Assembly (NCBI GenBank): GCA_013214355.1
Contig: JABSSL010000009.1
Coordinates: 62,001 to 126,000 of the forward strand
Origin: Saprospiraceae bacterium
GTDB taxonomy: Bacteria > Bacteroidota > Bacteroidia > Chitinophagales > Saprospiraceae
Direction: 5' to 3'
DNA: 64,000 nucleotides
In this document: piece by piece, positions 1 to 64,000 of the stretch
Position numbering within the stretch: position 1 is the stretch's first letter
How the letters are laid out: every line of letters begins with the position of its first letter
The notes under the pieces: model-generated
Told to the model about the DNA's origin: nothing
The model's input: the letters and a program-made list of their open reading frames with translations, nothing else
The model's database searches: none
Program-made: the position numbers and the translations under genes

Positions 1-1
1 T

Positions 2-421
2 GAATCTTACTTGCTAAATAGTACCGCTAACAGACTAGAACTTCTAGCTGGGTTGATCGATAGTGATGGTCATTATTTGGTCCAGTCAAACGGATTTGAG
101 ATTACTCAAAAAGATGAGGAATTAGCCAAACAAATTAAATTCCTATGCGATTCATTAGGTTTCAGAACTACCCTAAAACCGAAAAGAGCTTCGATCAAAG
201 AGATTGGCTTTGAAACCACTGTTTACCGTTGCAGAATTTATGGTGATATAGATAAGGTACCCGTTAGAATTAAGCGTAAACAACCGCGTCCTTGGAAGAG
301 CATTGTAAATTGGCAAGTAACAGGGATTGAAGTGGAGTTTGATAAGGTGGATGATTACTACGGTTTTGAAATTGACGGAGATCGCTTATTTCTATTGGAA
401 GACATGACCGTCACTCATAAT
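2..421 (+). other. Intein C-terminal part with LAGLIDADG homing endonuclease, inserted in the DnaB P-loop
   Basis: The translated segment shows LLAGLIDSDGHY near its start, a match to the DOD/LAGLIDADG homing endonuclease motif. It ends in LLEDMTVTHN followed by Thr, which fits intein blocks F and G: penultimate His, terminal Asn for cyclisation, and Thr as the +1 nucleophile. The splice junction is therefore after base 421. Seen directly: a clean reading frame through the domain and intact C-terminal splicing residues. Inferred: the N-terminal splicing block and any second LAGLIDADG motif lie upstream of the window. Whether the endonuclease is active cannot be judged from this part. Confidence 0.93.
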
Positions 422-1228
422 ACAGCGTTCACGCTGTCTTTGGCTAAAAATGCGGCCGTCGACTTCAATAAACCCATCGCCTTTTTCTCCCTGGAAATGT
501 CTAGCCTTCAGCTGGCCCAACGGATCATTTCAATGGAAGCGGAGATTTCTGGGATGAAGATGCGAAATGGCCAATTGGAGGATTACGAATGGCAGCAACT
601 GCACTCCGCCATTGAACGGATTGGAGAAGCCCCAATATTTATTGACGATACACCCGGTATCAATGTTTTCGAACTGCGAGCGAAGTGTCGTCGTCTAAAG
701 ATGCAACACGATATCCAAATGATCGTGATTGACTATTTGCAGTTGATGAGTGGGGGAGGGGATAACCAAAAAGGAAATCGGGAACAAGAGGTAAGTGCCA
801 TTTCGCGTGCCTTGAAAGGCCTGGCGAAGGAACTCCATGTGCCCGTTATCGCTCTTTCCCAGCTAAGTCGGGCCGTGGAGCAAAGGGGAGGGACCAAGCG
901 TCCCCAGTTGAGTGACTTGCGGGAAAGTGGATCGATCGAACAAGATGCTGATATTGTGTCTTTCATTTATCGTCCTGAATATTACCAGATTCTGGAAGAT
1001 GAAGAGGGGCAATCCCTAAAAGACGTTGCGGAGATTATTGTAGCCAAGCACCGTCATGGTGCACTAAAGACGGTTAAGCTTCGCTTTACGCCAGAATACG
1101 CCCGTTTCTCAGACCTCGAGGATGCCGATTTCAGCGCCCTACCTGCTGACGAAAACTTTGATCCAGCTTCTTATACCAACATCATTACTCGTCCGTCCAA
1201 GATGAATGACGAGGATATTCCGTTTTAA
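2..1228 (+). CDS. dnaB: Replicative DNA helicase DnaB, 3' part, with intein (partial at window start)
   Basis: The frame is open to the left window edge, so the true start lies outside. The first 140 codons are the C-terminal part of an intein. The rest (from base 422) is the RecA-like ATPase domain of DnaB, the hexameric helicase that unwinds DNA at the replication fork. The extein begins TAFTLSLAKNAA, which in DnaB follows the GxxGxGK of the P-loop, so the intein splits Walker A between Lys and Thr. Further DnaB signatures are FFSLEMSS, Walker B IVIDYLQLMSG, the SQLSRAVE motif and ESGSIEQDADIV near the C-terminus. The second known DnaB intein site (before SIEQDAD) is empty. Without splicing the helicase cannot bind ATP. 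Identification is firm; the length of the missing part is unknown. Confidence 0.96.
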   Translation, partial: ESYLLNSTANRLELLAGLIDSDGHYLVQSNGFEITQKDEELAKQIKFLCDSLGFRTTLKPKRASIKEIGFETTVYRCRIYGDIDKVPVRIKRKQPRPWKSIVNWQVTGIEVEFDKVDDYYGFEIDGDRLFLLEDMTVTHNTAFTLSLAKNAAVDFNKPIAFFSLEMSSLQLAQRIISMEAEISGMKMRNGQLEDYEWQQLHSAIERIGEAPIFIDDTPGINVFELRAKCRRLKMQHDIQMIVIDYLQLMSGGGDNQKGNREQEVSAISRALKGLAKELHVPVIALSQLSRAVEQRGGTKRPQLSDLRESGSIEQDADIVSFIYRPEYYQILEDEEGQSLKDVAEIIVAKHRHGALKTVKLRFTPEYARFSDLEDADFSALPADENFDPASYTNIITRPSKMNDEDIPF

Positions 1229-1286
1229 TGTATAATGCATAATGTTGAATGTTTAATGGGAGATGGATAATGCTATTATTCAATCC

Positions 1287-1307
1287 TCAACTTTCAACTT
1301 TCAACTT
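1287..1307. repeat. Three tandem copies of the 7-mer TCAACTT in the dnaB 3' spacer
   Basis: Three perfect head-to-tail copies of TCAACTT lie in a pyrimidine-rich spacer (about 1281-1345) between dnaB and the sigma factor gene. A short frame through this spacer encodes only low-complexity residues and I do not regard it as a gene. No function is evident; slippage-prone sequence is the simplest reading. Confidence 0.7.
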
Positions 1308-1468
1308 TCCTCCTTCAACCTTCCACTTCCTTCCTCCTCTCAACTCATGAGATCAATTATCTGGAACATCCGAACCGCTACCAGCGTCCATTATTTCACC
1401 ATATTTAAGAAAAATCGCATAACTTCGGTTACCTTTTCAGTGGACAAGCAATAAACACATAGGAAAGT

Positions 1469-2044
1469 ATGAACGAACACCCTGAAACAGCACTAATTGA
1501 GATGTTGAAAGGTGAAGATCAGCGGAAAACAAATGAAGCCTTTTCCCAGCTATATCAACAGCATTATGAATCGATAAAACAGTTAGTTAGAAGGAATAAT
1601 GGAACTGATGAGGAGGCTGATGATATTTTTCAAGAAACGCTCTTTGCCTTTTACACCCAGCTTCGGCAGAAGAATCTGCAACTGAATTGCAGCATCCAAA
1701 CCTACTTGTATTCGGTAGCAAGGAATCTGTGGTTAGATGAATTGCGGAAACGCAAAAAGAAAGTCAAGCTAGTGGAAACACATACGTTCATTCCACTACA
1801 GGAAGATCATTTAACTACTATGTTGGCAACGGAACAAAACCAACAAATAGCAAAGATCATCCGCTTATTAGATGATAAGTGCCAACAAGTGCTTGTTCAC
1901 TTCTATTTCGATCGCTATCGAATGAAGAAAATTGCCAGTTTGTTAGGGTTTGCTAATGAACAAGTGGCAAAGTCTAAAAAGTCAAAATGCTTGAAAAAAC
2001 TGAAAACGCTGGTGGAGGAGCGCCGCCATCAATTTGAAGTATAG
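1469..2044 (+). CDS. RNA polymerase sigma factor, ECF (sigma-70 family)
   Basis: A 191-residue protein with the two-domain layout of extracytoplasmic-function sigma factors. Region 2 lies at about residues 20-95, with the acidic EEADDIFQETLFAFY segment and the region 2.4-like YLYSVARNLWLDELRKRK. Region 4 is at about residues 125-185 with a helix-turn-helix, MKKIASLLGFANEQVAKSKK. ECF factors direct RNA polymerase to a small regulon and are normally held by a membrane anti-sigma partner. The next gene starts two bases after the stop codon and encodes a single-pass membrane protein, so the two are probably co-transcribed as a sigma/regulator pair. The target promoters are not known. Confidence 0.9.
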   Translation: MNEHPETALIEMLKGEDQRKTNEAFSQLYQQHYESIKQLVRRNNGTDEEADDIFQETLFAFYTQLRQKNLQLNCSIQTYLYSVARNLWLDELRKRKKKVKLVETHTFIPLQEDHLTTMLATEQNQQIAKIIRLLDDKCQQVLVHFYFDRYRMKKIASLLGFANEQVAKSKKSKCLKKLKTLVEERRHQFEV

Positions 2045-2046
2045 CC

Positions 2047-2796
2047 ATGAAAGTTAATGAAGAACAAATAGATGATTTCTTATTGGATCGAATGTCACAA
2101 AGTGATCGACAGGCATTTGAACAGGAGTTGGATAAGAATAGTGAGTTGGCCAATCAGGTAAAGGTGCAGCGAGAGATCCTCGGAGGCCTTGCCGTAATTG
2201 GCAAGGAACAATTCAAAGCTCGTTTGCAACGGATTAAGGAGGAGACTTTTTCCGAATCTCTCACTCCAGAGGTACAGAAAAGAAAGTTAAGCAAGTGGAT
2301 ATGGTGGCTTGCAGCGGTAATTGCAATTTCACTAGCCATCTTCCTTTTTTGGAAATTAACTACTCCCGGTGGCGAGGATCCCAATGTCATCTACGCAGAT
2401 TTATTTGAGGTTTACAATGTACCAGTGGTGCAGAGAGATACGGATGATCCACAGCTCATTAAACAGCTCTCTACATATTATAAAGAGGGGGCATACTCAG
2501 CGTTTATTGAAGGTTTTGAAGGTCAAAGTAATGCCTTTAGTGATCATCCAGAGTTGCAGCTAAATCTTGGCATCAGTTACTTGCAAACTGAGCAGCCCCT
2601 GAAAGCAGCAAGCGTGTTGGCACAGCTGGAAGAGAGCAATTACCCCGCTTATCATGATCATGCTCGTTGGTATCGTATTTTGGCAGCCTTGCAAGAGGGG
2701 GATAGCGCCAAGGCTCGTCAGCTATTACCACGATTATTGGAGGATGAGAATGCCGATCACCATGTGGAAGCCAAGGAACTAGCTATACGTTTATAG
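2047..2796 (+). CDS. Putative anti-sigma-like single-pass membrane protein with periplasmic TPR-like domain
   Basis: 249 residues. The N-terminal 75 residues are cytoplasmic and begin with an acidic stretch (EEQIDDFLLDRMSQSDRQAFE) resembling the zinc-less anti-sigma N-terminus common in Bacteroidetes. One transmembrane helix follows at about residues 79-98 (WIWWLAAVIAISLAIFLFW). The remainder is helical and TPR-like (LQLNLGISYLQTEQPLKAASVL). It lies two bases downstream of the ECF sigma gene, which supports a role in holding or sensing for that sigma factor. The anti-sigma function is inferred from context and architecture; no classical HxxxCxxC motif is present. Confidence 0.7.
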   Translation: MKVNEEQIDDFLLDRMSQSDRQAFEQELDKNSELANQVKVQREILGGLAVIGKEQFKARLQRIKEETFSESLTPEVQKRKLSKWIWWLAAVIAISLAIFLFWKLTTPGGEDPNVIYADLFEVYNVPVVQRDTDDPQLIKQLSTYYKEGAYSAFIEGFEGQSNAFSDHPELQLNLGISYLQTEQPLKAASVLAQLEESNYPAYHDHARWYRILAALQEGDSAKARQLLPRLLEDENADHHVEAKELAIRL

Positions 2797-2994
2797 CTGC
2801 TTGGTGGCTTCATGTACAGCCCATAAGTTTGAAATCCTCTCCTAAGGCCTTTCCTCCTAGGCTATTCGTGCGAGTCGAGAGAGCATTTCATTGCCCCTAA
2901 CCCATAGCGAATCAAGCCCTAATACATGAAATAAAGTATAGTTTGGTTGGCCAAATTACGTTTAACGACTAACTTGACATGCAATTACCGAACT

Positions 2995-3029
2995 TTGGAC
3001 AAAAAGAGCTATCTTTCGCTTTTGTCCAA
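2995..3029. promoter_or_regulatory. Perfect 10-bp inverted repeat upstream of the PorP/SprF-like gene
   Basis: TTGGACAAAA at 2995-3004 is mirrored by TTTTGTCCAA at 3020-3029, with a second short pairing (AAAGA/TCTTT) possible inside. It ends 50 bases before the start codon at 3080. No T-run follows, so a terminator is less likely than an operator or a 5' leader hairpin. The binding factor is unknown. Confidence 0.45.
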
Positions 3030-3079
3030 TTAAACCGGAAAGCGTAGCGCTAAATAGTATTGATTTCAAAATAATCTTT

Positions 3080-4159
3080 ATGAAGCTAGAAAAACTTTTA
3101 CTTCTTTTTTTTACTGTCATCTCTCTTTCCTCCCTATCCGCACAAGATATCCACAATACGCTCTTTAACATGTCGCCGCTTACGCTTAATCCGGCCTTGA
3201 CAGGTGCCTTTGAAGGAACTGCACGGATTGGAGGAATTTATCGTGCTCAGGATTTTGCCTTGGATGGTGGCGAAGGATATTCAACGCCTTCCTTTTACAT
3301 CGATGCTCCTATCTTTCGTGGTTTTGGAAAAAGAGACTGGATTGGAGTGGGCATGATGTTTTACCAGGATAATTCGGGTACACTAAATCTAAAAACGACT
3401 ACAAGTCAATTATCAGGTTCTTATCACTTGTCATTAGATAAGAAATCTCAGAATATGCTAACCTTTGCGGTGCAGTGGGGCCAGGTGAATCGGGGTATTG
3501 ATCCATCCAGAGGAGTATTTAGTGATACATTTTCAGAAGCATTTGGTGGTTTTGGTAATTCAACCTCAGAAGATCCATTAGCGAATGGAGGCAGTGCTCC
3601 TACCCCCGGCCCAGGAGGAAGAAATGATTCTGAACTGACCAGGAATTTTTCAGACATCGGAGCAGGTATCATGTTGCGTTCCAACATTGGAGACGAATCT
3701 AAGTTGGAGTTGGGCGTTGCTTATGGTCACTTGACTACGCCTCGATACAATTTTATCACTGCCGGAGGAAGCTCTGATGCTAATAGACGCCCCGCTAAGA
3801 TTGTAGCGCACGGACGCCTGGTAATGCCTTTACAAGGTAAGTGGACATTTGAACCCACCTTCTTGTTCCAAAATACTAGCGCGGCCAATGAATTTGGCTT
3901 ACAAGCTTGGGCAGGACATCAAATCAACCCGGATACTAAGTTGAACTTTGGTTTGGGATATCGAGTTGGAGATGCGGGAAAATTCCTCTTTGGAATCGAG
4001 CACAAAGAGCTGACTGCCGCGATTGCCTATGATCTTTCGCTATCTTCGAGAAATCAGATCAATAACTACCAAGGAGCCATTGAATTGGCCGCTTTCTATA
4101 TCTTGAAGATATACAAGAAGCCAGATGTGAAACCAGCTATCATCTGTCCTAGATTTTAA
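3080..4159 (+). CDS. PorP/SprF family type IX secretion membrane protein
   Basis: 359 residues with a cleavable signal peptide (hydrophobic to about residue 20, ending LSAQ). The mature protein begins with the family hallmark, a segment close to FNMSPLTLNPALTGAFEG, and continues as amphipathic beta strands of an outer-membrane barrel. PorP/SprF proteins are integral outer-membrane components of the T9SS; most Bacteroidetes carry several paralogues, each often followed by an OmpA/PD40 protein. Exactly that pairing is seen here with the gene at 4394. This copy may serve secretion or cell-surface attachment of a particular substrate class rather than be the core PorP; which it is cannot be decided from the sequence. 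Confidence 0.88.
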   Translation: MKLEKLLLLFFTVISLSSLSAQDIHNTLFNMSPLTLNPALTGAFEGTARIGGIYRAQDFALDGGEGYSTPSFYIDAPIFRGFGKRDWIGVGMMFYQDNSGTLNLKTTTSQLSGSYHLSLDKKSQNMLTFAVQWGQVNRGIDPSRGVFSDTFSEAFGGFGNSTSEDPLANGGSAPTPGPGGRNDSELTRNFSDIGAGIMLRSNIGDESKLELGVAYGHLTTPRYNFITAGGSSDANRRPAKIVAHGRLVMPLQGKWTFEPTFLFQNTSAANEFGLQAWAGHQINPDTKLNFGLGYRVGDAGKFLFGIEHKELTAAIAYDLSLSSRNQINNYQGAIELAAFYILKIYKKPDVKPAIICPRF

Positions 4160-4393
4160 CAGTTTATTAAACAAATATTTATCGAAATCTTCGTTTAATA
4201 ACTGGATGACTTTTATCCGGACCAAATCGTCTAAAGGAGGTCATCGCATCTAGAACTGTTTTTGCTCCCGATTTGGGAAGCTCGATTTTAGTTCAAATAG
4301 ACCAAATATAAAGAGTAAGGAGTGATCAGTGATCAGCAGAAAACTACTCATAATGGGCATCCGATCGCTAGCTCTTCGACAAACCTCAATCAT

Positions 4394-6937
4394 ATGATAA
4401 AGAAGATATTTACGCTTTCCCTTATTGTCGGGGCGAGCCTCACCCTGACGGCCCAGCCTATTAGCAAGTCATCGTATGAAACTATGATCCAAACAGCAGA
4501 AGAAACCTTAGCCAAAGGAGACTTCTACAATGCCTTGGATTGGTACCAAAAAGCATATGATGAGGAGAAAGATCGGGAGTTACTCCCCATCTTGGCCAAA
4601 TTGCATTATGATATTCGTGACTACACTCGCGCCGCACGGACCTATGAAAGAGTGTTCCGCAGAGATAAGGAGAATAAACATGCGGAGGATCGATTCATCT
4701 TCGGTCGAGTACTAAAGATGAATAAAGAGTACGATGAAGCTATTGTACAACTGCAAGAGTTTATCGATAACACCGAAGATCCAATCCGTAAGCAATTGGC
4801 ACAACAGGAAATTATCGGAGCCGAGATGGCGATGGCCATGTCTGGATCTTCCCAGGGCGTAGAAATTGAAAATATCGGTAAGAACGTCAATACCAAGACG
4901 AGCGAATATGCACCCACGATGTCTCCGGATGGCAATACCTTGTATTACTCCATGCTGGAAGAAGCGGATGATGTGACAATTGTTGACGCTGAAAATGTTG
5001 ACTTTCATGCTAAGATCTACATGTCTAAGAAAGGCGAAAGAGGTTGGGGTAAGCCAACGGTGCTAGATGAAAAGATCAATCGTCCAGGTACCAACTCTGT
5101 GAATACAGCGCTTTCTCCTGATGGTCGTCGCTTGTTCTTTACTCGATCTGTATTGGAGGGCAATGGCGTGGCTTACAGTAAAATCTACATGAGTGAGGAA
5201 GGAGATGGAAGCTGGTTGGGGGCTCAAGAGGTGCAGGGTGTGAATGGAGAATATATTGCGACCCATCCCGCGGTGGGCGAATTGTTTGGTAAAGAAGTAT
5301 TGTTTTTCTCTTCAAACATGGATGGAGGTAAAGGAGGACTGGACCTTTACTATGCTACCTACAAAGGAGATGGGGTATACGCCGATCCGATACCCTTGAG
5401 TGATCAGATTAATACCGTCGGCGACGAGATGACTCCCCATTACCATGATGGTACATTATATTTTAGTTCTACTGGACATCCTGGCATTGGTGGTTTAGAC
5501 ATTTTCTATAGTGTTTGGGATGGCTCTAAGTGGAGTGACCCCCAGAATATGGGATCTGGCTATAATACTAGCGTGGATGATTTGTATTTTCGATTGGATG
5601 CTGGTGGCTATAACGGTCTTTTGACTTCCAATAGAGAAGGTGGTCGTTCTGTTAAGAGTAAGACCTGCTGCGATGATATTTATACTTTCAGTATTGCCAA
5701 AGTATATGCTGACCTGGCAGTAGGTGTCTTCAATGAGGCAAAGAAAGGACTACCAGGTGCTACTGTGACGCTGATACCTATGGAAGGCAAGAAGAAAGAT
5801 GGACCTGGTCGCAGCCAAACCAAACAAAAAGGTAACCGATTTGATTACGATCTTGAATTGGAGAAAGCATACCGTGTATTGGTGACCAGGGAGGGTTACT
5901 TTCCTGATTCCTTAGAATTTAACACATTAGGTGTGGAGGAAGTAACACATGTCGTAAAACGTGTTTTCCTAAAAGCAAAACCTGTCCCTCCTCCGGAACC
6001 ATTATATGATACGATTACGATCGAGGAAGCAATTGTATTGGAAAATATCCTCTATGATTTCGACAGTGATCGCATTAAGAAAGAAGCTGAGCCAGATTTG
6101 CAGTTGGTAAAAGAGCTGATGGAGGAGTATCCGGATATGGTTATCGAGCTGAGTTCACATACGGACCTTCGTGGGGATGACAATTATAACGAGAACCTAT
6201 CTCAAGCAAGGGCTGAATCTGCTAGGCGCTGGCTAGTGAGAAATGGTATCTCTCGCTCAAGGATCCAAGCTAAAGGGTATGGAGAAAAGGTACCACAAAC
6301 GGTGAGTAGCCGAGTAGCTGGAAAGCATGAGTTCCTAACCGAAGGTGATGTACTGACACCAGAGTATATTGGGAAGCTTGAGGATAAGGATTCGGAGGAA
6401 GTGGCACACAGTATTAACCGTCGTACCGAATTTAAGATTCTAGAAGGCCCTCAGACGATCACTATTAAGAGTACACGCTTGCGAAAACAAGAGCAAAGTA
6501 AGAAAACTCCAAAGCGCAAGAGTAACATTATAGGATCTCGTTCATATCCAGTGGACTCCGTAAAAATTAGCCAATTATCTTCTTTATATGGGAAGAAAAA
6601 CCTAAAGGGAGTTCCGGTAATGAAGTTCAAAAGCCGCATGATCCCCTTGGGTAAGGTGAAGAAGGGAGATAAGCGGGACTTCAAATTTGAATTTACCAAT
6701 ATCGGAGATACGCCATTGGAAATATCATTGGTTTCGGCATGTGATTGTACTACCACAGACTACTCCACGGACCCAGTGGCTCCAGGAAAGACGGGAACGA
6801 TCTACGTCACCTTCGATAGTACGGATAAGGATGAATCAGAGGTAATCGATGTCGATGTGATTTTGGAAAACGTAGATCCAGAAACGGATTATCCTATCAT
6901 AGAACAATTGAAGTATACTTACGAATTGATCAAATAA
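4394..6937 (+). CDS. PorE-like OmpA family protein: TPR, PD40 propeller, carboxypeptidase-regulatory-like, OmpA, plus C-terminal DUF1573
   Basis: I chose the ATG at 4394 (847 residues) because it opens directly into a signal peptide (MIKKIFTLSLIVG, ending TLTAQ); an in-frame GTG at 4322 would only add a hydrophilic tail. Order in the mature protein: TPR helices (about 25-145), PD40/WD40-like propeller repeats with SPDGRRLFFTR and HDGTLYFSSTGHPG (about 170-435), a beta-sandwich of carboxypeptidase-regulatory type (about 440-525), an OmpA peptidoglycan-binding domain (LYDFDSDRIKKEAEPDL to NRRTEFKIL, about 545-690), then DUF1573 (IPLGKVKKGDKRDFKFEFTN, about 745-845). The first four match PorE, which links the T9SS to peptidoglycan. 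The added DUF1573 is unusual. It follows the PorP-like gene and probably works with it. Confidence 0.88.
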   Translation: MIKKIFTLSLIVGASLTLTAQPISKSSYETMIQTAEETLAKGDFYNALDWYQKAYDEEKDRELLPILAKLHYDIRDYTRAARTYERVFRRDKENKHAEDRFIFGRVLKMNKEYDEAIVQLQEFIDNTEDPIRKQLAQQEIIGAEMAMAMSGSSQGVEIENIGKNVNTKTSEYAPTMSPDGNTLYYSMLEEADDVTIVDAENVDFHAKIYMSKKGERGWGKPTVLDEKINRPGTNSVNTALSPDGRRLFFTRSVLEGNGVAYSKIYMSEEGDGSWLGAQEVQGVNGEYIATHPAVGELFGKEVLFFSSNMDGGKGGLDLYYATYKGDGVYADPIPLSDQINTVGDEMTPHYHDGTLYFSSTGHPGIGGLDIFYSVWDGSKWSDPQNMGSGYNTSVDDLYFRLDAGGYNGLLTSNREGGRSVKSKTCCDDIYTFSIAKVYADLAVGVFNEAKKGLPGATVTLIPMEGKKKDGPGRSQTKQKGNRFDYDLELEKAYRVLVTREGYFPDSLEFNTLGVEEVTHVVKRVFLKAKPVPPPEPLYDTITIEEAIVLENILYDFDSDRIKKEAEPDLQLVKELMEEYPDMVIELSSHTDLRGDDNYNENLSQARAESARRWLVRNGISRSRIQAKGYGEKVPQTVSSRVAGKHEFLTEGDVLTPEYIGKLEDKDSEEVAHSINRRTEFKILEGPQTITIKSTRLRKQEQSKKTPKRKSNIIGSRSYPVDSVKISQLSSLYGKKNLKGVPVMKFKSRMIPLGKVKKGDKRDFKFEFTNIGDTPLEISLVSACDCTTTDYSTDPVAPGKTGTIYVTFDSTDKDESEVIDVDVILENVDPETDYPIIEQLKYTYELIK

Positions 6938-7032
6938 CCCAAAATGCGATGAAGGAGCGCAAAAAAGGAGGATTTTGCGGCAACATAGAGCCGAGAGCTT
7001 GGTTTTGCCGCAAAGATCTGATGCATTTTGGG
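6938..7032. repeat. Nested inverted repeats directly after the OmpA-DUF1573 stop codon
   Basis: Immediately after the stop codon, CCCAAAATGC (6938-6947) pairs perfectly with GCATTTTGGG (7023-7032). Inside it TTTGCGGCA (6974-6982) pairs with TGCCGCAAA (7006-7014). The transcript could fold into a long two-stage hairpin that protects the 3' end or helps termination, although no clear U-tract follows. It may also be a mobile extragenic palindrome. Confidence 0.55.
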
Positions 7033-7100
7033 CGCTGCAGGATGAATCGCAACTTGGATTAGATAATCTTAGTTAGTAGATCAATAGTGCTTTGCACGAT

Positions 7101-7135
7101 ATAAGGTGTGTCAGTTGAATATTGACACACCTTAT
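7101..7135. promoter_or_regulatory. Operator-like 13-bp perfect inverted repeat over the pnuC promoter
   Basis: ATAAGGTGTGTCA (7101-7113) and TGACACACCTTAT (7123-7135) are perfect inverted copies around a 9-base centre. The -33 element of the predicted pnuC promoter lies in the centre and the -7 element starts just past the right arm, so a bound dimer would block RNA polymerase. A repressor sensing NAD or vitamin status is a reasonable guess for a niacin-type transporter. The regulator is not in the window. A terminator-like hairpin is the alternative reading. Confidence 0.6.
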
Positions 7136-7144
7136 TTATTTTTG
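7115..7144 (+). promoter_or_regulatory. Predicted pnuC promoter (Bacteroidetes -33/-7 type)
   Basis: The -7 element TATTTTTG at 7137-7144 matches TAnnTTTG at every defined position. A TTG at 7115-7117 lies 19 bases upstream, the usual spacing for the -33 element. Transcription would start near 7150, about 20 bases before the ATG at 7171. Confidence 0.6.
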
Positions 7145-7170
7145 CAGCCAGACAAACTTATTTGAGTGGG

Positions 7171-7785
7171 ATGATAGAACAGCTACTAGCCTTAAGTTGG
7201 GTGGATTGGGTGGTGACAGTCACCGGAATCATTTATGTTATCCTAGCAGCACAAGAAAACATTTGGTGCTGGTTTTGGGGCTTCATTAGTTGTAGTCTTT
7301 GGGCATACGCGGATTTTGCCTTTTATCAGCTATATGCAGACGGTGTGCTTCAATTATTCTATGCCGCCATGAGTCTTTGGGGCTATTGGCAGTGGAAGCA
7401 TCAGGCCGAGGAAGGAGAACCCTTAGCCATTAGCCGAATGAGTGCCAAAGAGCATATCTTCATGATTAGCTTGGGTGTGATAGGGGGGATAGTCGCCGGG
7501 TACTTTCTAGGAGCCTATACCGATGCTGCGGCTACGTATCCAGATGCCATTACCACCGTATTTGCATTACTAACTACCTACCTGGTCATTCAGAAGAAAA
7601 TGGAGAACTGGATCTACTGGATTGGTATTGATAGTATCTATGTGTTCATTTACCAGAGTAGAGGAGCCTATCTTTTTGTCGTGATCATGTTGATATACTT
7701 GGTCGTGGCAGTTTACGGCTGGCGAAATTGGCAACGTAAATACAAAGCCCAGGACATTCCGCTTCAGCATCTCACCTCGCATTAA
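7171..7785 (+). CDS. pnuC: PnuC family nicotinamide riboside-type vitamin transporter
   Basis: About 204 residues from the ATG at 7171 (a TTG three codons earlier is possible). PnuC proteins are inner-membrane facilitators that take up nicotinamide riboside, which a kinase then traps; relatives carry thiamine or riboflavin. Family features: about seven hydrophobic helices, the early WVTGIIYVILAAQENIWCWFWG-like helix pair with NIWCW, the SLWGYWQW motif near residue 72, and a late IGIDSIYVFIYQSRGAY segment. Length fits the family. Monocistronic; it has its own promoter with an overlapping palindrome. The exact vitamin cannot be read from the sequence, and no kinase gene is adjacent. Confidence 0.88.
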   Translation: MIEQLLALSWVDWVVTVTGIIYVILAAQENIWCWFWGFISCSLWAYADFAFYQLYADGVLQLFYAAMSLWGYWQWKHQAEEGEPLAISRMSAKEHIFMISLGVIGGIVAGYFLGAYTDAAATYPDAITTVFALLTTYLVIQKKMENWIYWIGIDSIYVFIYQSRGAYLFVVIMLIYLVVAVYGWRNWQRKYKAQDIPLQHLTSH

Positions 7786-8053
7786 GCCCAAGAATGGATT
7801 TCAAACTAATTTCTGCTTTCCTGCATTTTCTGGCTTTTCTTCAAAACATTGCATAGCAAAGTATGGTCTTACTCAGAGAAAAGCAAAATCGGGACCTAGG
7901 ATAAGGGGTTAGAGAGTCGATACCGAGACAGCTTCCACGAATTGATAGCAAGGAACGCTTGTTCCGGTATAATTATTCTCCAGAAGGTTTTGTACGCCTG
8001 TATGGCGTCCTGTAGGCCTTCATAACCGCTTAATACACTTGATTATAGCTTTT

Positions 8054-8074
8054 TATTTAGATTAAATCTAAATA
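8054..8074. promoter_or_regulatory. 21-bp AT-rich palindrome upstream of the nqr operon
   Basis: TATTTAGATT, a central A, then AATCTAAATA: both 10-base arms match perfectly. The TTTAGATTAAATCTAAA core has the size and AT-rich dyad shape of sites bound by DtxR/IdeR-type metal repressors. The site lies 55 bases upstream of the predicted -7 element, so it could be an activator or repressor site. The assignment to a factor is inference only. Confidence 0.5.
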
Positions 8075-8128
8075 AATGTACTATTTAACATTGGATAAGC
8101 CTAGGTGCTGGATAAATGCAAAAGTTTA

Positions 8129-8136
8129 TATCTTTG
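8129..8136 (+). promoter_or_regulatory. Predicted -7 element of the nqrABCDEF promoter
   Basis: TATCTTTG matches TAnnTTTG and is followed by CG, a frequent form in Bacteroidetes. No good TTTG is found at -33, so the site may depend on an activator. The implied leader before nqrA is about 100 bases. Confidence 0.5.
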
Positions 8137-8245
8137 CGGTGATTTCAAGAAATCGAAGTAAACTGCATTTTTTGCTGCATGATAAAAAGTTGTTAGACAG
8201 TTAGTTATAGCTTTTATTTTGTGGCGTTAACAAGCGAAATCTAAG

Positions 8246-9883
8246 ATGAAAAGCAGAATAACCAAGAACCTTTTCTTTCTGGTACTGATGCTGACCTCAG
8301 ATGTGGCATTCGGGCAGTCTGGTCAAAGTGGATTCAGCTACTTTATTTATTCTTTAATCGGAGTGGCTGTATTGATTCTGTTGTTTTTGGTCGTGCAAGT
8401 GGCTGACAACCTACTCGCAGTAGAAGCTAAATCCATGGGAGCCAATGACGGAAAAACCAATTACTCCATTTTTCCTCGACTTGGTGAAGTTTTTGCCCCT
8501 AAAACTCCTGCATTCGTAGGAGATTCTTCTGTTACTTTTTTGAAGCAAGGACATGACATCCTACTGGATGGTGCGCCTGAGTCAACAGTGATAGAGGAAG
8601 GAACAGCAACGACCTTTGCGCTTCAACCACCAAACTTTATTGGTCTAGCACCCATTCCAAAAGTGCTAGTAGAAGTTGGTGATGAAGTGAAAGCAGGAGA
8701 TCCTATCTTCTTTGATAAGAAGGTAGTGGACGTAAAATTTGTGGCTCCTGTCAGTGGAGAAGTCATAGCGGTTAATAGAGGAGAGAAGAGATCCATCGTG
8801 GAGATCGTCATACTGGCTGATAAAGAGCAAAAGTTCAAAGCTTTGCCTGCTTTTGATCTAGACCAAGGTAGTCGTGAGGAGTTGGTGGCCTACTTGATGG
8901 AGAACGGTGCTTGGCCGATGTTTGAGCAACGTCCATTCAATGTGATACCTGCTCCTGGAGATGTACCTCGTGACATCTTTATCTCAACTTTTGATACGGC
9001 ACCATTGGCTCCTGATGCCAACGTTGTTGTAGCGGGTAAAGAAGCAGCTTTCCAGAAAGGTATAGATGTATTGAATAAACTAACACCTGGTGAAGTCTTT
9101 TTAGGACTAAATGCGAAGGGAGAAAATGCGCCTGCCGCAGCCTTTACAGAGGCTGAAGGGGCTGTGAAAAGCTGGTTCCACGGAAAACACCCGGCAGGTA
9201 ATGTGGGGATTCAAATCCACCACACTAAACCCGTTGGTGGCCAGGACAAAGTGTGGACGCTAGGTGTGCAAGAAGTAATAGCGCTGGGAACTATGTTTCT
9301 AGAAGGAAAGTATGATGGTTCAAGAGTAGTGTTAGTGGCTGGTGCGGAGATTGGCGAACCACAGTATGTGCGGACTGCCATCGGTGCTAAGATTTCGGAC
9401 TTGCTAAAGGAGCAGAACGTAGCGGAAAATGTTCGTTACATCTCTGGTGATGTATTGTCTGGGCGGCAAAAAACCGCAGATCAGTTTTTGAACTTCCACG
9501 ATGATCAACTTACTGTGATAGCAGAAGGAGATTATTATGAATTGTTTGGTTGGTTACTACCCTTGTCACCACGACCAAGCGTTTCAGGTACATTTCCAAA
9601 CTTCCTCTTCCCAGATGCCAAGTTCAAGGCAGACACCAATACCCATGGTGAAAAACGAGCTTTTGTGGTAACGGGGCAATATGAAAAGGTACTGCCAATG
9701 GATCTTTATCCACAACATCTGATGAAGGCGATCCTAGTGAATGACTTTGAGCGAATGGAGGGACTAGGAATTTACGAACTAGCCGAAGAGGATGTGGCTT
9801 TGTGTGAATTTGTTTGTACCTCTAAGCAACCCCTACAACAAATTCTTCGAGAAGGACTGGATACCATGAGAGAGCAGATGTAA
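8246..9883 (+). CDS. nqrA: Na+-translocating NADH:quinone reductase subunit A, N-terminally extended
   Basis: 545 residues. NqrA is the peripheral subunit of the Na+-NQR, which oxidises NADH, reduces quinone and exports Na+. The family sequence begins at about residue 98 (FLKQGHDILLDGAPES, matching the usual N-terminus) and includes the barrel-sandwich part VEVGDEVKAGDPIFFDKK; it runs to the normal C-terminus. The first 97 residues are extra: a signal-like hydrophobic segment (residues 8-23, ending AFGQ), a second hydrophobic helix at about 32-52, then a short linker. Usual NqrA is near 450 residues and soluble, so this copy looks membrane-anchored. First gene of the six-gene operon. Confidence 0.95.
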   Translation: MKSRITKNLFFLVLMLTSDVAFGQSGQSGFSYFIYSLIGVAVLILLFLVVQVADNLLAVEAKSMGANDGKTNYSIFPRLGEVFAPKTPAFVGDSSVTFLKQGHDILLDGAPESTVIEEGTATTFALQPPNFIGLAPIPKVLVEVGDEVKAGDPIFFDKKVVDVKFVAPVSGEVIAVNRGEKRSIVEIVILADKEQKFKALPAFDLDQGSREELVAYLMENGAWPMFEQRPFNVIPAPGDVPRDIFISTFDTAPLAPDANVVVAGKEAAFQKGIDVLNKLTPGEVFLGLNAKGENAPAAAFTEAEGAVKSWFHGKHPAGNVGIQIHHTKPVGGQDKVWTLGVQEVIALGTMFLEGKYDGSRVVLVAGAEIGEPQYVRTAIGAKISDLLKEQNVAENVRYISGDVLSGRQKTADQFLNFHDDQLTVIAEGDYYELFGWLLPLSPRPSVSGTFPNFLFPDAKFKADTNTHGEKRAFVVTGQYEKVLPMDLYPQHLMKAILVNDFERMEGLGIYELAEEDVALCEFVCTSKQPLQQILREGLDTMREQM

Positions 9884-9936
9884 TCAGCCTCCTCGGATCC
9901 GATTTGAAAATCTTATTGAAATCGCTATAAGAGATC

Positions 9937-11256
9937 ATGAAAAAAGCATTACTGAATTTTTTCCAGCGAATTGAACCTGATAAAAAGAAGTCACCATTCC
10001 TACATACCTTATTTGATGGCTTCTTCACTTTTGCATTTTCTCCCAATACTACAACGGCTAAAGGTGTACATATCCGCGATGGTATGGACCTAAAGCGTAC
10101 GATGGTACATGTGGTGTTGGCCATGCAATTGTGCTATTTGTTTGGTACTTATAATATTGGACATCAGCACTACCTGGCTCTAGGTCAGTATACGGGGCTG
10201 TTGGAAGGTCTGCATTTGAAGATAGCACATGGATTAATCAAGATCCTACCCATTTTCGTGGTAACTCACGTAGTTGGTTTGGGAATTGAATTCTACTACG
10301 CTACTCGAAAAGGGCACCCTATTGAGGAAGGATTCCTAGTATCGGGAGCACTGATTCCATTGATCATGCCACCGGATATTCCCTTGTGGATCCTTACCGT
10401 TTCTATCGTTTTTGCCGTTATCATCGGTAAAGAGGCCTTTGGTGGAACGGGAATGAACATTTGGAACATTGCCTTGCTTGCACGTGTATTTGTCTTCTTT
10501 GCTTATCCTACTTATATATCTGGTGATGAAGTATGGGTATCTGCCCTAGAAAAAACAGCTGTGGATGGCATTCCTACTTATATGAGTGCACAGTATGGTT
10601 GGGCGCATGGCTTTTTTGACTGGATATTCAGTGGCGTGGGCTGGAGTACCTTTGGTGATGGAGGAGTGCTCGTGGCAGATGGATTTACGGGTGCAACGCC
10701 TCTTTCATTAGCTGCGAGTGGGGGCTGGGAAAGTGTAACCAGTGTCTATACCGAATCTCAGATGTGGTGGGGAACTATTCCTGGTTCAATTGGAGAAACT
10801 TCTAAGCCATTAATCATCCTGGGAGCCATTTTCTTGATTGCCACGGGAGTAGCAAGCTGGCGCATTATGGTATCGATGGTCATCGGTGCCGCTGTTATGG
10901 GAATGATCCTAAATGGAATTGCACCTGCTGAATTTACCGAAAGTACGCCTGGAATTTTCAAGTTTATGGCAATTCCTTGGTACTATCAATTATCTATGGG
11001 TAGTTTCCTTTTTGCGATGGCATTTATGGCAACTGATCCCGTGACGGCATCATCCACCAATACCGGTAAGTGGGTTTATGGCTTTATGATTGGTTTCGTA
11101 GGCTTGATTATCCGGGTCATGAACCCTGCCTATCCAGAAGGATGGATGTTGGCAATTCTGTTCATGAATACTTTCTCTGCTTTGATTGACCACTATGTAT
11201 TAGAGGCAAATATGAAGCGTAGAGCAAAGCGAACCCAAGTGGCGGTAGCCAGCTAA
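9937..11256 (+). CDS. nqrB: Na+-translocating NADH:quinone reductase subunit B
   Basis: 439 residues, polytopic. NqrB is a core membrane subunit that carries a covalent FMN and riboflavin and takes part in Na+ translocation and quinone reduction. The flavinylation motif is present as DGFTGATPL, with Thr254 the expected FMN-linked residue. The central GKEAFGGTGMNIWNIAL segment and the conserved MATDPVTASSTNTGKW segment near the C-terminus are typical. Length is slightly above the usual 400-415. It lies 53 bases after nqrA and 47 before nqrC. Confidence 0.96.
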   Translation: MKKALLNFFQRIEPDKKKSPFLHTLFDGFFTFAFSPNTTTAKGVHIRDGMDLKRTMVHVVLAMQLCYLFGTYNIGHQHYLALGQYTGLLEGLHLKIAHGLIKILPIFVVTHVVGLGIEFYYATRKGHPIEEGFLVSGALIPLIMPPDIPLWILTVSIVFAVIIGKEAFGGTGMNIWNIALLARVFVFFAYPTYISGDEVWVSALEKTAVDGIPTYMSAQYGWAHGFFDWIFSGVGWSTFGDGGVLVADGFTGATPLSLAASGGWESVTSVYTESQMWWGTIPGSIGETSKPLIILGAIFLIATGVASWRIMVSMVIGAAVMGMILNGIAPAEFTESTPGIFKFMAIPWYYQLSMGSFLFAMAFMATDPVTASSTNTGKWVYGFMIGFVGLIIRVMNPAYPEGWMLAILFMNTFSALIDHYVLEANMKRRAKRTQVAVAS

Positions 11257-11303
11257 GGGTACCATAAGAAGTGGAAAATATTAATAATCAAAAATAAATA
11301 GCT

Positions 11304-12035
11304 GTGAATACCAGATACGTTGTCATATTTGTTACTGCATTAACAGCTGGTGTCGCCGTTTTCTTGACGAGTTTCCGTCAAATTACTAAACCGGTGGCTG
11401 ACCGAAACGAAGAGATCTTCAACAAGAGAGCCATCTTGAGTGCGGTGGGAGATTACTTAGGAGAAGGAGTACAGGTGAAGAATCTCAAAGATGAGCAAGT
11501 GTTGGATATTTTTGACAAGCAGGTCCAACAAGTTGTGCTTAATCTGCAAGGAGAAGAGGTTGACGGTATGAAAGCTGAGGATATCGATATGGCCAAAGAG
11601 AAGAAGAAGGCAGATAATGAAAAGCGTTTGCCTCTATTTATCTTTAGCCAAGGAGGAGAAAACTTCTACATCCTTTCCATTCGCGGGGTAGGTCTTTGGG
11701 ATGAAATCTGGGGAAATATTGCTTTGAAGAGTGACCTAAACACCATTGCTGGAGCATCTTTTGATCATGCGGGTGAAACTCCAGGTCTGGGAGCAGAAAT
11801 CAAGGACAACTCTAATTTTCCAAAATCATTCAAGGAAAAGAAGATCTTTAATGGTGGCGAATTTGTCTCCATTAATGTGAGAAAAGGTGGAGCTATCGAT
11901 CAGAATCATGATGTGGACGGGATTACCGGTGCCACAGTGACTTCCGATGGCGTTACCGACATGTTGTATGACGGAATCAAAAATTATTTGCCTTACTTCA
12001 ACAGCCTGCGCCGTCAAGGGATGCTAGTGAAGTAA
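11304..12035 (+). CDS. nqrC: Na+-translocating NADH:quinone reductase subunit C
   Basis: 243 residues, starting at GTG (no ATG gives the N-terminal helix). One transmembrane helix at residues 5-24 anchors a periplasmic FMN-binding domain. The flavinylation motif DGITGATVTSDGV is present, Thr211 being the expected FMN attachment site; the preceding GLWDEIWGNIALKSDL and GETPGLGAEI segments are family hallmarks. The flavin is normally attached by ApbE, whose gene is not in this window. Confidence 0.95.
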   Translation: MNTRYVVIFVTALTAGVAVFLTSFRQITKPVADRNEEIFNKRAILSAVGDYLGEGVQVKNLKDEQVLDIFDKQVQQVVLNLQGEEVDGMKAEDIDMAKEKKKADNEKRLPLFIFSQGGENFYILSIRGVGLWDEIWGNIALKSDLNTIAGASFDHAGETPGLGAEIKDNSNFPKSFKEKKIFNGGEFVSINVRKGGAIDQNHDVDGITGATVTSDGVTDMLYDGIKNYLPYFNSLRRQGMLVK

Positions 12036-12083
12036 GATTGGGATTGAATAGTCAATTGAATCATCTAGAAAATCAACCATAAA

Positions 12084-12800
12084 ATGGCTGAAACATTAGA
12101 AAAAACTACCACCAAAACGGCAGAACCGCTGTTTGGAAAAAAGGAGAAAAAGCTAATCACGGATCCGTTAAATGATAACAACCCAATTACTGTTCAAGTA
12201 TTGGGTATATGTTCAGCTCTAGCGGTAACCTCTTTGGTTTGGCCTTCACTGGTTATGGCCGTGGCGGTAATTTTTGTATGTGCATTCTCCAATTTGTTTA
12301 CTTCACTCCTCAGAAATTATATCCCGAAAGAAGTGCGAATGATCGTTCAGTTGGTGATCATCGCTTCTTTGGTAACCTTCGTGGAGCTAAGTCTTAAGTT
12401 TCTAAACTATCCCGTATACAAGCAACTATCTGTTTATATCGGTTTGATCATTACCAACTGTATCGTGATGGGGCGTCTGGAGGCATTCGCTATGGCGAAT
12501 AAGCCTTGGAGATCTTTCCTCGACGGCATTGGAAATGGATTGGGATATGGCGCCATACTTGTGATGGTTGGCTTGATTCGTGAGATATTTGGCAAGGGTA
12601 GTCTCTTCGCCAGTAGCCCTTTCGAATGGAAGATCATTGGACCAACTGCTGAGTATAGCATCAACACTACTACCAGTACTCTATTTGGTTGGTATGCGAA
12701 TAACAACTTGATGGTATTGTCTGCTGCTGCGATGTTCATCATTGGCATTATGATTTGGATTCAGCGTAGCTACAACAAGAAGCTGATCGACGTATCCTAA
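12084..12800 (+). CDS. nqrD: Na+-translocating NADH:quinone reductase subunit D
   Basis: 238 residues with about six hydrophobic helices. NqrD and NqrE form an inverted-topology pair in the membrane core that holds an iron-sulfur centre between them. Conserved family segments are DPLNDNNPITVQVLGICSAL, the helix with TNCIVMGRLEAFA (the Cys of TNCI is a cluster ligand in known structures) and FLDGIGNGLGYG. About 35 extra hydrophilic residues precede the first helix, somewhat more than in proteobacterial NqrD. Confidence 0.95.
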   Translation: MAETLEKTTTKTAEPLFGKKEKKLITDPLNDNNPITVQVLGICSALAVTSLVWPSLVMAVAVIFVCAFSNLFTSLLRNYIPKEVRMIVQLVIIASLVTFVELSLKFLNYPVYKQLSVYIGLIITNCIVMGRLEAFAMANKPWRSFLDGIGNGLGYGAILVMVGLIREIFGKGSLFASSPFEWKIIGPTAEYSINTTTSTLFGWYANNNLMVLSAAAMFIIGIMIWIQRSYNKKLIDVS

Positions 12801-12852
12801 GTAGGGGATGTTAGCATTAAATTTGAAAAGCTTATACTATAATTAAAAGATA

Positions 12853-13470
12853 ATGGGCGAGTTTATAAATGTATTCGTAAAGGCAGCGTTCATAGAAAAT
12901 ATGATCTTAGCATATTTCCTAGGGATGTGCTCCTATCTAGCGGTTTCTAAGTCTGTGCAAACTGCATTTGGATTGGGATTGGCTGTAATCTTTGTATTGG
13001 GTATCACGATGCCCATCAACTGGTTGATTTTTGAATATTTATTGTCAGATACAGGGATTTTAGGCATGGATCTGACCTTTCTACGATTTTTGCTGTTTAT
13101 TGCAGTAATCGCTTCCATGGTTCAATTGGTGGAAATGATTGTGGAGAAGTATTCCCCTAGTCTCTATGCTGCACTGGGTATTTTCTTGCCCCTGATTACG
13201 GTGAATTGCGCCATCCTTGGTGGTTCCCTGTTCATGGTTGCTAGAGATTACACTTTCTCTCAATCTGTGGCATTCGGTTTAGGTGGTGGATTTGGCTGGT
13301 TCTTGGCAATCATTGCTATTGCAGCCATTCGTGAGAAGATCCGCTATTCTGCGATTCCAGCTCCGCTAAGAGGTTTGGGAATGGCATTTATCCTAACGGG
13401 CTTGATGGGCATGGCTTTCATGAGTCTAATGGGAATCGATCCAGCAGTATTCGGTGGTGCTGGAAACTAA
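12853..13470 (+). CDS. nqrE: Na+-translocating NADH:quinone reductase subunit E
   Basis: 205 residues, six hydrophobic helices. Family motifs: [21 protein letters not shown] near the N-terminus and [18 protein letters not shown] in the middle, each with the conserved Cys that coordinates the intramembrane 2Fe-2S centre shared with NqrD. The C-terminal [19 protein letters not shown] helix is typical. Spaced 52 bases after nqrD and 33 before nqrF. Confidence 0.96.
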
Positions 13471-13503
13471 ATTTACGTTTGTTATCACTAATATTAAGCA
13501 ACA

Positions 13504-14808
13504 ATGACAACTATATTATTTGCAGTATTAGTCTTTGTTTCTGTGATCTTGGCTCTATCCTTTATGCTAATTGCGGCAAGGAAGCGTCTAGTTCCACAGG
13601 GTGAAGTTAAAATTGTGGTCAATGGTGATACTAGTAATCCCTTGATGGTGTCTCCAGGTTCTTCGCTGTTGACTGCTCTCTCGGAAAAAAGCGTTTTCCT
13701 ACCTTCTGCTTGTGGTGGTGGTGGTACTTGTGCTATGTGTGAATGTCACGTAGATGCGGGAGGTGGTGATGTTCTACCTACTGAAATGAACCACTTGACG
13801 CGGAAAGAGGCGGCTGAAAATAAGCGCTTGGCCTGCCAAGTGAAGGTTCGTCAAGATATGGAAGTACGTATTCCAGAAGAGATCTTTGGTATTAAGAAAT
13901 TCGAATGTACCGTTGATTCTAATTATAACGTAGCTTCTTTTATTAAAGAATTTGTTGTACGTCTACCAGAAGGGGAAAGTATGGACTTCCAATCGGGAGG
14001 ATATATTCAGATCGATGTGCCAAAAGTGGTAGTAGACTACAAAAACATTGACATTACCGCTCACCCCGAGCACCATGGCGATGATCCTAACAAGTTCCAA
14101 AGTGAATGGGATAAATTCAAACTGTGGGATTTGAAAATGGTCAATAACGAGGAACAGTTTCGTGCTTACTCCATGGCCAATCACCCTGCAGAAGGGGACA
14201 TCATCATGTTGAACATTCGTATTGCTACTCCACCTTGGGATCGCTCTGCGAACGGCTGGATGAGTGTTAACCCTGGTGTTTGTTCATCTTACGTATTTGA
14301 TCAGAAGCCTGGAGATAAGGTGACGATTTCAGGACCTTATGGTGAGTTTTTCATCAAGCCTACCAAGAAAGAGATGGTGTACATTGGTGGTGGTGCGGGT
14401 ATGGCTCCTTTACGTTCACACTTATTCCACCTCTTCCACACCTTGAAGACTACTGATCGTAAAGTATCTTTCTGGTATGGAGGTCGTACCCGTCGTGAGC
14501 TGTTCTACATCGATCAGTTCCGAGAAATAGAAAAAGAGTATCCAAACTTCCGCTTCTTCGTAGCACTCGATAATCCATTACCCGAAGATAACTGGCAGGT
14601 GAAAGAAACGATGGATAGTCCAGGTGATGGTTTCCAGGGGTATATCATGCCCGTTGTGGTAGAGAAGTACCTATCGGAACATCCGGAACCAGAAGAGGTA
14701 GAGTACTACTTCTGTGGCCCTCCAATGATGAATGCTTCGGTTATTAAGGCCCTTGATGATCTAGGAGTACCGGAAGAGAATATTGCCTTTGATGACTTTG
14801 GTGGATAA
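13504..14808 (+). CDS. nqrF: Na+-translocating NADH:quinone reductase subunit F
   Basis: 434 residues. NqrF is the NADH-oxidising entry subunit. One N-terminal membrane helix (residues 3-24) is followed by a ferredoxin-type 2Fe-2S domain with Cys70, Cys76, Cys79 and Cys111 ([15 protein letters not shown]). Then come an FAD-binding domain ([10 protein letters not shown]) and an NADH-binding domain ([38 protein letters not shown]), ending in FDDFGG. All electron carriers expected for the subunit are present. Last gene of the operon and followed by a strong terminator. Confidence 0.97.
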
Positions 14809-14833
14809 TACCAGGTCTCAACATAGCAAATTG

Positions 14834-14865
14834 GAAAAGCCTCGTCCTACGGACGGGGCTTTTTC
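14834..14865 (+). terminator. Rho-independent terminator of the nqr operon
   Basis: AAAAGCCTCGTCC and GGACGGGGCTTTTT form a GC-rich stem with a 3-base loop and a T-run, 26 bases after the nqrF stop codon. Confidence 0.88.
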
Positions 14866-14961
14866 TATGCACTCAATCGAACAATCCTCGACGTTAATCT
14901 AGATTAGTTCTCCAATTGTAGAGAATTTGCTTTTTTCGTGTTGAAACCAAAAAAGAAAATT

Positions 14962-15717
14962 ATGTGGAAGAAATTATCATTTCTATTCGTAACTCTTCTC
15001 TCTATTTCAGCCCTTCACGGCCAAACTGCCGATGAGATTATCAAGAGCTATTTTGAAAATACTGGAGGATATGAAAAATGGAAAGCGATGACCTCGCAGC
15101 AGGCGACGGTTACAACTTCTATGCAGGGAATGGAATTCAGTGGTACGGTCTATTCCAAAGCGCCCAATAAGATGAAGATCGAAGTGGATGTGATGGGTAC
15201 CAAGATGATACAAGCTTATGATGGTGAGACAGCCTGGTGGTTGTTCCCGATGCAAACCGGACCAGATCCTCAGCCAATGCCGGCGGAAATGGCAGAATCA
15301 ATGACCGAACAGGAGTTTGAACTTCCTTTTGTAGATTATGCAAAAAAAGGAAATACAGTTGAACTGATGGGCAAGGAAGAGGTAGAAGGAACGGAGACCT
15401 TTAAGATGAAGGTCACTAAGAAAAATGGCAAGGTGCAATATTACTTCTTCGATACGGAGTACTTCGTGCCAATCATGATCCAAGCTCCAATTGAAAACGG
15501 TCCTGCCAAAGGGCAAAATGCGGAAACTTATTTAAGCGATTATCAAGAAGTAGACGGTTTGATGCTACCCTTCTTTACAGAAGTAAAAGTAGGTGGCCAG
15601 ACTGCACAGAAGATCACGATGAAAGATGTAAAAATCAACCAAGAGTTGGATGATAAATTGTTTGCGATGCCTAAGAAGGAAGCTACTGCTCCAGCCTCAG
15701 GCAAAGACAAAAACTAA
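14962..15717 (+). CDS. Periplasmic LolA-like protein (outer-membrane lipoprotein-sorting family)
   Basis: 251 residues from the ATG at 14962; a GTG at 14938 would place eight mostly charged residues before the signal peptide. The signal peptide runs to about residue 21 (ends LHGQ). The mature part shows the LolA/LolB-like beta-sheet pattern: QQATVTTSMQGMEFSGTVYSKAPNKM (split by strands), YDGETAWWLFP, then VDGLMLPFFTEVKVGG and a C-terminal KINQELDDKLFAMP. The family includes LolA and many uncharacterised envelope proteins, so lipoprotein transport is not proven here. Single gene between two hairpins. Confidence 0.7.
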   Translation: MWKKLSFLFVTLLSISALHGQTADEIIKSYFENTGGYEKWKAMTSQQATVTTSMQGMEFSGTVYSKAPNKMKIEVDVMGTKMIQAYDGETAWWLFPMQTGPDPQPMPAEMAESMTEQEFELPFVDYAKKGNTVELMGKEEVEGTETFKMKVTKKNGKVQYYFFDTEYFVPIMIQAPIENGPAKGQNAETYLSDYQEVDGLMLPFFTEVKVGGQTAQKITMKDVKINQELDDKLFAMPKKEATAPASGKDKN

Positions 15718-15769
15718 TCAACAACTGTGTTGAATAAACTAAAACTATTTGAGTAATTAATATCTCCTC

Positions 15770-15802
15770 ATGCAGAAGTTCTTTTCATAAGAACTTCTGC
15801 AT
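15770..15802. terminator. 14-bp perfect hairpin after the LolA-like gene
   Basis: ATGCAGAAGTTCTT and AAGAACTTCTGCAT pair perfectly around TTCAT. The position 52 bases after the stop codon suggests a terminator, though only CTTTG follows rather than a long T-run. Confidence 0.6.
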
Positions 15803-15910
15803 CTTTGAATCAAGGGTGTTTTCCTGTTTTCTCAATCTAACATTACCTCTTCATACCTGGCTGTCTGCCTATATAGCTGTAAGGAAGCACCCTAGATCTA
15901 AACTAACAGT

Positions 15911-18900
15911 ATGAAGAAAATTTTCTTACCTCAAAATATAGTAAGGGTAGGCAAACATAAGCCTTACCCGCTTACAAATCTTCTTGCTTTTTTGTTGGTG
16001 TTTTTGCTAGGCTTGTCCGACTTACAAGCCCAGTCAAAAGCCCCAAGTGGGAAAGCCCTGCTGGGAGGACTACGAGCCAGACAAATTGGACCTGCTGCAA
16101 TGAGTGGTCGAGTATCCTCTGTCGCTGTAGTACCCGGCCAAGCAGAGATTATCTATGTGGGTGCTGCTGGTGGTGGAGTTTGGAAATCAGTGACGGGGGG
16201 AACCACTTTCCGACCTGTTTTTGACGATCATAGCCAATCTATCGGTAAGGTAGCGATTGATCCATCGGAGCCGGAAACGGTCTGGGTAGGTACTGGAGAA
16301 CCTTGGGTGCGTAACAGTGTCTCTGTAGGTACCGGACTCTATAAGACTACTAATGGAGGGACCGACTGGCAACTAATGGGATTGGAGAATTCTGAGCGGA
16401 TTTCGGATATCATTGTTCACCCTACCAATTCGGATATCGTCTATGTAGCGGCTTTGGGTCACCTTTGGGATGCACACGAAGAAAGAGGTGTATTCAAAAC
16501 GACCGATGGAGGAAAGACCTGGACAAAGGTGCTATATATCGACGAGAATACAGGCTGTGCGGATATCGATATTGATCCAGAAAACCCTGATATCCTCTAT
16601 GCGGCCATGTGGAGCCACCGAAGACGCCCTTGGACCTTCGATTCTGGCTTCAATGGCAAAAGTGGATTGTATAAGACTACAGACGGTGGTAGTAATTGGG
16701 AAACGATCCATGAAGGATTACCCACCGGAAAATTGGGTAGACTCGGTATCGGTGTAGCGCCATCCAATGGAAAGGTGATTTATCTTTCAGTGGAGTCAGA
16801 GAAACAAGAGGAAAAAGGTCTTTATCGATCCACCGATCAAGGAGCCAATTGGGAACAGGTAAGTACAGATTTTAATACTACCGTGCGCCCTTTCTACTTC
16901 TCTAATGTAGTGGTTGATCCGCAAAACGACAGCATCGTTGCTAAATGTGGTTTAGCTGCAATCCTTAGTGAAGATCAAGGCAATCGCTTCCGAACTATGG
17001 GCGGTGGGGTACACTCCGATATTCACGACATTTGGTTTGACCCTGCTAATAGCAAGCATATTCTGCTAGCGACGGATGGAGGTGTTTACGAATCCTTCGA
17101 TCGAGGACAGACTTTTCGTATGTGGATGAACTTGCCCATATCCCAGTTCTATCATGTAAGCGTAGACAATGATTTCCCCTATAATGTCTATGGTGGTCTT
17201 CAGGATAATGGTTCTTGGTATGCCCCGTCTCGGAAATCGGGAGGAATTAACAATAGTGATTGGAAATCCTCCTTTGGCGGGGATGGATTCTATAGTTTCA
17301 GACATCCAACGCAAAAGGATATCATCTTCAGCGAATATCAGGGAGGAAATCTAGCTCGATATAATTCTAAAACAGGACAAGCAAAGGAAATCAAACCTTA
17401 TCCGACTGGAGATGAGGAGAAATTCCGCTTCAACTGGAATGCGCCCGTTCACCTCAGCCCGACCAACCCAAATCGAATGTATTTTGGGGCGCAGTATCTA
17501 TTTGTGTCCAATGACATGGGAGACAGCTGGAAGCGAATCTCACCAGATCTAACGACTGATGATCCAGAGAAACAGAAGCAACACTTATCCGGTGGCTTGA
17601 GTATTGATAATTCAACAGCAGAAAACCATTGCACCATCTATACCATCGCCGAATCACCAAAGAATGACCAGGTGATCTGGGCCGGTACGGATGATGGCCT
17701 CCTGCAACTCACCACCAATGCCGGCGGATCATGGACCAATGTTACGGCTAATGTCCCTGGCTTACCCGCAAATACTTGGGTGACCTTCATCGAGCCCAGT
17801 CCACACGATGCGAATGCTGCCTACGTCACCTTTGACGGGCACCGGAATGGAGATGGTAAGACTTACCTCTACTATACCGCGGATCAAGGTAAGACTTGGA
17901 AATCAGTTGGGGAGAACGGTCCAGAAGGATATGCGTTAAGCGTGCGTCAGGATTTGGTAAATCCCAATTTAGTTTTCCTGGGAACTGAATTCGGTTTGTA
18001 CGTCTCATTGGACGGTGGAGAAAACTGGGATCGCTTCGAAAACAATTTGCCTAAAGTGGGGGTACGAGATATGGTGATTCACTCAACGGCCAACGCACTT
18101 GTAATGGGAACGCATGGTCGAGGAATTATCATTATCGATGACATTAGCCCTTTAAGAGCCATCAGTGAAGAACTCTTGCAGGAAAAGATACATTTCTTTG
18201 CTTCTGCTCCAACCGTTCTTCGTGACCCTGGAGCAGGTGGCGGCTGGTTTGGAGGTTCCGGAAACTTTGTCGGGCCAAATCCAACTACCAATGCTCAAAT
18301 CGTTTATTACATGAATCGTCGTCACACCTTTGGCAAGATGTATCTAGAGGTGTGGAAAGATGGAGAGCTACTGCGAACCTTACCTGCGGGCAAAAGTGCC
18401 GGAATCAACTTCGTTAGTATGCCCACGGCTATTGACAAGCCTAAAGCTGCTCCTTCCAAAAATCGTATGGCCTTAATTGGAGCCATCTCTGGTCCAAACT
18501 TGGAGGCTGGAAAGTATGACGTGAAATTGATCAAAGGGAAGAACACTTATGAGACTTCTTTTGAACTAGCATACGATGAGGAATCTCCGTATTCTCCGGC
18601 TGATCGTAAGCTCCAGCACGAAAAAACCATGACCCTATACGGGATGGTAGAGAAACTGGCTTATTTGTACCATAGCTTAGATCAAGTGCAAGGACAATTG
18701 GCCAAACAGGAGGACTTGAAGCGTAAGGTTCAAGCAAAAGTAGATGAGTTGGAGGAAGCTGTGCAAGCGACTAAGTACAAGATCTCTTCGCAAGAAGGAG
18801 ATTACTACGTCAATGAATCAGAGCAATTGCACGAAAGGATTTCAGATCTGTATCGTCAAGTCAGTAGCTTCCCCGGCAAGCCTTCTAGCTCTCAGCTCCA

Positions 18901-19171
18901 GCGCCTGGATCTACTACAGGGAGAGTTAAAAACACTGAATGCGGAAGCAGATGCGCTTCTCCAAGAGCAACTTGTAGAAGTTAACAAGTGGTTAGCTAAA
19001 GCCGATCGTGATGCCATTACTTTTTCCAGTGTAGAAGAGTTCATGAAAGGAGAGGGGGGAAGTAGCCAAGGTAGCTACCAGCAGTTGAGAGTAGAGAAGA
19101 AGGAGTTGTTAAGAGGTTGGATGCATACACCACTAGGCAGTACCTACTTTTTACACAGCTTCATGAAGTAG
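15911..19171 (+). CDS. Large secreted BNR/sortilin (VPS10)-like beta-propeller protein
   Basis: 1086 residues. A long signal peptide has a basic start and a hydrophobic stretch to about residue 44 (SDLQAQ). Residues 50-760 hold many BNR/Asp-box repeats of the type LYKTTDGGSNWE, VFKTTDGGKTWTKV and YYTADQGKTWKSV, as in sortilin-like ten-bladed propellers and in exo-acting glycosidases. A beta domain follows (about 775-885), and then a helical region (about 890-1030) with heptad-like LEEAVQATKYKISSQEG. The C-terminus has no T9SS sorting domain. Such proteins are often named glycosyl hydrolase, but no sialidase catalytic set is evident; the substrate is unknown. Monocistronic with a strong terminator. 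Confidence 0.8.
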   Translation: MKKIFLPQNIVRVGKHKPYPLTNLLAFLLVFLLGLSDLQAQSKAPSGKALLGGLRARQIGPAAMSGRVSSVAVVPGQAEIIYVGAAGGGVWKSVTGGTTFRPVFDDHSQSIGKVAIDPSEPETVWVGTGEPWVRNSVSVGTGLYKTTNGGTDWQLMGLENSERISDIIVHPTNSDIVYVAALGHLWDAHEERGVFKTTDGGKTWTKVLYIDENTGCADIDIDPENPDILYAAMWSHRRRPWTFDSGFNGKSGLYKTTDGGSNWETIHEGLPTGKLGRLGIGVAPSNGKVIYLSVESEKQEEKGLYRSTDQGANWEQVSTDFNTTVRPFYFSNVVVDPQNDSIVAKCGLAAILSEDQGNRFRTMGGGVHSDIHDIWFDPANSKHILLATDGGVYESFDRGQTFRMWMNLPISQFYHVSVDNDFPYNVYGGLQDNGSWYAPSRKSGGINNSDWKSSFGGDGFYSFRHPTQKDIIFSEYQGGNLARYNSKTGQAKEIKPYPTGDEEKFRFNWNAPVHLSPTNPNRMYFGAQYLFVSNDMGDSWKRISPDLTTDDPEKQKQHLSGGLSIDNSTAENHCTIYTIAESPKNDQVIWAGTDDGLLQLTTNAGGSWTNVTANVPGLPANTWVTFIEPSPHDANAAYVTFDGHRNGDGKTYLYYTADQGKTWKSVGENGPEGYALSVRQDLVNPNLVFLGTEFGLYVSLDGGENWDRFENNLPKVGVRDMVIHSTANALVMGTHGRGIIIIDDISPLRAISEELLQEKIHFFASAPTVLRDPGAGGGWFGGSGNFVGPNPTTNAQIVYYMNRRHTFGKMYLEVWKDGELLRTLPAGKSAGINFVSMPTAIDKPKAAPSKNRMALIGAISGPNLEAGKYDVKLIKGKNTYETSFELAYDEESPYSPADRKLQHEKTMTLYGMVEKLAYLYHSLDQVQGQLAKQEDLKRKVQAKVDELEEAVQATKYKISSQEGDYYVNESEQLHERISDLYRQVSSFPGKPSSSQLQRLDLLQGELKTLNAEADALLQEQLVEVNKWLAKADRDAITFSSVEEFMKGEGGSSQGSYQQLRVEKKELLRGWMHTPLGSTYFLHSFMK

Positions 19172-19202
19172 TCACTCACTAGTTGAGTGTAATATCCATT
19201 TG

Positions 19203-19242
19203 GCCCACCGGTTGAGTACTCAACCGGTGGGCTATTTTTTTT
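19203..19242 (+). terminator. Strong rho-independent terminator (15-bp perfect stem)
   Basis: The 30 bases at 19203-19232 form a perfect self-complementary sequence built on GCCCACCGGTTGAGT, followed by TATTTTTTTT. It ends the BNR-protein transcript. Confidence 0.92.
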
Positions 19243-19263
19243 ACAAAAAAATGCGTTCAACTA

Positions 19264-19309
19264 TTGCGTAACCGATCGGTTTCTTTTAAATTTGTAACCG
19301 ATCAGTTAC
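19264..19309 (+). promoter_or_regulatory. Promoter flanked by two copies of a 16-bp palindromic operator
   Basis: The -7 element TAAATTTG (19287-19294) matches TAnnTTTG, with TTG at 19264-19266 as -33. GTAACCGATCGGTTTC (19268-19283) lies between -33 and -7, and GTAACCGATCAGTTAC (19294-19309) begins at the last base of the -7 element. The repeats start 26 bases apart. The gene starts at 19317, so autoregulation by the encoded ArsR-type repressor is the simplest model. Confidence 0.75.
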
Positions 19310-19316
19310 TTATTCA

Positions 19317-20102
19317 ATGAGAAGAGATGTTTTTCAAGCTATTGCAGATCCTGTCCGGAGAGAGATTATTGGCCTACTAGCCAAAGAGACTCTCACGGTG
19401 AATGCGGTAGCTGAGCAATTTGACTTGACGCGCCCCGCTATTTCCAAACACTTGAAGATCCTTAATGAGTGTGGGGTTATCAGCATTACCAAGCAGGGAC
19501 GGGAGCGGTACTGTGAGATTGAAGCTAAGACTTTGGTTCCGGCTTTCATGTGGCTAGACCAGTTCCGCAACCTTTGGGAGGATCGCTTCGATGCCTTAGA
19601 GGATTACTTAATTCAATTACAAACAAACAATAAAACAATGTCGATGAGTACAATGGATGCCGCAAAAGACCGTACCCTAACCATTGAAAGGACCTTTAGC
19701 GCCCCAGTAAAGCTAGTTTGGGAAGCTTGGGCTGATGCAAAGCATGTGGCCAACTGGTGGGGCCCCAAAGGGATGAAAGTAGAGGTTCTTGAGCATGACT
19801 TCAGAGTGGGAGGGAAGTGGAAGTACAAAATGGAAATGCCCAACGGAGGAGAGTTTGTTTCTGAAGGCCAATACAGCGAAATTGTAGAGATGGAGAAGAT
19901 TGTCACCAGTGCTGACTTCAAACCGATGACGGAGGGCGTGACGATGGAAATGCTATTTACGGCAAATGGAGATAAAACAGACTTTGTATTCAATGTGATT
20001 CATCCAACCGCTGAATACTGTAAGCAACAAGAAGAGATGGGCTTCTATAATGGTTGGGGATCGGTATTTGAGAATTTAGCAGACTACGTGCAAAAAATCT
20101 AA
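19317..20102 (+). CDS. ArsR-family repressor fused to an SRPBCC (AHSA1-like) domain
   Basis: 261 residues. Residues 1-100 are a winged-helix ArsR-type regulator (FQAIADPVRREIIGLLA, then recognition helix LTRPAISKHLKIL and the wing GRERYCEI); no clear metal-binding Cys pair is present. Residues 115-260 are an AHSA1-like SRPBCC ligand-binding fold (ERTFSAPVKLVWEAWADAKHVANWWGP split by strands, ending YNGWGSVFENLADYV). In many Bacteroidetes these are two adjacent genes. The linker (QTNNKTMSMSTMD) has three in-frame ATG codons and looks like a former intergenic spacer, so internal initiation of the SRPBCC part is possible. The upstream double operator suggests self-control. The ligand is unknown. 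Confidence 0.86.
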   Translation: MRRDVFQAIADPVRREIIGLLAKETLTVNAVAEQFDLTRPAISKHLKILNECGVISITKQGRERYCEIEAKTLVPAFMWLDQFRNLWEDRFDALEDYLIQLQTNNKTMSMSTMDAAKDRTLTIERTFSAPVKLVWEAWADAKHVANWWGPKGMKVEVLEHDFRVGGKWKYKMEMPNGGEFVSEGQYSEIVEMEKIVTSADFKPMTEGVTMEMLFTANGDKTDFVFNVIHPTAEYCKQQEEMGFYNGWGSVFENLADYVQKI

Positions 20103-20142
20103 ATCCCCTTATGGCTACTCCTTAGGGGTTATCCTTACATGA

Positions 20143-20183
20143 AACATCCCGAGTAATGGTCGCTTGCCAAAACTCGGGATGTT
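20143..20183. terminator. 12-bp hairpin between convergent genes
   Basis: AACATCCCGAGT (20143-20154) pairs with ACTCGGGATGTT (20172-20183) between the ends of two converging genes. A smaller CCCCT/AGGGG hairpin precedes it. Probably acts in both directions; the flanking T-tracts are weak. Confidence 0.55.
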
Positions 20184-20203
20184 CGTGTGCTCGGGAGCAG
20201 TGA

Positions 20204-22204
20204 TTATTTCCCGTTATTCTGCACAATCACTTTGATATCTACTCGACGATTTAATCGTTTCGGATTATCGTCATTGACCTCACCTTTACCCTCCATGTAG
20301 ATTTGGTCAATATCTATATCGTTTTCCCGGAAGTAAATGGCAATGTTCTTAGCCCGTTTCTCGGAAAGTACCATATTGTAAATATCTTCTCCTACATTAT
20401 CTGAGTAGCCAATGATTTCAGCTCGAATGATATTCTTCTCCTTGATAAATTTGTAGAACCCCTCCAGTAGATTTAGCTCATTAACGGACATCTCATACTT
20501 ATCAAAATCAAAGTAGATAGTATGGGTGAATTCCTCCGTCAGTGGTGCTTTGATCACCTTAATTTCCGTCGAATCTATCTCAGGCTCTGGTTCGGGAGCG
20601 GGGGGAGCCTTAGGGACTAGATAAGGTTGAAGTTGCAGTGTAATCGGATACAACTCCTTATTGTCCCATTCTGGAATAGGGAAGGTATTATGATAAGGAT
20701 AGTAGGCATCTTGTCCTACCTCTAGGTCTAGTACCTCGTCGGCACCGGCACAAATGAAGAAACGACCATCGGCATCGGTGGCGATAGGGTCACGGCCATT
20801 GATGTCTAGGATACTTGGAATCGGATCTCCAGTAAGCGAATCAATCACATAGCCCTCCACAAAGGTGATAGGGTCGCTGTGAAGGGATTTCGACAGATCA
20901 AAGTGATAGATGTCCATGGCTCCGTATCCGCCTGTTCGATTGGATGCGAAGTAGCCGGATTTATTGTCAGCAGAGAGGAACAGCCCCATGTCATCGAAGG
21001 CAGAATTTACTGGGCGACCAAGGTTAATTGGTTTATTCCACTTACCGGTTTTGTAATCACGCCAGCTCATGTAAATGTCCTTCTGGCCCATTCCGGGATG
21101 GCCATCAGAGGTAAAGTATAGGGTATTCCCGTCATTGGAGATGTAAGGAGCTTCTTCATAGCCAGGCGTATTGATATCTGGCCCAAGGTTTTGTGGTGCT
21201 GACCAGGTCCCATCGGTTTTCAATTTACTGTACCAAAGGTCGAATAGCCCTACTCCTCCTGCTCGATTACTGGCAAAGTAGATGGTACTTCCATCGCAGC
21301 TGATACTGGCTTGTCCTTCCCAGTCTTCAGAGTTCGTTAATCCGTCGATACTTTTGATATCCACAATCTTTTGTTCAGATACCAACGCTTCCCATATATC
21401 ACAAGGTCCTTGTACATCTTTTCGGCGGCAAGCCGTAAAGTAGATACGCCTACCATCCCTTACCATGGAAACCATTCCTTCGGGATTTCTGGTATTGAAA
21501 TTACCAACGGATTTTGCCTTTTGCCACTTACCATTCTTATACTCACTGGTAAAGAGATCCTCATCTTGGAAAATAGCCTTTTGCCGGTTGAAGTAGAGGG
21601 TGTGTTCTCCATTGAGGAGCATCGGGAAGTAGTCGTTGAATTCCGAATTGATATTGGCACCCAAGTTATTGACCGTAGTCAGGTTGATGAATTCCACGGA
21701 ATCCATTGCCATTTTACAAGCCGTGATACTTTGATCCAATTGCTCAATATAGCGTAGTTCCGCTTCCGCTTCCTTGTCTAGATTCAGGGCGAAACTGCTA
21801 CTATCACTTTTTTGTAGGTAGGAGAAGCGATAGTAATAATCTAGCGCCTTGCTATATTCGCCAGACTTATAGAAAGCGTCTGCTGTTTCGTAGTATAAGG
21901 TTCGTGAGAAGTTGGGATCGGCATACAGCGTTTTTTCGTAGTGCTCAGCAGCTTTCGGATAGTCGTTGAGCATCACAAAGGCCGCTCCAATTCCTCGGTG
22001 GGCAGCATAAAGACCAGGACTGATGTCCAGGGCCCTTTTGAACTGCCTGATCGCTTGATTATAATTCTTCTTCAGCAATGCTTCTGTCCCTTTTTGGTAC
22101 AGCTTTGTGGCTGCCGTGGGGGACTTAAACGTCTTCTGTTGCGCCATGGATAAACCGGTCCATAGCATCATTCCAATAAAAAGAGATAGGATTCTTGGAG
22201 ACAT
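20204..22204 (-). CDS. PorE-like OmpA family protein (TPR, PD40 propeller, OmpA)
   Basis: 666 residues from the ATG at 22204, which opens into a signal peptide (MSPRILSLFIGMML, ending SMAQ); a start 24 codons upstream is possible but gives an unlikely N-terminus. Order: TPR repeats (about 28-165, KLYQKGTEALLKKNYNQAI), PD40 propeller blades (about 185-430, with DGSTIYFASNRAGG and NDGNTLYFTSDGHPG), a carboxypeptidase-regulatory-like segment (about 435-520), and an OmpA domain (IYFDFDKYEMSVNELNLL to RLNRRVDIKVI). This is the standard PorE layout that ties the T9SS to peptidoglycan, without the DUF1573 seen in the paralogue at 4394. It stands alone with its own promoter. Confidence 0.88.
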   Translation of the reverse strand: MSPRILSLFIGMMLWTGLSMAQQKTFKSPTAATKLYQKGTEALLKKNYNQAIRQFKRALDISPGLYAAHRGIGAAFVMLNDYPKAAEHYEKTLYADPNFSRTLYYETADAFYKSGEYSKALDYYYRFSYLQKSDSSSFALNLDKEAEAELRYIEQLDQSITACKMAMDSVEFINLTTVNNLGANINSEFNDYFPMLLNGEHTLYFNRQKAIFQDEDLFTSEYKNGKWQKAKSVGNFNTRNPEGMVSMVRDGRRIYFTACRRKDVQGPCDIWEALVSEQKIVDIKSIDGLTNSEDWEGQASISCDGSTIYFASNRAGGVGLFDLWYSKLKTDGTWSAPQNLGPDINTPGYEEAPYISNDGNTLYFTSDGHPGMGQKDIYMSWRDYKTGKWNKPINLGRPVNSAFDDMGLFLSADNKSGYFASNRTGGYGAMDIYHFDLSKSLHSDPITFVEGYVIDSLTGDPIPSILDINGRDPIATDADGRFFICAGADEVLDLEVGQDAYYPYHNTFPIPEWDNKELYPITLQLQPYLVPKAPPAPEPEPEIDSTEIKVIKAPLTEEFTHTIYFDFDKYEMSVNELNLLEGFYKFIKEKNIIRAEIIGYSDNVGEDIYNMVLSEKRAKNIAIYFRENDIDIDQIYMEGKGEVNDDNPKRLNRRVDIKVIVQNNGK

Positions 22205-22292
22205 GGGTAAATAGTTTAACATGTACAAGTACTTACCAGAAGCTAAAAGTGGACTACTTATAGTCAGTTTTTGCATTCAATTAGCTTCTATG

Positions 22293-22300
22293 CAAAGGTA
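22293..22300 (-). promoter_or_regulatory. Predicted -7 element for the PorE-like gene at 20204-22204
   Basis: Read on the minus strand the octamer is TACCTTTG, matching TAnnTTTG. No clear -33 TTTG is found. The implied leader is about 80 bases. Confidence 0.45.
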
Positions 22301-22313
22301 AGTTTTCTACGAG

Positions 22314-22363
22314 GCTGTTTTGAAACTCGTAACAAGAGAATTTTCTAGTAGTTTCAAAGCAGC
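22314..22363. repeat. 14-bp inverted repeat with one mismatch
   Basis: GCTGTTTTGAAACT (22314-22327) faces AGTTTCAAAGCAGC (22350-22363) across 22 bases. It lies just upstream of the predicted -7 element, so it may be an operator; a terminator for the gene ending at 22637 is the alternative. Confidence 0.45.
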
Positions 22364-22636
22364 TTCTCAGTATGTTGTTTATAAAGTCTTTGGCCGTAAG
22401 GTCTGGGAATAGGTATATCAGCGATAAAGGATCGCGCTAGGGTTTTGGCCTTTGTATAACTAGGGGATAACTATAAGGGTTAGCTAATTTACTTGAATTT
22501 CAGGAAAATCTATGAATCGACAGGTTCAGCTTTTGTTGGCAGTTTGCTCGCAATTGAAAATACGCCAAAAACGTAATAAAGGTTTCCAATTTGGACAACC
22601 TTACCTATAAAAATTGTAAGCGCATGGAATACTAGC

Positions 22637-23614
22637 CTAATCTGTGCCGAGTCTGACTTGATCTGCCTCTGTGGCGATGTAGCCAAAGGCAGACCAGTAG
22701 GTAGTGGCTAAGATTTTTTCAAATACCGTTTTTGCCTGTGCTTCATCTCCGGTATACAAATACCAATTACCTACTCCATAGCCTTGGGTAACTATATTTA
22801 ATAATTGCTCAGGATCCGTATTGTTTAGGTCTAACAGATCGGTGGGCAACTTTTCCCCCTTGTACATCAGGAGTCGATTTAGATAGCTGCTGTTTTCTAT
22901 GATCTCTAAATCAGCCGTAATGGGAACTAGGAGTTTCTCTGCCTCAGCTGTTTTTCCCAATCTGCGATAAGTCATATATAACCAATCCGTAGTGGCGGTT
23001 AGTAGATCGGGATTAATGGAATATTCCATACATTCCTCATACAATTGGGCCGCTTTTTCAAAATCTCCTTTTAGGTAGTAAGCCAAGCCCCAGTGATACC
23101 AGATGTTGAACTGGAGACTCGATAAAGGAATATTTAACTTATTCGGTAAACCATCAGGTTCGATCTCGATGTCTCTCCCTTCTGCTAGGCTCGCCGCTTT
23201 TTCGAAATCAGCTATAGCCTTATCAAACTGGCGGGTTGAAATATAGCGATGTCCCCGATGTCGATAGAGCTCAGGCGCATTTGGGTGCACAATCATGCCT
23301 TCTGTGAACACTTTGATCGCTTCTTTGTATCTACTCAAATAGGCTAACCGTCTGCCTAACCAGATGATGTTATCAAGACCCTTTGGATCCGCCTCGAAGT
23401 TGCTTTGGGCGATGGCTAGGAGGCTGTCTTTTTTCTGTTGCCCCGCTGGAGTTTCAGGTGGAGGGAAAAGGTCTCGTCCATCTAGAGAAATGGCTTCAGG
23501 TATTCTTTCAGCCTCCACAGTCTCTTCTGCTGGACTGGAAGTGGTTTCTGAAGGACTACAAGCTTGGATAAGTACTAGCAGCAAGCAAGCGAATAGGTAG
23601 ACGGCGTTTCTCAT
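22637..23614 (-). CDS. TPR-repeat lipoprotein
   Basis: 325 residues. The signal peptide ends in a lipobox, LIQAC, so the mature protein is lipid-anchored at Cys19. After a Ser/Glu-rich linker come several TPR units (NIIWLGRRLAYLSRYKEAIKVF, APELYRHRGHRYISTRQFDKAI, NIWYHWGLAYYLKGDFEKAAQLY, each split by turns). TPR lipoproteins usually act as scaffolds for envelope complexes. No enzymatic motif is visible, and neighbours do not point to one pathway. Confidence 0.78.
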   Translation of the reverse strand: MRNAVYLFACLLLVLIQACSPSETTSSPAEETVEAERIPEAISLDGRDLFPPPETPAGQQKKDSLLAIAQSNFEADPKGLDNIIWLGRRLAYLSRYKEAIKVFTEGMIVHPNAPELYRHRGHRYISTRQFDKAIADFEKAASLAEGRDIEIEPDGLPNKLNIPLSSLQFNIWYHWGLAYYLKGDFEKAAQLYEECMEYSINPDLLTATTDWLYMTYRRLGKTAEAEKLLVPITADLEIIENSSYLNRLLMYKGEKLPTDLLDLNNTDPEQLLNIVTQGYGVGNWYLYTGDEAQAKTVFEKILATTYWSAFGYIATEADQVRLGTD

Positions 23615-23727
23615 ACGAATAGAGTTGATGTATTAAGTGCTAGGTTCAAAAGAAAAGTTAGGGCAAGGCAACCCCTCCAAGGAAATCTACCGTCAAGATA
23701 GTAAATCAACATTTCAACAGAAAAGCT

Positions 23728-24279
23728 ATGAAAACTTTTGTTTACTCATTTTTATGGATGGTAGTTGTAAGTAGCCTTATGTCCTGCGAAAAGGAATCCT
23801 ACGTTTCTATCGGGCATACCTTAGAAGGCCAGTACATTCAAGCCGAACTGAATGGTGAGGAAATCTACTTGGCTACTACCAATGGCTGTATTCACGGGAA
23901 CAAATACTACTACGCGGAGTATCCTAACAATCCATTGCCTTTAGACCAACTTAATTTGATCCGTCAAAGTAGGGATGGCAAGACTGCCATGCATTTTTAT
24001 GTCTCTCAGGGTAGATTGCTACAGGATGATTATCCCCTAATCTTTGAAGAAGGGGTTCATGAAACCTATTGCCGTCAGGTTGAATTACAGTATTACGAAA
24101 ACCAAGGTACCTCCAAGGAGGTCAAATATTGTGGACTCATCAGTATGATCATTGAAGAGTGGGATGACGAAGACTTTCTTATCGGTACATTCGATGGAAT
24201 CGTTCGCGCTCCTGGCAGTAAATGGAAGGAAATAAAAAAAGGAGCTTTCCGGATAAAGGTGCGACGTGAAAATTCCTGA
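23728..24279 (+). CDS. Putative lipoprotein of unknown function
   Basis: 183 residues. The N-terminus is a lipoprotein signal peptide with lipobox SLMSC (lipidated Cys20). The mature part is rich in aromatic and acidic residues and alternates in a way that suggests a small beta-sheet domain (YIQAELNGEEIYLATT, FLIGTFDGIVRAPGS). It has the flavour of Bacteroidetes DUF-type lipoproteins with a final GTFDGIV-like strand, but I do not recognise a named family. It is separated by 112 bases from the sigma factor gene that follows. Confidence 0.65.
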   Translation: MKTFVYSFLWMVVVSSLMSCEKESYVSIGHTLEGQYIQAELNGEEIYLATTNGCIHGNKYYYAEYPNNPLPLDQLNLIRQSRDGKTAMHFYVSQGRLLQDDYPLIFEEGVHETYCRQVELQYYENQGTSKEVKYCGLISMIIEEWDDEDFLIGTFDGIVRAPGSKWKEIKKGAFRIKVRRENS

Positions 24280-24391
24280 CTAGTAAATAAAATCTGACTG
24301 TATTCCCGAAGGTCGCCCTCCTAAGTTGGGATTACAAGTCATTGAGGGGAAACATACTATTAATCAAAGCTATTAGGTTTAACCAACCGCT

Positions 24392-24961
24392 ATGCCGATA
24401 AAACAAGAAGAACTGAAACAATTAATTCAGGATTGCCGCAAAGGGAAGCGCTCGGCCCAAAAGCAGCTATATCAGTATTATTACAGCTATGGCTTGACCG
24501 TCGCCCTGCATTACGCCAAGAATCGGGAGGAAGCAGAAGAGATGTTACACGATGGGTTTCTGAAAGTTTTCGATCGTATTCAACAATTTCGTTTTGAAGC
24601 CCCTTTTAGATCCTGGTTTCGACAGATTATCATCCGATCCGCGATTGATTACTTCCGGAAACACCACAAGGCCGGGAAGGAGGCCCGCTTGATCCCTTTA
24701 CCAACCGTGAATAAAACAGAAAATGAGGCCATTAGGCGACTGAGTAGAGAAGATGCCTGGACATTGCTGCAGGTCCTTCCACCAGCTTACCGAATGGTAT
24801 TTAACCTACACGTCATGGAAGGCTATACCCATGCCGAAATAGCGGAAGAACTTGGGGTAAGTATTGGGACTTCTAAATCAAATTTATCGAAGGCCAAACA
24901 GAAGTTGCAGCAACTGATGGGACCTTTTTTTGAGATTGGCCACAAAAAAGCAAAAGCATAA
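24392..24961 (+). CDS. RNA polymerase sigma factor, ECF (sigma-70 family)
   Basis: 189 residues. Region 2 (about residues 20-90) has the canonical EEAEEMLHDGFLKVFDRI and SWFRQIIIRSAIDYFRK. Region 4 (about 125-180) has LPPAYRMVFNLHVMEGYTHAEIAEELGVSIGTSKSNLSKAK. It is much closer to the family consensus than the sigma factor at 1469. Its stop codon overlaps the next start codon by one base (TAATG), so the downstream membrane protein is translationally coupled and probably controls this sigma factor. Confidence 0.93.
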   Translation: MPIKQEELKQLIQDCRKGKRSAQKQLYQYYYSYGLTVALHYAKNREEAEEMLHDGFLKVFDRIQQFRFEAPFRSWFRQIIIRSAIDYFRKHHKAGKEARLIPLPTVNKTENEAIRRLSREDAWTLLQVLPPAYRMVFNLHVMEGYTHAEIAEELGVSIGTSKSNLSKAKQKLQQLMGPFFEIGHKKAKA

Positions 24962-26484
24962 TGAGCGATAATATGGAACACATAGCCGATTTTTTTAAAG
25001 AAAGCGGACACCGCGATCGGCATTTCGAACCTAAGGAGGCTGGCTGGGATCGCCTTGCTACAGCCTTGGAACAGAAGAAGAGAAGACGTTGGCTGCCATT
25101 TTGGTGGAGACTGGGGATGGCCTTGTTAGTTGGAGCTGGGATTACACTCTCGCTAATGATACCAGCAGAAGAGCCAGTAATCAGCCAGCTACCTGAGTCT
25201 ATTGAAGCTGAATCTAGTCCAGAAATTTCTTCTGCACAGGAAGCTGCCCAGAAGCAAGTCAAGGCCTCCATGGCTTCGGCTAATGAACCGATTACTGAAG
25301 CAGCCTCCATTCCTGGGACTACTGAAGAAACGACCTCTAATATTGTTACTTCCACAAAAACTAAAAAGACCTCTTCGGCTTTAAAGCCGGCAGTAGCAGC
25401 TACGAAGAAAGTGGGGAAAAGAACTACTGCAAGCTTGCCAACCAAAGAGGAACTGCCTGGGGCAGATCCAGAGGTAGAGGTGGAGAAAGTGTCTTTGGTA
25501 GAAACCAAACTTCCAGAAACTAGTACAGAACAGATGCAGACCAGCGGCATAGCCTCTATCACTCCCGCGCAAGCCTTACCGCGCATTGGCGAAGAATCGA
25601 TGACTGAGACTACTTTGCAATCGATGACTACCAATAGTATTGTTCAGCCATCGGATGCTAAAAAGCGATCAGCCCGTAAGCCTTATCCACGACCTGGCCA
25701 GCAGCAGACCAATAGCGCAAGCACCACCATGCAGACTATCTTGGGGGCACGGGTCTATGGTTCGACGATCCTTGGGGAAGAGATCAATGCTTGGGAGCGT
25801 GAAAAGGTAGGCGGACGTTGGCAAGTAGCGCTAGGTGTTGGAACCATTCCGGCTAGTTACCAAGGAATCATGTTCTTCTATAGCACCGATGAAATAATAG
25901 GTGCATTCACTACACCTTACACCATGTCGGACGGGAATGTAATTGATTTATATGCGGACGTTAATAGTACGGTCAGAGGAAATGTTTCTCAGAATTTCAA
26001 CTTCTACCGGCTAGCGCTTTATCGAGATTTGGGTAAAGGTTTTGGTGTTAAGGGAAGCTTGTTGATAGCAACGATTAATGATAAGACTTCCAACAGATTG
26101 CTTAATCAAGCCCCTAATAGACCCAACGTAGCTTATTTCACCAACAACAATCGAAGTACCAATCTTATGGCTGAACTAGGCTTGCAATACACTTTCTATC
26201 GCCGACAACGCTTCCAGCCTTATATTGGACTAAGTGTTTTCAATGTGATGGCCAACTCCTTCAGAAGTGAGCAAAGGTTTGTATGGCCGGGCATGGGGAT
26301 AGATGAGGTGAGTAGCAGTTCAAGCTCTACTTCTAGTACTAATTTCCCCGGATATTATTTTGAATTTGGAATGCAATACCTTCCCGCTCCGGAGTGGAGT
26401 GTGGGGCCAAGCTTCATCATTACGGGTACCCCATTTGTCGAACCACAATTTGGTTTAGGGCTGGAGGTGCGGTACCGTTGGTGA
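24961..26484 (+). CDS. Sigma-coupled protein joining an inner-membrane anchor to an outer-membrane beta-barrel
   Basis: 507 residues. Residues 1-45 are a basic, cytoplasmic segment with an amphipathic helix (AGWDRLATALEQKKRRR) that could contact the sigma factor. One transmembrane helix follows (about 47-67). Residues 70-270 form a long low-complexity linker rich in Thr, Ser, Ala, Glu and Lys. From about 275 to the end the sequence alternates as in beta-barrels (WQVALGVGTIPASYQG, YRLALYRDLGKGFG, MAELGLQYTFYRRQR) and ends in a C-terminal aromatic residue (EVRYRW), a usual outer-membrane barrel signal. The linker is long enough to cross the periplasm. Start overlaps the sigma gene by one base. 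Function is inferred from coupling and topology. Confidence 0.72.
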   Translation: MSDNMEHIADFFKESGHRDRHFEPKEAGWDRLATALEQKKRRRWLPFWWRLGMALLVGAGITLSLMIPAEEPVISQLPESIEAESSPEISSAQEAAQKQVKASMASANEPITEAASIPGTTEETTSNIVTSTKTKKTSSALKPAVAATKKVGKRTTASLPTKEELPGADPEVEVEKVSLVETKLPETSTEQMQTSGIASITPAQALPRIGEESMTETTLQSMTTNSIVQPSDAKKRSARKPYPRPGQQQTNSASTTMQTILGARVYGSTILGEEINAWEREKVGGRWQVALGVGTIPASYQGIMFFYSTDEIIGAFTTPYTMSDGNVIDLYADVNSTVRGNVSQNFNFYRLALYRDLGKGFGVKGSLLIATINDKTSNRLLNQAPNRPNVAYFTNNNRSTNLMAELGLQYTFYRRQRFQPYIGLSVFNVMANSFRSEQRFVWPGMGIDEVSSSSSSTSSTNFPGYYFEFGMQYLPAPEWSVGPSFIITGTPFVEPQFGLGLEVRYRW

Positions 26485-26496
26485 TTGACTAAAAGT

Positions 26497-26662
26497 TAAG
26501 TAGTGCGACAATAGATACTCCTGTTTTTCAACTGCAAATTTTACGCCTATACTTCGTTAGAAAAAGCCTTACTTAGCCTACGGCTAGGTGCGATTTTTCT
26601 GCCTCGTCTAGCCATAAAATTTGGCACCTGAAATCTCACGATTACTATTGTCACACTACTTA
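26497..26662. mobile_element. MITE-like 166-bp foldback element
   Basis: The ends are 18-base terminal inverted repeats, TAAGTAGTGCGACAATAG and the complement of TAAGTAGTGTGACAATAG, with one mismatch. Further paired segments lie inside: CAAATTTTA with TAAAATTTG, AGAAAAA with TTTTTCT, and a central TAGCCTACGGCTA. The whole unit folds back on itself and has no coding capacity, as expected for a miniature inverted-repeat element moved in trans. No convincing target-site duplication is visible, and no second copy was seen in the window. Confidence 0.7.
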
Positions 26663-26671
26663 GCGCTTATA

Positions 26672-26734
26672 GTTGAAAGTTTAAGGGAGGGCGATAAAAG
26701 ATGGTTTGGTACATAATCCCCTTAAACTTTCAAC
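26672..26734. terminator. 16-bp perfect inverted repeat between convergent genes
   Basis: GTTGAAAGTTTAAGGG (26672-26687) and CCCTTAAACTTTCAAC (26719-26734) match perfectly across 31 bases, just past the foldback element. The position suggests a two-way terminator; it might also be a separate small repeat element. Confidence 0.5.
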
Positions 26735-26761
26735 CTTATTCTTTAAACCCTAATGGCTCTG

Positions 26762-27514
26762 CTATTTATTAAGCCAAGCTTTAAAGCTTCTTGTATTGGC
26801 TGAACTCACTACAATATCACGACTGGCGGAAGGCTTCAGGTCCACTTTAACCCTACTCTTTGACATGGACGTGATTTTTTCAATCGACTCAAAATGAGCG
26901 ATAAAACTGCGGTTGAGTCTAAAGAAGATACTGGGATCCAACAGCTCCTCTAGATCGGCTAATTTGTAATCAATGATATATTTAGTCCCGTCTTTGCGAT
27001 TTAGGTAGACATAACGATCCTCTCCTTCAAAATAGGCGATATCTTCAATTTTGACACTGAGAATCTTGTCCCGTCTAGAAACTACAAAGCGCTGTTGATA
27101 CACTTTGTCTTTCTCATTGATGATCTCTCGGATCTTTTCTACGTTCAACTCCTGCTGGGGAGCCTGTGTGCTTCGGTATTTATCTAGACTTTGGGAAAGT
27201 TCTTCCTTTTCGATAGGCTTGAGCAGATAGTCTACGCTGTTGACTTTGAAAGCTTTCAGGGCATATTGGTCGTAAGCCGTAGTAAAGATAATTGGGGTCG
27301 TCACCTTAATTTTGTCAAAAATCTTAAAGCTCAAGTCATCCGCAAGGTGAATATCGAGGAAGATCAGGTCCGTTTCATTGTTTGTCAGCCAGTCCACTGT
27401 TTTACTGACCGTATCCATTTTCGCCTGAATATCCAGTTCTGGGTCCAGTTCTAAGAGCAACTTTTCTAGATTGTCTCTGGCGTGTTTTTCGTCTTCTACA
27501 ATAATGGCTCTCAT
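26762..27514 (-). CDS. LytTR family response regulator
   Basis: 250 residues. Residues 1-120 are a receiver domain with the acidic pair EDE near the start, phospho-acceptor Asp54 (IFLDIHLADD), Thr79 in FTTAYD and Lys99 (YLLKPIEK). A LytTR DNA-binding domain occupies about residues 145-250 (DKILSVKIEDIAYFEGEDRYVYL, FFRLNRSFIAHFESI). LytTR regulators act downstream of LytS-type kinases; such a kinase is encoded 219 bases upstream on the same strand, making the pair a likely two-component system. No membrane sensor is adjacent. Confidence 0.93.
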   Translation of the reverse strand: MRAIIVEDEKHARDNLEKLLLELDPELDIQAKMDTVSKTVDWLTNNETDLIFLDIHLADDLSFKIFDKIKVTTPIIFTTAYDQYALKAFKVNSVDYLLKPIEKEELSQSLDKYRSTQAPQQELNVEKIREIINEKDKVYQQRFVVSRRDKILSVKIEDIAYFEGEDRYVYLNRKDGTKYIIDYKLADLEELLDPSIFFRLNRSFIAHFESIEKITSMSKSRVKVDLKPSASRDIVVSSANTRSFKAWLNK

Positions 27515-27733
27515 AATAGGGTAAGGTTTGGGTATTTAGGGAATGGTGAGAACTCAGCGTAATCACCACTTAGGTATTGATACTTCAAAACTATCTGCAA
27601 GTACTTGAAATGTACAACTTTTGGGAGTGAATTGGGTAATTGCTGCAGTAAAATGGTAAAGTAGTCTAAGTGAATAGTGATTTTGCGAAAGGACGGAATT
27701 CCAAGTAAGCCCTTCTTTAATGTAGAAGTGAGC

Positions 27734-28747
27734 TTACTCTTCTTCCACCAACAAGGGCAAGCGGGTGATGTATTGCTCCCCTTCCTCTCCGCTAAAAATC
27801 TGTTGTTTGGCAATCATTTCATAGCGGGCGCGAAGGTTGGCTAGCCCAATACCTGTCGAGTCTTCTACGGAACCTCGCAGCTGCAAATTATTGACGACTT
27901 GCAGCGTGTCTTCTTCCGTGAAAATATTGATCGTAAGCGGCTGATCTTCGGAAACGATATTGTGTTTAATGGCATTTTCTACCAGCAGTTGCAAAGCAAA
28001 AGGGGGGAGGCAACTTTCTTGATGTCTGGGTTCAATGTCATAATTGACAATTAGACTCTCATCAAAGCGCATCTTTTGGAGAAAAAGAAAGGAATCCACG
28101 AATTCTAGTTCCTGGGAAAGCGGAATGATCAATTGATCTCTTAATTCCAAGACTTTGCGGTACAGTTTAGCAAATCGAGTGGTAAATGCTACCGCCTTAT
28201 CAGGTGCTGAGGGGATGAGGGCGGCCAGAATGTTCATGCTATTGAACAAGAAGTGAGGATTAATTTGATTTTTTAGGATAGAAAACTGGGAAAGAATATT
28301 CTCCTTTTCCATCCTTTCGTTTTGGAGCTGTAAGCTTGTCTTTTCCTCCTCTAATTTCTTGTTCTGCTTTTTCAACATGTACGTCTCTAGCGCATTCTCC
28401 ATGATGATTTTCAGCTCATCTACATCCCAAGGTTTAGTGATATAGTGATAGATCTTGCCCTTGTTAATTGCATCGATGATCGCTTGTACATCACTGTATC
28501 CGGTTAATACCATGCGGATGATATCGGGAAACCGAACTCTTACCTGTTCCAAAAGTTCAACCCCGGTCATCTTGGGCATACGTTGATCGCTGATGATCAA
28601 ATCGATATTTTGCTGATCTAATTTCGCAAGGGCATCCTGTCCACTTTGCGCCAGATGCACCTGGAAGTGCCGGCGAAACACTGCCTTGAAGGCAATGAGG
28701 TTATCTTCTTCGTCATCTACGTACAGGATGTGAAAAGGAGACGCCAT
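27734..28747 (-). CDS. Hybrid receiver-histidine kinase (LytS/YesM-type His_kinase, soluble)
   Basis: 337 residues. Residues 5-120 form a receiver domain (DDEEDN, Asp54 in IISDQRMPKMTG, KPWDVDEL). A coiled coil follows (about 123-155), then a His_kinase domain with the phospho-accepting His165 in NPHFLFNS, and a HATPase segment (LQLLVENAIKHN and GIGLANLRARYE). There is no membrane segment and no sensory domain other than the receiver, so the kinase is probably switched by phosphorylation from another kinase, making it a middle step in a relay that ends in the LytTR regulator encoded downstream. Confidence 0.92.
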   Translation of the reverse strand: MASPFHILYVDDEEDNLIAFKAVFRRHFQVHLAQSGQDALAKLDQQNIDLIISDQRMPKMTGVELLEQVRVRFPDIIRMVLTGYSDVQAIIDAINKGKIYHYITKPWDVDELKIIMENALETYMLKKQNKKLEEEKTSLQLQNERMEKENILSQFSILKNQINPHFLFNSMNILAALIPSAPDKAVAFTTRFAKLYRKVLELRDQLIIPLSQELEFVDSFLFLQKMRFDESLIVNYDIEPRHQESCLPPFALQLLVENAIKHNIVSEDQPLTINIFTEEDTLQVVNNLQLRGSVEDSTGIGLANLRARYEMIAKQQIFSGEEGEQYITRLPLLVEEE

Positions 28748-29080
28748 GTTTCAGTTCAATTATATAGGTGAAAGATGAGCTAACTATCACTCCGCTAGCG
28801 GATACTATTGGACAGGTAGATCAGGCGAGAAAGTTTCGAACAAAAATAAGAAAAGAGCTGGAAAATGCCAGCTTAGAAGGGAATACCGGATGGACGAGTC
28901 AACTTTTTTCTTCATCATTCCTTTTTATACAAGATAGCATTTCATTTTCTTTGCGGTGAAAATCTAGCGTGAGACGACTAAGTCTCTACATATCTACATA
29001 TCATGAACTGATTAAAGCCTTTACAGGATAAGCTTTATGAATAGGGGTAACATCAGTTCCAAAACCGAAAAATTAGTTAA

Positions 29081-29956
29081 ATGAACACTAGATCAATTTT
29101 GGCATTATTATTTCTCTTTTGCTCCGGGAGTCTACTTACAGCCCAGATGGACTTACCTAGAAAGAGCCCTAGAGCAAGCGTATCCTACACGATCGCTTAT
29201 ACAACGGTCAATATCACTTATTCTAGTCCAGCTGTAAAGGGGCGAGAAATATGGGGAGAGTTGGAACCCTACAATCAATTGTGGAGAGCAGGGGCCAATG
29301 AGGCTACGACTATTGAGTTTTCTACTCCCGTCAAAGTCGAAGGAAAATCTTTGCCGCAAGGGAAATATGCTTTCTTCTTAATCCCGAAAGAGGAGGGGAA
29401 ATGGATGGCCATTTTCAACAAAGATAACGAACAGTGGGGCGCTTACTCCTATGATAAAGAGCAAGATGCTTTGCGTGTTGAAGTGGGTATGCAAGAGTCT
29501 AAAGTGAACGAGGAGCGACTCAACTATACGGTGGTTGAACAAGAAATTGATCAAGGGTACATCCGTTTGGGATGGGGACACACCAGAGTGTATATCCGTT
29601 TCCAGTCAGATTTGCTGAACCAGTTGGAAACGCAATTGAATTCTGCTCTGCTACAAACTTCTGAAGAGGACCGCTGGAAGACTTACGCTCAGGCTGCGGA
29701 TCTTTTATCAGAAAGTAGTAAATACGGAAAGCAGGCTTTGGCTTACGCCGAGGAATCTACCAACCTATTTAGCCACTCCAGCAATTGGTGGATTAAGGCC
29801 CGAATCCAAGCTTCTATGGAAGATTACCAAGCAGCTATCGAAAGTGCCAAGAAAGCTGCGGAAGCCGGGAAAGCCGATGAAAAAGATCGCTTCTATCGCA
29901 ATTCCAAATCTAGAATTGAACGCATGGTTGCCGATTGGGAATCTAAAACCCGGTAA
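29081..29956 (+). CDS. DUF2911 domain protein with C-terminal TPR-like helices
   Basis: 291 residues with a signal peptide ending LLTAQ. The mature protein opens with the DUF2911 pattern (PRKSPRASVSYTIAYTTVNI, YSSPAVKGREIWGELEPYNQLWRAGANEATTIEF read in pieces), including the conserved RAGANEATT and LPQGKYAFFLIP motifs. The last 100 residues are helical (WWIKARIQASMEDYQAAIESAKKAAE) and TPR-like. DUF2911 proteins are common secreted or periplasmic proteins of Bacteroidetes without a known function. The gene stands alone and converges on the operon at 30073-35216. Confidence 0.85.
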   Translation: MNTRSILALLFLFCSGSLLTAQMDLPRKSPRASVSYTIAYTTVNITYSSPAVKGREIWGELEPYNQLWRAGANEATTIEFSTPVKVEGKSLPQGKYAFFLIPKEEGKWMAIFNKDNEQWGAYSYDKEQDALRVEVGMQESKVNEERLNYTVVEQEIDQGYIRLGWGHTRVYIRFQSDLLNQLETQLNSALLQTSEEDRWKTYAQAADLLSESSKYGKQALAYAEESTNLFSHSSNWWIKARIQASMEDYQAAIESAKKAAEAGKADEKDRFYRNSKSRIERMVADWESKTR

Positions 29957-29997
29957 TGCCAAGCTAGATCATATAGGCCTTTAATCAGGCTTAAAAG

Positions 29998-30036
29998 AGA
30001 AGAGGAGCGGTGTCGTCAGTTCGGCACCGCTCTTCT
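29998..30036. terminator. Bidirectional terminator hairpin
   Basis: A GC-rich stem, GCGGTGTCG facing CGGCACCGC and extended by AGAAGA/TCTTCT, lies between the converging genes ending at 29956 and 30073. Confidence 0.75.
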
Positions 30037-30072
30037 AGTATCTAACCCTTTATAAATTGATCATCAATCTGT

Positions 30073-31203
30073 TTAATTCAGGCGCTTGAAGAGGGAGTCT
30101 GCTAAATCATTAAGATAATCCCAAGCCTTCCATGGAGAAAGGCCAATGAAAGTAGCGACCAAGATGGAAATGTAGATATTGGTCAGATCTAGATTCAACT
30201 CCGCCTCTCCAAAGGCAATGTTGATCTTTATGAAGGACAAGACGATGGAAAGCAATAAGGCTAAAATCGGAACGGTAAAGATCAGCCCTAGGCTGTGGTA
30301 GATTCCTGATTTGATGAATCGTTTTCGGAAAAGGTAGTAGCCGGTGTTGACGATAAGTCGTAACAGTGTAGCCAATAAGGCCCAAAGTAGGATCTCGAGC
30401 ATTCGCATGGGATAAATATCCCAAAAGAAGTTATTGGGTTTTTGACTGCTTTCTTCCCGTATCTCCTTTAAGAGTAGCTTCAACTCTGCTTCCTTGCCTC
30501 GCTCCGCTGCCCGTTGTGCTTCGTCGATGAGGAAGACATAAGCCTTGCCGAAATCGGAGGAATCCAGCTTTTCATTCGCTAGGGTGTTCATAGCAATGAT
30601 GCGCATGGTATCCAAGGTATTCATTACAAAACGATTGGCAGGGGTGGCTGTAGCGGTAAAGGTGATGGAATCAGGAGAAGTACCGCTTGAATCCTGAACA
30701 ACTGATACCTCAACATTTGACCCTAAGACATTGTCCTCTCCTTCCAGCTCTTGATACTCTTCTAACATTTCCACCAGCTTAGCCACCTGTGCATCTAAGG
30801 GTACTGGATATTGAATGTGCCAATAGGAATAATAGCCACTGACGACCAATAACAAAATGACCAAGGTTGCTCCAAATCCGATTCCTGCGGATTGGGAAAA
30901 TTGATCCTTACTCAGCATTGGGATGTTCTGGAAGTTTTTACCTACTTCCATTGGAACCGAGACGGTGGGTTCGTCTCCCTCCATTATTGCATCATCATGA
31001 TACACTGCCAGTGTATAATCCCCCTCAGGAAACTTTTTTTCGTCGGAAAGGTCCAATTCAAATTCCCCGTTTCGGTCCGTATCTATGAAGGTAGTCTCGC
31101 CACTCACTCCTTTGATAGGTTCAAATTTGATGGTCGCATCTACGTATCGAGCATTGCTCGTTTTATCATATACTTTTCCACGTAGGATTCTAGTGTTAGC
31201 CAT
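30073..31203 (-). CDS. Four-helix membrane protein with N-terminal carboxypeptidase-regulatory-like domain; third gene of the HNH-ATPase operon
   Basis: 376 residues, no signal peptide. Residues 1-95 look like a small beta-sandwich of the carboxypeptidase-regulatory type (RGKVYDKTSNARYVDATI, DRNGEFELDL, PEGDYTLAVYHD). A transmembrane helix follows at about 107-128, then a 135-residue helical and acidic loop (135-260), and three more helices at about 266-291, 303-326 and 341-357. I do not recognise a named family for the whole protein. It lies 74 bases after the HNH gene on the same strand, with no terminator seen between, so it is probably co-expressed. A role as membrane anchor, sensor or membrane-acting effector of the nuclease system is inference. 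Confidence 0.72.
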   Translation of the reverse strand: MANTRILRGKVYDKTSNARYVDATIKFEPIKGVSGETTFIDTDRNGEFELDLSDEKKFPEGDYTLAVYHDDAIMEGDEPTVSVPMEVGKNFQNIPMLSKDQFSQSAGIGFGATLVILLLVVSGYYSYWHIQYPVPLDAQVAKLVEMLEEYQELEGEDNVLGSNVEVSVVQDSSGTSPDSITFTATATPANRFVMNTLDTMRIIAMNTLANEKLDSSDFGKAYVFLIDEAQRAAERGKEAELKLLLKEIREESSQKPNNFFWDIYPMRMLEILLWALLATLLRLIVNTGYYLFRKRFIKSGIYHSLGLIFTVPILALLLSIVLSFIKINIAFGEAELNLDLTNIYISILVATFIGLSPWKAWDYLNDLADSLFKRLN

Positions 31204-31277
31204 GAGGTGGTAGTTTAGCTTTTAGTTGGTGTATCAAGACGGAGGTTTTTAGGACGATGATTAGGGAAATAGTAGTT

Positions 31278-32726
31278 CTAAGTGGGGGATTCGTCCTCTC
31301 TAGCCAAGGCAGCTTTCAAAGCGGAGGGTTTCACTTTATCTAAGATTTGAAGCAAGTGCTCATCTTTCATTAAGCCTTTGTCCAACATTTCTTTCATTGG
31401 AGCCCATTCTTTGATATCGTGCTGGATAAGATCCCGTTTCATGGCGAGATAAGGTTGGTCCGCCTGTAATTTTTCTAAGATTAGGCTGATGGCCGTCTCA
31501 ATATCTTGCATGGATTTCTGTTGATTCTCTTCTGCGTCAGTGATTAGCTCATGAGTCAGTTTCTTAAGTCGCTTTTGAACGCTAGGATTAGCTACATGGC
31601 CCAGTTCCTGCTGGAGGACCTTTAATTCTCCTTCCATCTTTCTCATTCTTAGAAATCCTTTGATACTTACGATTAATGCAAAGAAGTCATTTTGGAGATT
31701 AAGCGCTTCACGTGTTCTGGCCCATACCAGTCCAGCTCGGTTAAGGCCATAGACATTAATGGATTTTTGCCCTTTTTGACTATCATTTAAGGCAACAGCG
31801 AATACGCCTTGCACTCGCCCTTCCTCATCATAGCGCATCTCAAACTTCAAATGTTCCGCCGGGTCATCTACACAGGGATTAAGTAGTAATCGACTTTTCT
31901 CCTCCTGCCGTACTTTGGCGATCATATCATCCCAGGTGTCATGATCTCTAACGCGATCTGTTTCATCAGCTAAGGGAAAAATTGTAGCCTTTCCACTGGC
32001 TGTTTCTCCGTCGCCATCAATGTCGTCTTGGTTGCGGCGGCGATTACAGTCAATACAGGAAAGCAATAGATTATCCCAGTCTGCGGCCAGCCAATAGTAA
32101 CCAGGCTTGAGTTCCAATACCTTTTCCTTACCGGTCTTTTCATCAATTTTGACGGCAGATTTTGGGCGAAAATGCTCTATGTCGGCGGGAGAGACGTGCA
32201 CGAAGCTGCTCTCGCAGTAAGCGCACTTCAAGAAGAAGTTTCTTTGTAGTTCGCTAACGAGTGTGTCATTCTTGTAGAAGGAAAATTTCCCGTAAGCCTT
32301 TAATTTTAAACCTAACCCTTCCACTTGGATTTCTGCTCTTCTTAAGAGATCTAGATTTGCATTTTGCTTTTTTAGCTTTCTAGCTAGTTTCTTGATATTG
32401 GACTGTACCTGCTTTAGTTGTGGATAAAGGGTGGCATACTCTTGGATGTGTCCAGCAGCTTGATCTCCTTTCTGGGTAGTATTGATGCGATCAATGGCCA
32501 CATCAATCGCTTGCTGGGTATCAGTGTCTTTAGAATCGAAGTGGAATTTCAGGTCCTCTACTAGTAAAGTTAGTTCATCTGCCTCGATTTTATCGCGAAT
32601 CGCTTGATTACACCGCTTAATCTCACCAATATAATGGGCGATAGCTGCATCTGCTTCGGCCTGCGCTTTTTTCAGTAGATCTGTATCTAAGACATCCTCC
32701 TTTTTAGGCTTTGGAATCTGGATCAT
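31278..32726 (-). CDS. HNH endonuclease with N-terminal coiled coil (PtuB-like)
   Basis: 482 residues. Residues 1-150 are helical and charged, probably a coiled coil. The HNH domain has zinc-site cysteines CAYC (168, 171) and CIDC (224, 227), catalytic His185 in DIEHFRPK and Asn219 in DWDNL, and then LLLNPCVDDPAEHLKF and LNRAGLVWAR, as in the PtuB-type HNH family found in Septu systems and some retrons. The C-terminal third is helical. It starts 12 bases after the ATPase-HNH gene, so the two are in one operon. The same motif series occurs in the N-terminus of that neighbour, showing that the two HNH domains are paralogous. Expected role: nicking or cutting nucleic acid under control of the ATPase. 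Confidence 0.85.
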   Translation of the reverse strand: MIQIPKPKKEDVLDTDLLKKAQAEADAAIAHYIGEIKRCNQAIRDKIEADELTLLVEDLKFHFDSKDTDTQQAIDVAIDRINTTQKGDQAAGHIQEYATLYPQLKQVQSNIKKLARKLKKQNANLDLLRRAEIQVEGLGLKLKAYGKFSFYKNDTLVSELQRNFFLKCAYCESSFVHVSPADIEHFRPKSAVKIDEKTGKEKVLELKPGYYWLAADWDNLLLSCIDCNRRRNQDDIDGDGETASGKATIFPLADETDRVRDHDTWDDMIAKVRQEEKSRLLLNPCVDDPAEHLKFEMRYDEEGRVQGVFAVALNDSQKGQKSINVYGLNRAGLVWARTREALNLQNDFFALIVSIKGFLRMRKMEGELKVLQQELGHVANPSVQKRLKKLTHELITDAEENQQKSMQDIETAISLILEKLQADQPYLAMKRDLIQHDIKEWAPMKEMLDKGLMKDEHLLQILDKVKPSALKAALAREDESPT

Positions 32727-32738
32727 GGCACGCTATTT

Positions 32739-35216
32739 TTATTGATCTGGAGAGGAGGATAATACCCTATCCCAGGTATCTAAAATCTTCTTTCGGTCGG
32801 TATCTTCTATCTGCTCAAAAATATCTTTCTTAGATTTCGCCAATGCCACCTTATCCTCGATCAATTTGTACTCGACTTCTTCTGTAATGGTATTGCCTAA
32901 CTTAAGGTTGGCTCCTTCTAATTCATCCTTGAGTTGCCGAAGTTTTTTATCTCGCTCATCCTTTTCTGCTTGATCTCCCAATTCTGCGATAGCTAGAAGC
33001 TTATAGTATTCATCATACTTCTTTTCTACCTCTGGATCCATAATGGAATTAAGGCCAAAAAAAGTGGATGTAAGCAATTCTTGGATACTCAACTGTTGTA
33101 CGGAGGGAAGCCCCTCGGTTTGGATCGTAATTTTATTTTTTTGGTCCTTATCCCGTTGAAGAATGGCCACTTCACCCTTCTTTAAACCTCTCAAACAGAG
33201 CGGTTCGTGAGTAGTAATAATGAAACTCATCTTAGGAAAGGTTCGCTTCAGCGTTTTGACGATACGCATCTTCCAACGAGGATGTAAGTGTACACCGATT
33301 TCATCGATCATGACGATACCTGCGACATCTAGGAGTGAATAAGTGGCATCGCTAGCCTCATTGGTGGAGAGGTTCTTAAGGAGTTCGGCGGCTCCCATCA
33401 TGATGTCCAGTGTGATGGCTAGTACCGTTTGATATCCACTGCTCAAGTATTTGAAAGGGGTTTTCTTTTTGTCTACTTGCCCTGCTACATCTTCTTCTAA
33501 GATCAATTGTTTAGTCAGTGGATCTCTCTTTATTTCTTGGTCATCCTCTAGTTGTAGCAGATTGCTAAGTCCCTCCTTTAAGGGGATAAATATTTCTTCT
33601 GGCACTTGTTCCTCATCTCCTAGCCATTCAAAGCCATTTCCGAGTTTAGCGTTTGGATTAAATAAATTGCTAGTGCGGATAAAGCTGTGTTCATCTTGAC
33701 CTAGAATTTCTTCTTCGCTAGGTAGGCGAGTAGCTCCGTAAGCCATCATTAAGACTTGTGGCGTTTCTTCACTTAGGAAAAAGCTGCCTTTTTTCTCCCC
33801 TCTAGTAATTTCTAAGACAATAGGCTCTTCTCTATTCAGTAGGTATACTTCGACTTTGGCTTTGGCTTGGCCAAAACGAATAAAATCATTGAGATTCAAC
33901 TCCATGGATTCCAGTTTGCTTTTGCCCATCAAGGTCATTGCAATGGCCTGAGAAATAGAGCTTTTGCCTACTCCATTTTCACCGAGAAGTGCCAGCCAAG
34001 GTCGGCTGGTGTCCGTCTTAAGCTGTCGAGTATTGAGTTGACTACTAGTGTCTGGGAAATCCACTGGTAAATGCTCAAAGGCCTTGAAATTGGTCAGTAC
34101 TACCTTTTCTATCCAGAGGGATTTTGTAAAGTAAGCAGCCAAGTTTTCCCGCTTTTCTAAGTTGTAGGTATTCTTAGATTTTTCTACCTCCTCTTGCTCC
34201 TTTTCTATAGTAGTGACTTGATCAAAGGTGTAGGAATTACTGGGAGCGGCTTCGGATTCGAAATAAGCAGGTAGGTCGCCATCATAGATGGCCCTACAGT
34301 GTGCTAGTGCGTTTGAGTCCTGCGAAGAATTCAACCACCACTCATCTAGGATGGAGGCCACAAAAGGGTGACTGGGACTCAGCAATTTGCGGGTGGGCTC
34401 CTGTCCTTGAGCCATTGCTTCAATTTCCTCTGCCCGGGCTTTACTAACGAGCTTCCGGATGGCTACGAGTCTGGGGCGGTTTAATTTGAAGACGTCAATC
34501 GTCTGTTGTCCCATTTCATCCGTTCCTAAGGCTCTTCCATCTCGGAAGAGAATATGTCTTGTTTGAAAATCAGTGTGCTGACAAGGATCGAGTAATAAAG
34601 CTTCTTCTTTATCCAGGCCTTCACGAAGATTGTGCAGGCCCATCTCCTCGTGGAAAGAAGCCCTATTCAAGGCAGCAATTGGAAACTTGTTTTCCTTGGC
34701 GGTCAAACAGGAGCGGCAAATCAAGAAGAGATTGTTCCAATCCCAACCTAGCCACCAATAGTGGGCTGGACTGACCGTACCGTTGGCATTCATGGCCCTC
34801 AACTCCGGTCTAAAAAAACCGATGTCATAGGCTTCAAATCCTTCCTTAGTTTGCTCACCATAATAGCTGTTGAAGCCGCGCGTCATGCCTTTTACGAATT
34901 TCTCTTCTTTGGGCTTTCTATTGATGAGATCTTCCAAGTCACTCCTTTGCTTGGATATATCGTCTGTAAAGTGGTCGGTATTAGTACCCACTACGAGGCT
35001 TTCGCAGAAAGGACATTTGTTGTTAAAAACTTGGACCAATTCCTTTTCCATCCCCTCGTCCATGGGGAGGGTGAATTGATCTTGATCGAACCGACCTGTA
35101 CGGATTTCATACTGGTTTTGCTCGTGCAGCATGAATTCCTTCTGTTGCTGAAATACCTCCTGGACTTTAGGGCTTTTGAACCAATCGGGTTGAGCGGAGC
35201 GTTGGATGAAGATCAT
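32739..35216 (-). CDS. HNH-like domain fused to an ABC/AAA-type ATPase (PtuA-like); first gene of a candidate defence operon
   Basis: 825 residues. Residues 60-260 are an HNH-like module: CPFC (68, 71), DHF (His82), WDWNNL (159-163), CRSC (167, 170), LLLDPCQHTDF (208-217) and KLNRPRLV (244-251). Residues 370-690 are an SMC/OLD-like ATPase: Walker A LGENGVGKSS (Lys418), ABC signature LSSGYQT (591-597), Walker B GIVMIDEIG (Asp638, Glu639) and switch His670 in IITTH. A helical tail follows (about 720-825). PtuA of Septu is such an ATPase but is normally separate from its HNH partner PtuB; here one HNH is fused and another follows as its own gene. The motif DIGFFRPE (131-138) parallels the catalytic DIEHFRPK of the partner with His replaced by Phe, so the fused nuclease may be degenerate; His82 could still serve. 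Confidence 0.85.
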   Translation of the reverse strand: MIFIQRSAQPDWFKSPKVQEVFQQQKEFMLHEQNQYEIRTGRFDQDQFTLPMDEGMEKELVQVFNNKCPFCESLVVGTNTDHFTDDISKQRSDLEDLINRKPKEEKFVKGMTRGFNSYYGEQTKEGFEAYDIGFFRPELRAMNANGTVSPAHYWWLGWDWNNLFLICRSCLTAKENKFPIAALNRASFHEEMGLHNLREGLDKEEALLLDPCQHTDFQTRHILFRDGRALGTDEMGQQTIDVFKLNRPRLVAIRKLVSKARAEEIEAMAQGQEPTRKLLSPSHPFVASILDEWWLNSSQDSNALAHCRAIYDGDLPAYFESEAAPSNSYTFDQVTTIEKEQEEVEKSKNTYNLEKRENLAAYFTKSLWIEKVVLTNFKAFEHLPVDFPDTSSQLNTRQLKTDTSRPWLALLGENGVGKSSISQAIAMTLMGKSKLESMELNLNDFIRFGQAKAKVEVYLLNREEPIVLEITRGEKKGSFFLSEETPQVLMMAYGATRLPSEEEILGQDEHSFIRTSNLFNPNAKLGNGFEWLGDEEQVPEEIFIPLKEGLSNLLQLEDDQEIKRDPLTKQLILEEDVAGQVDKKKTPFKYLSSGYQTVLAITLDIMMGAAELLKNLSTNEASDATYSLLDVAGIVMIDEIGVHLHPRWKMRIVKTLKRTFPKMSFIITTHEPLCLRGLKKGEVAILQRDKDQKNKITIQTEGLPSVQQLSIQELLTSTFFGLNSIMDPEVEKKYDEYYKLLAIAELGDQAEKDERDKKLRQLKDELEGANLKLGNTITEEVEYKLIEDKVALAKSKKDIFEQIEDTDRKKILDTWDRVLSSSPDQ

Positions 35217-35553
35217 GGTTTTCTTTGTATTTTGAATAGAGGTCTATCCCATTATTCCCCTGTTCCCGACGAGAGCGGGAGGTATGAGTTTGAAACAGTG
35301 GAAATGGGGACTTTTACTGCTTTTCTATGAATGCAAGATACTGTCTAATATAGCAGAATTTGATCAAACGGTAGAGAACAACCTTTCCCTGTCCATCTTC
35401 GGGGGGCGATTCGACAGACGGGTAGGCGTGATCAGTTTAGGTAGGCAGGCAAGTTTTAAGGCCAGGAATTGCGACTAGGTAAAGGAATGACTTAACGACA
35501 TAAAAATTGTCAGAGAACCTGCTCAGAGGTAGGAAGAAGGTGTAGTTGTTGAT
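35217..35553. other. 337-base spacer upstream of the HNH-ATPase operon
   Basis: The operon promoter should lie here, but no TAnnTTTG element was found on the minus strand. A small CCCG/CGGG hairpin lies near 35265. A 64-codon plus-strand frame has no recognisable features. Confidence 0.5.
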
Positions 35554-36048
35554 CTAGGAATCTCGCTTTACCCACCGTAAGGCATTATTCCCTTCTGCTC
35601 TCATTGTGGCTAGCACACCATCCAGGTGATCACATTCGTGTTGCAGCAATTCTGATAAATCATCGGCTAAGTCCCAGACTTGCTCCTCCCAGTTTTCGTC
35701 CCTAAAACGCATTTTACAGTAGCGATGTCGCTTTAACCAAACGTGTAAGTCCGGGAAGCTCATACAATCATCCCACATTTCCATCATCTCTTCACTGCAG
35801 TCGAACAATTCTGGGTTGAAGAAGGCAATAGGACGATCTATATTAATCACCACCAGACGTTTCATCACGCCTAGCTGTGGGGCCGCAATGGCCCTTCCTG
35901 CACCATATTTAGCGCGAAACTCTAGAATGACATTGGCCATATCATTGATGGTCTCCTGCAGGGCAGGTACTTCTTCTTTTTTAACAGCTTCGCACACTTC
36001 GTAGAGACGGGGATCACCTAAGAGGACGATATCAGTTAAATGTTTCAT
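35554..36048 (-). CDS. def: Divergent peptide deformylase
   Basis: 164 residues. Peptide deformylase removes the formyl group from new proteins. Motif 3 is intact as QHECDHLDG (two metal-binding His and the catalytic Glu). Motif 1 reads GRAIAAPQLG, and motif 2 reads DDCMSFPD where EGCLS is usual; the metal-binding Cys is kept but the flanking Glu-Gly is Asp-Asp. Length fits the family. The changes suggest a paralogue with altered substrate preference; a standard copy probably exists elsewhere. The start codon is 21 bases before the stop of nothing on this strand; it is followed downstream by the HNH operon and preceded by a metallo-hydrolase gene 20 bases away, suggesting co-transcription with the latter. 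Confidence 0.85.
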   Translation of the reverse strand: MKHLTDIVLLGDPRLYEVCEAVKKEEVPALQETINDMANVILEFRAKYGAGRAIAAPQLGVMKRLVVINIDRPIAFFNPELFDCSEEMMEMWDDCMSFPDLHVWLKRHRYCKMRFRDENWEEQVWDLADDLSELLQHECDHLDGVLATMRAEGNNALRWVKRDS

Positions 36049-36068
36049 GAGTAAGGACTTTATGTTAT

Positions 36069-36848
36069 TTAGAATTGTCCATGGATAACCAATCCATCGT
36101 AGGCAAGTTCGACACCAGCTGGCAAGGTCGGATTGACTTCATCATATAGGCCCATGCGATGACTCACATGGGTGAGATAGGCTTGTTCCGGGGCCAACTC
36201 CTCGATCAGGGCCAGCGCTTCTTCGAGGTTTAAGTGGGAATGGTGTGCTTTGTAGTGCAACGCATTTATGACTATGGTTTTTAGATTCTTGAGTTTCGAT
36301 TTCTCCTCGTCTGATATAGTTTTCATATCGGTAAGATAAGCTAGGTTACCAATACGAAACCCTAAAACAGAAAGCTTTCCATGCAAGTACTGGACGGGTT
36401 GGATCGGTGTGCCCTCTACCTCAAACGGGTGATTTTCTATCGTTTTTAGCACCACCATCGGTGCGCCGGGGTAGGGGTCGGTCTCAAAGACGTAATCAAA
36501 ACGCTTGATCAAGGCTTGTTGGACTTCCACTGTAGCATAAACGGGCATATCTTTCTTCTGCCGATAATTAAAGGGGCGAACATCATCCAAGCCAATTATA
36601 TGATCATTATGAGCATGCGTGAAAAGAACGCCATCTAGATGCTTGATGTTTTCGCGAAGCATTTGTTGCCTGAAATCAGGACCACAATCTATAGATAGCT
36701 TTTGGTCCCCTACTTCCAAGAGGGCAGAAGTTCTCAATCTTTTGTCCTTGGGATTGGTAGATTGACAAACAGGACAATCACAGCCAATGATGGGGACACC
36801 TTGGGAAGTCCCAGACCCTAGTATCGTGAGTTTGAAGTCGATTAGCAA
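36069..36848 (-). CDS. MBL-fold metallo-hydrolase, PhnP-like
   Basis: 259 residues, starting at TTG (an ATT two codons earlier follows an in-frame stop, so no ATG start is available). Features: GSGTSQGVPIIGCDCPVC with the structural zinc cysteines of PhnP-type proteins, the metal site THAHNDHIIGLDD, later NALHYKAHHSHL and a final THVSHRMG histidine motif. The family covers cyclic phosphodiesterases such as PhnP and related metal-dependent hydrolases. No phosphonate genes are nearby, so the substrate is probably something else. It sits between a deformylase gene (20 bases downstream) and a small conserved gene. Confidence 0.88.
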   Translation of the reverse strand: MLIDFKLTILGSGTSQGVPIIGCDCPVCQSTNPKDKRLRTSALLEVGDQKLSIDCGPDFRQQMLRENIKHLDGVLFTHAHNDHIIGLDDVRPFNYRQKKDMPVYATVEVQQALIKRFDYVFETDPYPGAPMVVLKTIENHPFEVEGTPIQPVQYLHGKLSVLGFRIGNLAYLTDMKTISDEEKSKLKNLKTIVINALHYKAHHSHLNLEEALALIEELAPEQAYLTHVSHRMGLYDEVNPTLPAGVELAYDGLVIHGQF

Positions 36849-36922
36849 TGGAATTTAAATCATTAAAATGTAGGAATGTGTTGGTTCATGTTTGAAAGGT
36901 GGAACTGGCGATGGATAGAACG

Positions 36923-37246
36923 TTATTCCTGACTTTTTTCCTCTTCTAATACTTCTTCCGCCTCCGTGGATTTCTGATTCTTGTGCATCTTCTGCAATTG
37001 CTTGAACACTTTAGCAGAGGCTTCTGTGAGATCATCCACAGGATAGTCTACAACAAACTGAAAAATTTCCAATAGGCAATTGATACGACCTTCTGTATCA
37101 AAAAACTTATTGATTACCGCCATCTTGCGATTTTCAACAATACAGTAGCCCGAATTGAAGTTTCCTTTTTCATAGCGGATGGTATAGTCCATTTCGCTAA
37201 ATAGTGTTTCCATCTTCTTGAGCGTATGCTTGGTATATTTGAACAT
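36923..37246 (-). CDS. Small conserved hypothetical protein
   Basis: 107 residues. I recognise the N-terminal part (MDYTIRYEKGNFNSGYCIVE and AVINKFFDTEGRINCLLEI) as a conserved Bacteroidetes hypothetical family without a known function. The last 25 residues are acidic and probably disordered. No signal peptide, so cytoplasmic. Its own promoter is predicted just upstream and it heads a likely operon with the PhnP-like hydrolase and the deformylase. Confidence 0.75.
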   Translation of the reverse strand: MFKYTKHTLKKMETLFSEMDYTIRYEKGNFNSGYCIVENRKMAVINKFFDTEGRINCLLEIFQFVVDYPVDDLTEASAKVFKQLQKMHKNQKSTEAEEVLEEEKSQE

Positions 37247-37262
37247 CTTAGCCAGCTTTTCG

Positions 37263-37296
37263 CAAAAATAGCCATTGTTCCCCAGTATTTCTCAAA
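37263..37296 (-). promoter_or_regulatory. Predicted promoter of the 36923-37246 gene
   Basis: On the minus strand TATTTTTG (37263-37270) matches TAnnTTTG, and TTTG (37293-37296) lies 22 bases upstream as a -33 element, slightly wider than usual. The leader would be about 10 bases. Confidence 0.55.
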
Positions 37297-37451
37297 TTAT
37301 CTCCCTAGAAGGGCTACTTTTACGGGCGATAATCAGAACAAACAAGCAGTGCTATAATTTACTTAGCTAGTAGTAAAGTATAGTGCTAGGTGTTCGGATC
37401 TATCAAAGTACGACCATATAAACGATCTTCGACAATTTTTGCCATCCTTCC

Positions 37452-37466
37452 TGTCCTAATAGGACA
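37452..37466. promoter_or_regulatory. 15-bp palindrome upstream of the small outer-membrane protein gene
   Basis: TGTCCTA, a central A and TAGGACA are perfect mirror arms. The site is about 100 bases before the ATG at 37569. An operator is possible, but nothing else supports it. Confidence 0.35.
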
Positions 37467-37473
37467 TGCCATC

Positions 37474-37536
37474 TTTTAGCTAAAAAAATGATAGAGGGAA
37501 CAAGATTTTTAGTTAAAAAAATGACGCGGGAACACA
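37474..37536 (+). repeat. Imperfect tandem duplication of about 33 bases
   Basis: Two adjacent units beginning TTTTAGCTAAAAAAATGA and TTTTAGTTAAAAAAATGA, each followed by a similar GGGAACA segment, start 33 bases apart. Both carry an in-frame ATG, so they create spurious upstream starts for the next gene. Confidence 0.6.
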
Positions 37537-37568
37537 AAAGATGTTGGAGAATCACAAACGAAAAGACT

Positions 37569-38147
37569 ATGAGAAAATTTTGTTGGGCTATCCTCCTGTG
37601 TTTCGTGAGTTTTTACACTTCAGCCCAGACTTTTAAAGCCGCAGTTGTGGGAGGGTTTAATCTATCTCAGATTGATGGAGATCGACTGGGAGGATTTCAT
37701 AAGATTGGTGTGAATACGGGCGTGAAAGCAGCGGCGGTGTTGTCGGATCGATGGCAATTGAGTATTGAAATGTTGTACGTTCAGCAAGGGAGTAGTCGAT
37801 CAAAAACAGATTCTCCGTTGTCCATGTTTGATCGTATTAATCTCAATCTAGTGGAAGCGCCGATTATGTTGAGTTTCAGCGATTGGAAGGTCCAAGCAGA
37901 AGCGGGTATTTCTTACTCCAACATAATTGATTATAAGGTAACTTCCATTATTGGTGATGATATTACCGACCAGGAAATATATAAGTCTAATATTTTTACC
38001 GGTATCTTGGGGGCTAGTTATTTTTTCACAGATAAGTGGACGCTAAACATCCGATGGTCTAAAAGCCTAGCTAGCTTCCAAGATAGAGAGGGGGGAGATC
38101 CGTTCTTTGGCCGAGTGGTGAGTATACGAATGCTGTATTGGTTATGA
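37569..38147 (+). CDS. Small outer-membrane beta-barrel protein (PorT-like family)
   Basis: 192 residues from the ATG at 37569; earlier in-frame starts lie inside a duplicated leader and precede the signal peptide (ends FYTSAQ). The mature part begins FKAAVVGGFNLSQIDGDRLGG, typical of the porin-family/PorT-like eight-strand barrels of Bacteroidetes, and continues with alternating strands (WQLSIEMLYVQQGSS, WTLNIRWSKSLASF) to a C-terminal RMLYWL. The likely role is structural in the outer membrane; no ligand can be read. Confidence 0.75.
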   Translation: MRKFCWAILLCFVSFYTSAQTFKAAVVGGFNLSQIDGDRLGGFHKIGVNTGVKAAAVLSDRWQLSIEMLYVQQGSSRSKTDSPLSMFDRINLNLVEAPIMLSFSDWKVQAEAGISYSNIIDYKVTSIIGDDITDQEIYKSNIFTGILGASYFFTDKWTLNIRWSKSLASFQDREGGDPFFGRVVSIRMLYWL

Positions 38148-38178
38148 TCAGTAAAAGAAAGAATTGAAATTAATTAGC

Positions 38179-38697
38179 ATGAATAAATTTATACTTGTAT
38201 TATTTCTAGCTATGGCGACTTGGGCCTGCCAAGGTGGTCAAGCTGAGCAATCAAATACTTCAACGCCTACGAACACTCCCGCCGCTGAGACACCCCCAAG
38301 CAATGCTAGTGCATCAAGTAATGCGGGCACTGCTACCTATCCCTCTATCCAGGCTGATATGGTGAAGATGCTTTGGGAAAAGTGTGATTATGTAGACTTT
38401 GTTTTCTACTATCTCAACTTCTCCATGAGCCAAAAAGTGCAAAATAGTATCCGACAAACCATTGCCCATATTTCCAGTGAGGTACCTAGGATTGATCCCA
38501 ACTGTCAACCTATAGGCCGGCTGTTTTTCCAGTCTGAGGGGCAAAATATTGCGGAGGCGGATATCTTTTATAGCAATGGCTGTGCCTATTATATTTTCTA
38601 TGAAGATGGGAAATATGCCTATGCCAATAAGATGCTTCCTCAAGGGACACAATTCTATGACAATATTTTCAAGCAAGTTCAAGCGCAAAAGAAATAG
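38179..38697 (+). CDS. Putative lipoprotein of unknown function
   Basis: 172 residues from the ATG at 38179 (a TTG five codons earlier is less likely). A lipoprotein signal ends ATWAC; then a Ser/Thr/Pro/Ala-rich linker to about residue 50, and a compact C-terminal domain with VDFVFYYLNFSMSQ, DPNCQPIGRLFFQ and NGCAYYIFYEDGKYAYA, including two Cys that might form a disulfide. I do not recognise the family. It lies six bases before the Ppx/GppA gene, suggesting co-transcription. Confidence 0.65.
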   Translation: MNKFILVLFLAMATWACQGGQAEQSNTSTPTNTPAAETPPSNASASSNAGTATYPSIQADMVKMLWEKCDYVDFVFYYLNFSMSQKVQNSIRQTIAHISSEVPRIDPNCQPIGRLFFQSEGQNIAEADIFYSNGCAYYIFYEDGKYAYANKMLPQGTQFYDNIFKQVQAQKK

Positions 38698-38703
38698 ATC
38701 GGC

Positions 38704-39621
38704 ATGGCTAGAGTAGCAGTGCTGGATCTGGGGACCAATACCTTTCATTTGCTGATTGTCGAAACCGCTACTACAACTCAATTTACCGAGTTGTACAAGG
38801 AAAAGCGATTTGTTAAGTTAGCGGAAGAAGGCATTAAGCGAATAGGAGAGGCCCCGATGCAAAGAGCTACGTCTACGTTAAAATACTACCGTCAATTATT
38901 AGACCAGTACGAGGTTGAGCAAGTCAAAGTCATTGGTACTGCGGCCTTACGTACCGCATCAAATGGTCCAGATCTGATGAAATGGGCCGCTGCAGAAGTG
39001 CACTTGGATATCGAGATTATCAGTGGCCGACGCGAAGCCGCCTTGATTCAGAAGGGGGTCTTCCAGTCTCTGATTGATACCCAAGACCGCTACCTCGTAA
39101 TGGACATTGGAGGCGGAAGCGTTGAGTTTATTATCGCGGAAAGGGATAATGTTCTCTGGTGTCAGAGTTTTCCCGTTGGAGTAGCGGTATTGCTTCGTGA
39201 GTTCCATCAGCATGATCCTATCTCAGTAAAGGAGATACAAGCCTTAACCAATTTTCTAGCCATACAATTATCCGATTTATCCACAGCCTTGCAGGCATGG
39301 CCTACTAAATGGTTGGTAGGTGCTGCGGGCACATTTGATGTGATAGCCCAGCAAATCGCTATTGGAAGTTATACCCCTCAAAGCTGGGAAATCGATCCAA
39401 GTCGCTTTACTCCTTTGTACAATGAACTGAAAGGCATGAGTTGGCAGGAAAGAGAACTGAGTGATTGGATACCGAATGATCGAGTGGACATGATCGTAGT
39501 GGCGAGCAGTTTGATCCAATATGTCCTACGGACTTATCAGATCAAACGGTTTACCGTCTCAGCCTATGCCTTGAAAGAAGGTATGATTGCAGAAATGTTA
39601 CATACTAATCTGCCAGAATAA
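38704..39621 (+). CDS. Ppx/GppA family phosphatase (exopolyphosphatase-like)
   Basis: 305 residues, one ASKHA ATPase-like module. Motifs: VLDLGTNTFHLLI at the start (phosphate-1), GTAALRTASNG, then LVMDIGGGSVEFII (phosphate-2) and ISGRREAALI. The family hydrolyses polyphosphate or pppGpp. The protein is the short form (about 300 residues) without the C-terminal HD-type domain of E. coli Ppx. The last 17 bases overlap the end of the convergent gene at 39605. Confidence 0.9.
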   Translation: MARVAVLDLGTNTFHLLIVETATTTQFTELYKEKRFVKLAEEGIKRIGEAPMQRATSTLKYYRQLLDQYEVEQVKVIGTAALRTASNGPDLMKWAAAEVHLDIEIISGRREAALIQKGVFQSLIDTQDRYLVMDIGGGSVEFIIAERDNVLWCQSFPVGVAVLLREFHQHDPISVKEIQALTNFLAIQLSDLSTALQAWPTKWLVGAAGTFDVIAQQIAIGSYTPQSWEIDPSRFTPLYNELKGMSWQERELSDWIPNDRVDMIVVASSLIQYVLRTYQIKRFTVSAYALKEGMIAEMLHTNLPE

Positions 39622-42172
39622 TCGAACGCGTAGAACGTCTTTGCCCATCTGTCAATTCCACCCAATAGGTACCTGGTGTCAACGGCTGCAGATCTAGTCG
39701 GGTATTCACATCTCTTACTTCCAGTTGTCGGATTAACTGCCCGTTAGCGGCAAATAGTCGCAACTGAAGATCCGTGGACTGGATGATTTCGGAGCTGATC
39801 GAGATTTGTACCCAGTCCCTGGTTGGATTAGGGAATACCTTAAGTTCCGCTTGTACAGCAAGTTCTTCTTGCGTATTGACCATCGGGTCTAGTGTGAAAT
39901 CCCAGATACCTCGACCGTAAGTTCCGAATCGGGCAGTGCCCAAAGAAGGAATATATTCTACGGACCAATAGGTGTGATTCGGCGCGCAATTGGCGCGAAT
40001 GGGATACCAGCGTTCTTCTTCCTGAATGTAAACATAAGGGCCTGCCTCCGTAGCGGCAAAAAGGAATTGCTCAGCAGGGTCTGCGGCTAAGCCTAGAACC
40101 AAAGTGTTTGGCAAACCCTGGTTTAAAGCCACAAAATTCTCACCTCCATCTTTGGAGACAAAAACTGCTGAGTTAGAATATCCACTACCACCTAGGTAGA
40201 CCACATTTTCATTTAGCTGGGAAACGTGAATGGCTTGGCCATAAAAGAATTGTCCTTGGACAATGAAATTAAGTGACTGTTCCCAAGTCTCACCGGCATC
40301 TTTAGAAAAGAAAAAGCGGCCATTATTGGTTGCTACGTACCAGTGGTCAGGGTTTGAGGGCGCAGTTGCTAACGCTGAGATTTCTCCGTCACCAGATTCA
40401 AGTCTAAAATTGAAATCCCCGGTTTCCGCCTCAATTCTGGTTCCTTCAGCTGTCAACTTAATCAGGTAGGATCCTTCGTCATTTTCTAGACTTCCTCCAG
40501 CCATATAAATGGCGTCTTCCTCTGGATTAGGGCTTGCCATTAGCGGGGGCATCCAAAGACCTGAACGTTGGCCTTCTGGAAGTTGATAGGAGGCATTATA
40601 GCCTTGTTCCTGCGGCTTGGCATATTGCGTGATCCATCCTTCGGGATAAACCACCCAAAGTGATTGGCCTCCTTTACTGAAGGTCAAGTGGCCATAGTCT
40701 CCAGATATGATTTGATCAAAATATTCACTTCCTGCCTCGGCGTCTTCAAAGGAGGGAGATCGTTGGAACCCCTGATCTTGTGAACCAGCATAGACGAAAT
40801 TAGGATCTAAAGGATCAGTGACTACGCTATAGTATTGACTGACATTCAAGCCGCTTAAACCGATATTTTGCTGTGTTTCATAGTAGTCATACGAGATACT
40901 CAAGCCTCCATGATTACTAACGAGCAGGAAGGGCGTATCATCCGCTTTGCGATATTCTGCAAAGTACATGATGTCTGCATGCAGCTTGTGCTCCACGTCG
41001 CTATAGTAATCTCCCCAGCGATTGATTCTGGACCAGGTCTTTCCTGCGTTTACACTTCGATAACACTCAACTTCTCCCATCATCAATACTTCAGGGTTCT
41101 CGGGAGATACATACATACCTACCGCCCAAGGTTCCTTGGGTAATGGTCCTTGATAAGACCAGCTTTGCGCTCGGTCCGTAGAAAGGAACACGCCCAAATC
41201 TCCGCCCTCATTTTCCCCAAAACTATATAGACGCAGAGAATCGCCTTGTGCCCAACCATCTAGGTTAACTCGTTGATCACCAAAAGAAAAGGATTCTCCG
41301 GTTTCAAGAAGTGTAAAGTTGCCGCTACTGGAAGTGTATTCAGAATACTTGGGTTCGCCCTCCGAATTATCTACCAAAAAGACGGACTCGCTGTGGTGAG
41401 GATGGTTAAGGTGTACTGCTTCGGGAAGATGGGTTTCAAAAGTCCGTAACTTTTGGAAACTCACACCAGCATCTGTAGAACGGTATAAACTAATGTTATC
41501 CCAATAACTGCGTTTTCCAATAAAAAAAATGATAGGAGCTAGCCCCTCTAGCACTACCACATTTTCTGCTCCCCCCCAGTAATCGTCGCGATTAGGGATG
41601 CCATTGGCTCTATTCCAGGATTGACCTTGATCGTCTGAGTAGTGGATTTCTTTATTGATGAGGGCGACCAATCGCCGTTCTGCTCTATTGGTTACAAAAT
41701 GAAGTGCACCTTCACTGAATACATGCTCTTGGTTGACCACTTCCCAACGACTTCCATCGGATTTACCTTTCCAAAGGGTACCACCAGCAGAAATGAGCCA
41801 GATTTCGTCTGTAACAGGATCGTACTCCGTATCAATGACACTTCCGGCCTGATTTTGGCTTCCGCGTTCCTGCCATTCTCCTCTCAACTTGTCACCAGCC
41901 AAAGTAACTACATCACAACCGGAGCGCCAATCCAGACTGCTTTGCTGCGCTTGAGCGATCTGATTGAGGTATTCTTCTTGTAGCCAATTATCCTCCGGGG
42001 CTGCTCGGTGCATATCTAACAACCACTGATTTCGCTTATCAGCATTGCTCCCTTCTTCCCCCTCCTTAACTAAGGTGTGACCATTAGTGGGGGCAGGCAT
42101 TCGATCGGATTGGCAAGACCAAAAGAGGCAAAACAGTAGGCATAGGAAGGCAGTGGAAGTGTATTGTCTCAT
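39605..42172 (-). CDS. Secreted BNR/sortilin-like propeller protein with T9SS C-terminal sorting domain
   Basis: 855 residues. The N-terminus is a lipoprotein-type signal (ends LFWSC). Residues 100-760 hold BNR/Asp-box repeats (SLYRSTDAGVSFQKL, CYRSVNAGKTWSRI, FFSKDAGETWEQS, VFVSKDGGENFVAL). The last 80 residues are a type A T9SS sorting domain: LKVFPNPTRDWVQI, LFAANGQLIRQLEV, LDLQPLTPGTYWVEL. Such cargo is exported by the T9SS, trimmed and attached to the surface. A lipobox on T9SS cargo is odd because lipidation would tether it in the periplasmic leaflet; the Cys may be coincidental. Substrate unknown. Confidence 0.85.
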   Translation of the reverse strand: MRQYTSTAFLCLLFCLFWSCQSDRMPAPTNGHTLVKEGEEGSNADKRNQWLLDMHRAAPEDNWLQEEYLNQIAQAQQSSLDWRSGCDVVTLAGDKLRGEWQERGSQNQAGSVIDTEYDPVTDEIWLISAGGTLWKGKSDGSRWEVVNQEHVFSEGALHFVTNRAERRLVALINKEIHYSDDQGQSWNRANGIPNRDDYWGGAENVVVLEGLAPIIFFIGKRSYWDNISLYRSTDAGVSFQKLRTFETHLPEAVHLNHPHHSESVFLVDNSEGEPKYSEYTSSSGNFTLLETGESFSFGDQRVNLDGWAQGDSLRLYSFGENEGGDLGVFLSTDRAQSWSYQGPLPKEPWAVGMYVSPENPEVLMMGEVECYRSVNAGKTWSRINRWGDYYSDVEHKLHADIMYFAEYRKADDTPFLLVSNHGGLSISYDYYETQQNIGLSGLNVSQYYSVVTDPLDPNFVYAGSQDQGFQRSPSFEDAEAGSEYFDQIISGDYGHLTFSKGGQSLWVVYPEGWITQYAKPQEQGYNASYQLPEGQRSGLWMPPLMASPNPEEDAIYMAGGSLENDEGSYLIKLTAEGTRIEAETGDFNFRLESGDGEISALATAPSNPDHWYVATNNGRFFFSKDAGETWEQSLNFIVQGQFFYGQAIHVSQLNENVVYLGGSGYSNSAVFVSKDGGENFVALNQGLPNTLVLGLAADPAEQFLFAATEAGPYVYIQEEERWYPIRANCAPNHTYWSVEYIPSLGTARFGTYGRGIWDFTLDPMVNTQEELAVQAELKVFPNPTRDWVQISISSEIIQSTDLQLRLFAANGQLIRQLEVRDVNTRLDLQPLTPGTYWVELTDGQRRSTRSIILAD

Positions 42173-42557
42173 CGCTAAGTTTTTCAGCTCTAGGCAAGTG
42201 ATGCTTCAGACTGGCAGTACAGGATGAAATGCTTACAAACACTATCTACAGAGTAATTTCGAACCTCCTCGTTGGAGAGTCTAGCATTTCTTCTTCCACA
42301 CCGGGGGCCTGTTTTGGCGAGCCTGCGCTGTATATAGGAATTAGTCTTATACGAAAACGGTCCTTACAAATATAAAGTATTTCGGTCAAAAAACAGACTG
42401 TACTAAATGTCGGGAGTTGTCTTTGTAAGACTATAATAATAGGGTTTTGGTTGTGGAATTAAAAGCCTAAATGCCACTTTGTCTGGTTATAGGCAACCTT
42501 GGATCAAAAAAGTTGTATTTGCTAGAGGATACTTTGTCTTTACCAAAACCACCTGCC
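42173..42557. other. 385-base divergent spacer
   Basis: Divergent intergenic region. CTTACAAA (42363-42370) and TTTGTAAG (42422-42429) form an 8-bp inverted repeat. TGTCTTTG (42418-42425) is a weak -7 candidate for the permease gene. Nothing else recognised. Confidence 0.45.
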
Positions 42558-44960
42558 ATGTTATTCAACTACCTTAAGGTTGCCTTCCGCAATATTTTCC
42601 GCCAGAAGCTATATGCTATCATTAATATTTTTGGTTTGGCCATGGGCCTGGCTATCTGCCTACTGATTCTGTTATTTGTGAAGGACGAACTAAGCTATGA
42701 CAAGTATCATACGCGCGCCAACGATATCTATCGAATCGTTACCCAGTGGGGGTATGGGACAGACCGAGAAATAGAAACTCCCATTAATTCTTATCGGCTA
42801 GCGCCAGCCATAGAAACAGATTTTCCAGAATTAGAAGCGGTGGTGCGCTTTAGTCCATATGGTGGGCTGATCACTTACAATAATCAAGATTATCAAGAGG
42901 ATGAGTTGTTTTTAGTGGACGAGAACGTGTTTGAGGTCTTTGATTTCCCTTGGAAGGCAGGTGATCGTGCGACAGCCTTGGTGGAGCCTTTTACGGTGGC
43001 CATCTCGGAATCTACGGCTGAAAAATACTTCGGGACGGAAAACCCAATCGGGAAAGTGCTACAATGGAATGAGGACAATGAATTACGCGTTACCGGCGTC
43101 TTTGAAGATTTTGCCCCTAATAATCATATGATCGTAGACCTTTTTGTTTCCATGTCTACTGGCAAGCAGGTTTTCAATCAATTGGTCTTGAATAATTGGG
43201 GCGAGGGTTCTCAATATACCTATATACTTCTACCAGAAGGTACCAACCCAGAGACCATTAATGATCGCCTTCCTGATTTTATAGAGAAAAACCTAGGGGA
43301 AGGCCGTTCCGAACGTGTCAACCTATATTTGCAACCACTGACCGACATTCACTTACATTCCAATCTAGGAGGTGAAATCCGAGCCAATAGCGATATCCGA
43401 TATATTTACATCTCATCCGCCATTGCGCTATTCATTATTTTGATCGCTTGTATCAATTATATGAATCTATCTACTGCTCGTTCCATCAAAAGGGCGAAAG
43501 AAATTGGGGTGCGGAAAACCCTGGGAGCACCTCGCTGGGCTTTGGTAAAGCAATTCCTCTCAGAATCTACCTTGATAGCCGTTATCGCTTTCTTTTTGGC
43601 CATTGGATTGGTTTGGATATCCCTCCCTGCATTTAATGCTTTTGTAGAAAAAGGACTAAGTATAAATCCACTGAAAATCCCCAATCTTTATGGAATATTC
43701 ATTGCAATTACCTTACTGATTGGTCTCTTGGCGGGCAGTTATCCAGCGCTTTACCTATCCAGCTTTGAAGCGGTAAGCGTATTTCAGGAAAAGGTCAAAA
43801 AAGGTACTTTCAGCGCCTGGCTTCGGAAAGGACTAGTGGTATTCCAGTTCTGTATATCCACCGTTTTGATTGTGGGTACTTTGGTGATCTATCAACAATG
43901 GGATTTCCTGAGAAATAAAGATCTCGGCTATAACAAAGAGAATTTACTGCTTGTTCCTATCCCTTCCTTGCCGCAATATGAATCCTTAAAAGGACAATTG
44001 GAGCAAAATCCGGATATCCTGAGTGTCACAGCATCTAATAAGCGTTTGACCAATCGCTTAAGTAGTAATCTCGGATTTAAAGCAGAGGGGTATGAACCCA
44101 GTCCACAGGATCGTACCAGTATTAAGATTGTGACGGTAGATGAAGATTTTATGAAAACCATTGAAGCTGATTTTATGGCGGGGCGCGATTTCTCAGATGC
44201 CTTTGGTAGTGATGATACAGAGGCTTTTATTTTGAATGAAACAGCGGTGAAGATGATTGGTTGGGCAGATGACCCAATCGGCAAATGGTTTGAAACGAGT
44301 GAGTACAATGATGGGACATGGCTTAAGCGGACGGGTAAGATTGTGGGCGTGGTGGAAGACTTTAATATGGAATCTTTGTACAATAAGGTAGAGCCAGTGG
44401 TATACTATATATCCAAAAGCTGGTTAAACTGGATGACCTTGCGCATCAATGGCAGTCGAACACCTGCGACGATTGATTATGTAAAAGATAAATGGGTACA
44501 ATATGGCTCCGAAGAGGCTTTTGATTATACCTTCTTGGACGATCGCATTGATCAATTGTACGAAGGAGAAGAGCGTTATTTCAAGTTGTTTGTAGCTTGC
44601 ACGATCTTAGCAATTTTCATTGCTAGTTTAGGGATTTTCGGGCTTTCTGCCTTTACTGCGGAACAGCGTCGTAAGGAGATTGGCATTCGGAAGGTCTTTG
44701 GCGCATCGATCAATAATCTGGTGATGCTACTTTCTAAAGAGTTCACTTGGCTGGTCGTAATCGGTTTTGGATTGGCTATACCCGTATCCTACTACATGAT
44801 GTCTCTCTGGCTTGCCGATTTCATTTATCGAATTGATGTGGGCTTCCTCCCATTCTTGGTGGCAGGTATTTTGGCACTCACGATTGCCTGGTTGACGGTG
44901 AGCTTTCAATCTGTACGTGCTGCCTTTGAAAACCCGATCAACAGCCTTCATTACGAGTAA
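42558..44960 (+). CDS. ABC transporter permease, FtsX/MacB-like
   Basis: 800 residues from the ATG at 42558 (the family consensus start, MLFNYLKVAFRNIFRQK); an ATG 29 codons upstream would add a non-family tail. Layout: first transmembrane helix (about 20-42), MacB-type periplasmic core, three helices with KRAKEIGVRKTLGAPRWALVKQFLSES, a second periplasmic core, and three C-terminal helices with RRKEIGIRKVFGAS. The duplicated EIG(V/I)RK motif is the cytoplasmic coupling element. The Bacteroidetes 8-helix family often occurs without an adjacent ATPase, as here. It probably extrudes a peptide or lipid or moves envelope material; substrate unknown. Confidence 0.9.
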   Translation: MLFNYLKVAFRNIFRQKLYAIINIFGLAMGLAICLLILLFVKDELSYDKYHTRANDIYRIVTQWGYGTDREIETPINSYRLAPAIETDFPELEAVVRFSPYGGLITYNNQDYQEDELFLVDENVFEVFDFPWKAGDRATALVEPFTVAISESTAEKYFGTENPIGKVLQWNEDNELRVTGVFEDFAPNNHMIVDLFVSMSTGKQVFNQLVLNNWGEGSQYTYILLPEGTNPETINDRLPDFIEKNLGEGRSERVNLYLQPLTDIHLHSNLGGEIRANSDIRYIYISSAIALFIILIACINYMNLSTARSIKRAKEIGVRKTLGAPRWALVKQFLSESTLIAVIAFFLAIGLVWISLPAFNAFVEKGLSINPLKIPNLYGIFIAITLLIGLLAGSYPALYLSSFEAVSVFQEKVKKGTFSAWLRKGLVVFQFCISTVLIVGTLVIYQQWDFLRNKDLGYNKENLLLVPIPSLPQYESLKGQLEQNPDILSVTASNKRLTNRLSSNLGFKAEGYEPSPQDRTSIKIVTVDEDFMKTIEADFMAGRDFSDAFGSDDTEAFILNETAVKMIGWADDPIGKWFETSEYNDGTWLKRTGKIVGVVEDFNMESLYNKVEPVVYYISKSWLNWMTLRINGSRTPATIDYVKDKWVQYGSEEAFDYTFLDDRIDQLYEGEERYFKLFVACTILAIFIASLGIFGLSAFTAEQRRKEIGIRKVFGASINNLVMLLSKEFTWLVVIGFGLAIPVSYYMMSLWLADFIYRIDVGFLPFLVAGILALTIAWLTVSFQSVRAAFENPINSLHYE

Positions 44961-45055
44961 TGGGGTTTCCTTCGGCGGACTTAGGTCGAAGGAATCTAAA
45001 TATTTGACGATTTAAGTTGCATCCCCTTAACAGGCTGCTTAATTTAGTGGAGTCT

Positions 45056-45110
45056 TTTGGAGGAGGTATTCGATGCTATCCATCAAACCCTCCGCCAAAT
45101 CTTAATTTTG
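45056..45110 (+). promoter_or_regulatory. Hairpin and predicted -7 element before the DUF4870-like gene
   Basis: TTTGGAGGAGG (45056-45066) faces CCTCCGCCAAA (45089-45099) with one mismatch, possibly terminating the permease transcript. Directly after it TAATTTTG (45103-45110) matches TAnnTTTG, giving a leader of about 10 bases for the gene at 45127. No -33 TTTG was found. Confidence 0.5.
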
Positions 45111-45126
45111 CTAAAAATTAATACCG

Positions 45127-45471
45127 ATGTCAGATAATCCGTTTGCTAGTATTGACGACAAGTTACTGGGGATCATTAGCTACATCACTCCAATCGGATT
45201 GATTGTTGCCGTAATTGGGAATAAAGATCGAGGATCTGGATACGTTTCTTTTCATGTCCGACAAGCACTTGGGATCTTTGCGCTGAGTATGTTGGCTTGG
45301 CTGGTACGCAATATGTTTTTCTTCTTTATATTAAGTACTATGACCAGTGCGGCCTTGAGCTTAGCGGCTTTTGTCCTTTGGATCATTGCCTTGGTTGGAG
45401 CTGCGCAAGAACAGACTAATCCTGTGCCAGTGGTGGGAGAATACTTCCAAGACTGGTTCCGCAACATGTAG
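45127..45471 (+). CDS. DUF4870-like small membrane protein
   Basis: 114 residues. A short hydrophilic start (DDKLLGIISYITPIGLIVAVI), the motif SGYVSFHVRQALGIF, and three to four hydrophobic helices match the DUF4870/Tic20-like family of small inner-membrane proteins. No function is established for most members. Next gene begins nine bases downstream on the same strand, suggesting co-transcription with the acetyltransferase. Confidence 0.75.
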   Translation: MSDNPFASIDDKLLGIISYITPIGLIVAVIGNKDRGSGYVSFHVRQALGIFALSMLAWLVRNMFFFFILSTMTSAALSLAAFVLWIIALVGAAQEQTNPVPVVGEYFQDWFRNM

Positions 45472-45480
45472 TTTCTAGCT

Positions 45481-45945
45481 ATGAAAGAAGCCTTGCACTT
45501 TCGGGCTGCCACACCGGCAGATGTACCGCTCATCGTAGAAATGCTAGCTGCGGATAAACTAGGTGCTTTACGTGAGCAATTCGAAGACCCACTGCCTGAT
45601 GCCTATTGGGATGCCTTCAAGGCTATAGACCAGGACCCTAATCATGAATTAATGGTGGTGGAGATGGAAGGAGAGGTGATCGGCTGTTTACAATTGAGCT
45701 TTTTACCTTATCTCACGTATAAAGGTGGCTGGCGTGCGCAAATTGAAGCGGTCAGAATCCGTTTGGACAAACGAAGTTTGGGTTTAGGTAAGCAGTTCTT
45801 TACTTGGGCCATCGCAAGAGCTAAGGCCAGAGGTGCGCATGTCCTTCAGCTAACATCTGATAAGAAAAGGCCGGACGCTATTCGATTCTACGAGAGTTTG
45901 GGCTTCATTGCCAGTCACGAAGGCTTTAAGCTTCACTTTCGCTAA
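45481..45945 (+). CDS. GNAT family N-acetyltransferase
   Basis: 154 residues with the GNAT fold order: N-terminal FRAATPADVPLIVEML, central strand MVVEMEGEVIGCLQLSFLP, then the acetyl-CoA-binding segment QIEAVRIRLDKRSLGLGKQFFTWAI, and a final RPDAIRFYESLGF. It resembles small-molecule acetyltransferases of the aminoalkyl/polyamine type, but the substrate cannot be read. Nine bases downstream of a membrane protein gene. Confidence 0.88.
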   Translation: MKEALHFRAATPADVPLIVEMLAADKLGALREQFEDPLPDAYWDAFKAIDQDPNHELMVVEMEGEVIGCLQLSFLPYLTYKGGWRAQIEAVRIRLDKRSLGLGKQFFTWAIARAKARGAHVLQLTSDKKRPDAIRFYESLGFIASHEGFKLHFR

Positions 45946-45953
45946 GTGCGACC

Positions 45954-46352
45954 TTAGCTTTCATGAAACCAAAATTTACCTTTCCCATCTGGGCTACCAT
46001 TATAATTCACGGTAATTTCTTGCCCGGCCTCAATTTTCATGAGGGCGAAGAAACTCATGGTCTGTCCTTCAAAATCTGGCCTATATTCCGCATTGGGCTT
46101 AAAGGAGTGATTGTAGATGGAGCCGTTTCCCAGGATTAGGGCTGCCTGTTGATCCTGTAAGCCCCAGATGAAGTAATAATCGTGAATAATCGTCTTATCC
46201 AAGAGATCTCGCTCAGCGCCTGGGATCACCAAAACCGGAGCTATTTCAATAATTGACCCTTTTTCTATAGGACTGGATGAGAACACACCACGTCCACCCA
46301 ACTCACTGTCCGTGATGTACAAGGACGGGATTTGCTGCATATACTGTAGCAT
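45954..46352 (-). CDS. SET domain protein
   Basis: 132 residues. SET-type methyltransferase signatures: GRGVFSSSPIEKGSIIE at the start, NGSIYNHSFKPNAEY (the NHxxxPN core motif) and MKIEAGQEITVNYNG near the end (the ELTxxY-like motif). This is the compact form without pre- and post-SET regions. Bacterial SET proteins methylate lysines of unknown partners. It converges on the acetyltransferase gene, with eight bases between. Confidence 0.85.
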   Translation of the reverse strand: MLQYMQQIPSLYITDSELGGRGVFSSSPIEKGSIIEIAPVLVIPGAERDLLDKTIIHDYYFIWGLQDQQAALILGNGSIYNHSFKPNAEYRPDFEGQTMSFFALMKIEAGQEITVNYNGSPDGKGKFWFHES

Positions 46353-46500
46353 TGATTCTATGCAGTTTACAAATGTTTTGTTGGAAAAGCAAATGGGCGT
46401 GGCAGGCTGGGGAGAGATGTTGATGATAAGCTGTCAAAGCCAGGCAGGCACCGAAGATCGGCTTGGAGGGAGATTCCACTGTTGATCTTGCCCTTCTTCC

Positions 46501-46567
46501 TTGCAGGTGTTTTCATCTACTGGGCCACCGCGCTTTCCCCTGCCGTTGCAGGTGTTATCACCTGCGA
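46501..46567. repeat. Repeated TTGCAGGTGTT motif, second copy forming a hairpin
   Basis: TTGCAGGTGTT occurs at about 46501 and 46547. In the second copy GCAGGTG (46548-46554) pairs perfectly with CACCTGC (46559-46565) around TTAT. It lies in the 287-base spacer 46353-46639, which otherwise has no recognised gene. It may be part of a dispersed extragenic palindrome. Confidence 0.45.
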
Positions 46568-46639
46568 CCTCTTGGCTCCTGGGTTTCCCGGATGGATGTT
46601 GGTGAAAACGCCGAATATCAGTCTGGGGATTTAGCTCCG

Positions 46640-47743
46640 CTACCTCACCTCTTCTAGCTTCCCGGACTCACAAGCCCGGAAAATCGCCTCAATGATCCGG
46701 AGATCCTTCAAGCCTTCTTCTCCCTTAGCAATGCTTCGTTTCCCCGCTTTAATCGACTCCGCAAACTCATCCATTTGGGCAATCTGCTGATAGGGTGGGG
46801 TGGCGAAGTGCATCGGTCCATCGCTGGTTTGTCCGGCGGCGCCCACGGCGTTGAAAGCGGGCTTGAGCTCGACCCAGCCACGTTGAGCGGAAGCGTACAG
46901 GCGGTCGACATAGGTGGAGTAGGAGGTACTGTGGTTAGAGATAGCACCAGAGGGGAAATGCATTTGCCAACTGACGGTCTCGTAGATACCTTTAAATATG
47001 TCTTTTTGCATCGTATAGCCTTGGGCAGTCACGTGCGTAGGCAGTTCACCCAACATCATTCTAGCCCCCTGCATGGCATATAAGCCGAGATCCACGAGCG
47101 CGCCACCGCCTCCTTTCTCCTTGTTGAGACGCCAGGATTCGGGATTGGCCATGGAGAAGCCCAGACTAGCTTCGATGAGATTGATTTTACCATAGACTTG
47201 CTCCTGACCCATCCGGTGAGCATCCAGATGGAAGGGCTCGAAATACAATCGGTAGCCGACTTGTAGTTGTACGCCTGCGGCTTTGCAGGCATCGACCATG
47301 CGCTGACCTTCCTCAACGGACATGGCCATGGGTTTTTCACAAATCACATGCTTACCTGCCTTCGCAGCACGGATAGTGTATTCTGCATGCAGAAAGTTGG
47401 GAAGAACCACATAGATGATGTCGATCTCATCGTTTTTGGCGATCTGATCGAAGGTGTCATAATTATAGACACTACTTGGGTCTAAATCATAGTCCTTTTG
47501 CCACTTTTCGGCTTTACTAGGCGTTCCCGTGACGATGCCTTTGAGTTCACAATGGCGGGTGTGCTGTAGCGCGGGTGCTAGCTGGCGAGTGCTGTAATTG
47601 CCGAGGCCCACTAGAGCGATACCTAGTTTTTTATCTATCGGATTTTGGCAGCTTACGGCGGCAGGCAAGAGCATGCCAGCCGTGGCAGCCATGCCAGTCT
47701 TTAAAGCAGTTCTTCGGTGCATAGTAAATGGGTTCTTCGACAA
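46640..47743 (-). CDS. Gfo/Idh/MocA family oxidoreductase with Tat-type signal
   Basis: 367 residues. The N-terminus carries a twin-arginine motif (HRRTALK) and a hydrophobic segment ending in a possible lipobox, AVSC, so the enzyme is exported folded. An NAD(P)-binding Rossmann domain follows (LGIALVGLGNYS, then the hallmark AGKHVICEKPMAMS, about residues 40-160) and a C-terminal substrate-binding domain with GGGALVDLGLYAMQGARMM. Such enzymes oxidise or reduce sugars or inositols, like glucose-fructose oxidoreductase, using a tightly bound cofactor. The substrate is unknown; no sugar operon adjoins. Confidence 0.88.
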   Translation of the reverse strand: MSKNPFTMHRRTALKTGMAATAGMLLPAAVSCQNPIDKKLGIALVGLGNYSTRQLAPALQHTRHCELKGIVTGTPSKAEKWQKDYDLDPSSVYNYDTFDQIAKNDEIDIIYVVLPNFLHAEYTIRAAKAGKHVICEKPMAMSVEEGQRMVDACKAAGVQLQVGYRLYFEPFHLDAHRMGQEQVYGKINLIEASLGFSMANPESWRLNKEKGGGGALVDLGLYAMQGARMMLGELPTHVTAQGYTMQKDIFKGIYETVSWQMHFPSGAISNHSTSYSTYVDRLYASAQRGWVELKPAFNAVGAAGQTSDGPMHFATPPYQQIAQMDEFAESIKAGKRSIAKGEEGLKDLRIIEAIFRACESGKLEEVR

Positions 47744-47782
47744 ATCTCTGTAAATAGCAATCTACTGAAATTGTCTAAAAAG

Positions 47783-49174
47783 TTAACTTTCCTGCAGGAG
47801 GTTGAGCATCCATTCGGAAAGGATCTCCACAATATCTTTATTGAAATTCTGCGTCATGTACTGGCGATTGAAAGCTCCAGAATTACGCATCTCTATATAT
47901 TCCTCCATCGAAGGTACCCTGGCGAAGGCATGTTCGGTTTCAGGAATAATCATATACTGACCTTTTCCTGGGTGATAGGTGTTTACCAATGCGGCAATGT
48001 TCTTCGCAGCCTCTCCGCTAATGGCTTGAAGATCATATTCGCCATACAGTGCCAATGTGTGTACGCCGGCCTCTTTCCAGGCTTTCGCTTGATTGTGGTC
48101 GTTGAGATTTTGCCAGAAGGTATAGTGACGTCCAAAGAGGCGGTCGTTTTCAAAGGCCATAGTGCCATTTTGCATCAATGCTAGATAATCCGGATTTTGA
48201 GCCAACTCCGTTGGGCTTTTCTTCATCAAGAAAAATTCTGCAAGAAGTGGGGCCACCGCTCTAGTGTTGGCATCTAAACGGATAAAATCATCCCCTCTTT
48301 TAATGGCTTGCTCCCGATGTACTTCATGCATGTATTCATGCCAAGATTTGAGCACAGTTCCATAGACTATCACGCCTTTGGGGTGGTGCTTGGCAGCAAG
48401 GATAGGGGCTGTTATACCCCCTAAAGAATGACCAAAATAGAAGATGTTCTCATGGTCAATGAACTTGTATTTCTTCAGCTCACCCAAGGCGGTATCAAAA
48501 GCAGCTAATTCTTGGTCATAGTCAATACTTTCACAATCTAGGGAACCATTACTGTCGCCCACACCGGGTTTCTCTACCCGATACACGGCATAGCCTTTTT
48601 CCACCAGACCATCTACCATCCTGCGGACGGGTCCGGCATTGTCATAATAAGCATCGATGGAGCCACAGTCAAAGCCTTGCATAAATACAACTAATGGGAA
48701 ATGACCATCTGCTTTGGGTTTGTGCAAGATAGATCTCAGCATGCCATCCTCAAAAGGTACAGCATCGTATACGATCTGTCCTACCTCCGATTTTTCAAAA
48801 GGTTTTCCCTTGACTCTACCAGAAAGGGTTTGGTGTTTCCCTTTCCTCCAGACGTCTACTTTAATCTTCTGATCAGCTACAAAAGTGCTCGCCAATTGTA
48901 CGGCCTTTGCTGTGTTTTCAATGGGCTCTTCGTTAATTCTGAACACAATGTCTCCAGCTTTTAATCCAATACTTGCTGCGGTAGTGTTCGGAATTACGCG
49001 TTGTAGGTAGGTGCCTTTTTGTGAGGGGGCCTGAGTTTGCAATTGAATGTCCTTGGAAACGGGGCCTAGAAGCGCACCAAGCGAGCCTTTTCGAGCCAAT
49101 TCCTGACTATTCATGTTGAAGGGTAAGGATAGTAAGAGCACTATCCATAAGGTGGTTACATTCTTACATTTCAT
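47783..49174 (-). CDS. Secreted PDZ domain-alpha/beta hydrolase
   Basis: 463 residues from the ATG at 49174, where a signal peptide begins (ends NMNSQ). A PDZ-like module at about residues 60-125 (VIPNTTAASIGLKAGDIVFRIN) is followed by an alpha/beta hydrolase of the dienelactone/acyl-peptidase type: FPLVVFMQGFDCGS (oxyanion region), nucleophile Ser in FYFGHSLGG, acid Asp in LYGEYDLQA and His in ETEHAFA. All triad residues are present. PDZ domains usually bind C-terminal tails; the fusion with a hydrolase is uncommon and suggests action on peptides or esters bound by the PDZ module. Substrate unknown. Confidence 0.85.
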   Translation of the reverse strand: MKCKNVTTLWIVLLLSLPFNMNSQELARKGSLGALLGPVSKDIQLQTQAPSQKGTYLQRVIPNTTAASIGLKAGDIVFRINEEPIENTAKAVQLASTFVADQKIKVDVWRKGKHQTLSGRVKGKPFEKSEVGQIVYDAVPFEDGMLRSILHKPKADGHFPLVVFMQGFDCGSIDAYYDNAGPVRRMVDGLVEKGYAVYRVEKPGVGDSNGSLDCESIDYDQELAAFDTALGELKKYKFIDHENIFYFGHSLGGITAPILAAKHHPKGVIVYGTVLKSWHEYMHEVHREQAIKRGDDFIRLDANTRAVAPLLAEFFLMKKSPTELAQNPDYLALMQNGTMAFENDRLFGRHYTFWQNLNDHNQAKAWKEAGVHTLALYGEYDLQAISGEAAKNIAALVNTYHPGKGQYMIIPETEHAFARVPSMEEYIEMRNSGAFNRQYMTQNFNKDIVEILSEWMLNLLQES

Positions 49175-49376
49175 GTCGGGTCCATTTAGTTGGAGCTGTG
49201 GCAGCATGCTGTTCACAACTTCCTTTCATAAGATATCATAATACAAACTCCTATTGGAGGAGTAAATTGCTAATTAACACTAAGATTGTCAAGTAGTGTA
49301 GATGTGCTTTAGTATACGGTAGACCTAAAGTAGATATAGGTAGGAGGAGCTATCCTATGGTTTCCTACTATTGAAC

Positions 49377-50342
49377 TTAGATTGGAATCTGCTGGCTACG
49401 GCGATATTCTTTTAGTGCTGATCGGTAGGCGGATAGTTTAGCATTAAACTCTGCCAGTGTATTGGTGTGCTTAATCTGATGGTAATACTTTATCTGGGGG
49501 ACCAACTTCCTTAGATTGAAGGCCCAGTAAATGGTCATTAAAGGGTTAATCCAGAGGTGACTACCAGTGGTTCTTTGGGTCCGATGGTAGTCTCCGTATT
49601 CTCCGTCTAAGGCACTGATGATGGAATTTGAGACAATGCTTTCCATGCCGGGCATGCGTTGGTTGGCATATTCTACAGCATTGGCGTAGAGCTGGCCTTC
49701 CTCCATCTCTCTCAGTAATTGGAAAAGGCCAAGGTAAGCCCCGGTTTCAGATAGCTTGGCTACGTTTTCTAGAAACCGAAAATGAGAAACTCCGTGAAAG
49801 TGATCCACCCCAAAACCTAAATTGACTAGAAATTGCTTTTTGATTCCGGTACGGTATACCGCAGCCATAGAACAAATATCTTCCTGGGGTGTGCCTAGAC
49901 CTTCCTCATCACCAAACATGAGACTATCGGTTCCTCCATCTATAAGTAGTACCGTATCTATTTCATGTGTTTTGATGAGATAATGATAGGCATCCCGGAG
50001 TGGTGCTACCCCGGTACGTTCAAAGCCGTACACCTTGGCATCGTAGCCCTGAATCTGGAGCCACGCCTTGAGGTATTTCTCCGGAAAGTAGTTTCTGCCA
50101 GAAAGATCTTGGTCTTTTGCCTGAATTTCATAACAATAAGGGTAAACCTGATGGGCAGTCGTACGGCTCAACCAGGTAAAGGCAAAATTGCTAATGATTA
50201 CCTTTTTACCTTGTTTTACTAGGTTTAGATAAAGTGGAATCCCACAGAAGATATCAAAACCACCACCCGCTCCAGCTAGGAGAATGGTTTGACTATCCGA
50301 AAGTTGCTGGAAAAAGGGTATCTGATCGAGTTTGTAGTTCAT
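49377..50342 (-). CDS. DUF1152 family protein
   Basis: 321 residues, cytoplasmic. Features of DUF1152: a glycine-rich early motif LLAGAGGGFDIFCGIPLY (possibly nucleotide-binding), VLLIDGGTDSLMFGDEEGLGTPQED in the centre (given in pieces by position about 140-165) and LGFGVDHFHGVSH. Members occur in archaea and bacteria without a known function. The conserved Asp and His residues hint at a metal- or nucleotide-dependent enzyme, which is inference. No operon partner; the next gene upstream is 168 bases away. Confidence 0.85.
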   Translation of the reverse strand: MNYKLDQIPFFQQLSDSQTILLAGAGGGFDIFCGIPLYLNLVKQGKKVIISNFAFTWLSRTTAHQVYPYCYEIQAKDQDLSGRNYFPEKYLKAWLQIQGYDAKVYGFERTGVAPLRDAYHYLIKTHEIDTVLLIDGGTDSLMFGDEEGLGTPQEDICSMAAVYRTGIKKQFLVNLGFGVDHFHGVSHFRFLENVAKLSETGAYLGLFQLLREMEEGQLYANAVEYANQRMPGMESIVSNSIISALDGEYGDYHRTQRTTGSHLWINPLMTIYWAFNLRKLVPQIKYYHQIKHTNTLAEFNAKLSAYRSALKEYRRSQQIPI

Positions 50343-50510
50343 GCCAAGGCTTTATCAAGCGTATCTCAAAACCATACCTCAAGCTGTTGGGGACTCTTCC
50401 AAAGCATTATTTCTTTGAAAAAGGGTTGAGATCGGCTCTATCTATCAATGCTTATCCAACTTCTGCCTTGGCGCATTAGTTCCCTATTGGTAGGACAGCC
50501 GAAAAGGTAT

Positions 50511-51110
50511 TTATTGATCCACAATGCAAAAGGTGCCCGCCAGCTTGTCATGCATACCTTGTTTTTTAATATCAAAAACCAGACTACCCACCAGAACGAT
50601 GAAGACGAAACCATAAAAATTACTCAAACCGGCCAAGGGAGCCTTTTGGACTACATAGCCAATTTGCATGAAATCGGTTACCTCTGGAAATTCAGGAGAA
50701 AAGAACAGATAAATGTTCGACACTAGCGAGAAAATAAAGCTTATCGCCCAGGGGAAATACCGCTTAAATGCCTGGTCAATGGAAATGTCATTCAGATGCT
50801 CATCTACGAGTTTTATGCCGAGGAAGCTTTTTCCAAATGTCGCACTCCTTTTCCATTCGAAGTAGGGTTTGTAAAGGGCAGATGCGGTGGTGAGCAGTAG
50901 CATGATACCCAGATTCTTGATGTTCAATGTATTGTATAAGCTCAGTACCATGATCGGAAACAAGATCATAAAGTCTACCAACTGAGCACCTAGGCGCTGC
51001 CAAAAGGTGGCTAATTGCGCCTGTTCGATCGATGGTTGTTCATCAGAAAAAAAGTCGCTATCTATGATTGGATCTTCCATGTCATTCAAGTTTATCTGGG
51101 TCTCAGACAA
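50511..51110 (-). CDS. RDD family membrane protein
   Basis: 199 residues with an acidic N-terminal tail (about 35 residues), then four hydrophobic helices. The RDD motif region appears as FWQRLGAQLVDFMILFP (Arg and Asp of the first helix) and a second conserved segment RSATFGKSFLGIKLVDE. RDD proteins are small inner-membrane proteins; a few act as ion or Na+/H+ antiporters, most are uncharacterised. Monocistronic as far as can be seen. Confidence 0.85.
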   Translation of the reverse strand: MSETQINLNDMEDPIIDSDFFSDEQPSIEQAQLATFWQRLGAQLVDFMILFPIMVLSLYNTLNIKNLGIMLLLTTASALYKPYFEWKRSATFGKSFLGIKLVDEHLNDISIDQAFKRYFPWAISFIFSLVSNIYLFFSPEFPEVTDFMQIGYVVQKAPLAGLSNFYGFVFIVLVGSLVFDIKKQGMHDKLAGTFCIVDQ

Positions 51111-51340
51111 TTTTTGTGCTTTAGAGTCAACCCTTTAACTACAGGCCTTGCTGCCTTTGGGCGCAATTCCCTATCTAAAGCGTGACCAGTCAAGCTAGCT
51201 AGATAGACCTGTCCGGCTGACCAGACGGGACCGCAAAGATTCCCAGAGAAGGGTTTATCTGCCACGTGCAAACTAAAACATTTTGGCCAAATAGAAGTTT
51301 AGATTTAGATCTTTACTTGTCTTGCTACTCAATTTTCTCT

Positions 51341-52570
51341 TTACTGCCCGGCCATAAATTCACATATTTCCTTAAAGTTCTTCTCCTCTAACAAATTCTT
51401 GAAGGCTGGATCACTTTTGATCTTTTCTACATCCTGAAATCCTCTTGCAGCTAATGATCTGATTTTTTGTATGGCGCTAAATCGTGATCTTCTGGTATCG
51501 AGTAAACTATAAACCCTAGCACAATCGTAGATATCCTGTATCTGAATGAAGCCGAAGCATTTCATGGCCTTCCCATAATATCTACTGGCTTGCTGGTAGT
51601 CACCTGCTGTAAGTTGAGCTGCCCCTTGCCTAATATTTGCTTGGTACTGCTGGGCTAGAGAATCTTGTAACGCTACATATTGCGCTTTCGTTCGGATGGT
51701 ATATCCCCCAAGGTATTCTTCCAGCGTTTCTGTAAATCCGATGGCCTTCCGCCGTTCATTCACCAGGTGCTCATCCTCAATCACAACTCTTCGTACAATA
51801 CCATACTGCTGGGGACCTAAGTAACTCACGGCTTGAAATCTATCATATAGATAGGCGTAATCAATACCATCGATAAGCCCTCGCTCAAGGGCTTTCTCCA
51901 TTAATTGCAGACTCTTTCGCATCAATACCGGATTAAAAACGGCATGCTGTACGATGTACCAGGCGGCGTGTGCTCCATCGCGTCCTACTTTTTCAACATC
52001 TGGCCAGCCTATTTCCTCTATGATTTGCTGCATCCGCTTAGCGTTGAATCGATCAACGGCTTCAGTCGCCGCGGCTAGCTCATTGCTCGGTCTTCCGCCA
52101 AATCGGCCAAAGATCATGCGGCGATACAGTTGGTCCGTTCGCCATAGATCCAATAGCTCTGCTCGGTACGTGGGGTATTTGATCTTGGCAGCTTGTTCGT
52201 CAAGATAGCTAGTTGCTTGTGCGTAGAATTTCTTCCAAGCAGTAGTGTGTTGAATAGGGTAGAAGTTGAAATCAAAGCGCGTCTCCGACAGATAGGCATC
52301 ATCATAGCCCTTATCCATCGCCTGTCTTAGGTAATTAACCGCTTGTTCAGCCTGCTGAATTTGAGCATTTGCCACTGCCGCCTTGTACAATGTGCTGACA
52401 TCTGATTGAGCTTCCGTAATCAGAGCCGCATAAGCGATGGCACTGGCAGCGTAGGATTGGGATTTATAGAGGCTATCAGCCGTCTTGAGTGTGTATTTTA
52501 CCTGACTATATACGTTCGTCAAAGATAGAAACAGCAGCAACACGAGAGCGCTTGGTTTAGAGGACATCAT
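51341..52570 (-). CDS. DUF6624-like exported protein with TPR-like N-terminus
   Basis: 409 residues with a signal peptide ending NVYSQ. Residues 25-110 are TPR-like. From about 130 to 265 the sequence fits the DUF6624 pattern: YRAELLDLWRTDQLYR, later QIIEEIGWPDVEKVGRDGAHAAW, IVQHAVFNPVLM and YAYLYDRFQ followed by GPQQYG. A further helical part ends the protein. DUF6624 has no known function and is often found in exported proteins of Bacteroidetes. The family call rests on motif memory and is less certain than the signal peptide. Confidence 0.7.
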   Translation of the reverse strand: MMSSKPSALVLLLFLSLTNVYSQVKYTLKTADSLYKSQSYAASAIAYAALITEAQSDVSTLYKAAVANAQIQQAEQAVNYLRQAMDKGYDDAYLSETRFDFNFYPIQHTTAWKKFYAQATSYLDEQAAKIKYPTYRAELLDLWRTDQLYRRMIFGRFGGRPSNELAAATEAVDRFNAKRMQQIIEEIGWPDVEKVGRDGAHAAWYIVQHAVFNPVLMRKSLQLMEKALERGLIDGIDYAYLYDRFQAVSYLGPQQYGIVRRVVIEDEHLVNERRKAIGFTETLEEYLGGYTIRTKAQYVALQDSLAQQYQANIRQGAAQLTAGDYQQASRYYGKAMKCFGFIQIQDIYDCARVYSLLDTRRSRFSAIQKIRSLAARGFQDVEKIKSDPAFKNLLEEKNFKEICEFMAGQ

Positions 52571-52674
52571 GTTAAGTTTTAGGAGAGAAATGATATTTGA
52601 AATATATCACTATCTACACATATCTTTTGTTAATGATATGTCAATTCACCTAAAATTTCTGAGCTCCTGTCTTA

Positions 52675-53238
52675 CTAAACTCTTTGCAAAGGTTTATGAG
52701 GTTCCACGGGAAGCTGTACCCTAATCACATCACCTACCTCAATCTGCCCATCAGCCAACACGATGCCCATAATTCCCGCTTTGCGTACTAGCTTACCTTC
52801 CGCATCTCTATCCAATACTGCCTTCATCAATCCTTTTTGAATCCCATCCAATTGATGGCAAGGATTCCGCAAGCCTGTGATTTGGACGGTTGCACTTTTG
52901 CCGATGGTTAGAATGGTGTCGGTAGGCAGTCCTAAAAGATCGATCCCTTCTGTAGTAATATTTTCACCCATTAAACCAGGTGTCACTTCAAATCCCTTGT
53001 TGGCTAATTCTTGATGAAGCTCTTGATGAATTAAGTGCACCTGCCGCAAATTGGGCTGGGTAGGGTCTTTGGCTACGCGGGAGCGGTGCTTGACGGTTTC
53101 GCCGAGGTGAGCATCTCCTTCCACGCCTAGGCCTTTGAGTAATTTGATTTGGGAGGTATTGAACTTTTGCATGCTATGAGTGCTGCTTTTACTCAGCGCC
53201 ACTACTTTCCCATTTTTATAGTTGTCGGGTGATTTCAT
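52675..53238 (-). CDS. MOSC domain protein
   Basis: 187 residues, cytoplasmic. The MOSC fold is marked by GLGVEGDAHLG near residue 40, RQVHLIHQE, the motif GLMGENITTEGIDLLGLP, and ITGLRNPCHQLD with the conserved Cys near residue 135, ending in VGDVIRVQLP. MOSC domains carry sulfur for molybdenum-cofactor enzymes or reduce N-hydroxylated compounds. No molybdenum genes adjoin, so the partner is unknown. Confidence 0.9.
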   Translation of the reverse strand: MKSPDNYKNGKVVALSKSSTHSMQKFNTSQIKLLKGLGVEGDAHLGETVKHRSRVAKDPTQPNLRQVHLIHQELHQELANKGFEVTPGLMGENITTEGIDLLGLPTDTILTIGKSATVQITGLRNPCHQLDGIQKGLMKAVLDRDAEGKLVRKAGIMGIVLADGQIEVGDVIRVQLPVEPHKPLQRV

Positions 53239-53323
53239 TTACTGAATTTTGCTTGTTTTAAGATTCGAGCAATTTCAGTATTCACACTTTAAGATGCAAT
53301 ACCTCCCTCCTAAAAGAATGATC

Positions 53324-54997
53324 TTACTTTCGATCGAAATTGAGTCTGCGAATACGGTTGTCGTTTACATGAATACCCTGGACCTGACCCTGATCATTTC
53401 TCTGGATTTCTACCACATAACCTTGCAGGCGTAGAACGTCCTTCTCTAACATTAGAGCTTGAGAACGGTCACCATCGTTGATGATATCATAGTTTTTATC
53501 GCCCTGAAATTCCAGTTGTACTTGTACATCTACTTCCTCACTGTAATAGGCTCCATTAATTGCTTGGAAGTAGCTTTCGGGTTCCTCGACTGGGAGTAAT
53601 TTTTTGTGATAGCGTGGTTCAGCCCCGGGATAGTAAACGATCATATGGGGTTCATCTTCATTCATCAGGTGAAAGGAAATTCGTAACTGAGTGTTTTCGG
53701 TCATCTCGTATAAATTGCCCTCAACATGCTGGAAGGGGAAGGGGCGGTTTTGTCCTATTTTCCAAGCTAGATTTCCCCCTTCCTCCAGGAAACGAATCAG
53801 GTCTCCTTCCGGGTTTTTGTAATATCCAAGAAGGTCAGCGGTCTCGGGCTTAGCAGAGAGCTCCTTGGGCCTTTGTGGATACTCAATGGTACGAAATTGA
53901 TCTGGTGGAATGAGGATGTTGGCACACCGTTTGGCTAGGTAATTCGGAGCTACTTGGCCATTGTTTGATAGGACTAGTATGCTCAGTTTTTGATCAGGGA
54001 AACGATGAACAGAGGCATTGTATGCACCCGTAGATCCATCATGATAGGTGTAAGGTATTCCTTTGAATGTACTGAACTCTAAGCCATAGCCGTAGGACTG
54101 AACAGCCGCTCCGGGAATGGGGGCTTGACTTTTGTCCACAAGTTCGCGGGTTAAGGCGTCATTGTCCATCCCTTGCACTATTTGTTCCCATCGCATTTGG
54201 TCTCTCAAGGTGGAAAAAAGCCCTCCATCTCCGTGGATATCTGTAATACTGGGATATTCCTTCCAAGTTCCCCAATTGGCGTATGGGCGGGATTTATTTG
54301 GCATTTGGTTCATATAATTCGTGGCAAATTCGGTGTTGGGCATACCTAAATTTTCGAATAATTCTTTCGCATATCTGGCAAAGGATTGCCCCACGACTCT
54401 GCCAATAATTTCCGTCAACAGGATGTAATTGCTATTACTGTACAGGGACTGACTACCTGGCTCAAAATTTAAGGCCGATTGTTGCTCTAGCAACTCAAGC
54501 ATATCTCCATTATTCAAACCGGTAGTTGCCCACCATGTTGTTCCTTTTATCCCCAGCAGATTGTAGATATCTCGTATCCCACTGCTGTGGTTGATGAGTT
54601 GCTCGATCGTAATTTGCCCTTGATAATCCTTGTACAATTCAGGGAGGTATTTGCGGATATCTTCCTTGAGCTTTAGTTTTCCTTCCTTGATCAGCTTTAG
54701 GGCACACAAGGCCGTAAACTGCTTGGCATTGGAAGCGATGTTAAATCGAGTTCTTGGATCAATGGGAATCTGGTGGTTAAGTTCGGCGTAGCCATGATAT
54801 TCTTCATAGACAATCCTACCATCCTTAATAATACCAACTGCCAGACCAGGTGCCAATCCTGCGGATTGCTGTAGAACCAAGGCGTCTAATTCGGCTTTCT
54901 GCGATTCCTGTAGCGATTGGGTGTTGGAAGGAAGTGCTGTAATAAGCGCTAAAAAGAGGATAGGAAATAGATACTGGTGTTTTACTAATGCATTCAT
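53324..54997 (-). CDS. Serine hydrolase, beta-lactamase family (class C-like)
   Basis: 557 residues with a signal peptide (to about residue 26). The catalytic set of the family is present: Ser89-Asn-Ala-Lys92, Tyr186-Ser-Asn188 and His319-Asp-Gly321. About 200 C-terminal residues form an additional beta domain (GYYKNPEGDLIRFLEEGGNL, LRLQGYVVEIQR). Family members are D-Ala carboxypeptidases, esterases or beta-lactamases; the lack of a classical KTG (HDG instead) suggests an esterase or peptidase more than a true lactamase. Encoded downstream of the AraC-type regulator at 55102, on the same strand, which might control it. Confidence 0.88.
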   Translation of the reverse strand: MNALVKHQYLFPILFLALITALPSNTQSLQESQKAELDALVLQQSAGLAPGLAVGIIKDGRIVYEEYHGYAELNHQIPIDPRTRFNIASNAKQFTALCALKLIKEGKLKLKEDIRKYLPELYKDYQGQITIEQLINHSSGIRDIYNLLGIKGTTWWATTGLNNGDMLELLEQQSALNFEPGSQSLYSNSNYILLTEIIGRVVGQSFARYAKELFENLGMPNTEFATNYMNQMPNKSRPYANWGTWKEYPSITDIHGDGGLFSTLRDQMRWEQIVQGMDNDALTRELVDKSQAPIPGAAVQSYGYGLEFSTFKGIPYTYHDGSTGAYNASVHRFPDQKLSILVLSNNGQVAPNYLAKRCANILIPPDQFRTIEYPQRPKELSAKPETADLLGYYKNPEGDLIRFLEEGGNLAWKIGQNRPFPFQHVEGNLYEMTENTQLRISFHLMNEDEPHMIVYYPGAEPRYHKKLLPVEEPESYFQAINGAYYSEEVDVQVQLEFQGDKNYDIINDGDRSQALMLEKDVLRLQGYVVEIQRNDQGQVQGIHVNDNRIRRLNFDRK

Positions 54998-55101
54998 GTT
55001 TTTAAACTACTTAGAAGCCACAGGAATGTAATTATTCCAGTAGCCGGGTGATTTGTTGTTGAGATAAAGGTGAATAATACCAATGGGTTGAGCGCTCCAA
55101 A

Positions 55102-56346
55102 TCATGATTTGGAGCTTACCAGCAAGGAATCTGCTCCTTCACGCCATTCCGTTGAAGTAGAAGACTGTAGGAAGTTTTTGGGGGATGTGCCAGTGTGCTT
55201 TTTAAAGGCACGATTGAAAGTAGTTTTGGAATTGAAGCCACAATCTAGAGCTATAGCCAGCAAGGTGAGATTCTTAGTCGCCCCCTTTCGGATGGCCTCC
55301 TTCACGGCTTCCACCCGATGGAAGTTGATGTAATCATTAAAGTTCATCTCAAAACCTTGGTTGATCGTCTTTGAGATGACCCGACTATTGGTGTCTAAGC
55401 GTTGGGCGAGGTCAGTGAGGGATAGCTTGGGGTCTCTGAATAACTGTTCTTGTTGAATGAGTTGTTCTACTTTGTTCTTCCAGGGCTGGATATCAATATC
55501 TGATGCAACTGGGATAGTAATAGATGCGGACTTTTGATCATTAGGGCTAGTGTGGGTTGGAGGCGGTAATAGCGTAGCCGATCCATCCATGATGGAAAGA
55601 CTAAAGGGTAAAACGGCCTGTATGGTATTCGCGTAGCCTGCTACAGAGACATAGTAGAACAGTAAGGAAAAGAGAAAGTAGTACCACCATTTTTGCGGAA
55701 AATCACCCCACTCTGGATAAACGACCATAAATGCCAAACGAGCGATTTGCATTAGCAAAAAAGCAATCAAGAAATTGCGTATCCATTTGAATTGCACGCT
55801 CTCAGCAAAACTCAAGGTATTATAGGCTAAGGCTTTATAGGTAAAATAATAGCGTATGCTAACAAGAAGATATAGGATCATGGAAATAAGTCCTGAAACC
55901 TGGTACCAAGGAGCCAAATCCTTGTCTCGTCCATCAGCATAGAAATAGTATTCGCCATATATCCACTTATCTGTGATAAAGACCACCAAGCTGTACACTA
56001 GATAGAGTGTACCCGGTAAGAAATGCCACAGATCGCGCTTCCGGAAGCTAAACGACTGATTGACTAGGCTCTGGATATAAAAGTAAATGATGGGTCCTAG
56101 GAAAAATAATTGCTGGAAGGGAATGTAAAACATCGTATCCTGGTAAGGCTGTCGAGCATACCAGCCTGCGTGCCCCAACATCCACGGGCAAATATATAGA
56201 CAGCATAGCAGTATAAATAGGGCCAAAAGACGACTAGCCTTATACCGGAATTGCCAACTTCTCCACAACAACAAGCAGGCATATACCACCCCATGGAAAA
56301 AGAAAATGAGAAGGATGGAACTTAATTCATTAAAGTTAAAAAGCAT
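55102..56346 (-). CDS. Membrane-anchored AraC family transcriptional regulator
   Basis: 414 residues. The first 230 residues hold seven hydrophobic helices; then a linker and an AraC-type DNA-binding domain at about residues 295-400: KLSLTDLAQRLDTNSRVISKTIN, MNFNDYINFHRVEAVK and the second helix-turn-helix with LLAIALDCGFNSKTTFNRAFKKHTGTSPKNF. Such 7TM-AraC proteins are frequent in Bacteroidetes and are thought to sense a signal in the membrane. The final AraC signature is fully conserved. The gene downstream is the serine hydrolase, 104 bases away. Confidence 0.9.
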   Translation of the reverse strand: MLFNFNELSSILLIFFFHGVVYACLLLWRSWQFRYKASRLLALFILLCCLYICPWMLGHAGWYARQPYQDTMFYIPFQQLFFLGPIIYFYIQSLVNQSFSFRKRDLWHFLPGTLYLVYSLVVFITDKWIYGEYYFYADGRDKDLAPWYQVSGLISMILYLLVSIRYYFTYKALAYNTLSFAESVQFKWIRNFLIAFLLMQIARLAFMVVYPEWGDFPQKWWYYFLFSLLFYYVSVAGYANTIQAVLPFSLSIMDGSATLLPPPTHTSPNDQKSASITIPVASDIDIQPWKNKVEQLIQQEQLFRDPKLSLTDLAQRLDTNSRVISKTINQGFEMNFNDYINFHRVEAVKEAIRKGATKNLTLLAIALDCGFNSKTTFNRAFKKHTGTSPKNFLQSSTSTEWREGADSLLVSSKS

Positions 56347-56813
56347 GTAAGGCTGCGTCTATTTATACCCGCCAGAATAGGACGGCACTGAAGGGGAAAA
56401 ATACAAAACTAATAGGCCTCAATGCAAGGCCAGATTCGACATTTCCAGGATGGGTTTGTCTGAAAATCTGCTTCTTGGCCCAGAATGCGAGCGCTCGTAC
56501 GATTGGGCTTAAAAGACAGAGCCGTTACCTTCGGACATCTGTGACCGCTGTCATACTTTGCTTCTGCCACTATCCCTGTTAATCATTTATCAAGCTCATT
56601 CGGACATGAACTGTCCCCGAGAATAAAGGAGTATATCAGTGGTTGAGAATGGGATATTAAAATAGTTTCTGAAAAAAATAAGCATTTAAGTGTCTGATTA
56701 GTAGTTATTTATAGGGAAAGGCATTATGCTTTTCAATTGTTTTTTCAATAGATTTTGTCACACTTACCATGTTCTTCCTTCCAATATGCGCAATCATTTA
56801 ATAATCAGAAATC
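56347..56813. other. 467-base divergent spacer
   Basis: Divergent region between the AraC-type regulator and the SRPBCC gene. It contains the palindrome CGAGCGCTCG (56488-56497) and a small hairpin GGACATGAACTGTCC (56602-56616). No promoter of the TAnnTTTG type and no gene were recognised. Confidence 0.5.
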
Positions 56814-57380
56814 ATGAAGAACAAAACCATGTTGGCATCCATCGTAATTTTCGCAATTTCACTTATTCTTGTACAGGTTTTTGCCGCTCGAACTTTACAG
56901 TTCAAGGAGGAGGCGATCATACAGAAACCTGTTGATGAAGTCTGGGAGGTGCTGGGCAATCAATTCACCGAACCTCATCTTTGGGCTACCAACTTTATAG
57001 CCTCAAAAGCTGGAGGAGTTCCGAAACTTCCAGGGCTGTCTTACCGACATCGAGCTACCCTGACCGAAAGTGGTGATAATTGGCAGGAGTTGGATGCTTT
57101 TGATCCAGCCACGTATAGCCTCACTTACCACATTTCTAAGGGCGTACCTCCCATAGCTAAAAGTGCGATTGGAAGCTGGAAACTCGTTAAGATCAGCGAA
57201 ACCCAAACCCAACTAGATGTCGATTTTAGTTTGACAACGAAGGGCTTACTGGGCTTTGTAATGAGCCCCGTCGTGGGTAAGAAAGTAGGGAAAGCATCTG
57301 CTGAAATAGTAGAAGAGTTTAAATATTATGTGGAAAATGAGCGACCACATCCAAGAAAATTAGCAGCTGCGAAAGAATAA
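56814..57380 (+). CDS. Membrane-anchored SRPBCC family protein
   Basis: 188 residues. A single N-terminal hydrophobic helix (residues 6-24) is followed by an SRPBCC/polyketide-cyclase-like domain (about 30-170): FKEEAIIQKPVDEVWEVLGN, LPGLSYRHRATLTES, VDFSLTTKGLLGFVM and the C-terminal helix with SAEIVEEFKYYVEN. The fold binds hydrophobic ligands in a central cavity. The helix may be an uncleaved anchor or a signal peptide ending VFAA. Ligand unknown; the gene stands alone. Confidence 0.8.
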   Translation: MKNKTMLASIVIFAISLILVQVFAARTLQFKEEAIIQKPVDEVWEVLGNQFTEPHLWATNFIASKAGGVPKLPGLSYRHRATLTESGDNWQELDAFDPATYSLTYHISKGVPPIAKSAIGSWKLVKISETQTQLDVDFSLTTKGLLGFVMSPVVGKKVGKASAEIVEEFKYYVENERPHPRKLAAAKE

Positions 57381-57464
57381 ACTGGGAGGTGGAAGTATAG
57401 GTATGCTATGGTAAAGCAAAGCTGAAAGTGAACGGAACAGTATGCCGGCAGAGCTATTCCCGCT

Positions 57465-58277
57465 CTAAATTTGCATCACCATCTCGTACTGATCGATATG
57501 ATTGTCTAGTCCAGCCGATAAAAAGAAAAGGATCATCTCAGCTCGTTCTTGATCTACGTTGTTGATTCTTACATCTGGATGAACTCCTTGTATGCCCGCT
57601 AATAAACTGGGGAATTCTTCTGGACTAGCTTCATATTGAGCCAGGTAGCCATTTTTAGGGTTCACGGTAAAAAAACCAATGTCCTTTTCACCACTCTTGA
57701 CCAGATAGGTCGTGTAGATGGAACCAGCGGTTTGGATAGCGGCATTGACATTATCCCAAGAGTACAATTGATGATCTGTGCGTAGACATTGGACTTGCTC
57801 GAAAGATGCTGGCGTGACCTCTACGTCTTCTAATTCCTGTTGCAACCTTCCCCTGAAACAGAGGAAATTTCGAGTGATGGAGAAGCCTATTCTTTCATAG
57901 ACTCGAATCGCTCGATGATTATCCTGAATCACCTCTAATGCACATTGGGTAATTCCTTGTGCTCGCAGTTTGGGAATGCTATAGGCATAGATTTGGTCTA
58001 CAATCTTCCGGCTTCGAAAGGCTGGAATCACTCCAGTGCCAGTGTTGAAAGCGGTGAGTTGACCTTTGTAAGTATCTATTCCGTGAATGATGAATCCCAC
58101 CAGGCGTTCCCCTTCGAAAGCACCGTAAGAAAGTGCTAAGTCTACTCTCGCTCCCTTGAAGCGATCTGCCCAATAATTAACATCGCTGGGCATCGGCACA
58201 AAATAATCCTCAAAGGCAATGAGCAGGCAGTCTACTATAGCTCTCAGAGGCGTTTGGTGGAGTGATCGAATTTCCAT
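57465..58277 (-). CDS. GNAT family N-acetyltransferase
   Basis: 270 residues. The GNAT domain occupies about residues 1-150: LVGFIIHGID, then the acetyl-CoA pyrophosphate loop region TGVIPAFRSRKIVDQIYAYSI and DNHRAIRVYERIGFSI. The C-terminal 110 residues look like a second, degenerate GNAT-like half (YLVKSGEKDIGFFTVNPKNGYLAQYE). Double-GNAT proteins are known. It starts nine bases downstream of the DinB gene stop, so the two form an operon; substrate unknown. Confidence 0.85.
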   Translation of the reverse strand: MEIRSLHQTPLRAIVDCLLIAFEDYFVPMPSDVNYWADRFKGARVDLALSYGAFEGERLVGFIIHGIDTYKGQLTAFNTGTGVIPAFRSRKIVDQIYAYSIPKLRAQGITQCALEVIQDNHRAIRVYERIGFSITRNFLCFRGRLQQELEDVEVTPASFEQVQCLRTDHQLYSWDNVNAAIQTAGSIYTTYLVKSGEKDIGFFTVNPKNGYLAQYEASPEEFPSLLAGIQGVHPDVRINNVDQERAEMILFFLSAGLDNHIDQYEMVMQI

Positions 58278-58286
58278 GGGTAGGCT

Positions 58287-58820
58287 TTAATTGGATAGAT
58301 ATTTTTCCTTAATGATATTCAGATGTCGAAGTTCATGTCCAGCCAGGTGATAGATCAAGGCGCGAACGCTGCGGTAATTTTCGGGGCCATCAGCTGTTCC
58401 TCCCCGTATCAAAGCTTCTTCAGGGAGGTGCTCATAGAGTTGTAAGGTGGCTTTACGGACCACTTCATATTCTGCTAAGATACTTGCAAGACTTCTTTCA
58501 TTGGCAAAGGAATAGGACGTATACTTGTCTTGATCAAATCCTGGAAGATCTGTCCGATCGTTTCGTGCAAAACGAAGTGCACGGTAAGTATATATCCTTT
58601 CATCATCAATCAAGTGTACGAGAATTTCTTTTATCGTCCATTTGCCCTTGGCATAACGATAGAGAAGTTGGTCGTCTGTGAGTTGGGAAACTAGTGTTTT
58701 AACTGCCAAAAAATTGTTCCATAGGTGTTCTAGAACACGGCCATCATCGGCCATTAAGTCCATGTATATGTGAGAGTAGGCAGGGTACTCCTCAGATGTG
58801 GGTTTAGGTATGTTCCTCAT
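58287..58820 (-). CDS. DinB family protein (YfiT/DinB superfamily)
   Basis: 177 residues, all helical. Metal-site histidines of the DinB four-helix bundle are present: IKEILVHLIDDERIYTYRAL (first His) and IYHLAGHELRHLNII (HxxxH pair). The family contains thiol-dependent enzymes such as mycothiol or bacillithiol transferases and DNA-damage-induced proteins. A bacillithiol S-transferase-type role is possible in Bacteroidetes but is inference. First gene of a two-gene operon with a GNAT protein. Confidence 0.88.
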   Translation of the reverse strand: MRNIPKPTSEEYPAYSHIYMDLMADDGRVLEHLWNNFLAVKTLVSQLTDDQLLYRYAKGKWTIKEILVHLIDDERIYTYRALRFARNDRTDLPGFDQDKYTSYSFANERSLASILAEYEVVRKATLQLYEHLPEEALIRGGTADGPENYRSVRALIYHLAGHELRHLNIIKEKYLSN

Positions 58821-59039
58821 CAGTCGGTAATTTCCAAAATCGACAAATAAGGCGCAGTATACATAAACCTGCTTGGCTTGTCAACCGTAAAGATGGAGAT
58901 TTTAAAATGCTTAGCTTGATAAGAGAGGAAGTAGGGGAGGAGAGGGAAGAGGGAAGCTGTGATGGACATTGTAAGGGGCAAGGACAGAATTGTCCTCGAT
59001 CCTTACAATTGTCACACCGCTTAGGAATACAATCGGGTA

Positions 59040-59726
59040 TTAAATCTTACGGATTTCACCGAATACATTACGGGTGTTCTTTGCCTTCGGGTTACCTCGG
59101 TACTCAATTCTTCCGCCCGTGTTAGCGGAAGCGTCAATGCTTTGTGTAGCGGTGGCAATAATGGTACCACCGGTTCCTGCTTTGGCGTACACTCGCTCGC
59201 CTTCCAGATGGAAGCCATCGAATTTCCCACCCGTACTGGCTCCAATACGTTGCGTCTTGGAATAACCTTCTAACTCAAGGGTACCTCCTTCTTTAACGTG
59301 AGCCTCTAGGTCTTCCACCTCCAAATCCATTTCTACTCTACCCCCCGAGGCCGCCTTTAAGTATAGGTAATCTGCCGTAATGATTTGGTCAGAATAGATT
59401 TGCGCCCCCGCGGAGGCTCTAATTCTACGGAGTTTCTTGTAGGTGACTACTATTTTAACTTGCTCATTGTTAAACTGCTTGGAGGTCTTCATCTGAATTT
59501 TGAGCACTCCCTTTTTTACGAAAATGTTGATGTCATCTTCCGGAACTCGGCTGCTGTAGATCGTAGCCTTTTCCTCAGCTCCTGCTTCTAGTACTACCTC
59601 AAAGTTGCCAAATACAGATATGCCATCGAAGGGGAAAAGACCCGTACTTTCTTGTGCACGAACCTTGGCCATAGAGACCAATAGAAAAAATAGAGTGATC
59701 AATGCCAATCGGGCTAGGATTTGCAT
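59040..59726 (-). CDS. DUF2807 (GIN-domain, head-like) exported protein
   Basis: 228 residues from the ATG at 59726, which begins a signal peptide ending KVRAQ; an in-frame start 16 codons earlier is less likely. The mature protein shows the right-handed repeats of the GIN/DUF2807 fold: FDGISVFGNFEVVLEAG at the start, then IVVTYKKLRRIRASAGAQIYS, LYLKAASGGRVEMDL, VYAKAGTGGTIIATATQSIDASANTGGRIEY (in pieces). The family is a putative autotransporter-adhesin head domain, common in Bacteroidetes. Location is periplasmic or surface. Function unknown. Confidence 0.87.
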   Translation of the reverse strand: MQILARLALITLFFLLVSMAKVRAQESTGLFPFDGISVFGNFEVVLEAGAEEKATIYSSRVPEDDINIFVKKGVLKIQMKTSKQFNNEQVKIVVTYKKLRRIRASAGAQIYSDQIITADYLYLKAASGGRVEMDLEVEDLEAHVKEGGTLELEGYSKTQRIGASTGGKFDGFHLEGERVYAKAGTGGTIIATATQSIDASANTGGRIEYRGNPKAKNTRNVFGEIRKI

Positions 59727-60276
59727 GTTATTAAGTTGCTTACTTTGGTGATTTCTGATTCTATACGTTCTCATGTTTCTACAGTTTTGAATGATGGTCT
59801 GGAATTAGGTGAATTTTGGGGTGTACGTAAGAGTGTTTCGATCGATCATTCAGTAATAGGATGTTTTAATTTTTATATCCCCCTATGTACAGGACGGACT
59901 TTTTTTAAGATCGGTTGCACACCATACTGTTATAGTTTGCTAACAGTGTCTTAAAGGAGTTAACACTTGTTATATTTCCCATCAGACACAATACAAAGGT
60001 ATCGGACCAAGTCGGGATCTGCGTTCTGTATTATAAATCCGCACCTCAAGCGCTACCTGCTGTCCAAGCTGACCTTTCTGGATGTTCTCGCCTTACTCCT
60101 TATTAGTGGCAGTTCTCTCCTCCTTTATTACAGATCAGCATTAATAATTCTAAAAAATTCCGATCTTTGCAGCCTTATTGAAAAAAGTAGCACGTGCAAG
60201 TGCGTTTTGTGGGAACTGAAAAGGGGTAAGTGTGTGTTGATCTTATTCAAAATTTGTATCCAAAACAAGAGTAATC
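59727..60276. other. 550-base divergent spacer upstream of glyS
   Basis: Should hold promoters for both neighbours. GATCTTTG (60162-60169) is a near match to TAnnTTTG for glyS. A 105-codon plus-strand frame through the region has no family features and overlaps the glyS start, so it was not accepted. Nothing else recognised. Confidence 0.5.
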
Positions 60277-61827
60277 ATGGCTGAGCAAAATATTCAGTTT
60301 AAAAAATTAGTGGCACATTGTAAGGAGTACGGTTTCATTTATCAATCAAGTGAAATCTATGACGGACTAGGCGCAGTTTATGACTACGGTCCCTACGGTG
60401 TAGAGCTAAAGAATAATCTGAAGGATTACTGGTGGCGAGCCATGGTACAAATGCATGAAAACATTGTCGGTATCGATGCGGCTATCTTCATGCACCCCAA
60501 AACTTGGAAAGCTTCAGGGCACGTGGATGCCTTTAATGATCCTTTGATCGATAATAAGGATAGCAAAAAGCGTTATCGGGCGGATGTTTTGGTGGAAGAC
60601 TATATGGACAAGATCGAAGCCAAGATCAATAAAGAGATTACCAAAGCCAAAAAGCGATTTGGTGATTCCTTTGACGAAGCACAATTCCGTTCTACCAACC
60701 CTCGAGTACTAGCGAATCAGGAGAAGATGGATACCATCGCTAAGCGTTTGGCTACGGCAATGAGTGAGGAGGATATGGAAGGCTTGAAGAATCTGATTGT
60801 AGAGTTGGAAATCGCATGCCCAGAAAGTGGTTCCAGAAATTGGACAGATGTGCGTCAGTTCAATTTGATGTTTTCTACTCAATTGGGTAATATCGCCGGA
60901 GAGGAAGGTAAATTGTACCTACGACCCGAAACAGCACAGGGTATTTTTGTGAACTTCTTGAATGTTCAAAAAACGACCCGCCAAAAGTTGCCTTTCGGCA
61001 TTGCTCAAATTGGTAAGGCCTTCCGAAACGAAATTGTAGCGAGACAGTTCATTTTCCGCATGCGGGAATTCGAGCAGATGGAAATGCAATTTTTCATCCC
61101 GCCAGGTACTGAAATGGAATGGTACAACTACTGGAAGGAAACCCGCTTGAAGTGGCACAAAGCATTGGGACATCCTGCAGAGAAACTTCGTTTTCATGAT
61201 CACGACAACTTAGCACACTACGCAAATGCTGCCGTAGATATTCAGTTCAACTTTCCATTTGGTTTCAAGGAGCTAGAAGGTATTCACTCTCGCACGGACT
61301 TTGACTTGAGCAGCCATCAAGATTTGTCTGGAAAGAAATTGCAATACTTTGATCCGCAAACCAATGAAAGTTACGTACCTTATGTTTTGGAAACTTCGAT
61401 CGGTTGTGATCGGATGTTCCTAGCTACAATGAGTCATGCACTGGTGGAAGAAGAAGTAACCGGTGCAGGAGGAAAAACCAGTACTCGGGACGTACTTAAA
61501 CTTCACCCCGCTATCGCACCGGTGAAGGTCGCCGTACTCCCATTGAAACGAAATGAAGAAGGACTAGTATCTAAGGCAAAAGAGATCTTCAATCAATTGA
61601 GATTCTCCTTCAATTGCCAATACGATGACACGGGTAGCATTGGTAAATTGTATCGAAGACAAGATGCTATCGGTACACCTTACTGTGTGACCGTGGATTT
61701 TGAGTCATTGGAAGACAACACTGTGACAATACGTGAGCGTGATAGCTTAAAGCAGGAAAGGGTTCCTATCGAGAAAGTAGAAAGCATCGTGCGAGAAAAA
61801 GTAGATATGAAACAATTATTCATATAA
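60277..61827 (+). CDS. glyS: Glycyl-tRNA synthetase, single-chain type
   Basis: 516 residues. Charges tRNA-Gly; the dimeric single-chain form found in Bacteroidetes, archaea and eukaryotes. Class II signatures: FIYQSSEIYDGLGAVYDYGPYG near the start, LYLRPETAQGIFVNF, motif 2 FGIAQIGKAFRNEI with MREFEQMEMQFF, and motif 3 ETSIGCDRMFLA. The anticodon-binding domain (IAPVKVAVLPL to the end) is present. Length fits the family. Followed by a hairpin with a T-run. Confidence 0.97.
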   Translation: MAEQNIQFKKLVAHCKEYGFIYQSSEIYDGLGAVYDYGPYGVELKNNLKDYWWRAMVQMHENIVGIDAAIFMHPKTWKASGHVDAFNDPLIDNKDSKKRYRADVLVEDYMDKIEAKINKEITKAKKRFGDSFDEAQFRSTNPRVLANQEKMDTIAKRLATAMSEEDMEGLKNLIVELEIACPESGSRNWTDVRQFNLMFSTQLGNIAGEEGKLYLRPETAQGIFVNFLNVQKTTRQKLPFGIAQIGKAFRNEIVARQFIFRMREFEQMEMQFFIPPGTEMEWYNYWKETRLKWHKALGHPAEKLRFHDHDNLAHYANAAVDIQFNFPFGFKELEGIHSRTDFDLSSHQDLSGKKLQYFDPQTNESYVPYVLETSIGCDRMFLATMSHALVEEEVTGAGGKTSTRDVLKLHPAIAPVKVAVLPLKRNEEGLVSKAKEIFNQLRFSFNCQYDDTGSIGKLYRRQDAIGTPYCVTVDFESLEDNTVTIRERDSLKQERVPIEKVESIVREKVDMKQLFI

Positions 61828-62326
61828 TGAAAACGTTATAGGTGTATATCAGGTAGATGTTTATTCCCTCCTAATGTATACCTACCGTTTTTTGTAGAAA
61901 AATTGTTTTCTCTCCCCCTAAGCCCAGGATGTAAATAGAGATTATTATTTTTTTCAATATTGCATCCTTTTAATTTTTGCTGCGTATATACTGCGCAAGT
62001 GTCCTCCGGCAGAAAAATCTTCATGTTTTATTTCCTTTCTGTTGTAGGTCCAGTTATAGCAAATCTACTTTCAAGACTACACGAGTTTTTTCTTTTAGTA
62101 AGTTTCAAGTTTTTTTAAACTCCATCCCCCCCTTATCCCAGTTCACTGTTTGTCCAAAACAGACATTTGGTATCGTTGATCTGTTGATCAACTATTCCTC
62201 GGCTTAATATTACATACCTACACCAAAGTACAGACGGCAATTCACTTTAATTCATCATAAACACTGTGTTCTTATGCGAGCACACACACTAAGCACGTAT
62301 TTATTCATCTTTAAAGCCGATTTCTC
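61828..62326. other. 499-base spacer between glyS and the DUF5723 gene
   Basis: Apart from a terminator hairpin near its start, I see a pyrimidine-rich stretch (about 62040-62150) and short frames without features. No tRNA or promoter consensus was recognised. Confidence 0.5.
61830..61893 (+). terminator. Probable glyS terminator (imperfect hairpin)
   Basis: AAAACG with GTTTTTT, and AGGT with ACCT inside, form an imperfect stem just after the stop codon, with a T-run on the right side. Confidence 0.45.
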
Positions 62327-64000
62327 ATGAACAACAATCCAACTTTCAAAAGGGGAAACACAGGGCTCATTTCGTCATTCAATAAGATGAGACTTGCTGT
62401 TTTGGGAGCACTATTGTGTTCTCTAGTTGGGACTACTACACTTGACGCACAAAGAGACCTTAACTTCTATCACTTTGCTGACGTTATGCAGCGAAGTCAA
62501 ATGAATCCCGCCTTCATCCCAAATGCAAAATTTATCATTGGTACTCCATTTCTTTCTTCTATTGGTTTTGGAGCTAGCAATAATGGCTTTTCTTACCGCC
62601 AGGCGGGGGTAAAGAATGCCATCACAGGAAGCCGCCGTTTGAATTATCGAATGGCACTGATGGAAGTAAACGACAACAACTTTGTTGGAGGTGGTGGTGA
62701 GATCGAGATCTTATCTGCCGGCATTCGCCTAGGTAAGCACTTCTTTTACGGTAGCCTTTCCGATCATGTTGAAACAAGCATCGTGTACCCTTTCGGTACC
62801 ATTGGCCTCTTGGCTGATGATCAAGATATGGTCATCTCACAAGGTGGACTGTATGATCTACGGGAATTGATGTTTCAAGGCTCTCACTATCGTTCTTTAG
62901 CGTTAGGGTATGCCAGAGAGTTCAACGATAAGTGGAATGTAGGGGTGCGGGTACGCCTACTAGCTGGCCTAGAAAATGTTTATTCTACTAATAATGGTCT
63001 GATCTTCTCTTCTTTTGAAGGAGGGAGTAGTACTAGTGAGCCTGGCTACAATGTAGAAGGTAATATCTATGTGATGGGAGCAGGTATCTACCGCTTTCAA
63101 AACGAAAGAAGATTTCCATTGTATGTGGCAGGAAACTATGGCGCTAGCGTTGATCTAGGACTACAGTATAAGGTAAATGAAAATCTAGAGCTATCTGCTT
63201 CTGCTTCTAATTTTGGTTTGCTGAAGTGGAATAGCGAATTGACATCCGCGACTATTGAAGATCCGATGATCCTACCTACCCAACTAGATACTTTCTTGAT
63301 GGATTACATTGAGACGGTAGGAGATGATCTAGCTACTATGGCGGAAGGTCGTTTGCCATCGTACACCACTCGTTTGACTGGAGATATTTACGCTGGATTG
63401 AAATACCAGGTGATGCCCGAGCAATACTTTGGTGTTGTGGCTAATACTCGAATTTATCCAAATAGAGTGGACATCGGAGCCGCCTTTTCTTACCAGATGA
63501 AAGTACTCAAATGGTTGAATGCTGGTGCCGCTTATACGGTATTTAATAACTCTTTTCTCAACCTGGGACTTGGCTTAACCATAGACTTAGGTCCTTTGCA
63601 AGGCTATTTTTCCACAGATAATGTTTTCGGCTTAGTAAGCCCAGGCACTACTCAGGCTACTAATGCTAGAATGGGGCTTAACATTATGTTTGGAAGAGGT
63701 TATGAGGAGAAGCGCGAAGAACAAAGAATTGCCGAAGAATTAGAAGAAGCCCAACGTCAAGAAGAGGAAGAAAGGATAGCTGAAATTAACAACCTGATTA
63801 ATGCGGATACCATTCAAGGTGGGAAGCCTACAAACTTTGATGGTTATTTTGTGTTTAGAGGTACAACAAGAAACGCAACGGACGGTCGTTCCTTGAATGC
63901 AGCATATGTAGATATCTACAAGATTAACGGAGATGGCTTCCGTGAACTCATTCACACTAGCCGCTATCCAGAAGGATCATTTGACATCGTGCTATTTGCA
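62327..64000 (+). CDS. DUF5723 family outer-membrane protein with coiled-coil linker (partial, runs off the window)
   Basis: The frame from the ATG at 62327 is open for 558 codons to the window end, with no stop. A second ATG at 62387 begins directly at the signal peptide (MRLAVLGALLC, ending TLDAQ); either start is possible. The mature N-terminus RDLNFYHFADVMQRSQMNPAF, with NPAF, resembles PorP/SprF-like and DUF5723 barrels, and barrel-like strands continue to about residue 450 (INIMFGRGYEEKR marks the last strand). A charged, probably coiled-coil linker follows (about 462-485), then a carboxypeptidase-regulatory-like start (GYFVFRGTTRNATDGRSLNAAYVDI in two strands), cut by the window edge. 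An OmpA domain may follow outside. Confidence 0.85.
   Translation, partial: MNNNPTFKRGNTGLISSFNKMRLAVLGALLCSLVGTTTLDAQRDLNFYHFADVMQRSQMNPAFIPNAKFIIGTPFLSSIGFGASNNGFSYRQAGVKNAITGSRRLNYRMALMEVNDNNFVGGGGEIEILSAGIRLGKHFFYGSLSDHVETSIVYPFGTIGLLADDQDMVISQGGLYDLRELMFQGSHYRSLALGYAREFNDKWNVGVRVRLLAGLENVYSTNNGLIFSSFEGGSSTSEPGYNVEGNIYVMGAGIYRFQNERRFPLYVAGNYGASVDLGLQYKVNENLELSASASNFGLLKWNSELTSATIEDPMILPTQLDTFLMDYIETVGDDLATMAEGRLPSYTTRLTGDIYAGLKYQVMPEQYFGVVANTRIYPNRVDIGAAFSYQMKVLKWLNAGAAYTVFNNSFLNLGLGLTIDLGPLQGYFSTDNVFGLVSPGTTQATNARMGLNIMFGRGYEEKREEQRIAEELEEAQRQEEEERIAEINNLINADTIQGGKPTNFDGYFVFRGTTRNATDGRSLNAAYVDIYKINGDGFRELIHTSRYPEGSFDIVLFA

What the first reader, a model, noticed from the sequence alone, without database searches (positions are those of the whole stretch)
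32739..35216. HNH module fused to the ATPase may be a degenerate, structural paralogue of the free HNH nuclease
Both proteins share the same motif order: CxxC, W-D-W/D-N-L, CxxC, LLL(D/N)PC, and a LNR segment. The free nuclease has DIEHFRPK. The fused one has DIGFFRPE at the corresponding place before its WDWNNL, losing the Glu-His and the Lys. A DHF motif lies earlier, at a spacing from the first CxxC (11 residues) also compatible with the catalytic His. So the fused domain is either dead and used for assembly or active with a large insertion.
Basis: partly seen in the sequence, partly recalled or inferred. Interest (0 to 1): 0.7.

Follow-up and report, generated by a model that had tools for sequence, protein, structure and literature searches.

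The report
Dead nuclease copy fused to PtuA
In this bacterial anti-phage (Septu) gene pair, the ATPase carries a copy of its partner nuclease whose cutting site has decayed while its folded scaffold is kept, which suggests that the copy now holds or controls the working nuclease rather than cutting.

Summary
The two genes are a Septu pair: PtuA (32739-35216, minus strand) and PtuB (31278-32726). This PtuA starts with a PtuB-like protein (HNH core and part of the PtuB tail). A profile alignment made without other fused relatives puts DIGFFRPE on the catalytic DIEHFRPK of PtuB: the catalytic His is Phe134, its acidic neighbour Gly133, the Lys Glu138, and the Asn after the second CxxC is Leu171. 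His82 lies in an insert seen only in this genus. In 25 fused copies (Bacteroidota, Pseudomonadota, Bacillota, viral contigs) the catalytic His survives in 7 and the whole Asp/Glu-His-Lys-Asn set in 3; 24 of 24 partner PtuBs keep it. The four zinc cysteines and the middle Asn stay in 25 of 25. The window's copy is not a recent duplicate of its own PtuB (AU p 0.015). Best reading: a conserved pseudonuclease moiety on PtuA working beside an active PtuB. That it docks or gates PtuB is inference; no activity was measured. PADLOC's long PtuA models already capture such proteins but label them only 'AAA ATPase domain'. A new variant of a known system.

The parts
32739..35216 (-). ptuA-like gene, 825 aa: N-terminal PtuB-like pseudonuclease fused to a PtuA ABC/AAA ATPase
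   Evidence: translation; PADLOC PtuA PDLC00292 E 6.2e-169; PtuB models on residues 118-270; ATPase part: PtuA chains, e.g. 8ee4_E Z 27.0, rmsd 3.3, 315 aligned
34437..35039 (-). residues 60-260, HNH core of the fused domain
   Evidence: (aligned with PtuB residues 148-338)
35004..35015 (-). first CxxC (C68, C71), kept in 25 of 25 fused copies
34836..34988 (-). residues 77-127, insert seen only in this genus; holds His82 (34971-34973)
   Evidence: 65-69% identical between species against 87-89% for the rest of the core
34803..34826 (-). residues 131-138 DIGFFRPE, the decayed catalytic motif (F134 at the place of PtuB H185)
34728..34745 (-). residues 158-163 WDWNNL (N162 = PtuB N219), Asn kept in 25 of 25
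34704..34718 (-). residues 167-171 CRSCL: second CxxC kept, following Asn replaced by L171
33957..33983 (-). residues 412-420 GENGVGKSS, Walker A of the ATPase
31278..32726 (-). ptuB gene, 482 aa, HNH nuclease with intact active site
   Evidence: PADLOC PtuB PDLC00319 E 2.1e-70; model matches retron Ec78 PtuB 9u9y_H, Z 14.9, rmsd 3.2, 197 aligned
32160..32183 (-). residues 182-189 DIEHFRPK, catalytic motif of the free PtuB (H185)
30073..31203 (-). third gene, 376 aa, several hydrophobic segments, weak CarboxypepD_reg-like N-terminus; conserved neighbour within the genus, membership of the system not shown

Best explanation
A Septu anti-phage pair in which PtuA begins with a PtuB-like protein that has lost nuclease chemistry. 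The fused domain keeps the zinc-held HNH scaffold and most likely serves as a built-in docking, substrate-binding or gating subunit for the separate, catalytically intact PtuB. Shown: homology, register, loss of the catalytic residues in the window and repeatedly in the family, retention of the scaffold, an intact PtuB encoded next to it. Inferred: catalytic death (no assay) and the docking/gating role. On infection the PtuA ATPase assembly would license the free PtuB to cut nucleic acid (tRNA or DNA, as known Septu/retron PtuAB do); the pseudo-PtuB would place or restrain it.
For: Register: hhalign of three genus members against PtuBs places DIGFFRP on DIEHFRP, leaving residues 79-127 with H82 unmatched. 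Catalytic set E184/H185/K189/N228 is G133/F134/E138/L171 in the window; H and N of this motif were shown essential in PtuB of Septu EcB88 (H75, N91; PMC13096335, passages). Over 25 fused rows: His 7, Asn228 11, both 3; 24 of 24 partner PtuBs keep all; four Cys, N219 and P188 25 of 25, R187 24 of 25. In a thinned set of 18 fused and 20 PtuBs, 10 columns are conserved at 90% or more in PtuB and at most half kept in fused; four of them are E184, H185, K189, N228, while 22 columns are conserved in both. At least 6 changes of the His state on the tree. The fused core is under purifying selection: amino acids 87-89% identical outside the insert while synonymous sites are near saturation. PtuB directly follows PtuA in 18 of 18 plasmid loci, overlapping in 15. 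Distances between fused domains track those between their PtuBs (Mantel r 0.78, 23 pairs, 0 of 5000; 0.39 after thinning to 19, 0 of 5000), as for parts of one machine, though plain co-inheritance of the operon would do the same.
Against: No activity or binding data. 3 of 25 fused copies (L016, L017, L041) keep a complete catalytic set and 7 keep the His, so the domain is not dead throughout the family. The model of the fused protein is only fair (mean pLDDT 69, pTM 0.56; block 131-140 at 69, 121-130 at 44), and the structure comparison hardly tested residues 1-344. H82 is kept in 3 of 3 genus members, so it may do something.
Confidence: 0.75

Rival explanations
1. The fused domain is an active nuclease that uses His82 in place of the lost His, with the segment between as a large insert.
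For: H82 lies 11 residues after C71 in a DHF motif and is kept in 3 of 3 genus members; the neighbourhood GTNxxHFTxD is conserved there.
Against: The profile alignment leaves H82 in the unmatched insert. R136-P137 and the 15 residues to YWWL match the intact-type fused copy L016 without a gap. Asn228 is Leu in 3 of 3 and the acid before the His is Gly; D81 is Ala in 2 of 3. The predicted first strand is 128-134, H82 lying in a loop/turn (low confidence there).
Confidence: 0.07
2. The fused domain is a second, weak or differently specific nuclease using other residues, so the system has two cutters.
For: N219, R187-P188 and all four Cys are kept in the family; 3 of 25 fused copies have a complete catalytic set; most fused copies of the main group have His or Tyr where PtuB has Gly209 (15 of 18).
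Against: In the window the general-base position and both usual metal-ligand positions are lost together (G133, F134, L171; roles of these residues recalled from HNH nucleases). His/Tyr at 209 also occurs in copies that keep the catalytic His (L016, L017, L029, L031, L041), so it is not a replacement.
Confidence: 0.1
3. The domain is a decaying passenger without function, on its way out.
For: Catalytic residues vary freely. In one plasmid (L133) PtuA lacks the domain, with an LNR-containing remnant in frame upstream and an annotated IS630 transposase beside it; L022 and L134 have broken frames.
Against: The scaffold is invariant across very divergent copies and the core is 87-89% identical between species with near-saturated synonymous sites; fused-specific conserved positions exist (for example Gly at position 182 in 15 of 18).
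Confidence: 0.08

Closest known systems
Septu type I (PtuA ATPase + PtuB HNH nuclease)
   Same: ATPase related to PtuA (PADLOC PDLC00292 E 6.2e-169) directly followed by PtuB (PDLC00319 E 2.1e-70); no reverse transcriptase on the window's contig found with PF00078
   Different: The PtuA chains of solved structures that were hit are 456-552 aa and are matched from the ATPase on; here a PtuB-like pseudonuclease comes first. PADLOC models PDLC00288, 291 and 292 (726-773 positions) already span such proteins, described only as AAA ATPase domain
Type I-A retrons Ec78 (Eco7) and Ec83, PtuAB effectors
   Same: Same ATPase and HNH families; the fused profile hits both PtuA chains and, separately, PtuB chains (9l7p_H, positions 49-235 on chain 26-209 of 216, E 1.8e-8). 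Two fused relatives have a reverse transcriptase gene close by (L024, L027)
   Different: No reverse transcriptase near the window's genes; no fused HNH in the retron PtuA chains
PtuXYZ and PARIS/Gabija/OLD ATPases
   Same: Related ABC-type ATPase fold (AriA 8v46_B Z 18.5, GajA 8x5i_D Z 17.9)
   Different: Other effectors; weaker structural match than PtuA (Z about 27)

Membership tests
Septu (PtuA) | PtuA-type ABC/AAA ATPase with Walker A | tested here: met
   PADLOC PtuA hit and GENGVGKSS 412-420; VIA-align to PtuA chains. NCBIfam PtuA equivalog NF041760 hit at 106 bits is under its cut-off of 500
Septu (PtuB) | HNH nuclease PtuB with intact His and Asn encoded next to PtuA | tested here: met
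   P0002, 12 bp after PtuA, H185/N219/N228 present. NCBIfam PtuB 49.4 bits and TIGR02646 41.7 bits are both under their cut-offs (150 and 52.15); Pfam HNH 20.9 against 21.4
Septu | protects against phage; ATPase and HNH activity both needed | not testable with these tools
   no experiment; known for Septu EcB88 from PMC13096335 (passages)
Type I-A retron (Septu type II of PADLOC) | reverse transcriptase gene beside ptuAB | tested here: not met
   PF00078 hits in the genome lie on contigs C67 and C45, none on C214
active HNH (beta-beta-alpha metal) nuclease, fused domain | catalytic His on the first strand and metal-binding Asn/His after the second CxxC | tested here: not met
   F134 and L171 at these positions
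PtuB-like fold, fused domain | match to PtuB over the HNH core and beyond | tested here: met
   PADLOC PtuB model PDLC00319 covers model positions 1-82 and 64-239 of 310 in the window's fused gene; nearly whole PtuB models in relatives (L026 1-290 of 295, L016 1-256 of 261)

The most novel reading that the evidence does not exclude
A widespread, so far unnamed class of Septu: PtuA captured a PtuB, perhaps more than once, and turned it into a pseudonuclease subunit with its own conserved signature. Each PtuA dimer then brings two built-in inactive PtuB places that seat, pair with or hold back the one active PtuB, so that the asymmetric 2:1 logic of canonical PtuAB is hard-wired into one chain.
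Probability: 0.45. Interest if true: 0.7.

Novelty: new variant of a known kind. Interest (0 to 1): 0.55.

Why it matters
Septu and type I-A retrons use the same PtuAB effector, and how PtuA turns PtuB on is unclear (a review table lists the activation of PtuAB as 'Unclear'; PMC12198126, passage). A PtuA that carries a natural dead PtuB separates scaffold from catalysis: it offers a ready-made way to test where PtuB sits, whether it works alone or in pairs, and what restrains it. It also shows that an annotation by profile alone ('AAA family ATPase', or 'HNH') hides a pseudoenzyme in a known defence system.

Tried and rejected
His82 as the working catalytic residue: rejected by register, by D81A in both relatives and by L171.

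A recent duplication of the neighbouring ptuB: rejected (AU p 0.0153, lnL 33.8 lower; fused and own PtuB are 23-34% identical in 23 pairs, same call).

One or two origins of the fusion: not settled. The best tree puts three fused copies (L026, L027, L132) with the PtuBs (99/97), but holding all 25 fused together is not rejected (p 0.338). Three rows have long branches (L042, L075, L130).

Foldseek with the free-PtuB model gave no match at E 0.001 or better and no PtuB in its top 50; PtuB appeared only in the VIA-align second look. The structure comparison of the fused model is filled by the ATPase; the HNH part was barely tested. Coordinates of models could not be read, so no superposition of H82 was possible.

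A search of the PDB with P0002 alone found nothing; a profile of PtuBs did. The first viral scan with P0001 found no relative; the alignment scan kept 80 of 175 and fused copies were seen in L038, L039, L041 and L040, a repeat of L038. In phage records 7 had a match, all to the ATPase part only. In Bacteroidota the fusion is rare: 5 of 395 phylum genomes passed 1e-60, but two of these match the ATPase only, leaving 3, the own genome included; 3 of 395 in the class.

Rows left out before counting: of 95 plasmid records with a match 18 were fetched; L040 and L118-L121 repeat contigs already used; L005 repeats L001; L133 has no fused HNH and is counted with the other PtuBs. The 19 'other' PtuBs are not a fair control, since 16 of them were picked by a pattern that asks for EH or HH. 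Among the 25 fused rows some are close kin (three of this genus; L031/L129; L131/L134; L026/L132; L016/L017); the thinned set (18 fused) gives His 6 of 18 and Asn 8 of 18. L003 is cut by a contig end, L022 and L134 are frame-broken.

dN/dS could not be computed for most regions because synonymous sites are saturated.

The structural paper on PtuAB (PMC12318543) and the retron classification (PMC7736814) are not held; stoichiometry is taken from PDB titles and from passages of two other papers.

Literature searches for this fusion. None of the listings or passages I saw describes a PtuA with an HNH part; that covers only the held open library.

Full report
What it is. The flagged gene (32739-35216, minus strand, 825 aa) and the next gene (31278-32726, 482 aa, 12 bp downstream) are PtuA and PtuB of a Septu system. 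PADLOC gives PtuA at E 6.2e-169 and PtuB at E 2.1e-70. Pfam sees AAA domains in the first and HNH just under its cut-off in the second; the NCBIfam equivalogs for retron Ec78 PtuA and PtuB hit but stay under their cut-offs. The free protein's model matches the PtuB of the retron Ec78 complex (9u9y_H, Z 14.9, rmsd 3.2, 197 aligned) and the ATPase part of the fused model matches PtuA (8ee4_E, Z 27.0, rmsd 3.3, 315 aligned).

Direct BLASTP of the two proteins gives E 2e-11.

The fused part is PtuB-like beyond the HNH motif. In the window one PtuB model covers model positions 1-82 and 64-239 of 310, the break being the insert. In relatives PtuB models match almost end to end (L026: 1-290 of 295; L016: 1-256 of 261), and the profile of 14 fused proteins hits PtuB chains of the PDB over residues 26-209 of 216.

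Which His is which. The safest test avoids the other fused families: a profile of the three fused N-termini of this genus against 15 PtuBs (probability 99.5, E 2.3e-22). It places DIGFFRP of the fused protein on DIEHFRP of PtuB and leaves residues 79-127, with H82, unmatched. Alignment with 13 other fused proteins says the same: R136 and P137 are invariant in all 14, and only the window and its same-genus relative carry the insert. The predicted order of elements agrees: strand 128-134, strand 163-167, helix 168-173 in the fused model, against 183-185, 220-222, 225-229 in the free one. The models are of fair quality only (mean pLDDT 69 and 73). So G133, F134, E138 and L171 stand where PtuB has E184, H185, K189 and N228. 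That these PtuB residues are metal ligand, general base and metal ligand is recalled knowledge of HNH nucleases; that the His and the Asn of the motif matter is shown for PtuB of Septu EcB88, where mutants at H75 or N91 abolish immunity (PMC13096335, passages).

Decay is a family trait. I compared 25 fused HNH domains, 24 partner PtuBs and 19 PtuBs of other systems. Catalytic His: 7 of 25 fused, 24 of 24 partners, 19 of 19 others. Asn228: 11 of 25, 24 of 24, 19 of 19. Acid at 184: 15 of 25. Lys189: 7 of 25. The complete set: 3 of 25 (L016, L017, L041). The four Cys, N219 and P188: 25 of 25; R187: 24 of 25. The substitutes for His differ (Q, R, L, F, Y), and the tree needs at least 6 changes of this state. 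In a thinned set of 18 fused and 20 PtuBs, ten columns are conserved at 90% or more in PtuB and half or less in the fused; four of the ten are E184, H185, K189 and N228. Twenty-two columns are conserved in both, among them the zinc cysteines. Positions with a fused-specific choice exist, such as Gly at 182 in 15 of 18 and His or Tyr at 152 in 15 of 18; the window itself has Ala at 182. Most of the 19 'other' PtuBs were preselected for an EH or HH motif, so the fair comparison is with the 24 partners.

It is not simply rotting. Between three genomes of this genus the core outside the insert is 87-89% identical in amino acids while synonymous differences are near saturation; the ATPase is 88%, the PtuB HNH 96%, the insert 65-69%. 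H82 is kept in 3 of 3, D81 in 1 of 3, L171 in 3 of 3. H82 may thus have some role, but the residues around a possible new site are missing.

Origin. The window's fused domain groups with other fused domains, not with its own PtuB; making it sister to its own PtuB is rejected (p 0.0153). Three fused copies (L026, L027, L132) fall with the PtuBs in the best tree and have also lost the His while keeping Asn and Lys, which would be a second, independent capture and decay; but a single origin of all 25 is not rejected (p 0.338). Fused-domain distances follow PtuB distances (r 0.78 for 23 pairs; 0.39 for a thinned 19; 0 of 5000 shuffles each). This fits parts of one machine but also plain joint inheritance.

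Company. PtuB follows directly in 18 of 18 plasmid loci fetched, with overlapping frames in 15, also in the window, L016, L017, L038, L039 and L041. In the relatives of the same genus PtuB follows too. Two relatives have a reverse transcriptase close by (L024, L027), so the variant may serve plain Septu and retrons alike; the window's contig has none found by PF00078. Ten other proteins nearby show no clear defence system.

How it probably works. Known PtuAB complexes hold fewer PtuB than PtuA: 4:2 and 2:1 in PDB titles for retrons, 6:2 for E. coli Septu (PMC12948488 and PMC12198126, passages). PtuAB has been reported to cut tRNA-Tyr (PMC11555353, PMC13096335, passages) or DNA. My reading: PtuA with a built-in pseudo-PtuB provides a fixed PtuB-shaped surface; the free PtuB is the only cutter and is seated, paired or restrained by it. 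Steps shown: homology, register, loss of catalytic residues, conserved scaffold, adjacent intact PtuB. Steps inferred: no catalysis, docking or gating, substrate.

Novelty. PADLOC models of 726-773 positions already span such proteins, so the long PtuA is catalogued, but as 'AAA ATPase domain'. Seven searches of the open library and the passages read gave no description of the fused PtuB or its decay; the key structure paper is not held. I call it a new variant of a known kind.

Noticed in passing
L135 (unnamed same-genus genome G003, contig C591, 1-5000) against window 29081-36848: At the same chromosomal place (metallo-hydrolase, deformylase, DUF2911 gene as neighbours) this genome has a patatin-like phospholipase gene (Pfam E 1.2e-8) instead of PtuA and PtuB, next to a broken copy of the third gene. 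The slot looks exchangeable.
   Followed up: partly
window 30073-31203, minus strand: The third gene (376 aa, several hydrophobic segments) was found in 4 of 40 relatives, all of this genus, in 1 of 395 phylum genomes (its own) and in no plasmid. It may be a partner or just a neighbour of the Septu pair.
   Followed up: partly
L032 7032-8843, L131 5835-7532, L134 5304-7010: A gene annotated as patatin-like phospholipase directly follows PtuB in three plasmids of Paracoccus and Rhizobium (Pfam Patatin checked for L131), a possible added effector.
   Followed up: no
L016 164-1504 and L017 161-1504: A 446-447 aa gene overlaps the start of the fused PtuA in both; only a weak NurA hit in L017 (20.9 bits against a cut-off of 21) and none in L016.
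   Followed up: partly
window 32289-32726, minus strand (PtuB residues 1-146): The window's PtuB has a helical stretch of about 110 residues near its N-terminus that the 14 others in the alignment lack; residues 1-149 are only 68% identical to the nearest relative against 96% for the HNH part.
   Followed up: no
L133 2500-4857: A Mesorhizobium PtuA has lost the fused domain next to an annotated IS630 transposase, with an LNR-containing remnant still in frame; PtuB is kept.
   Followed up: no
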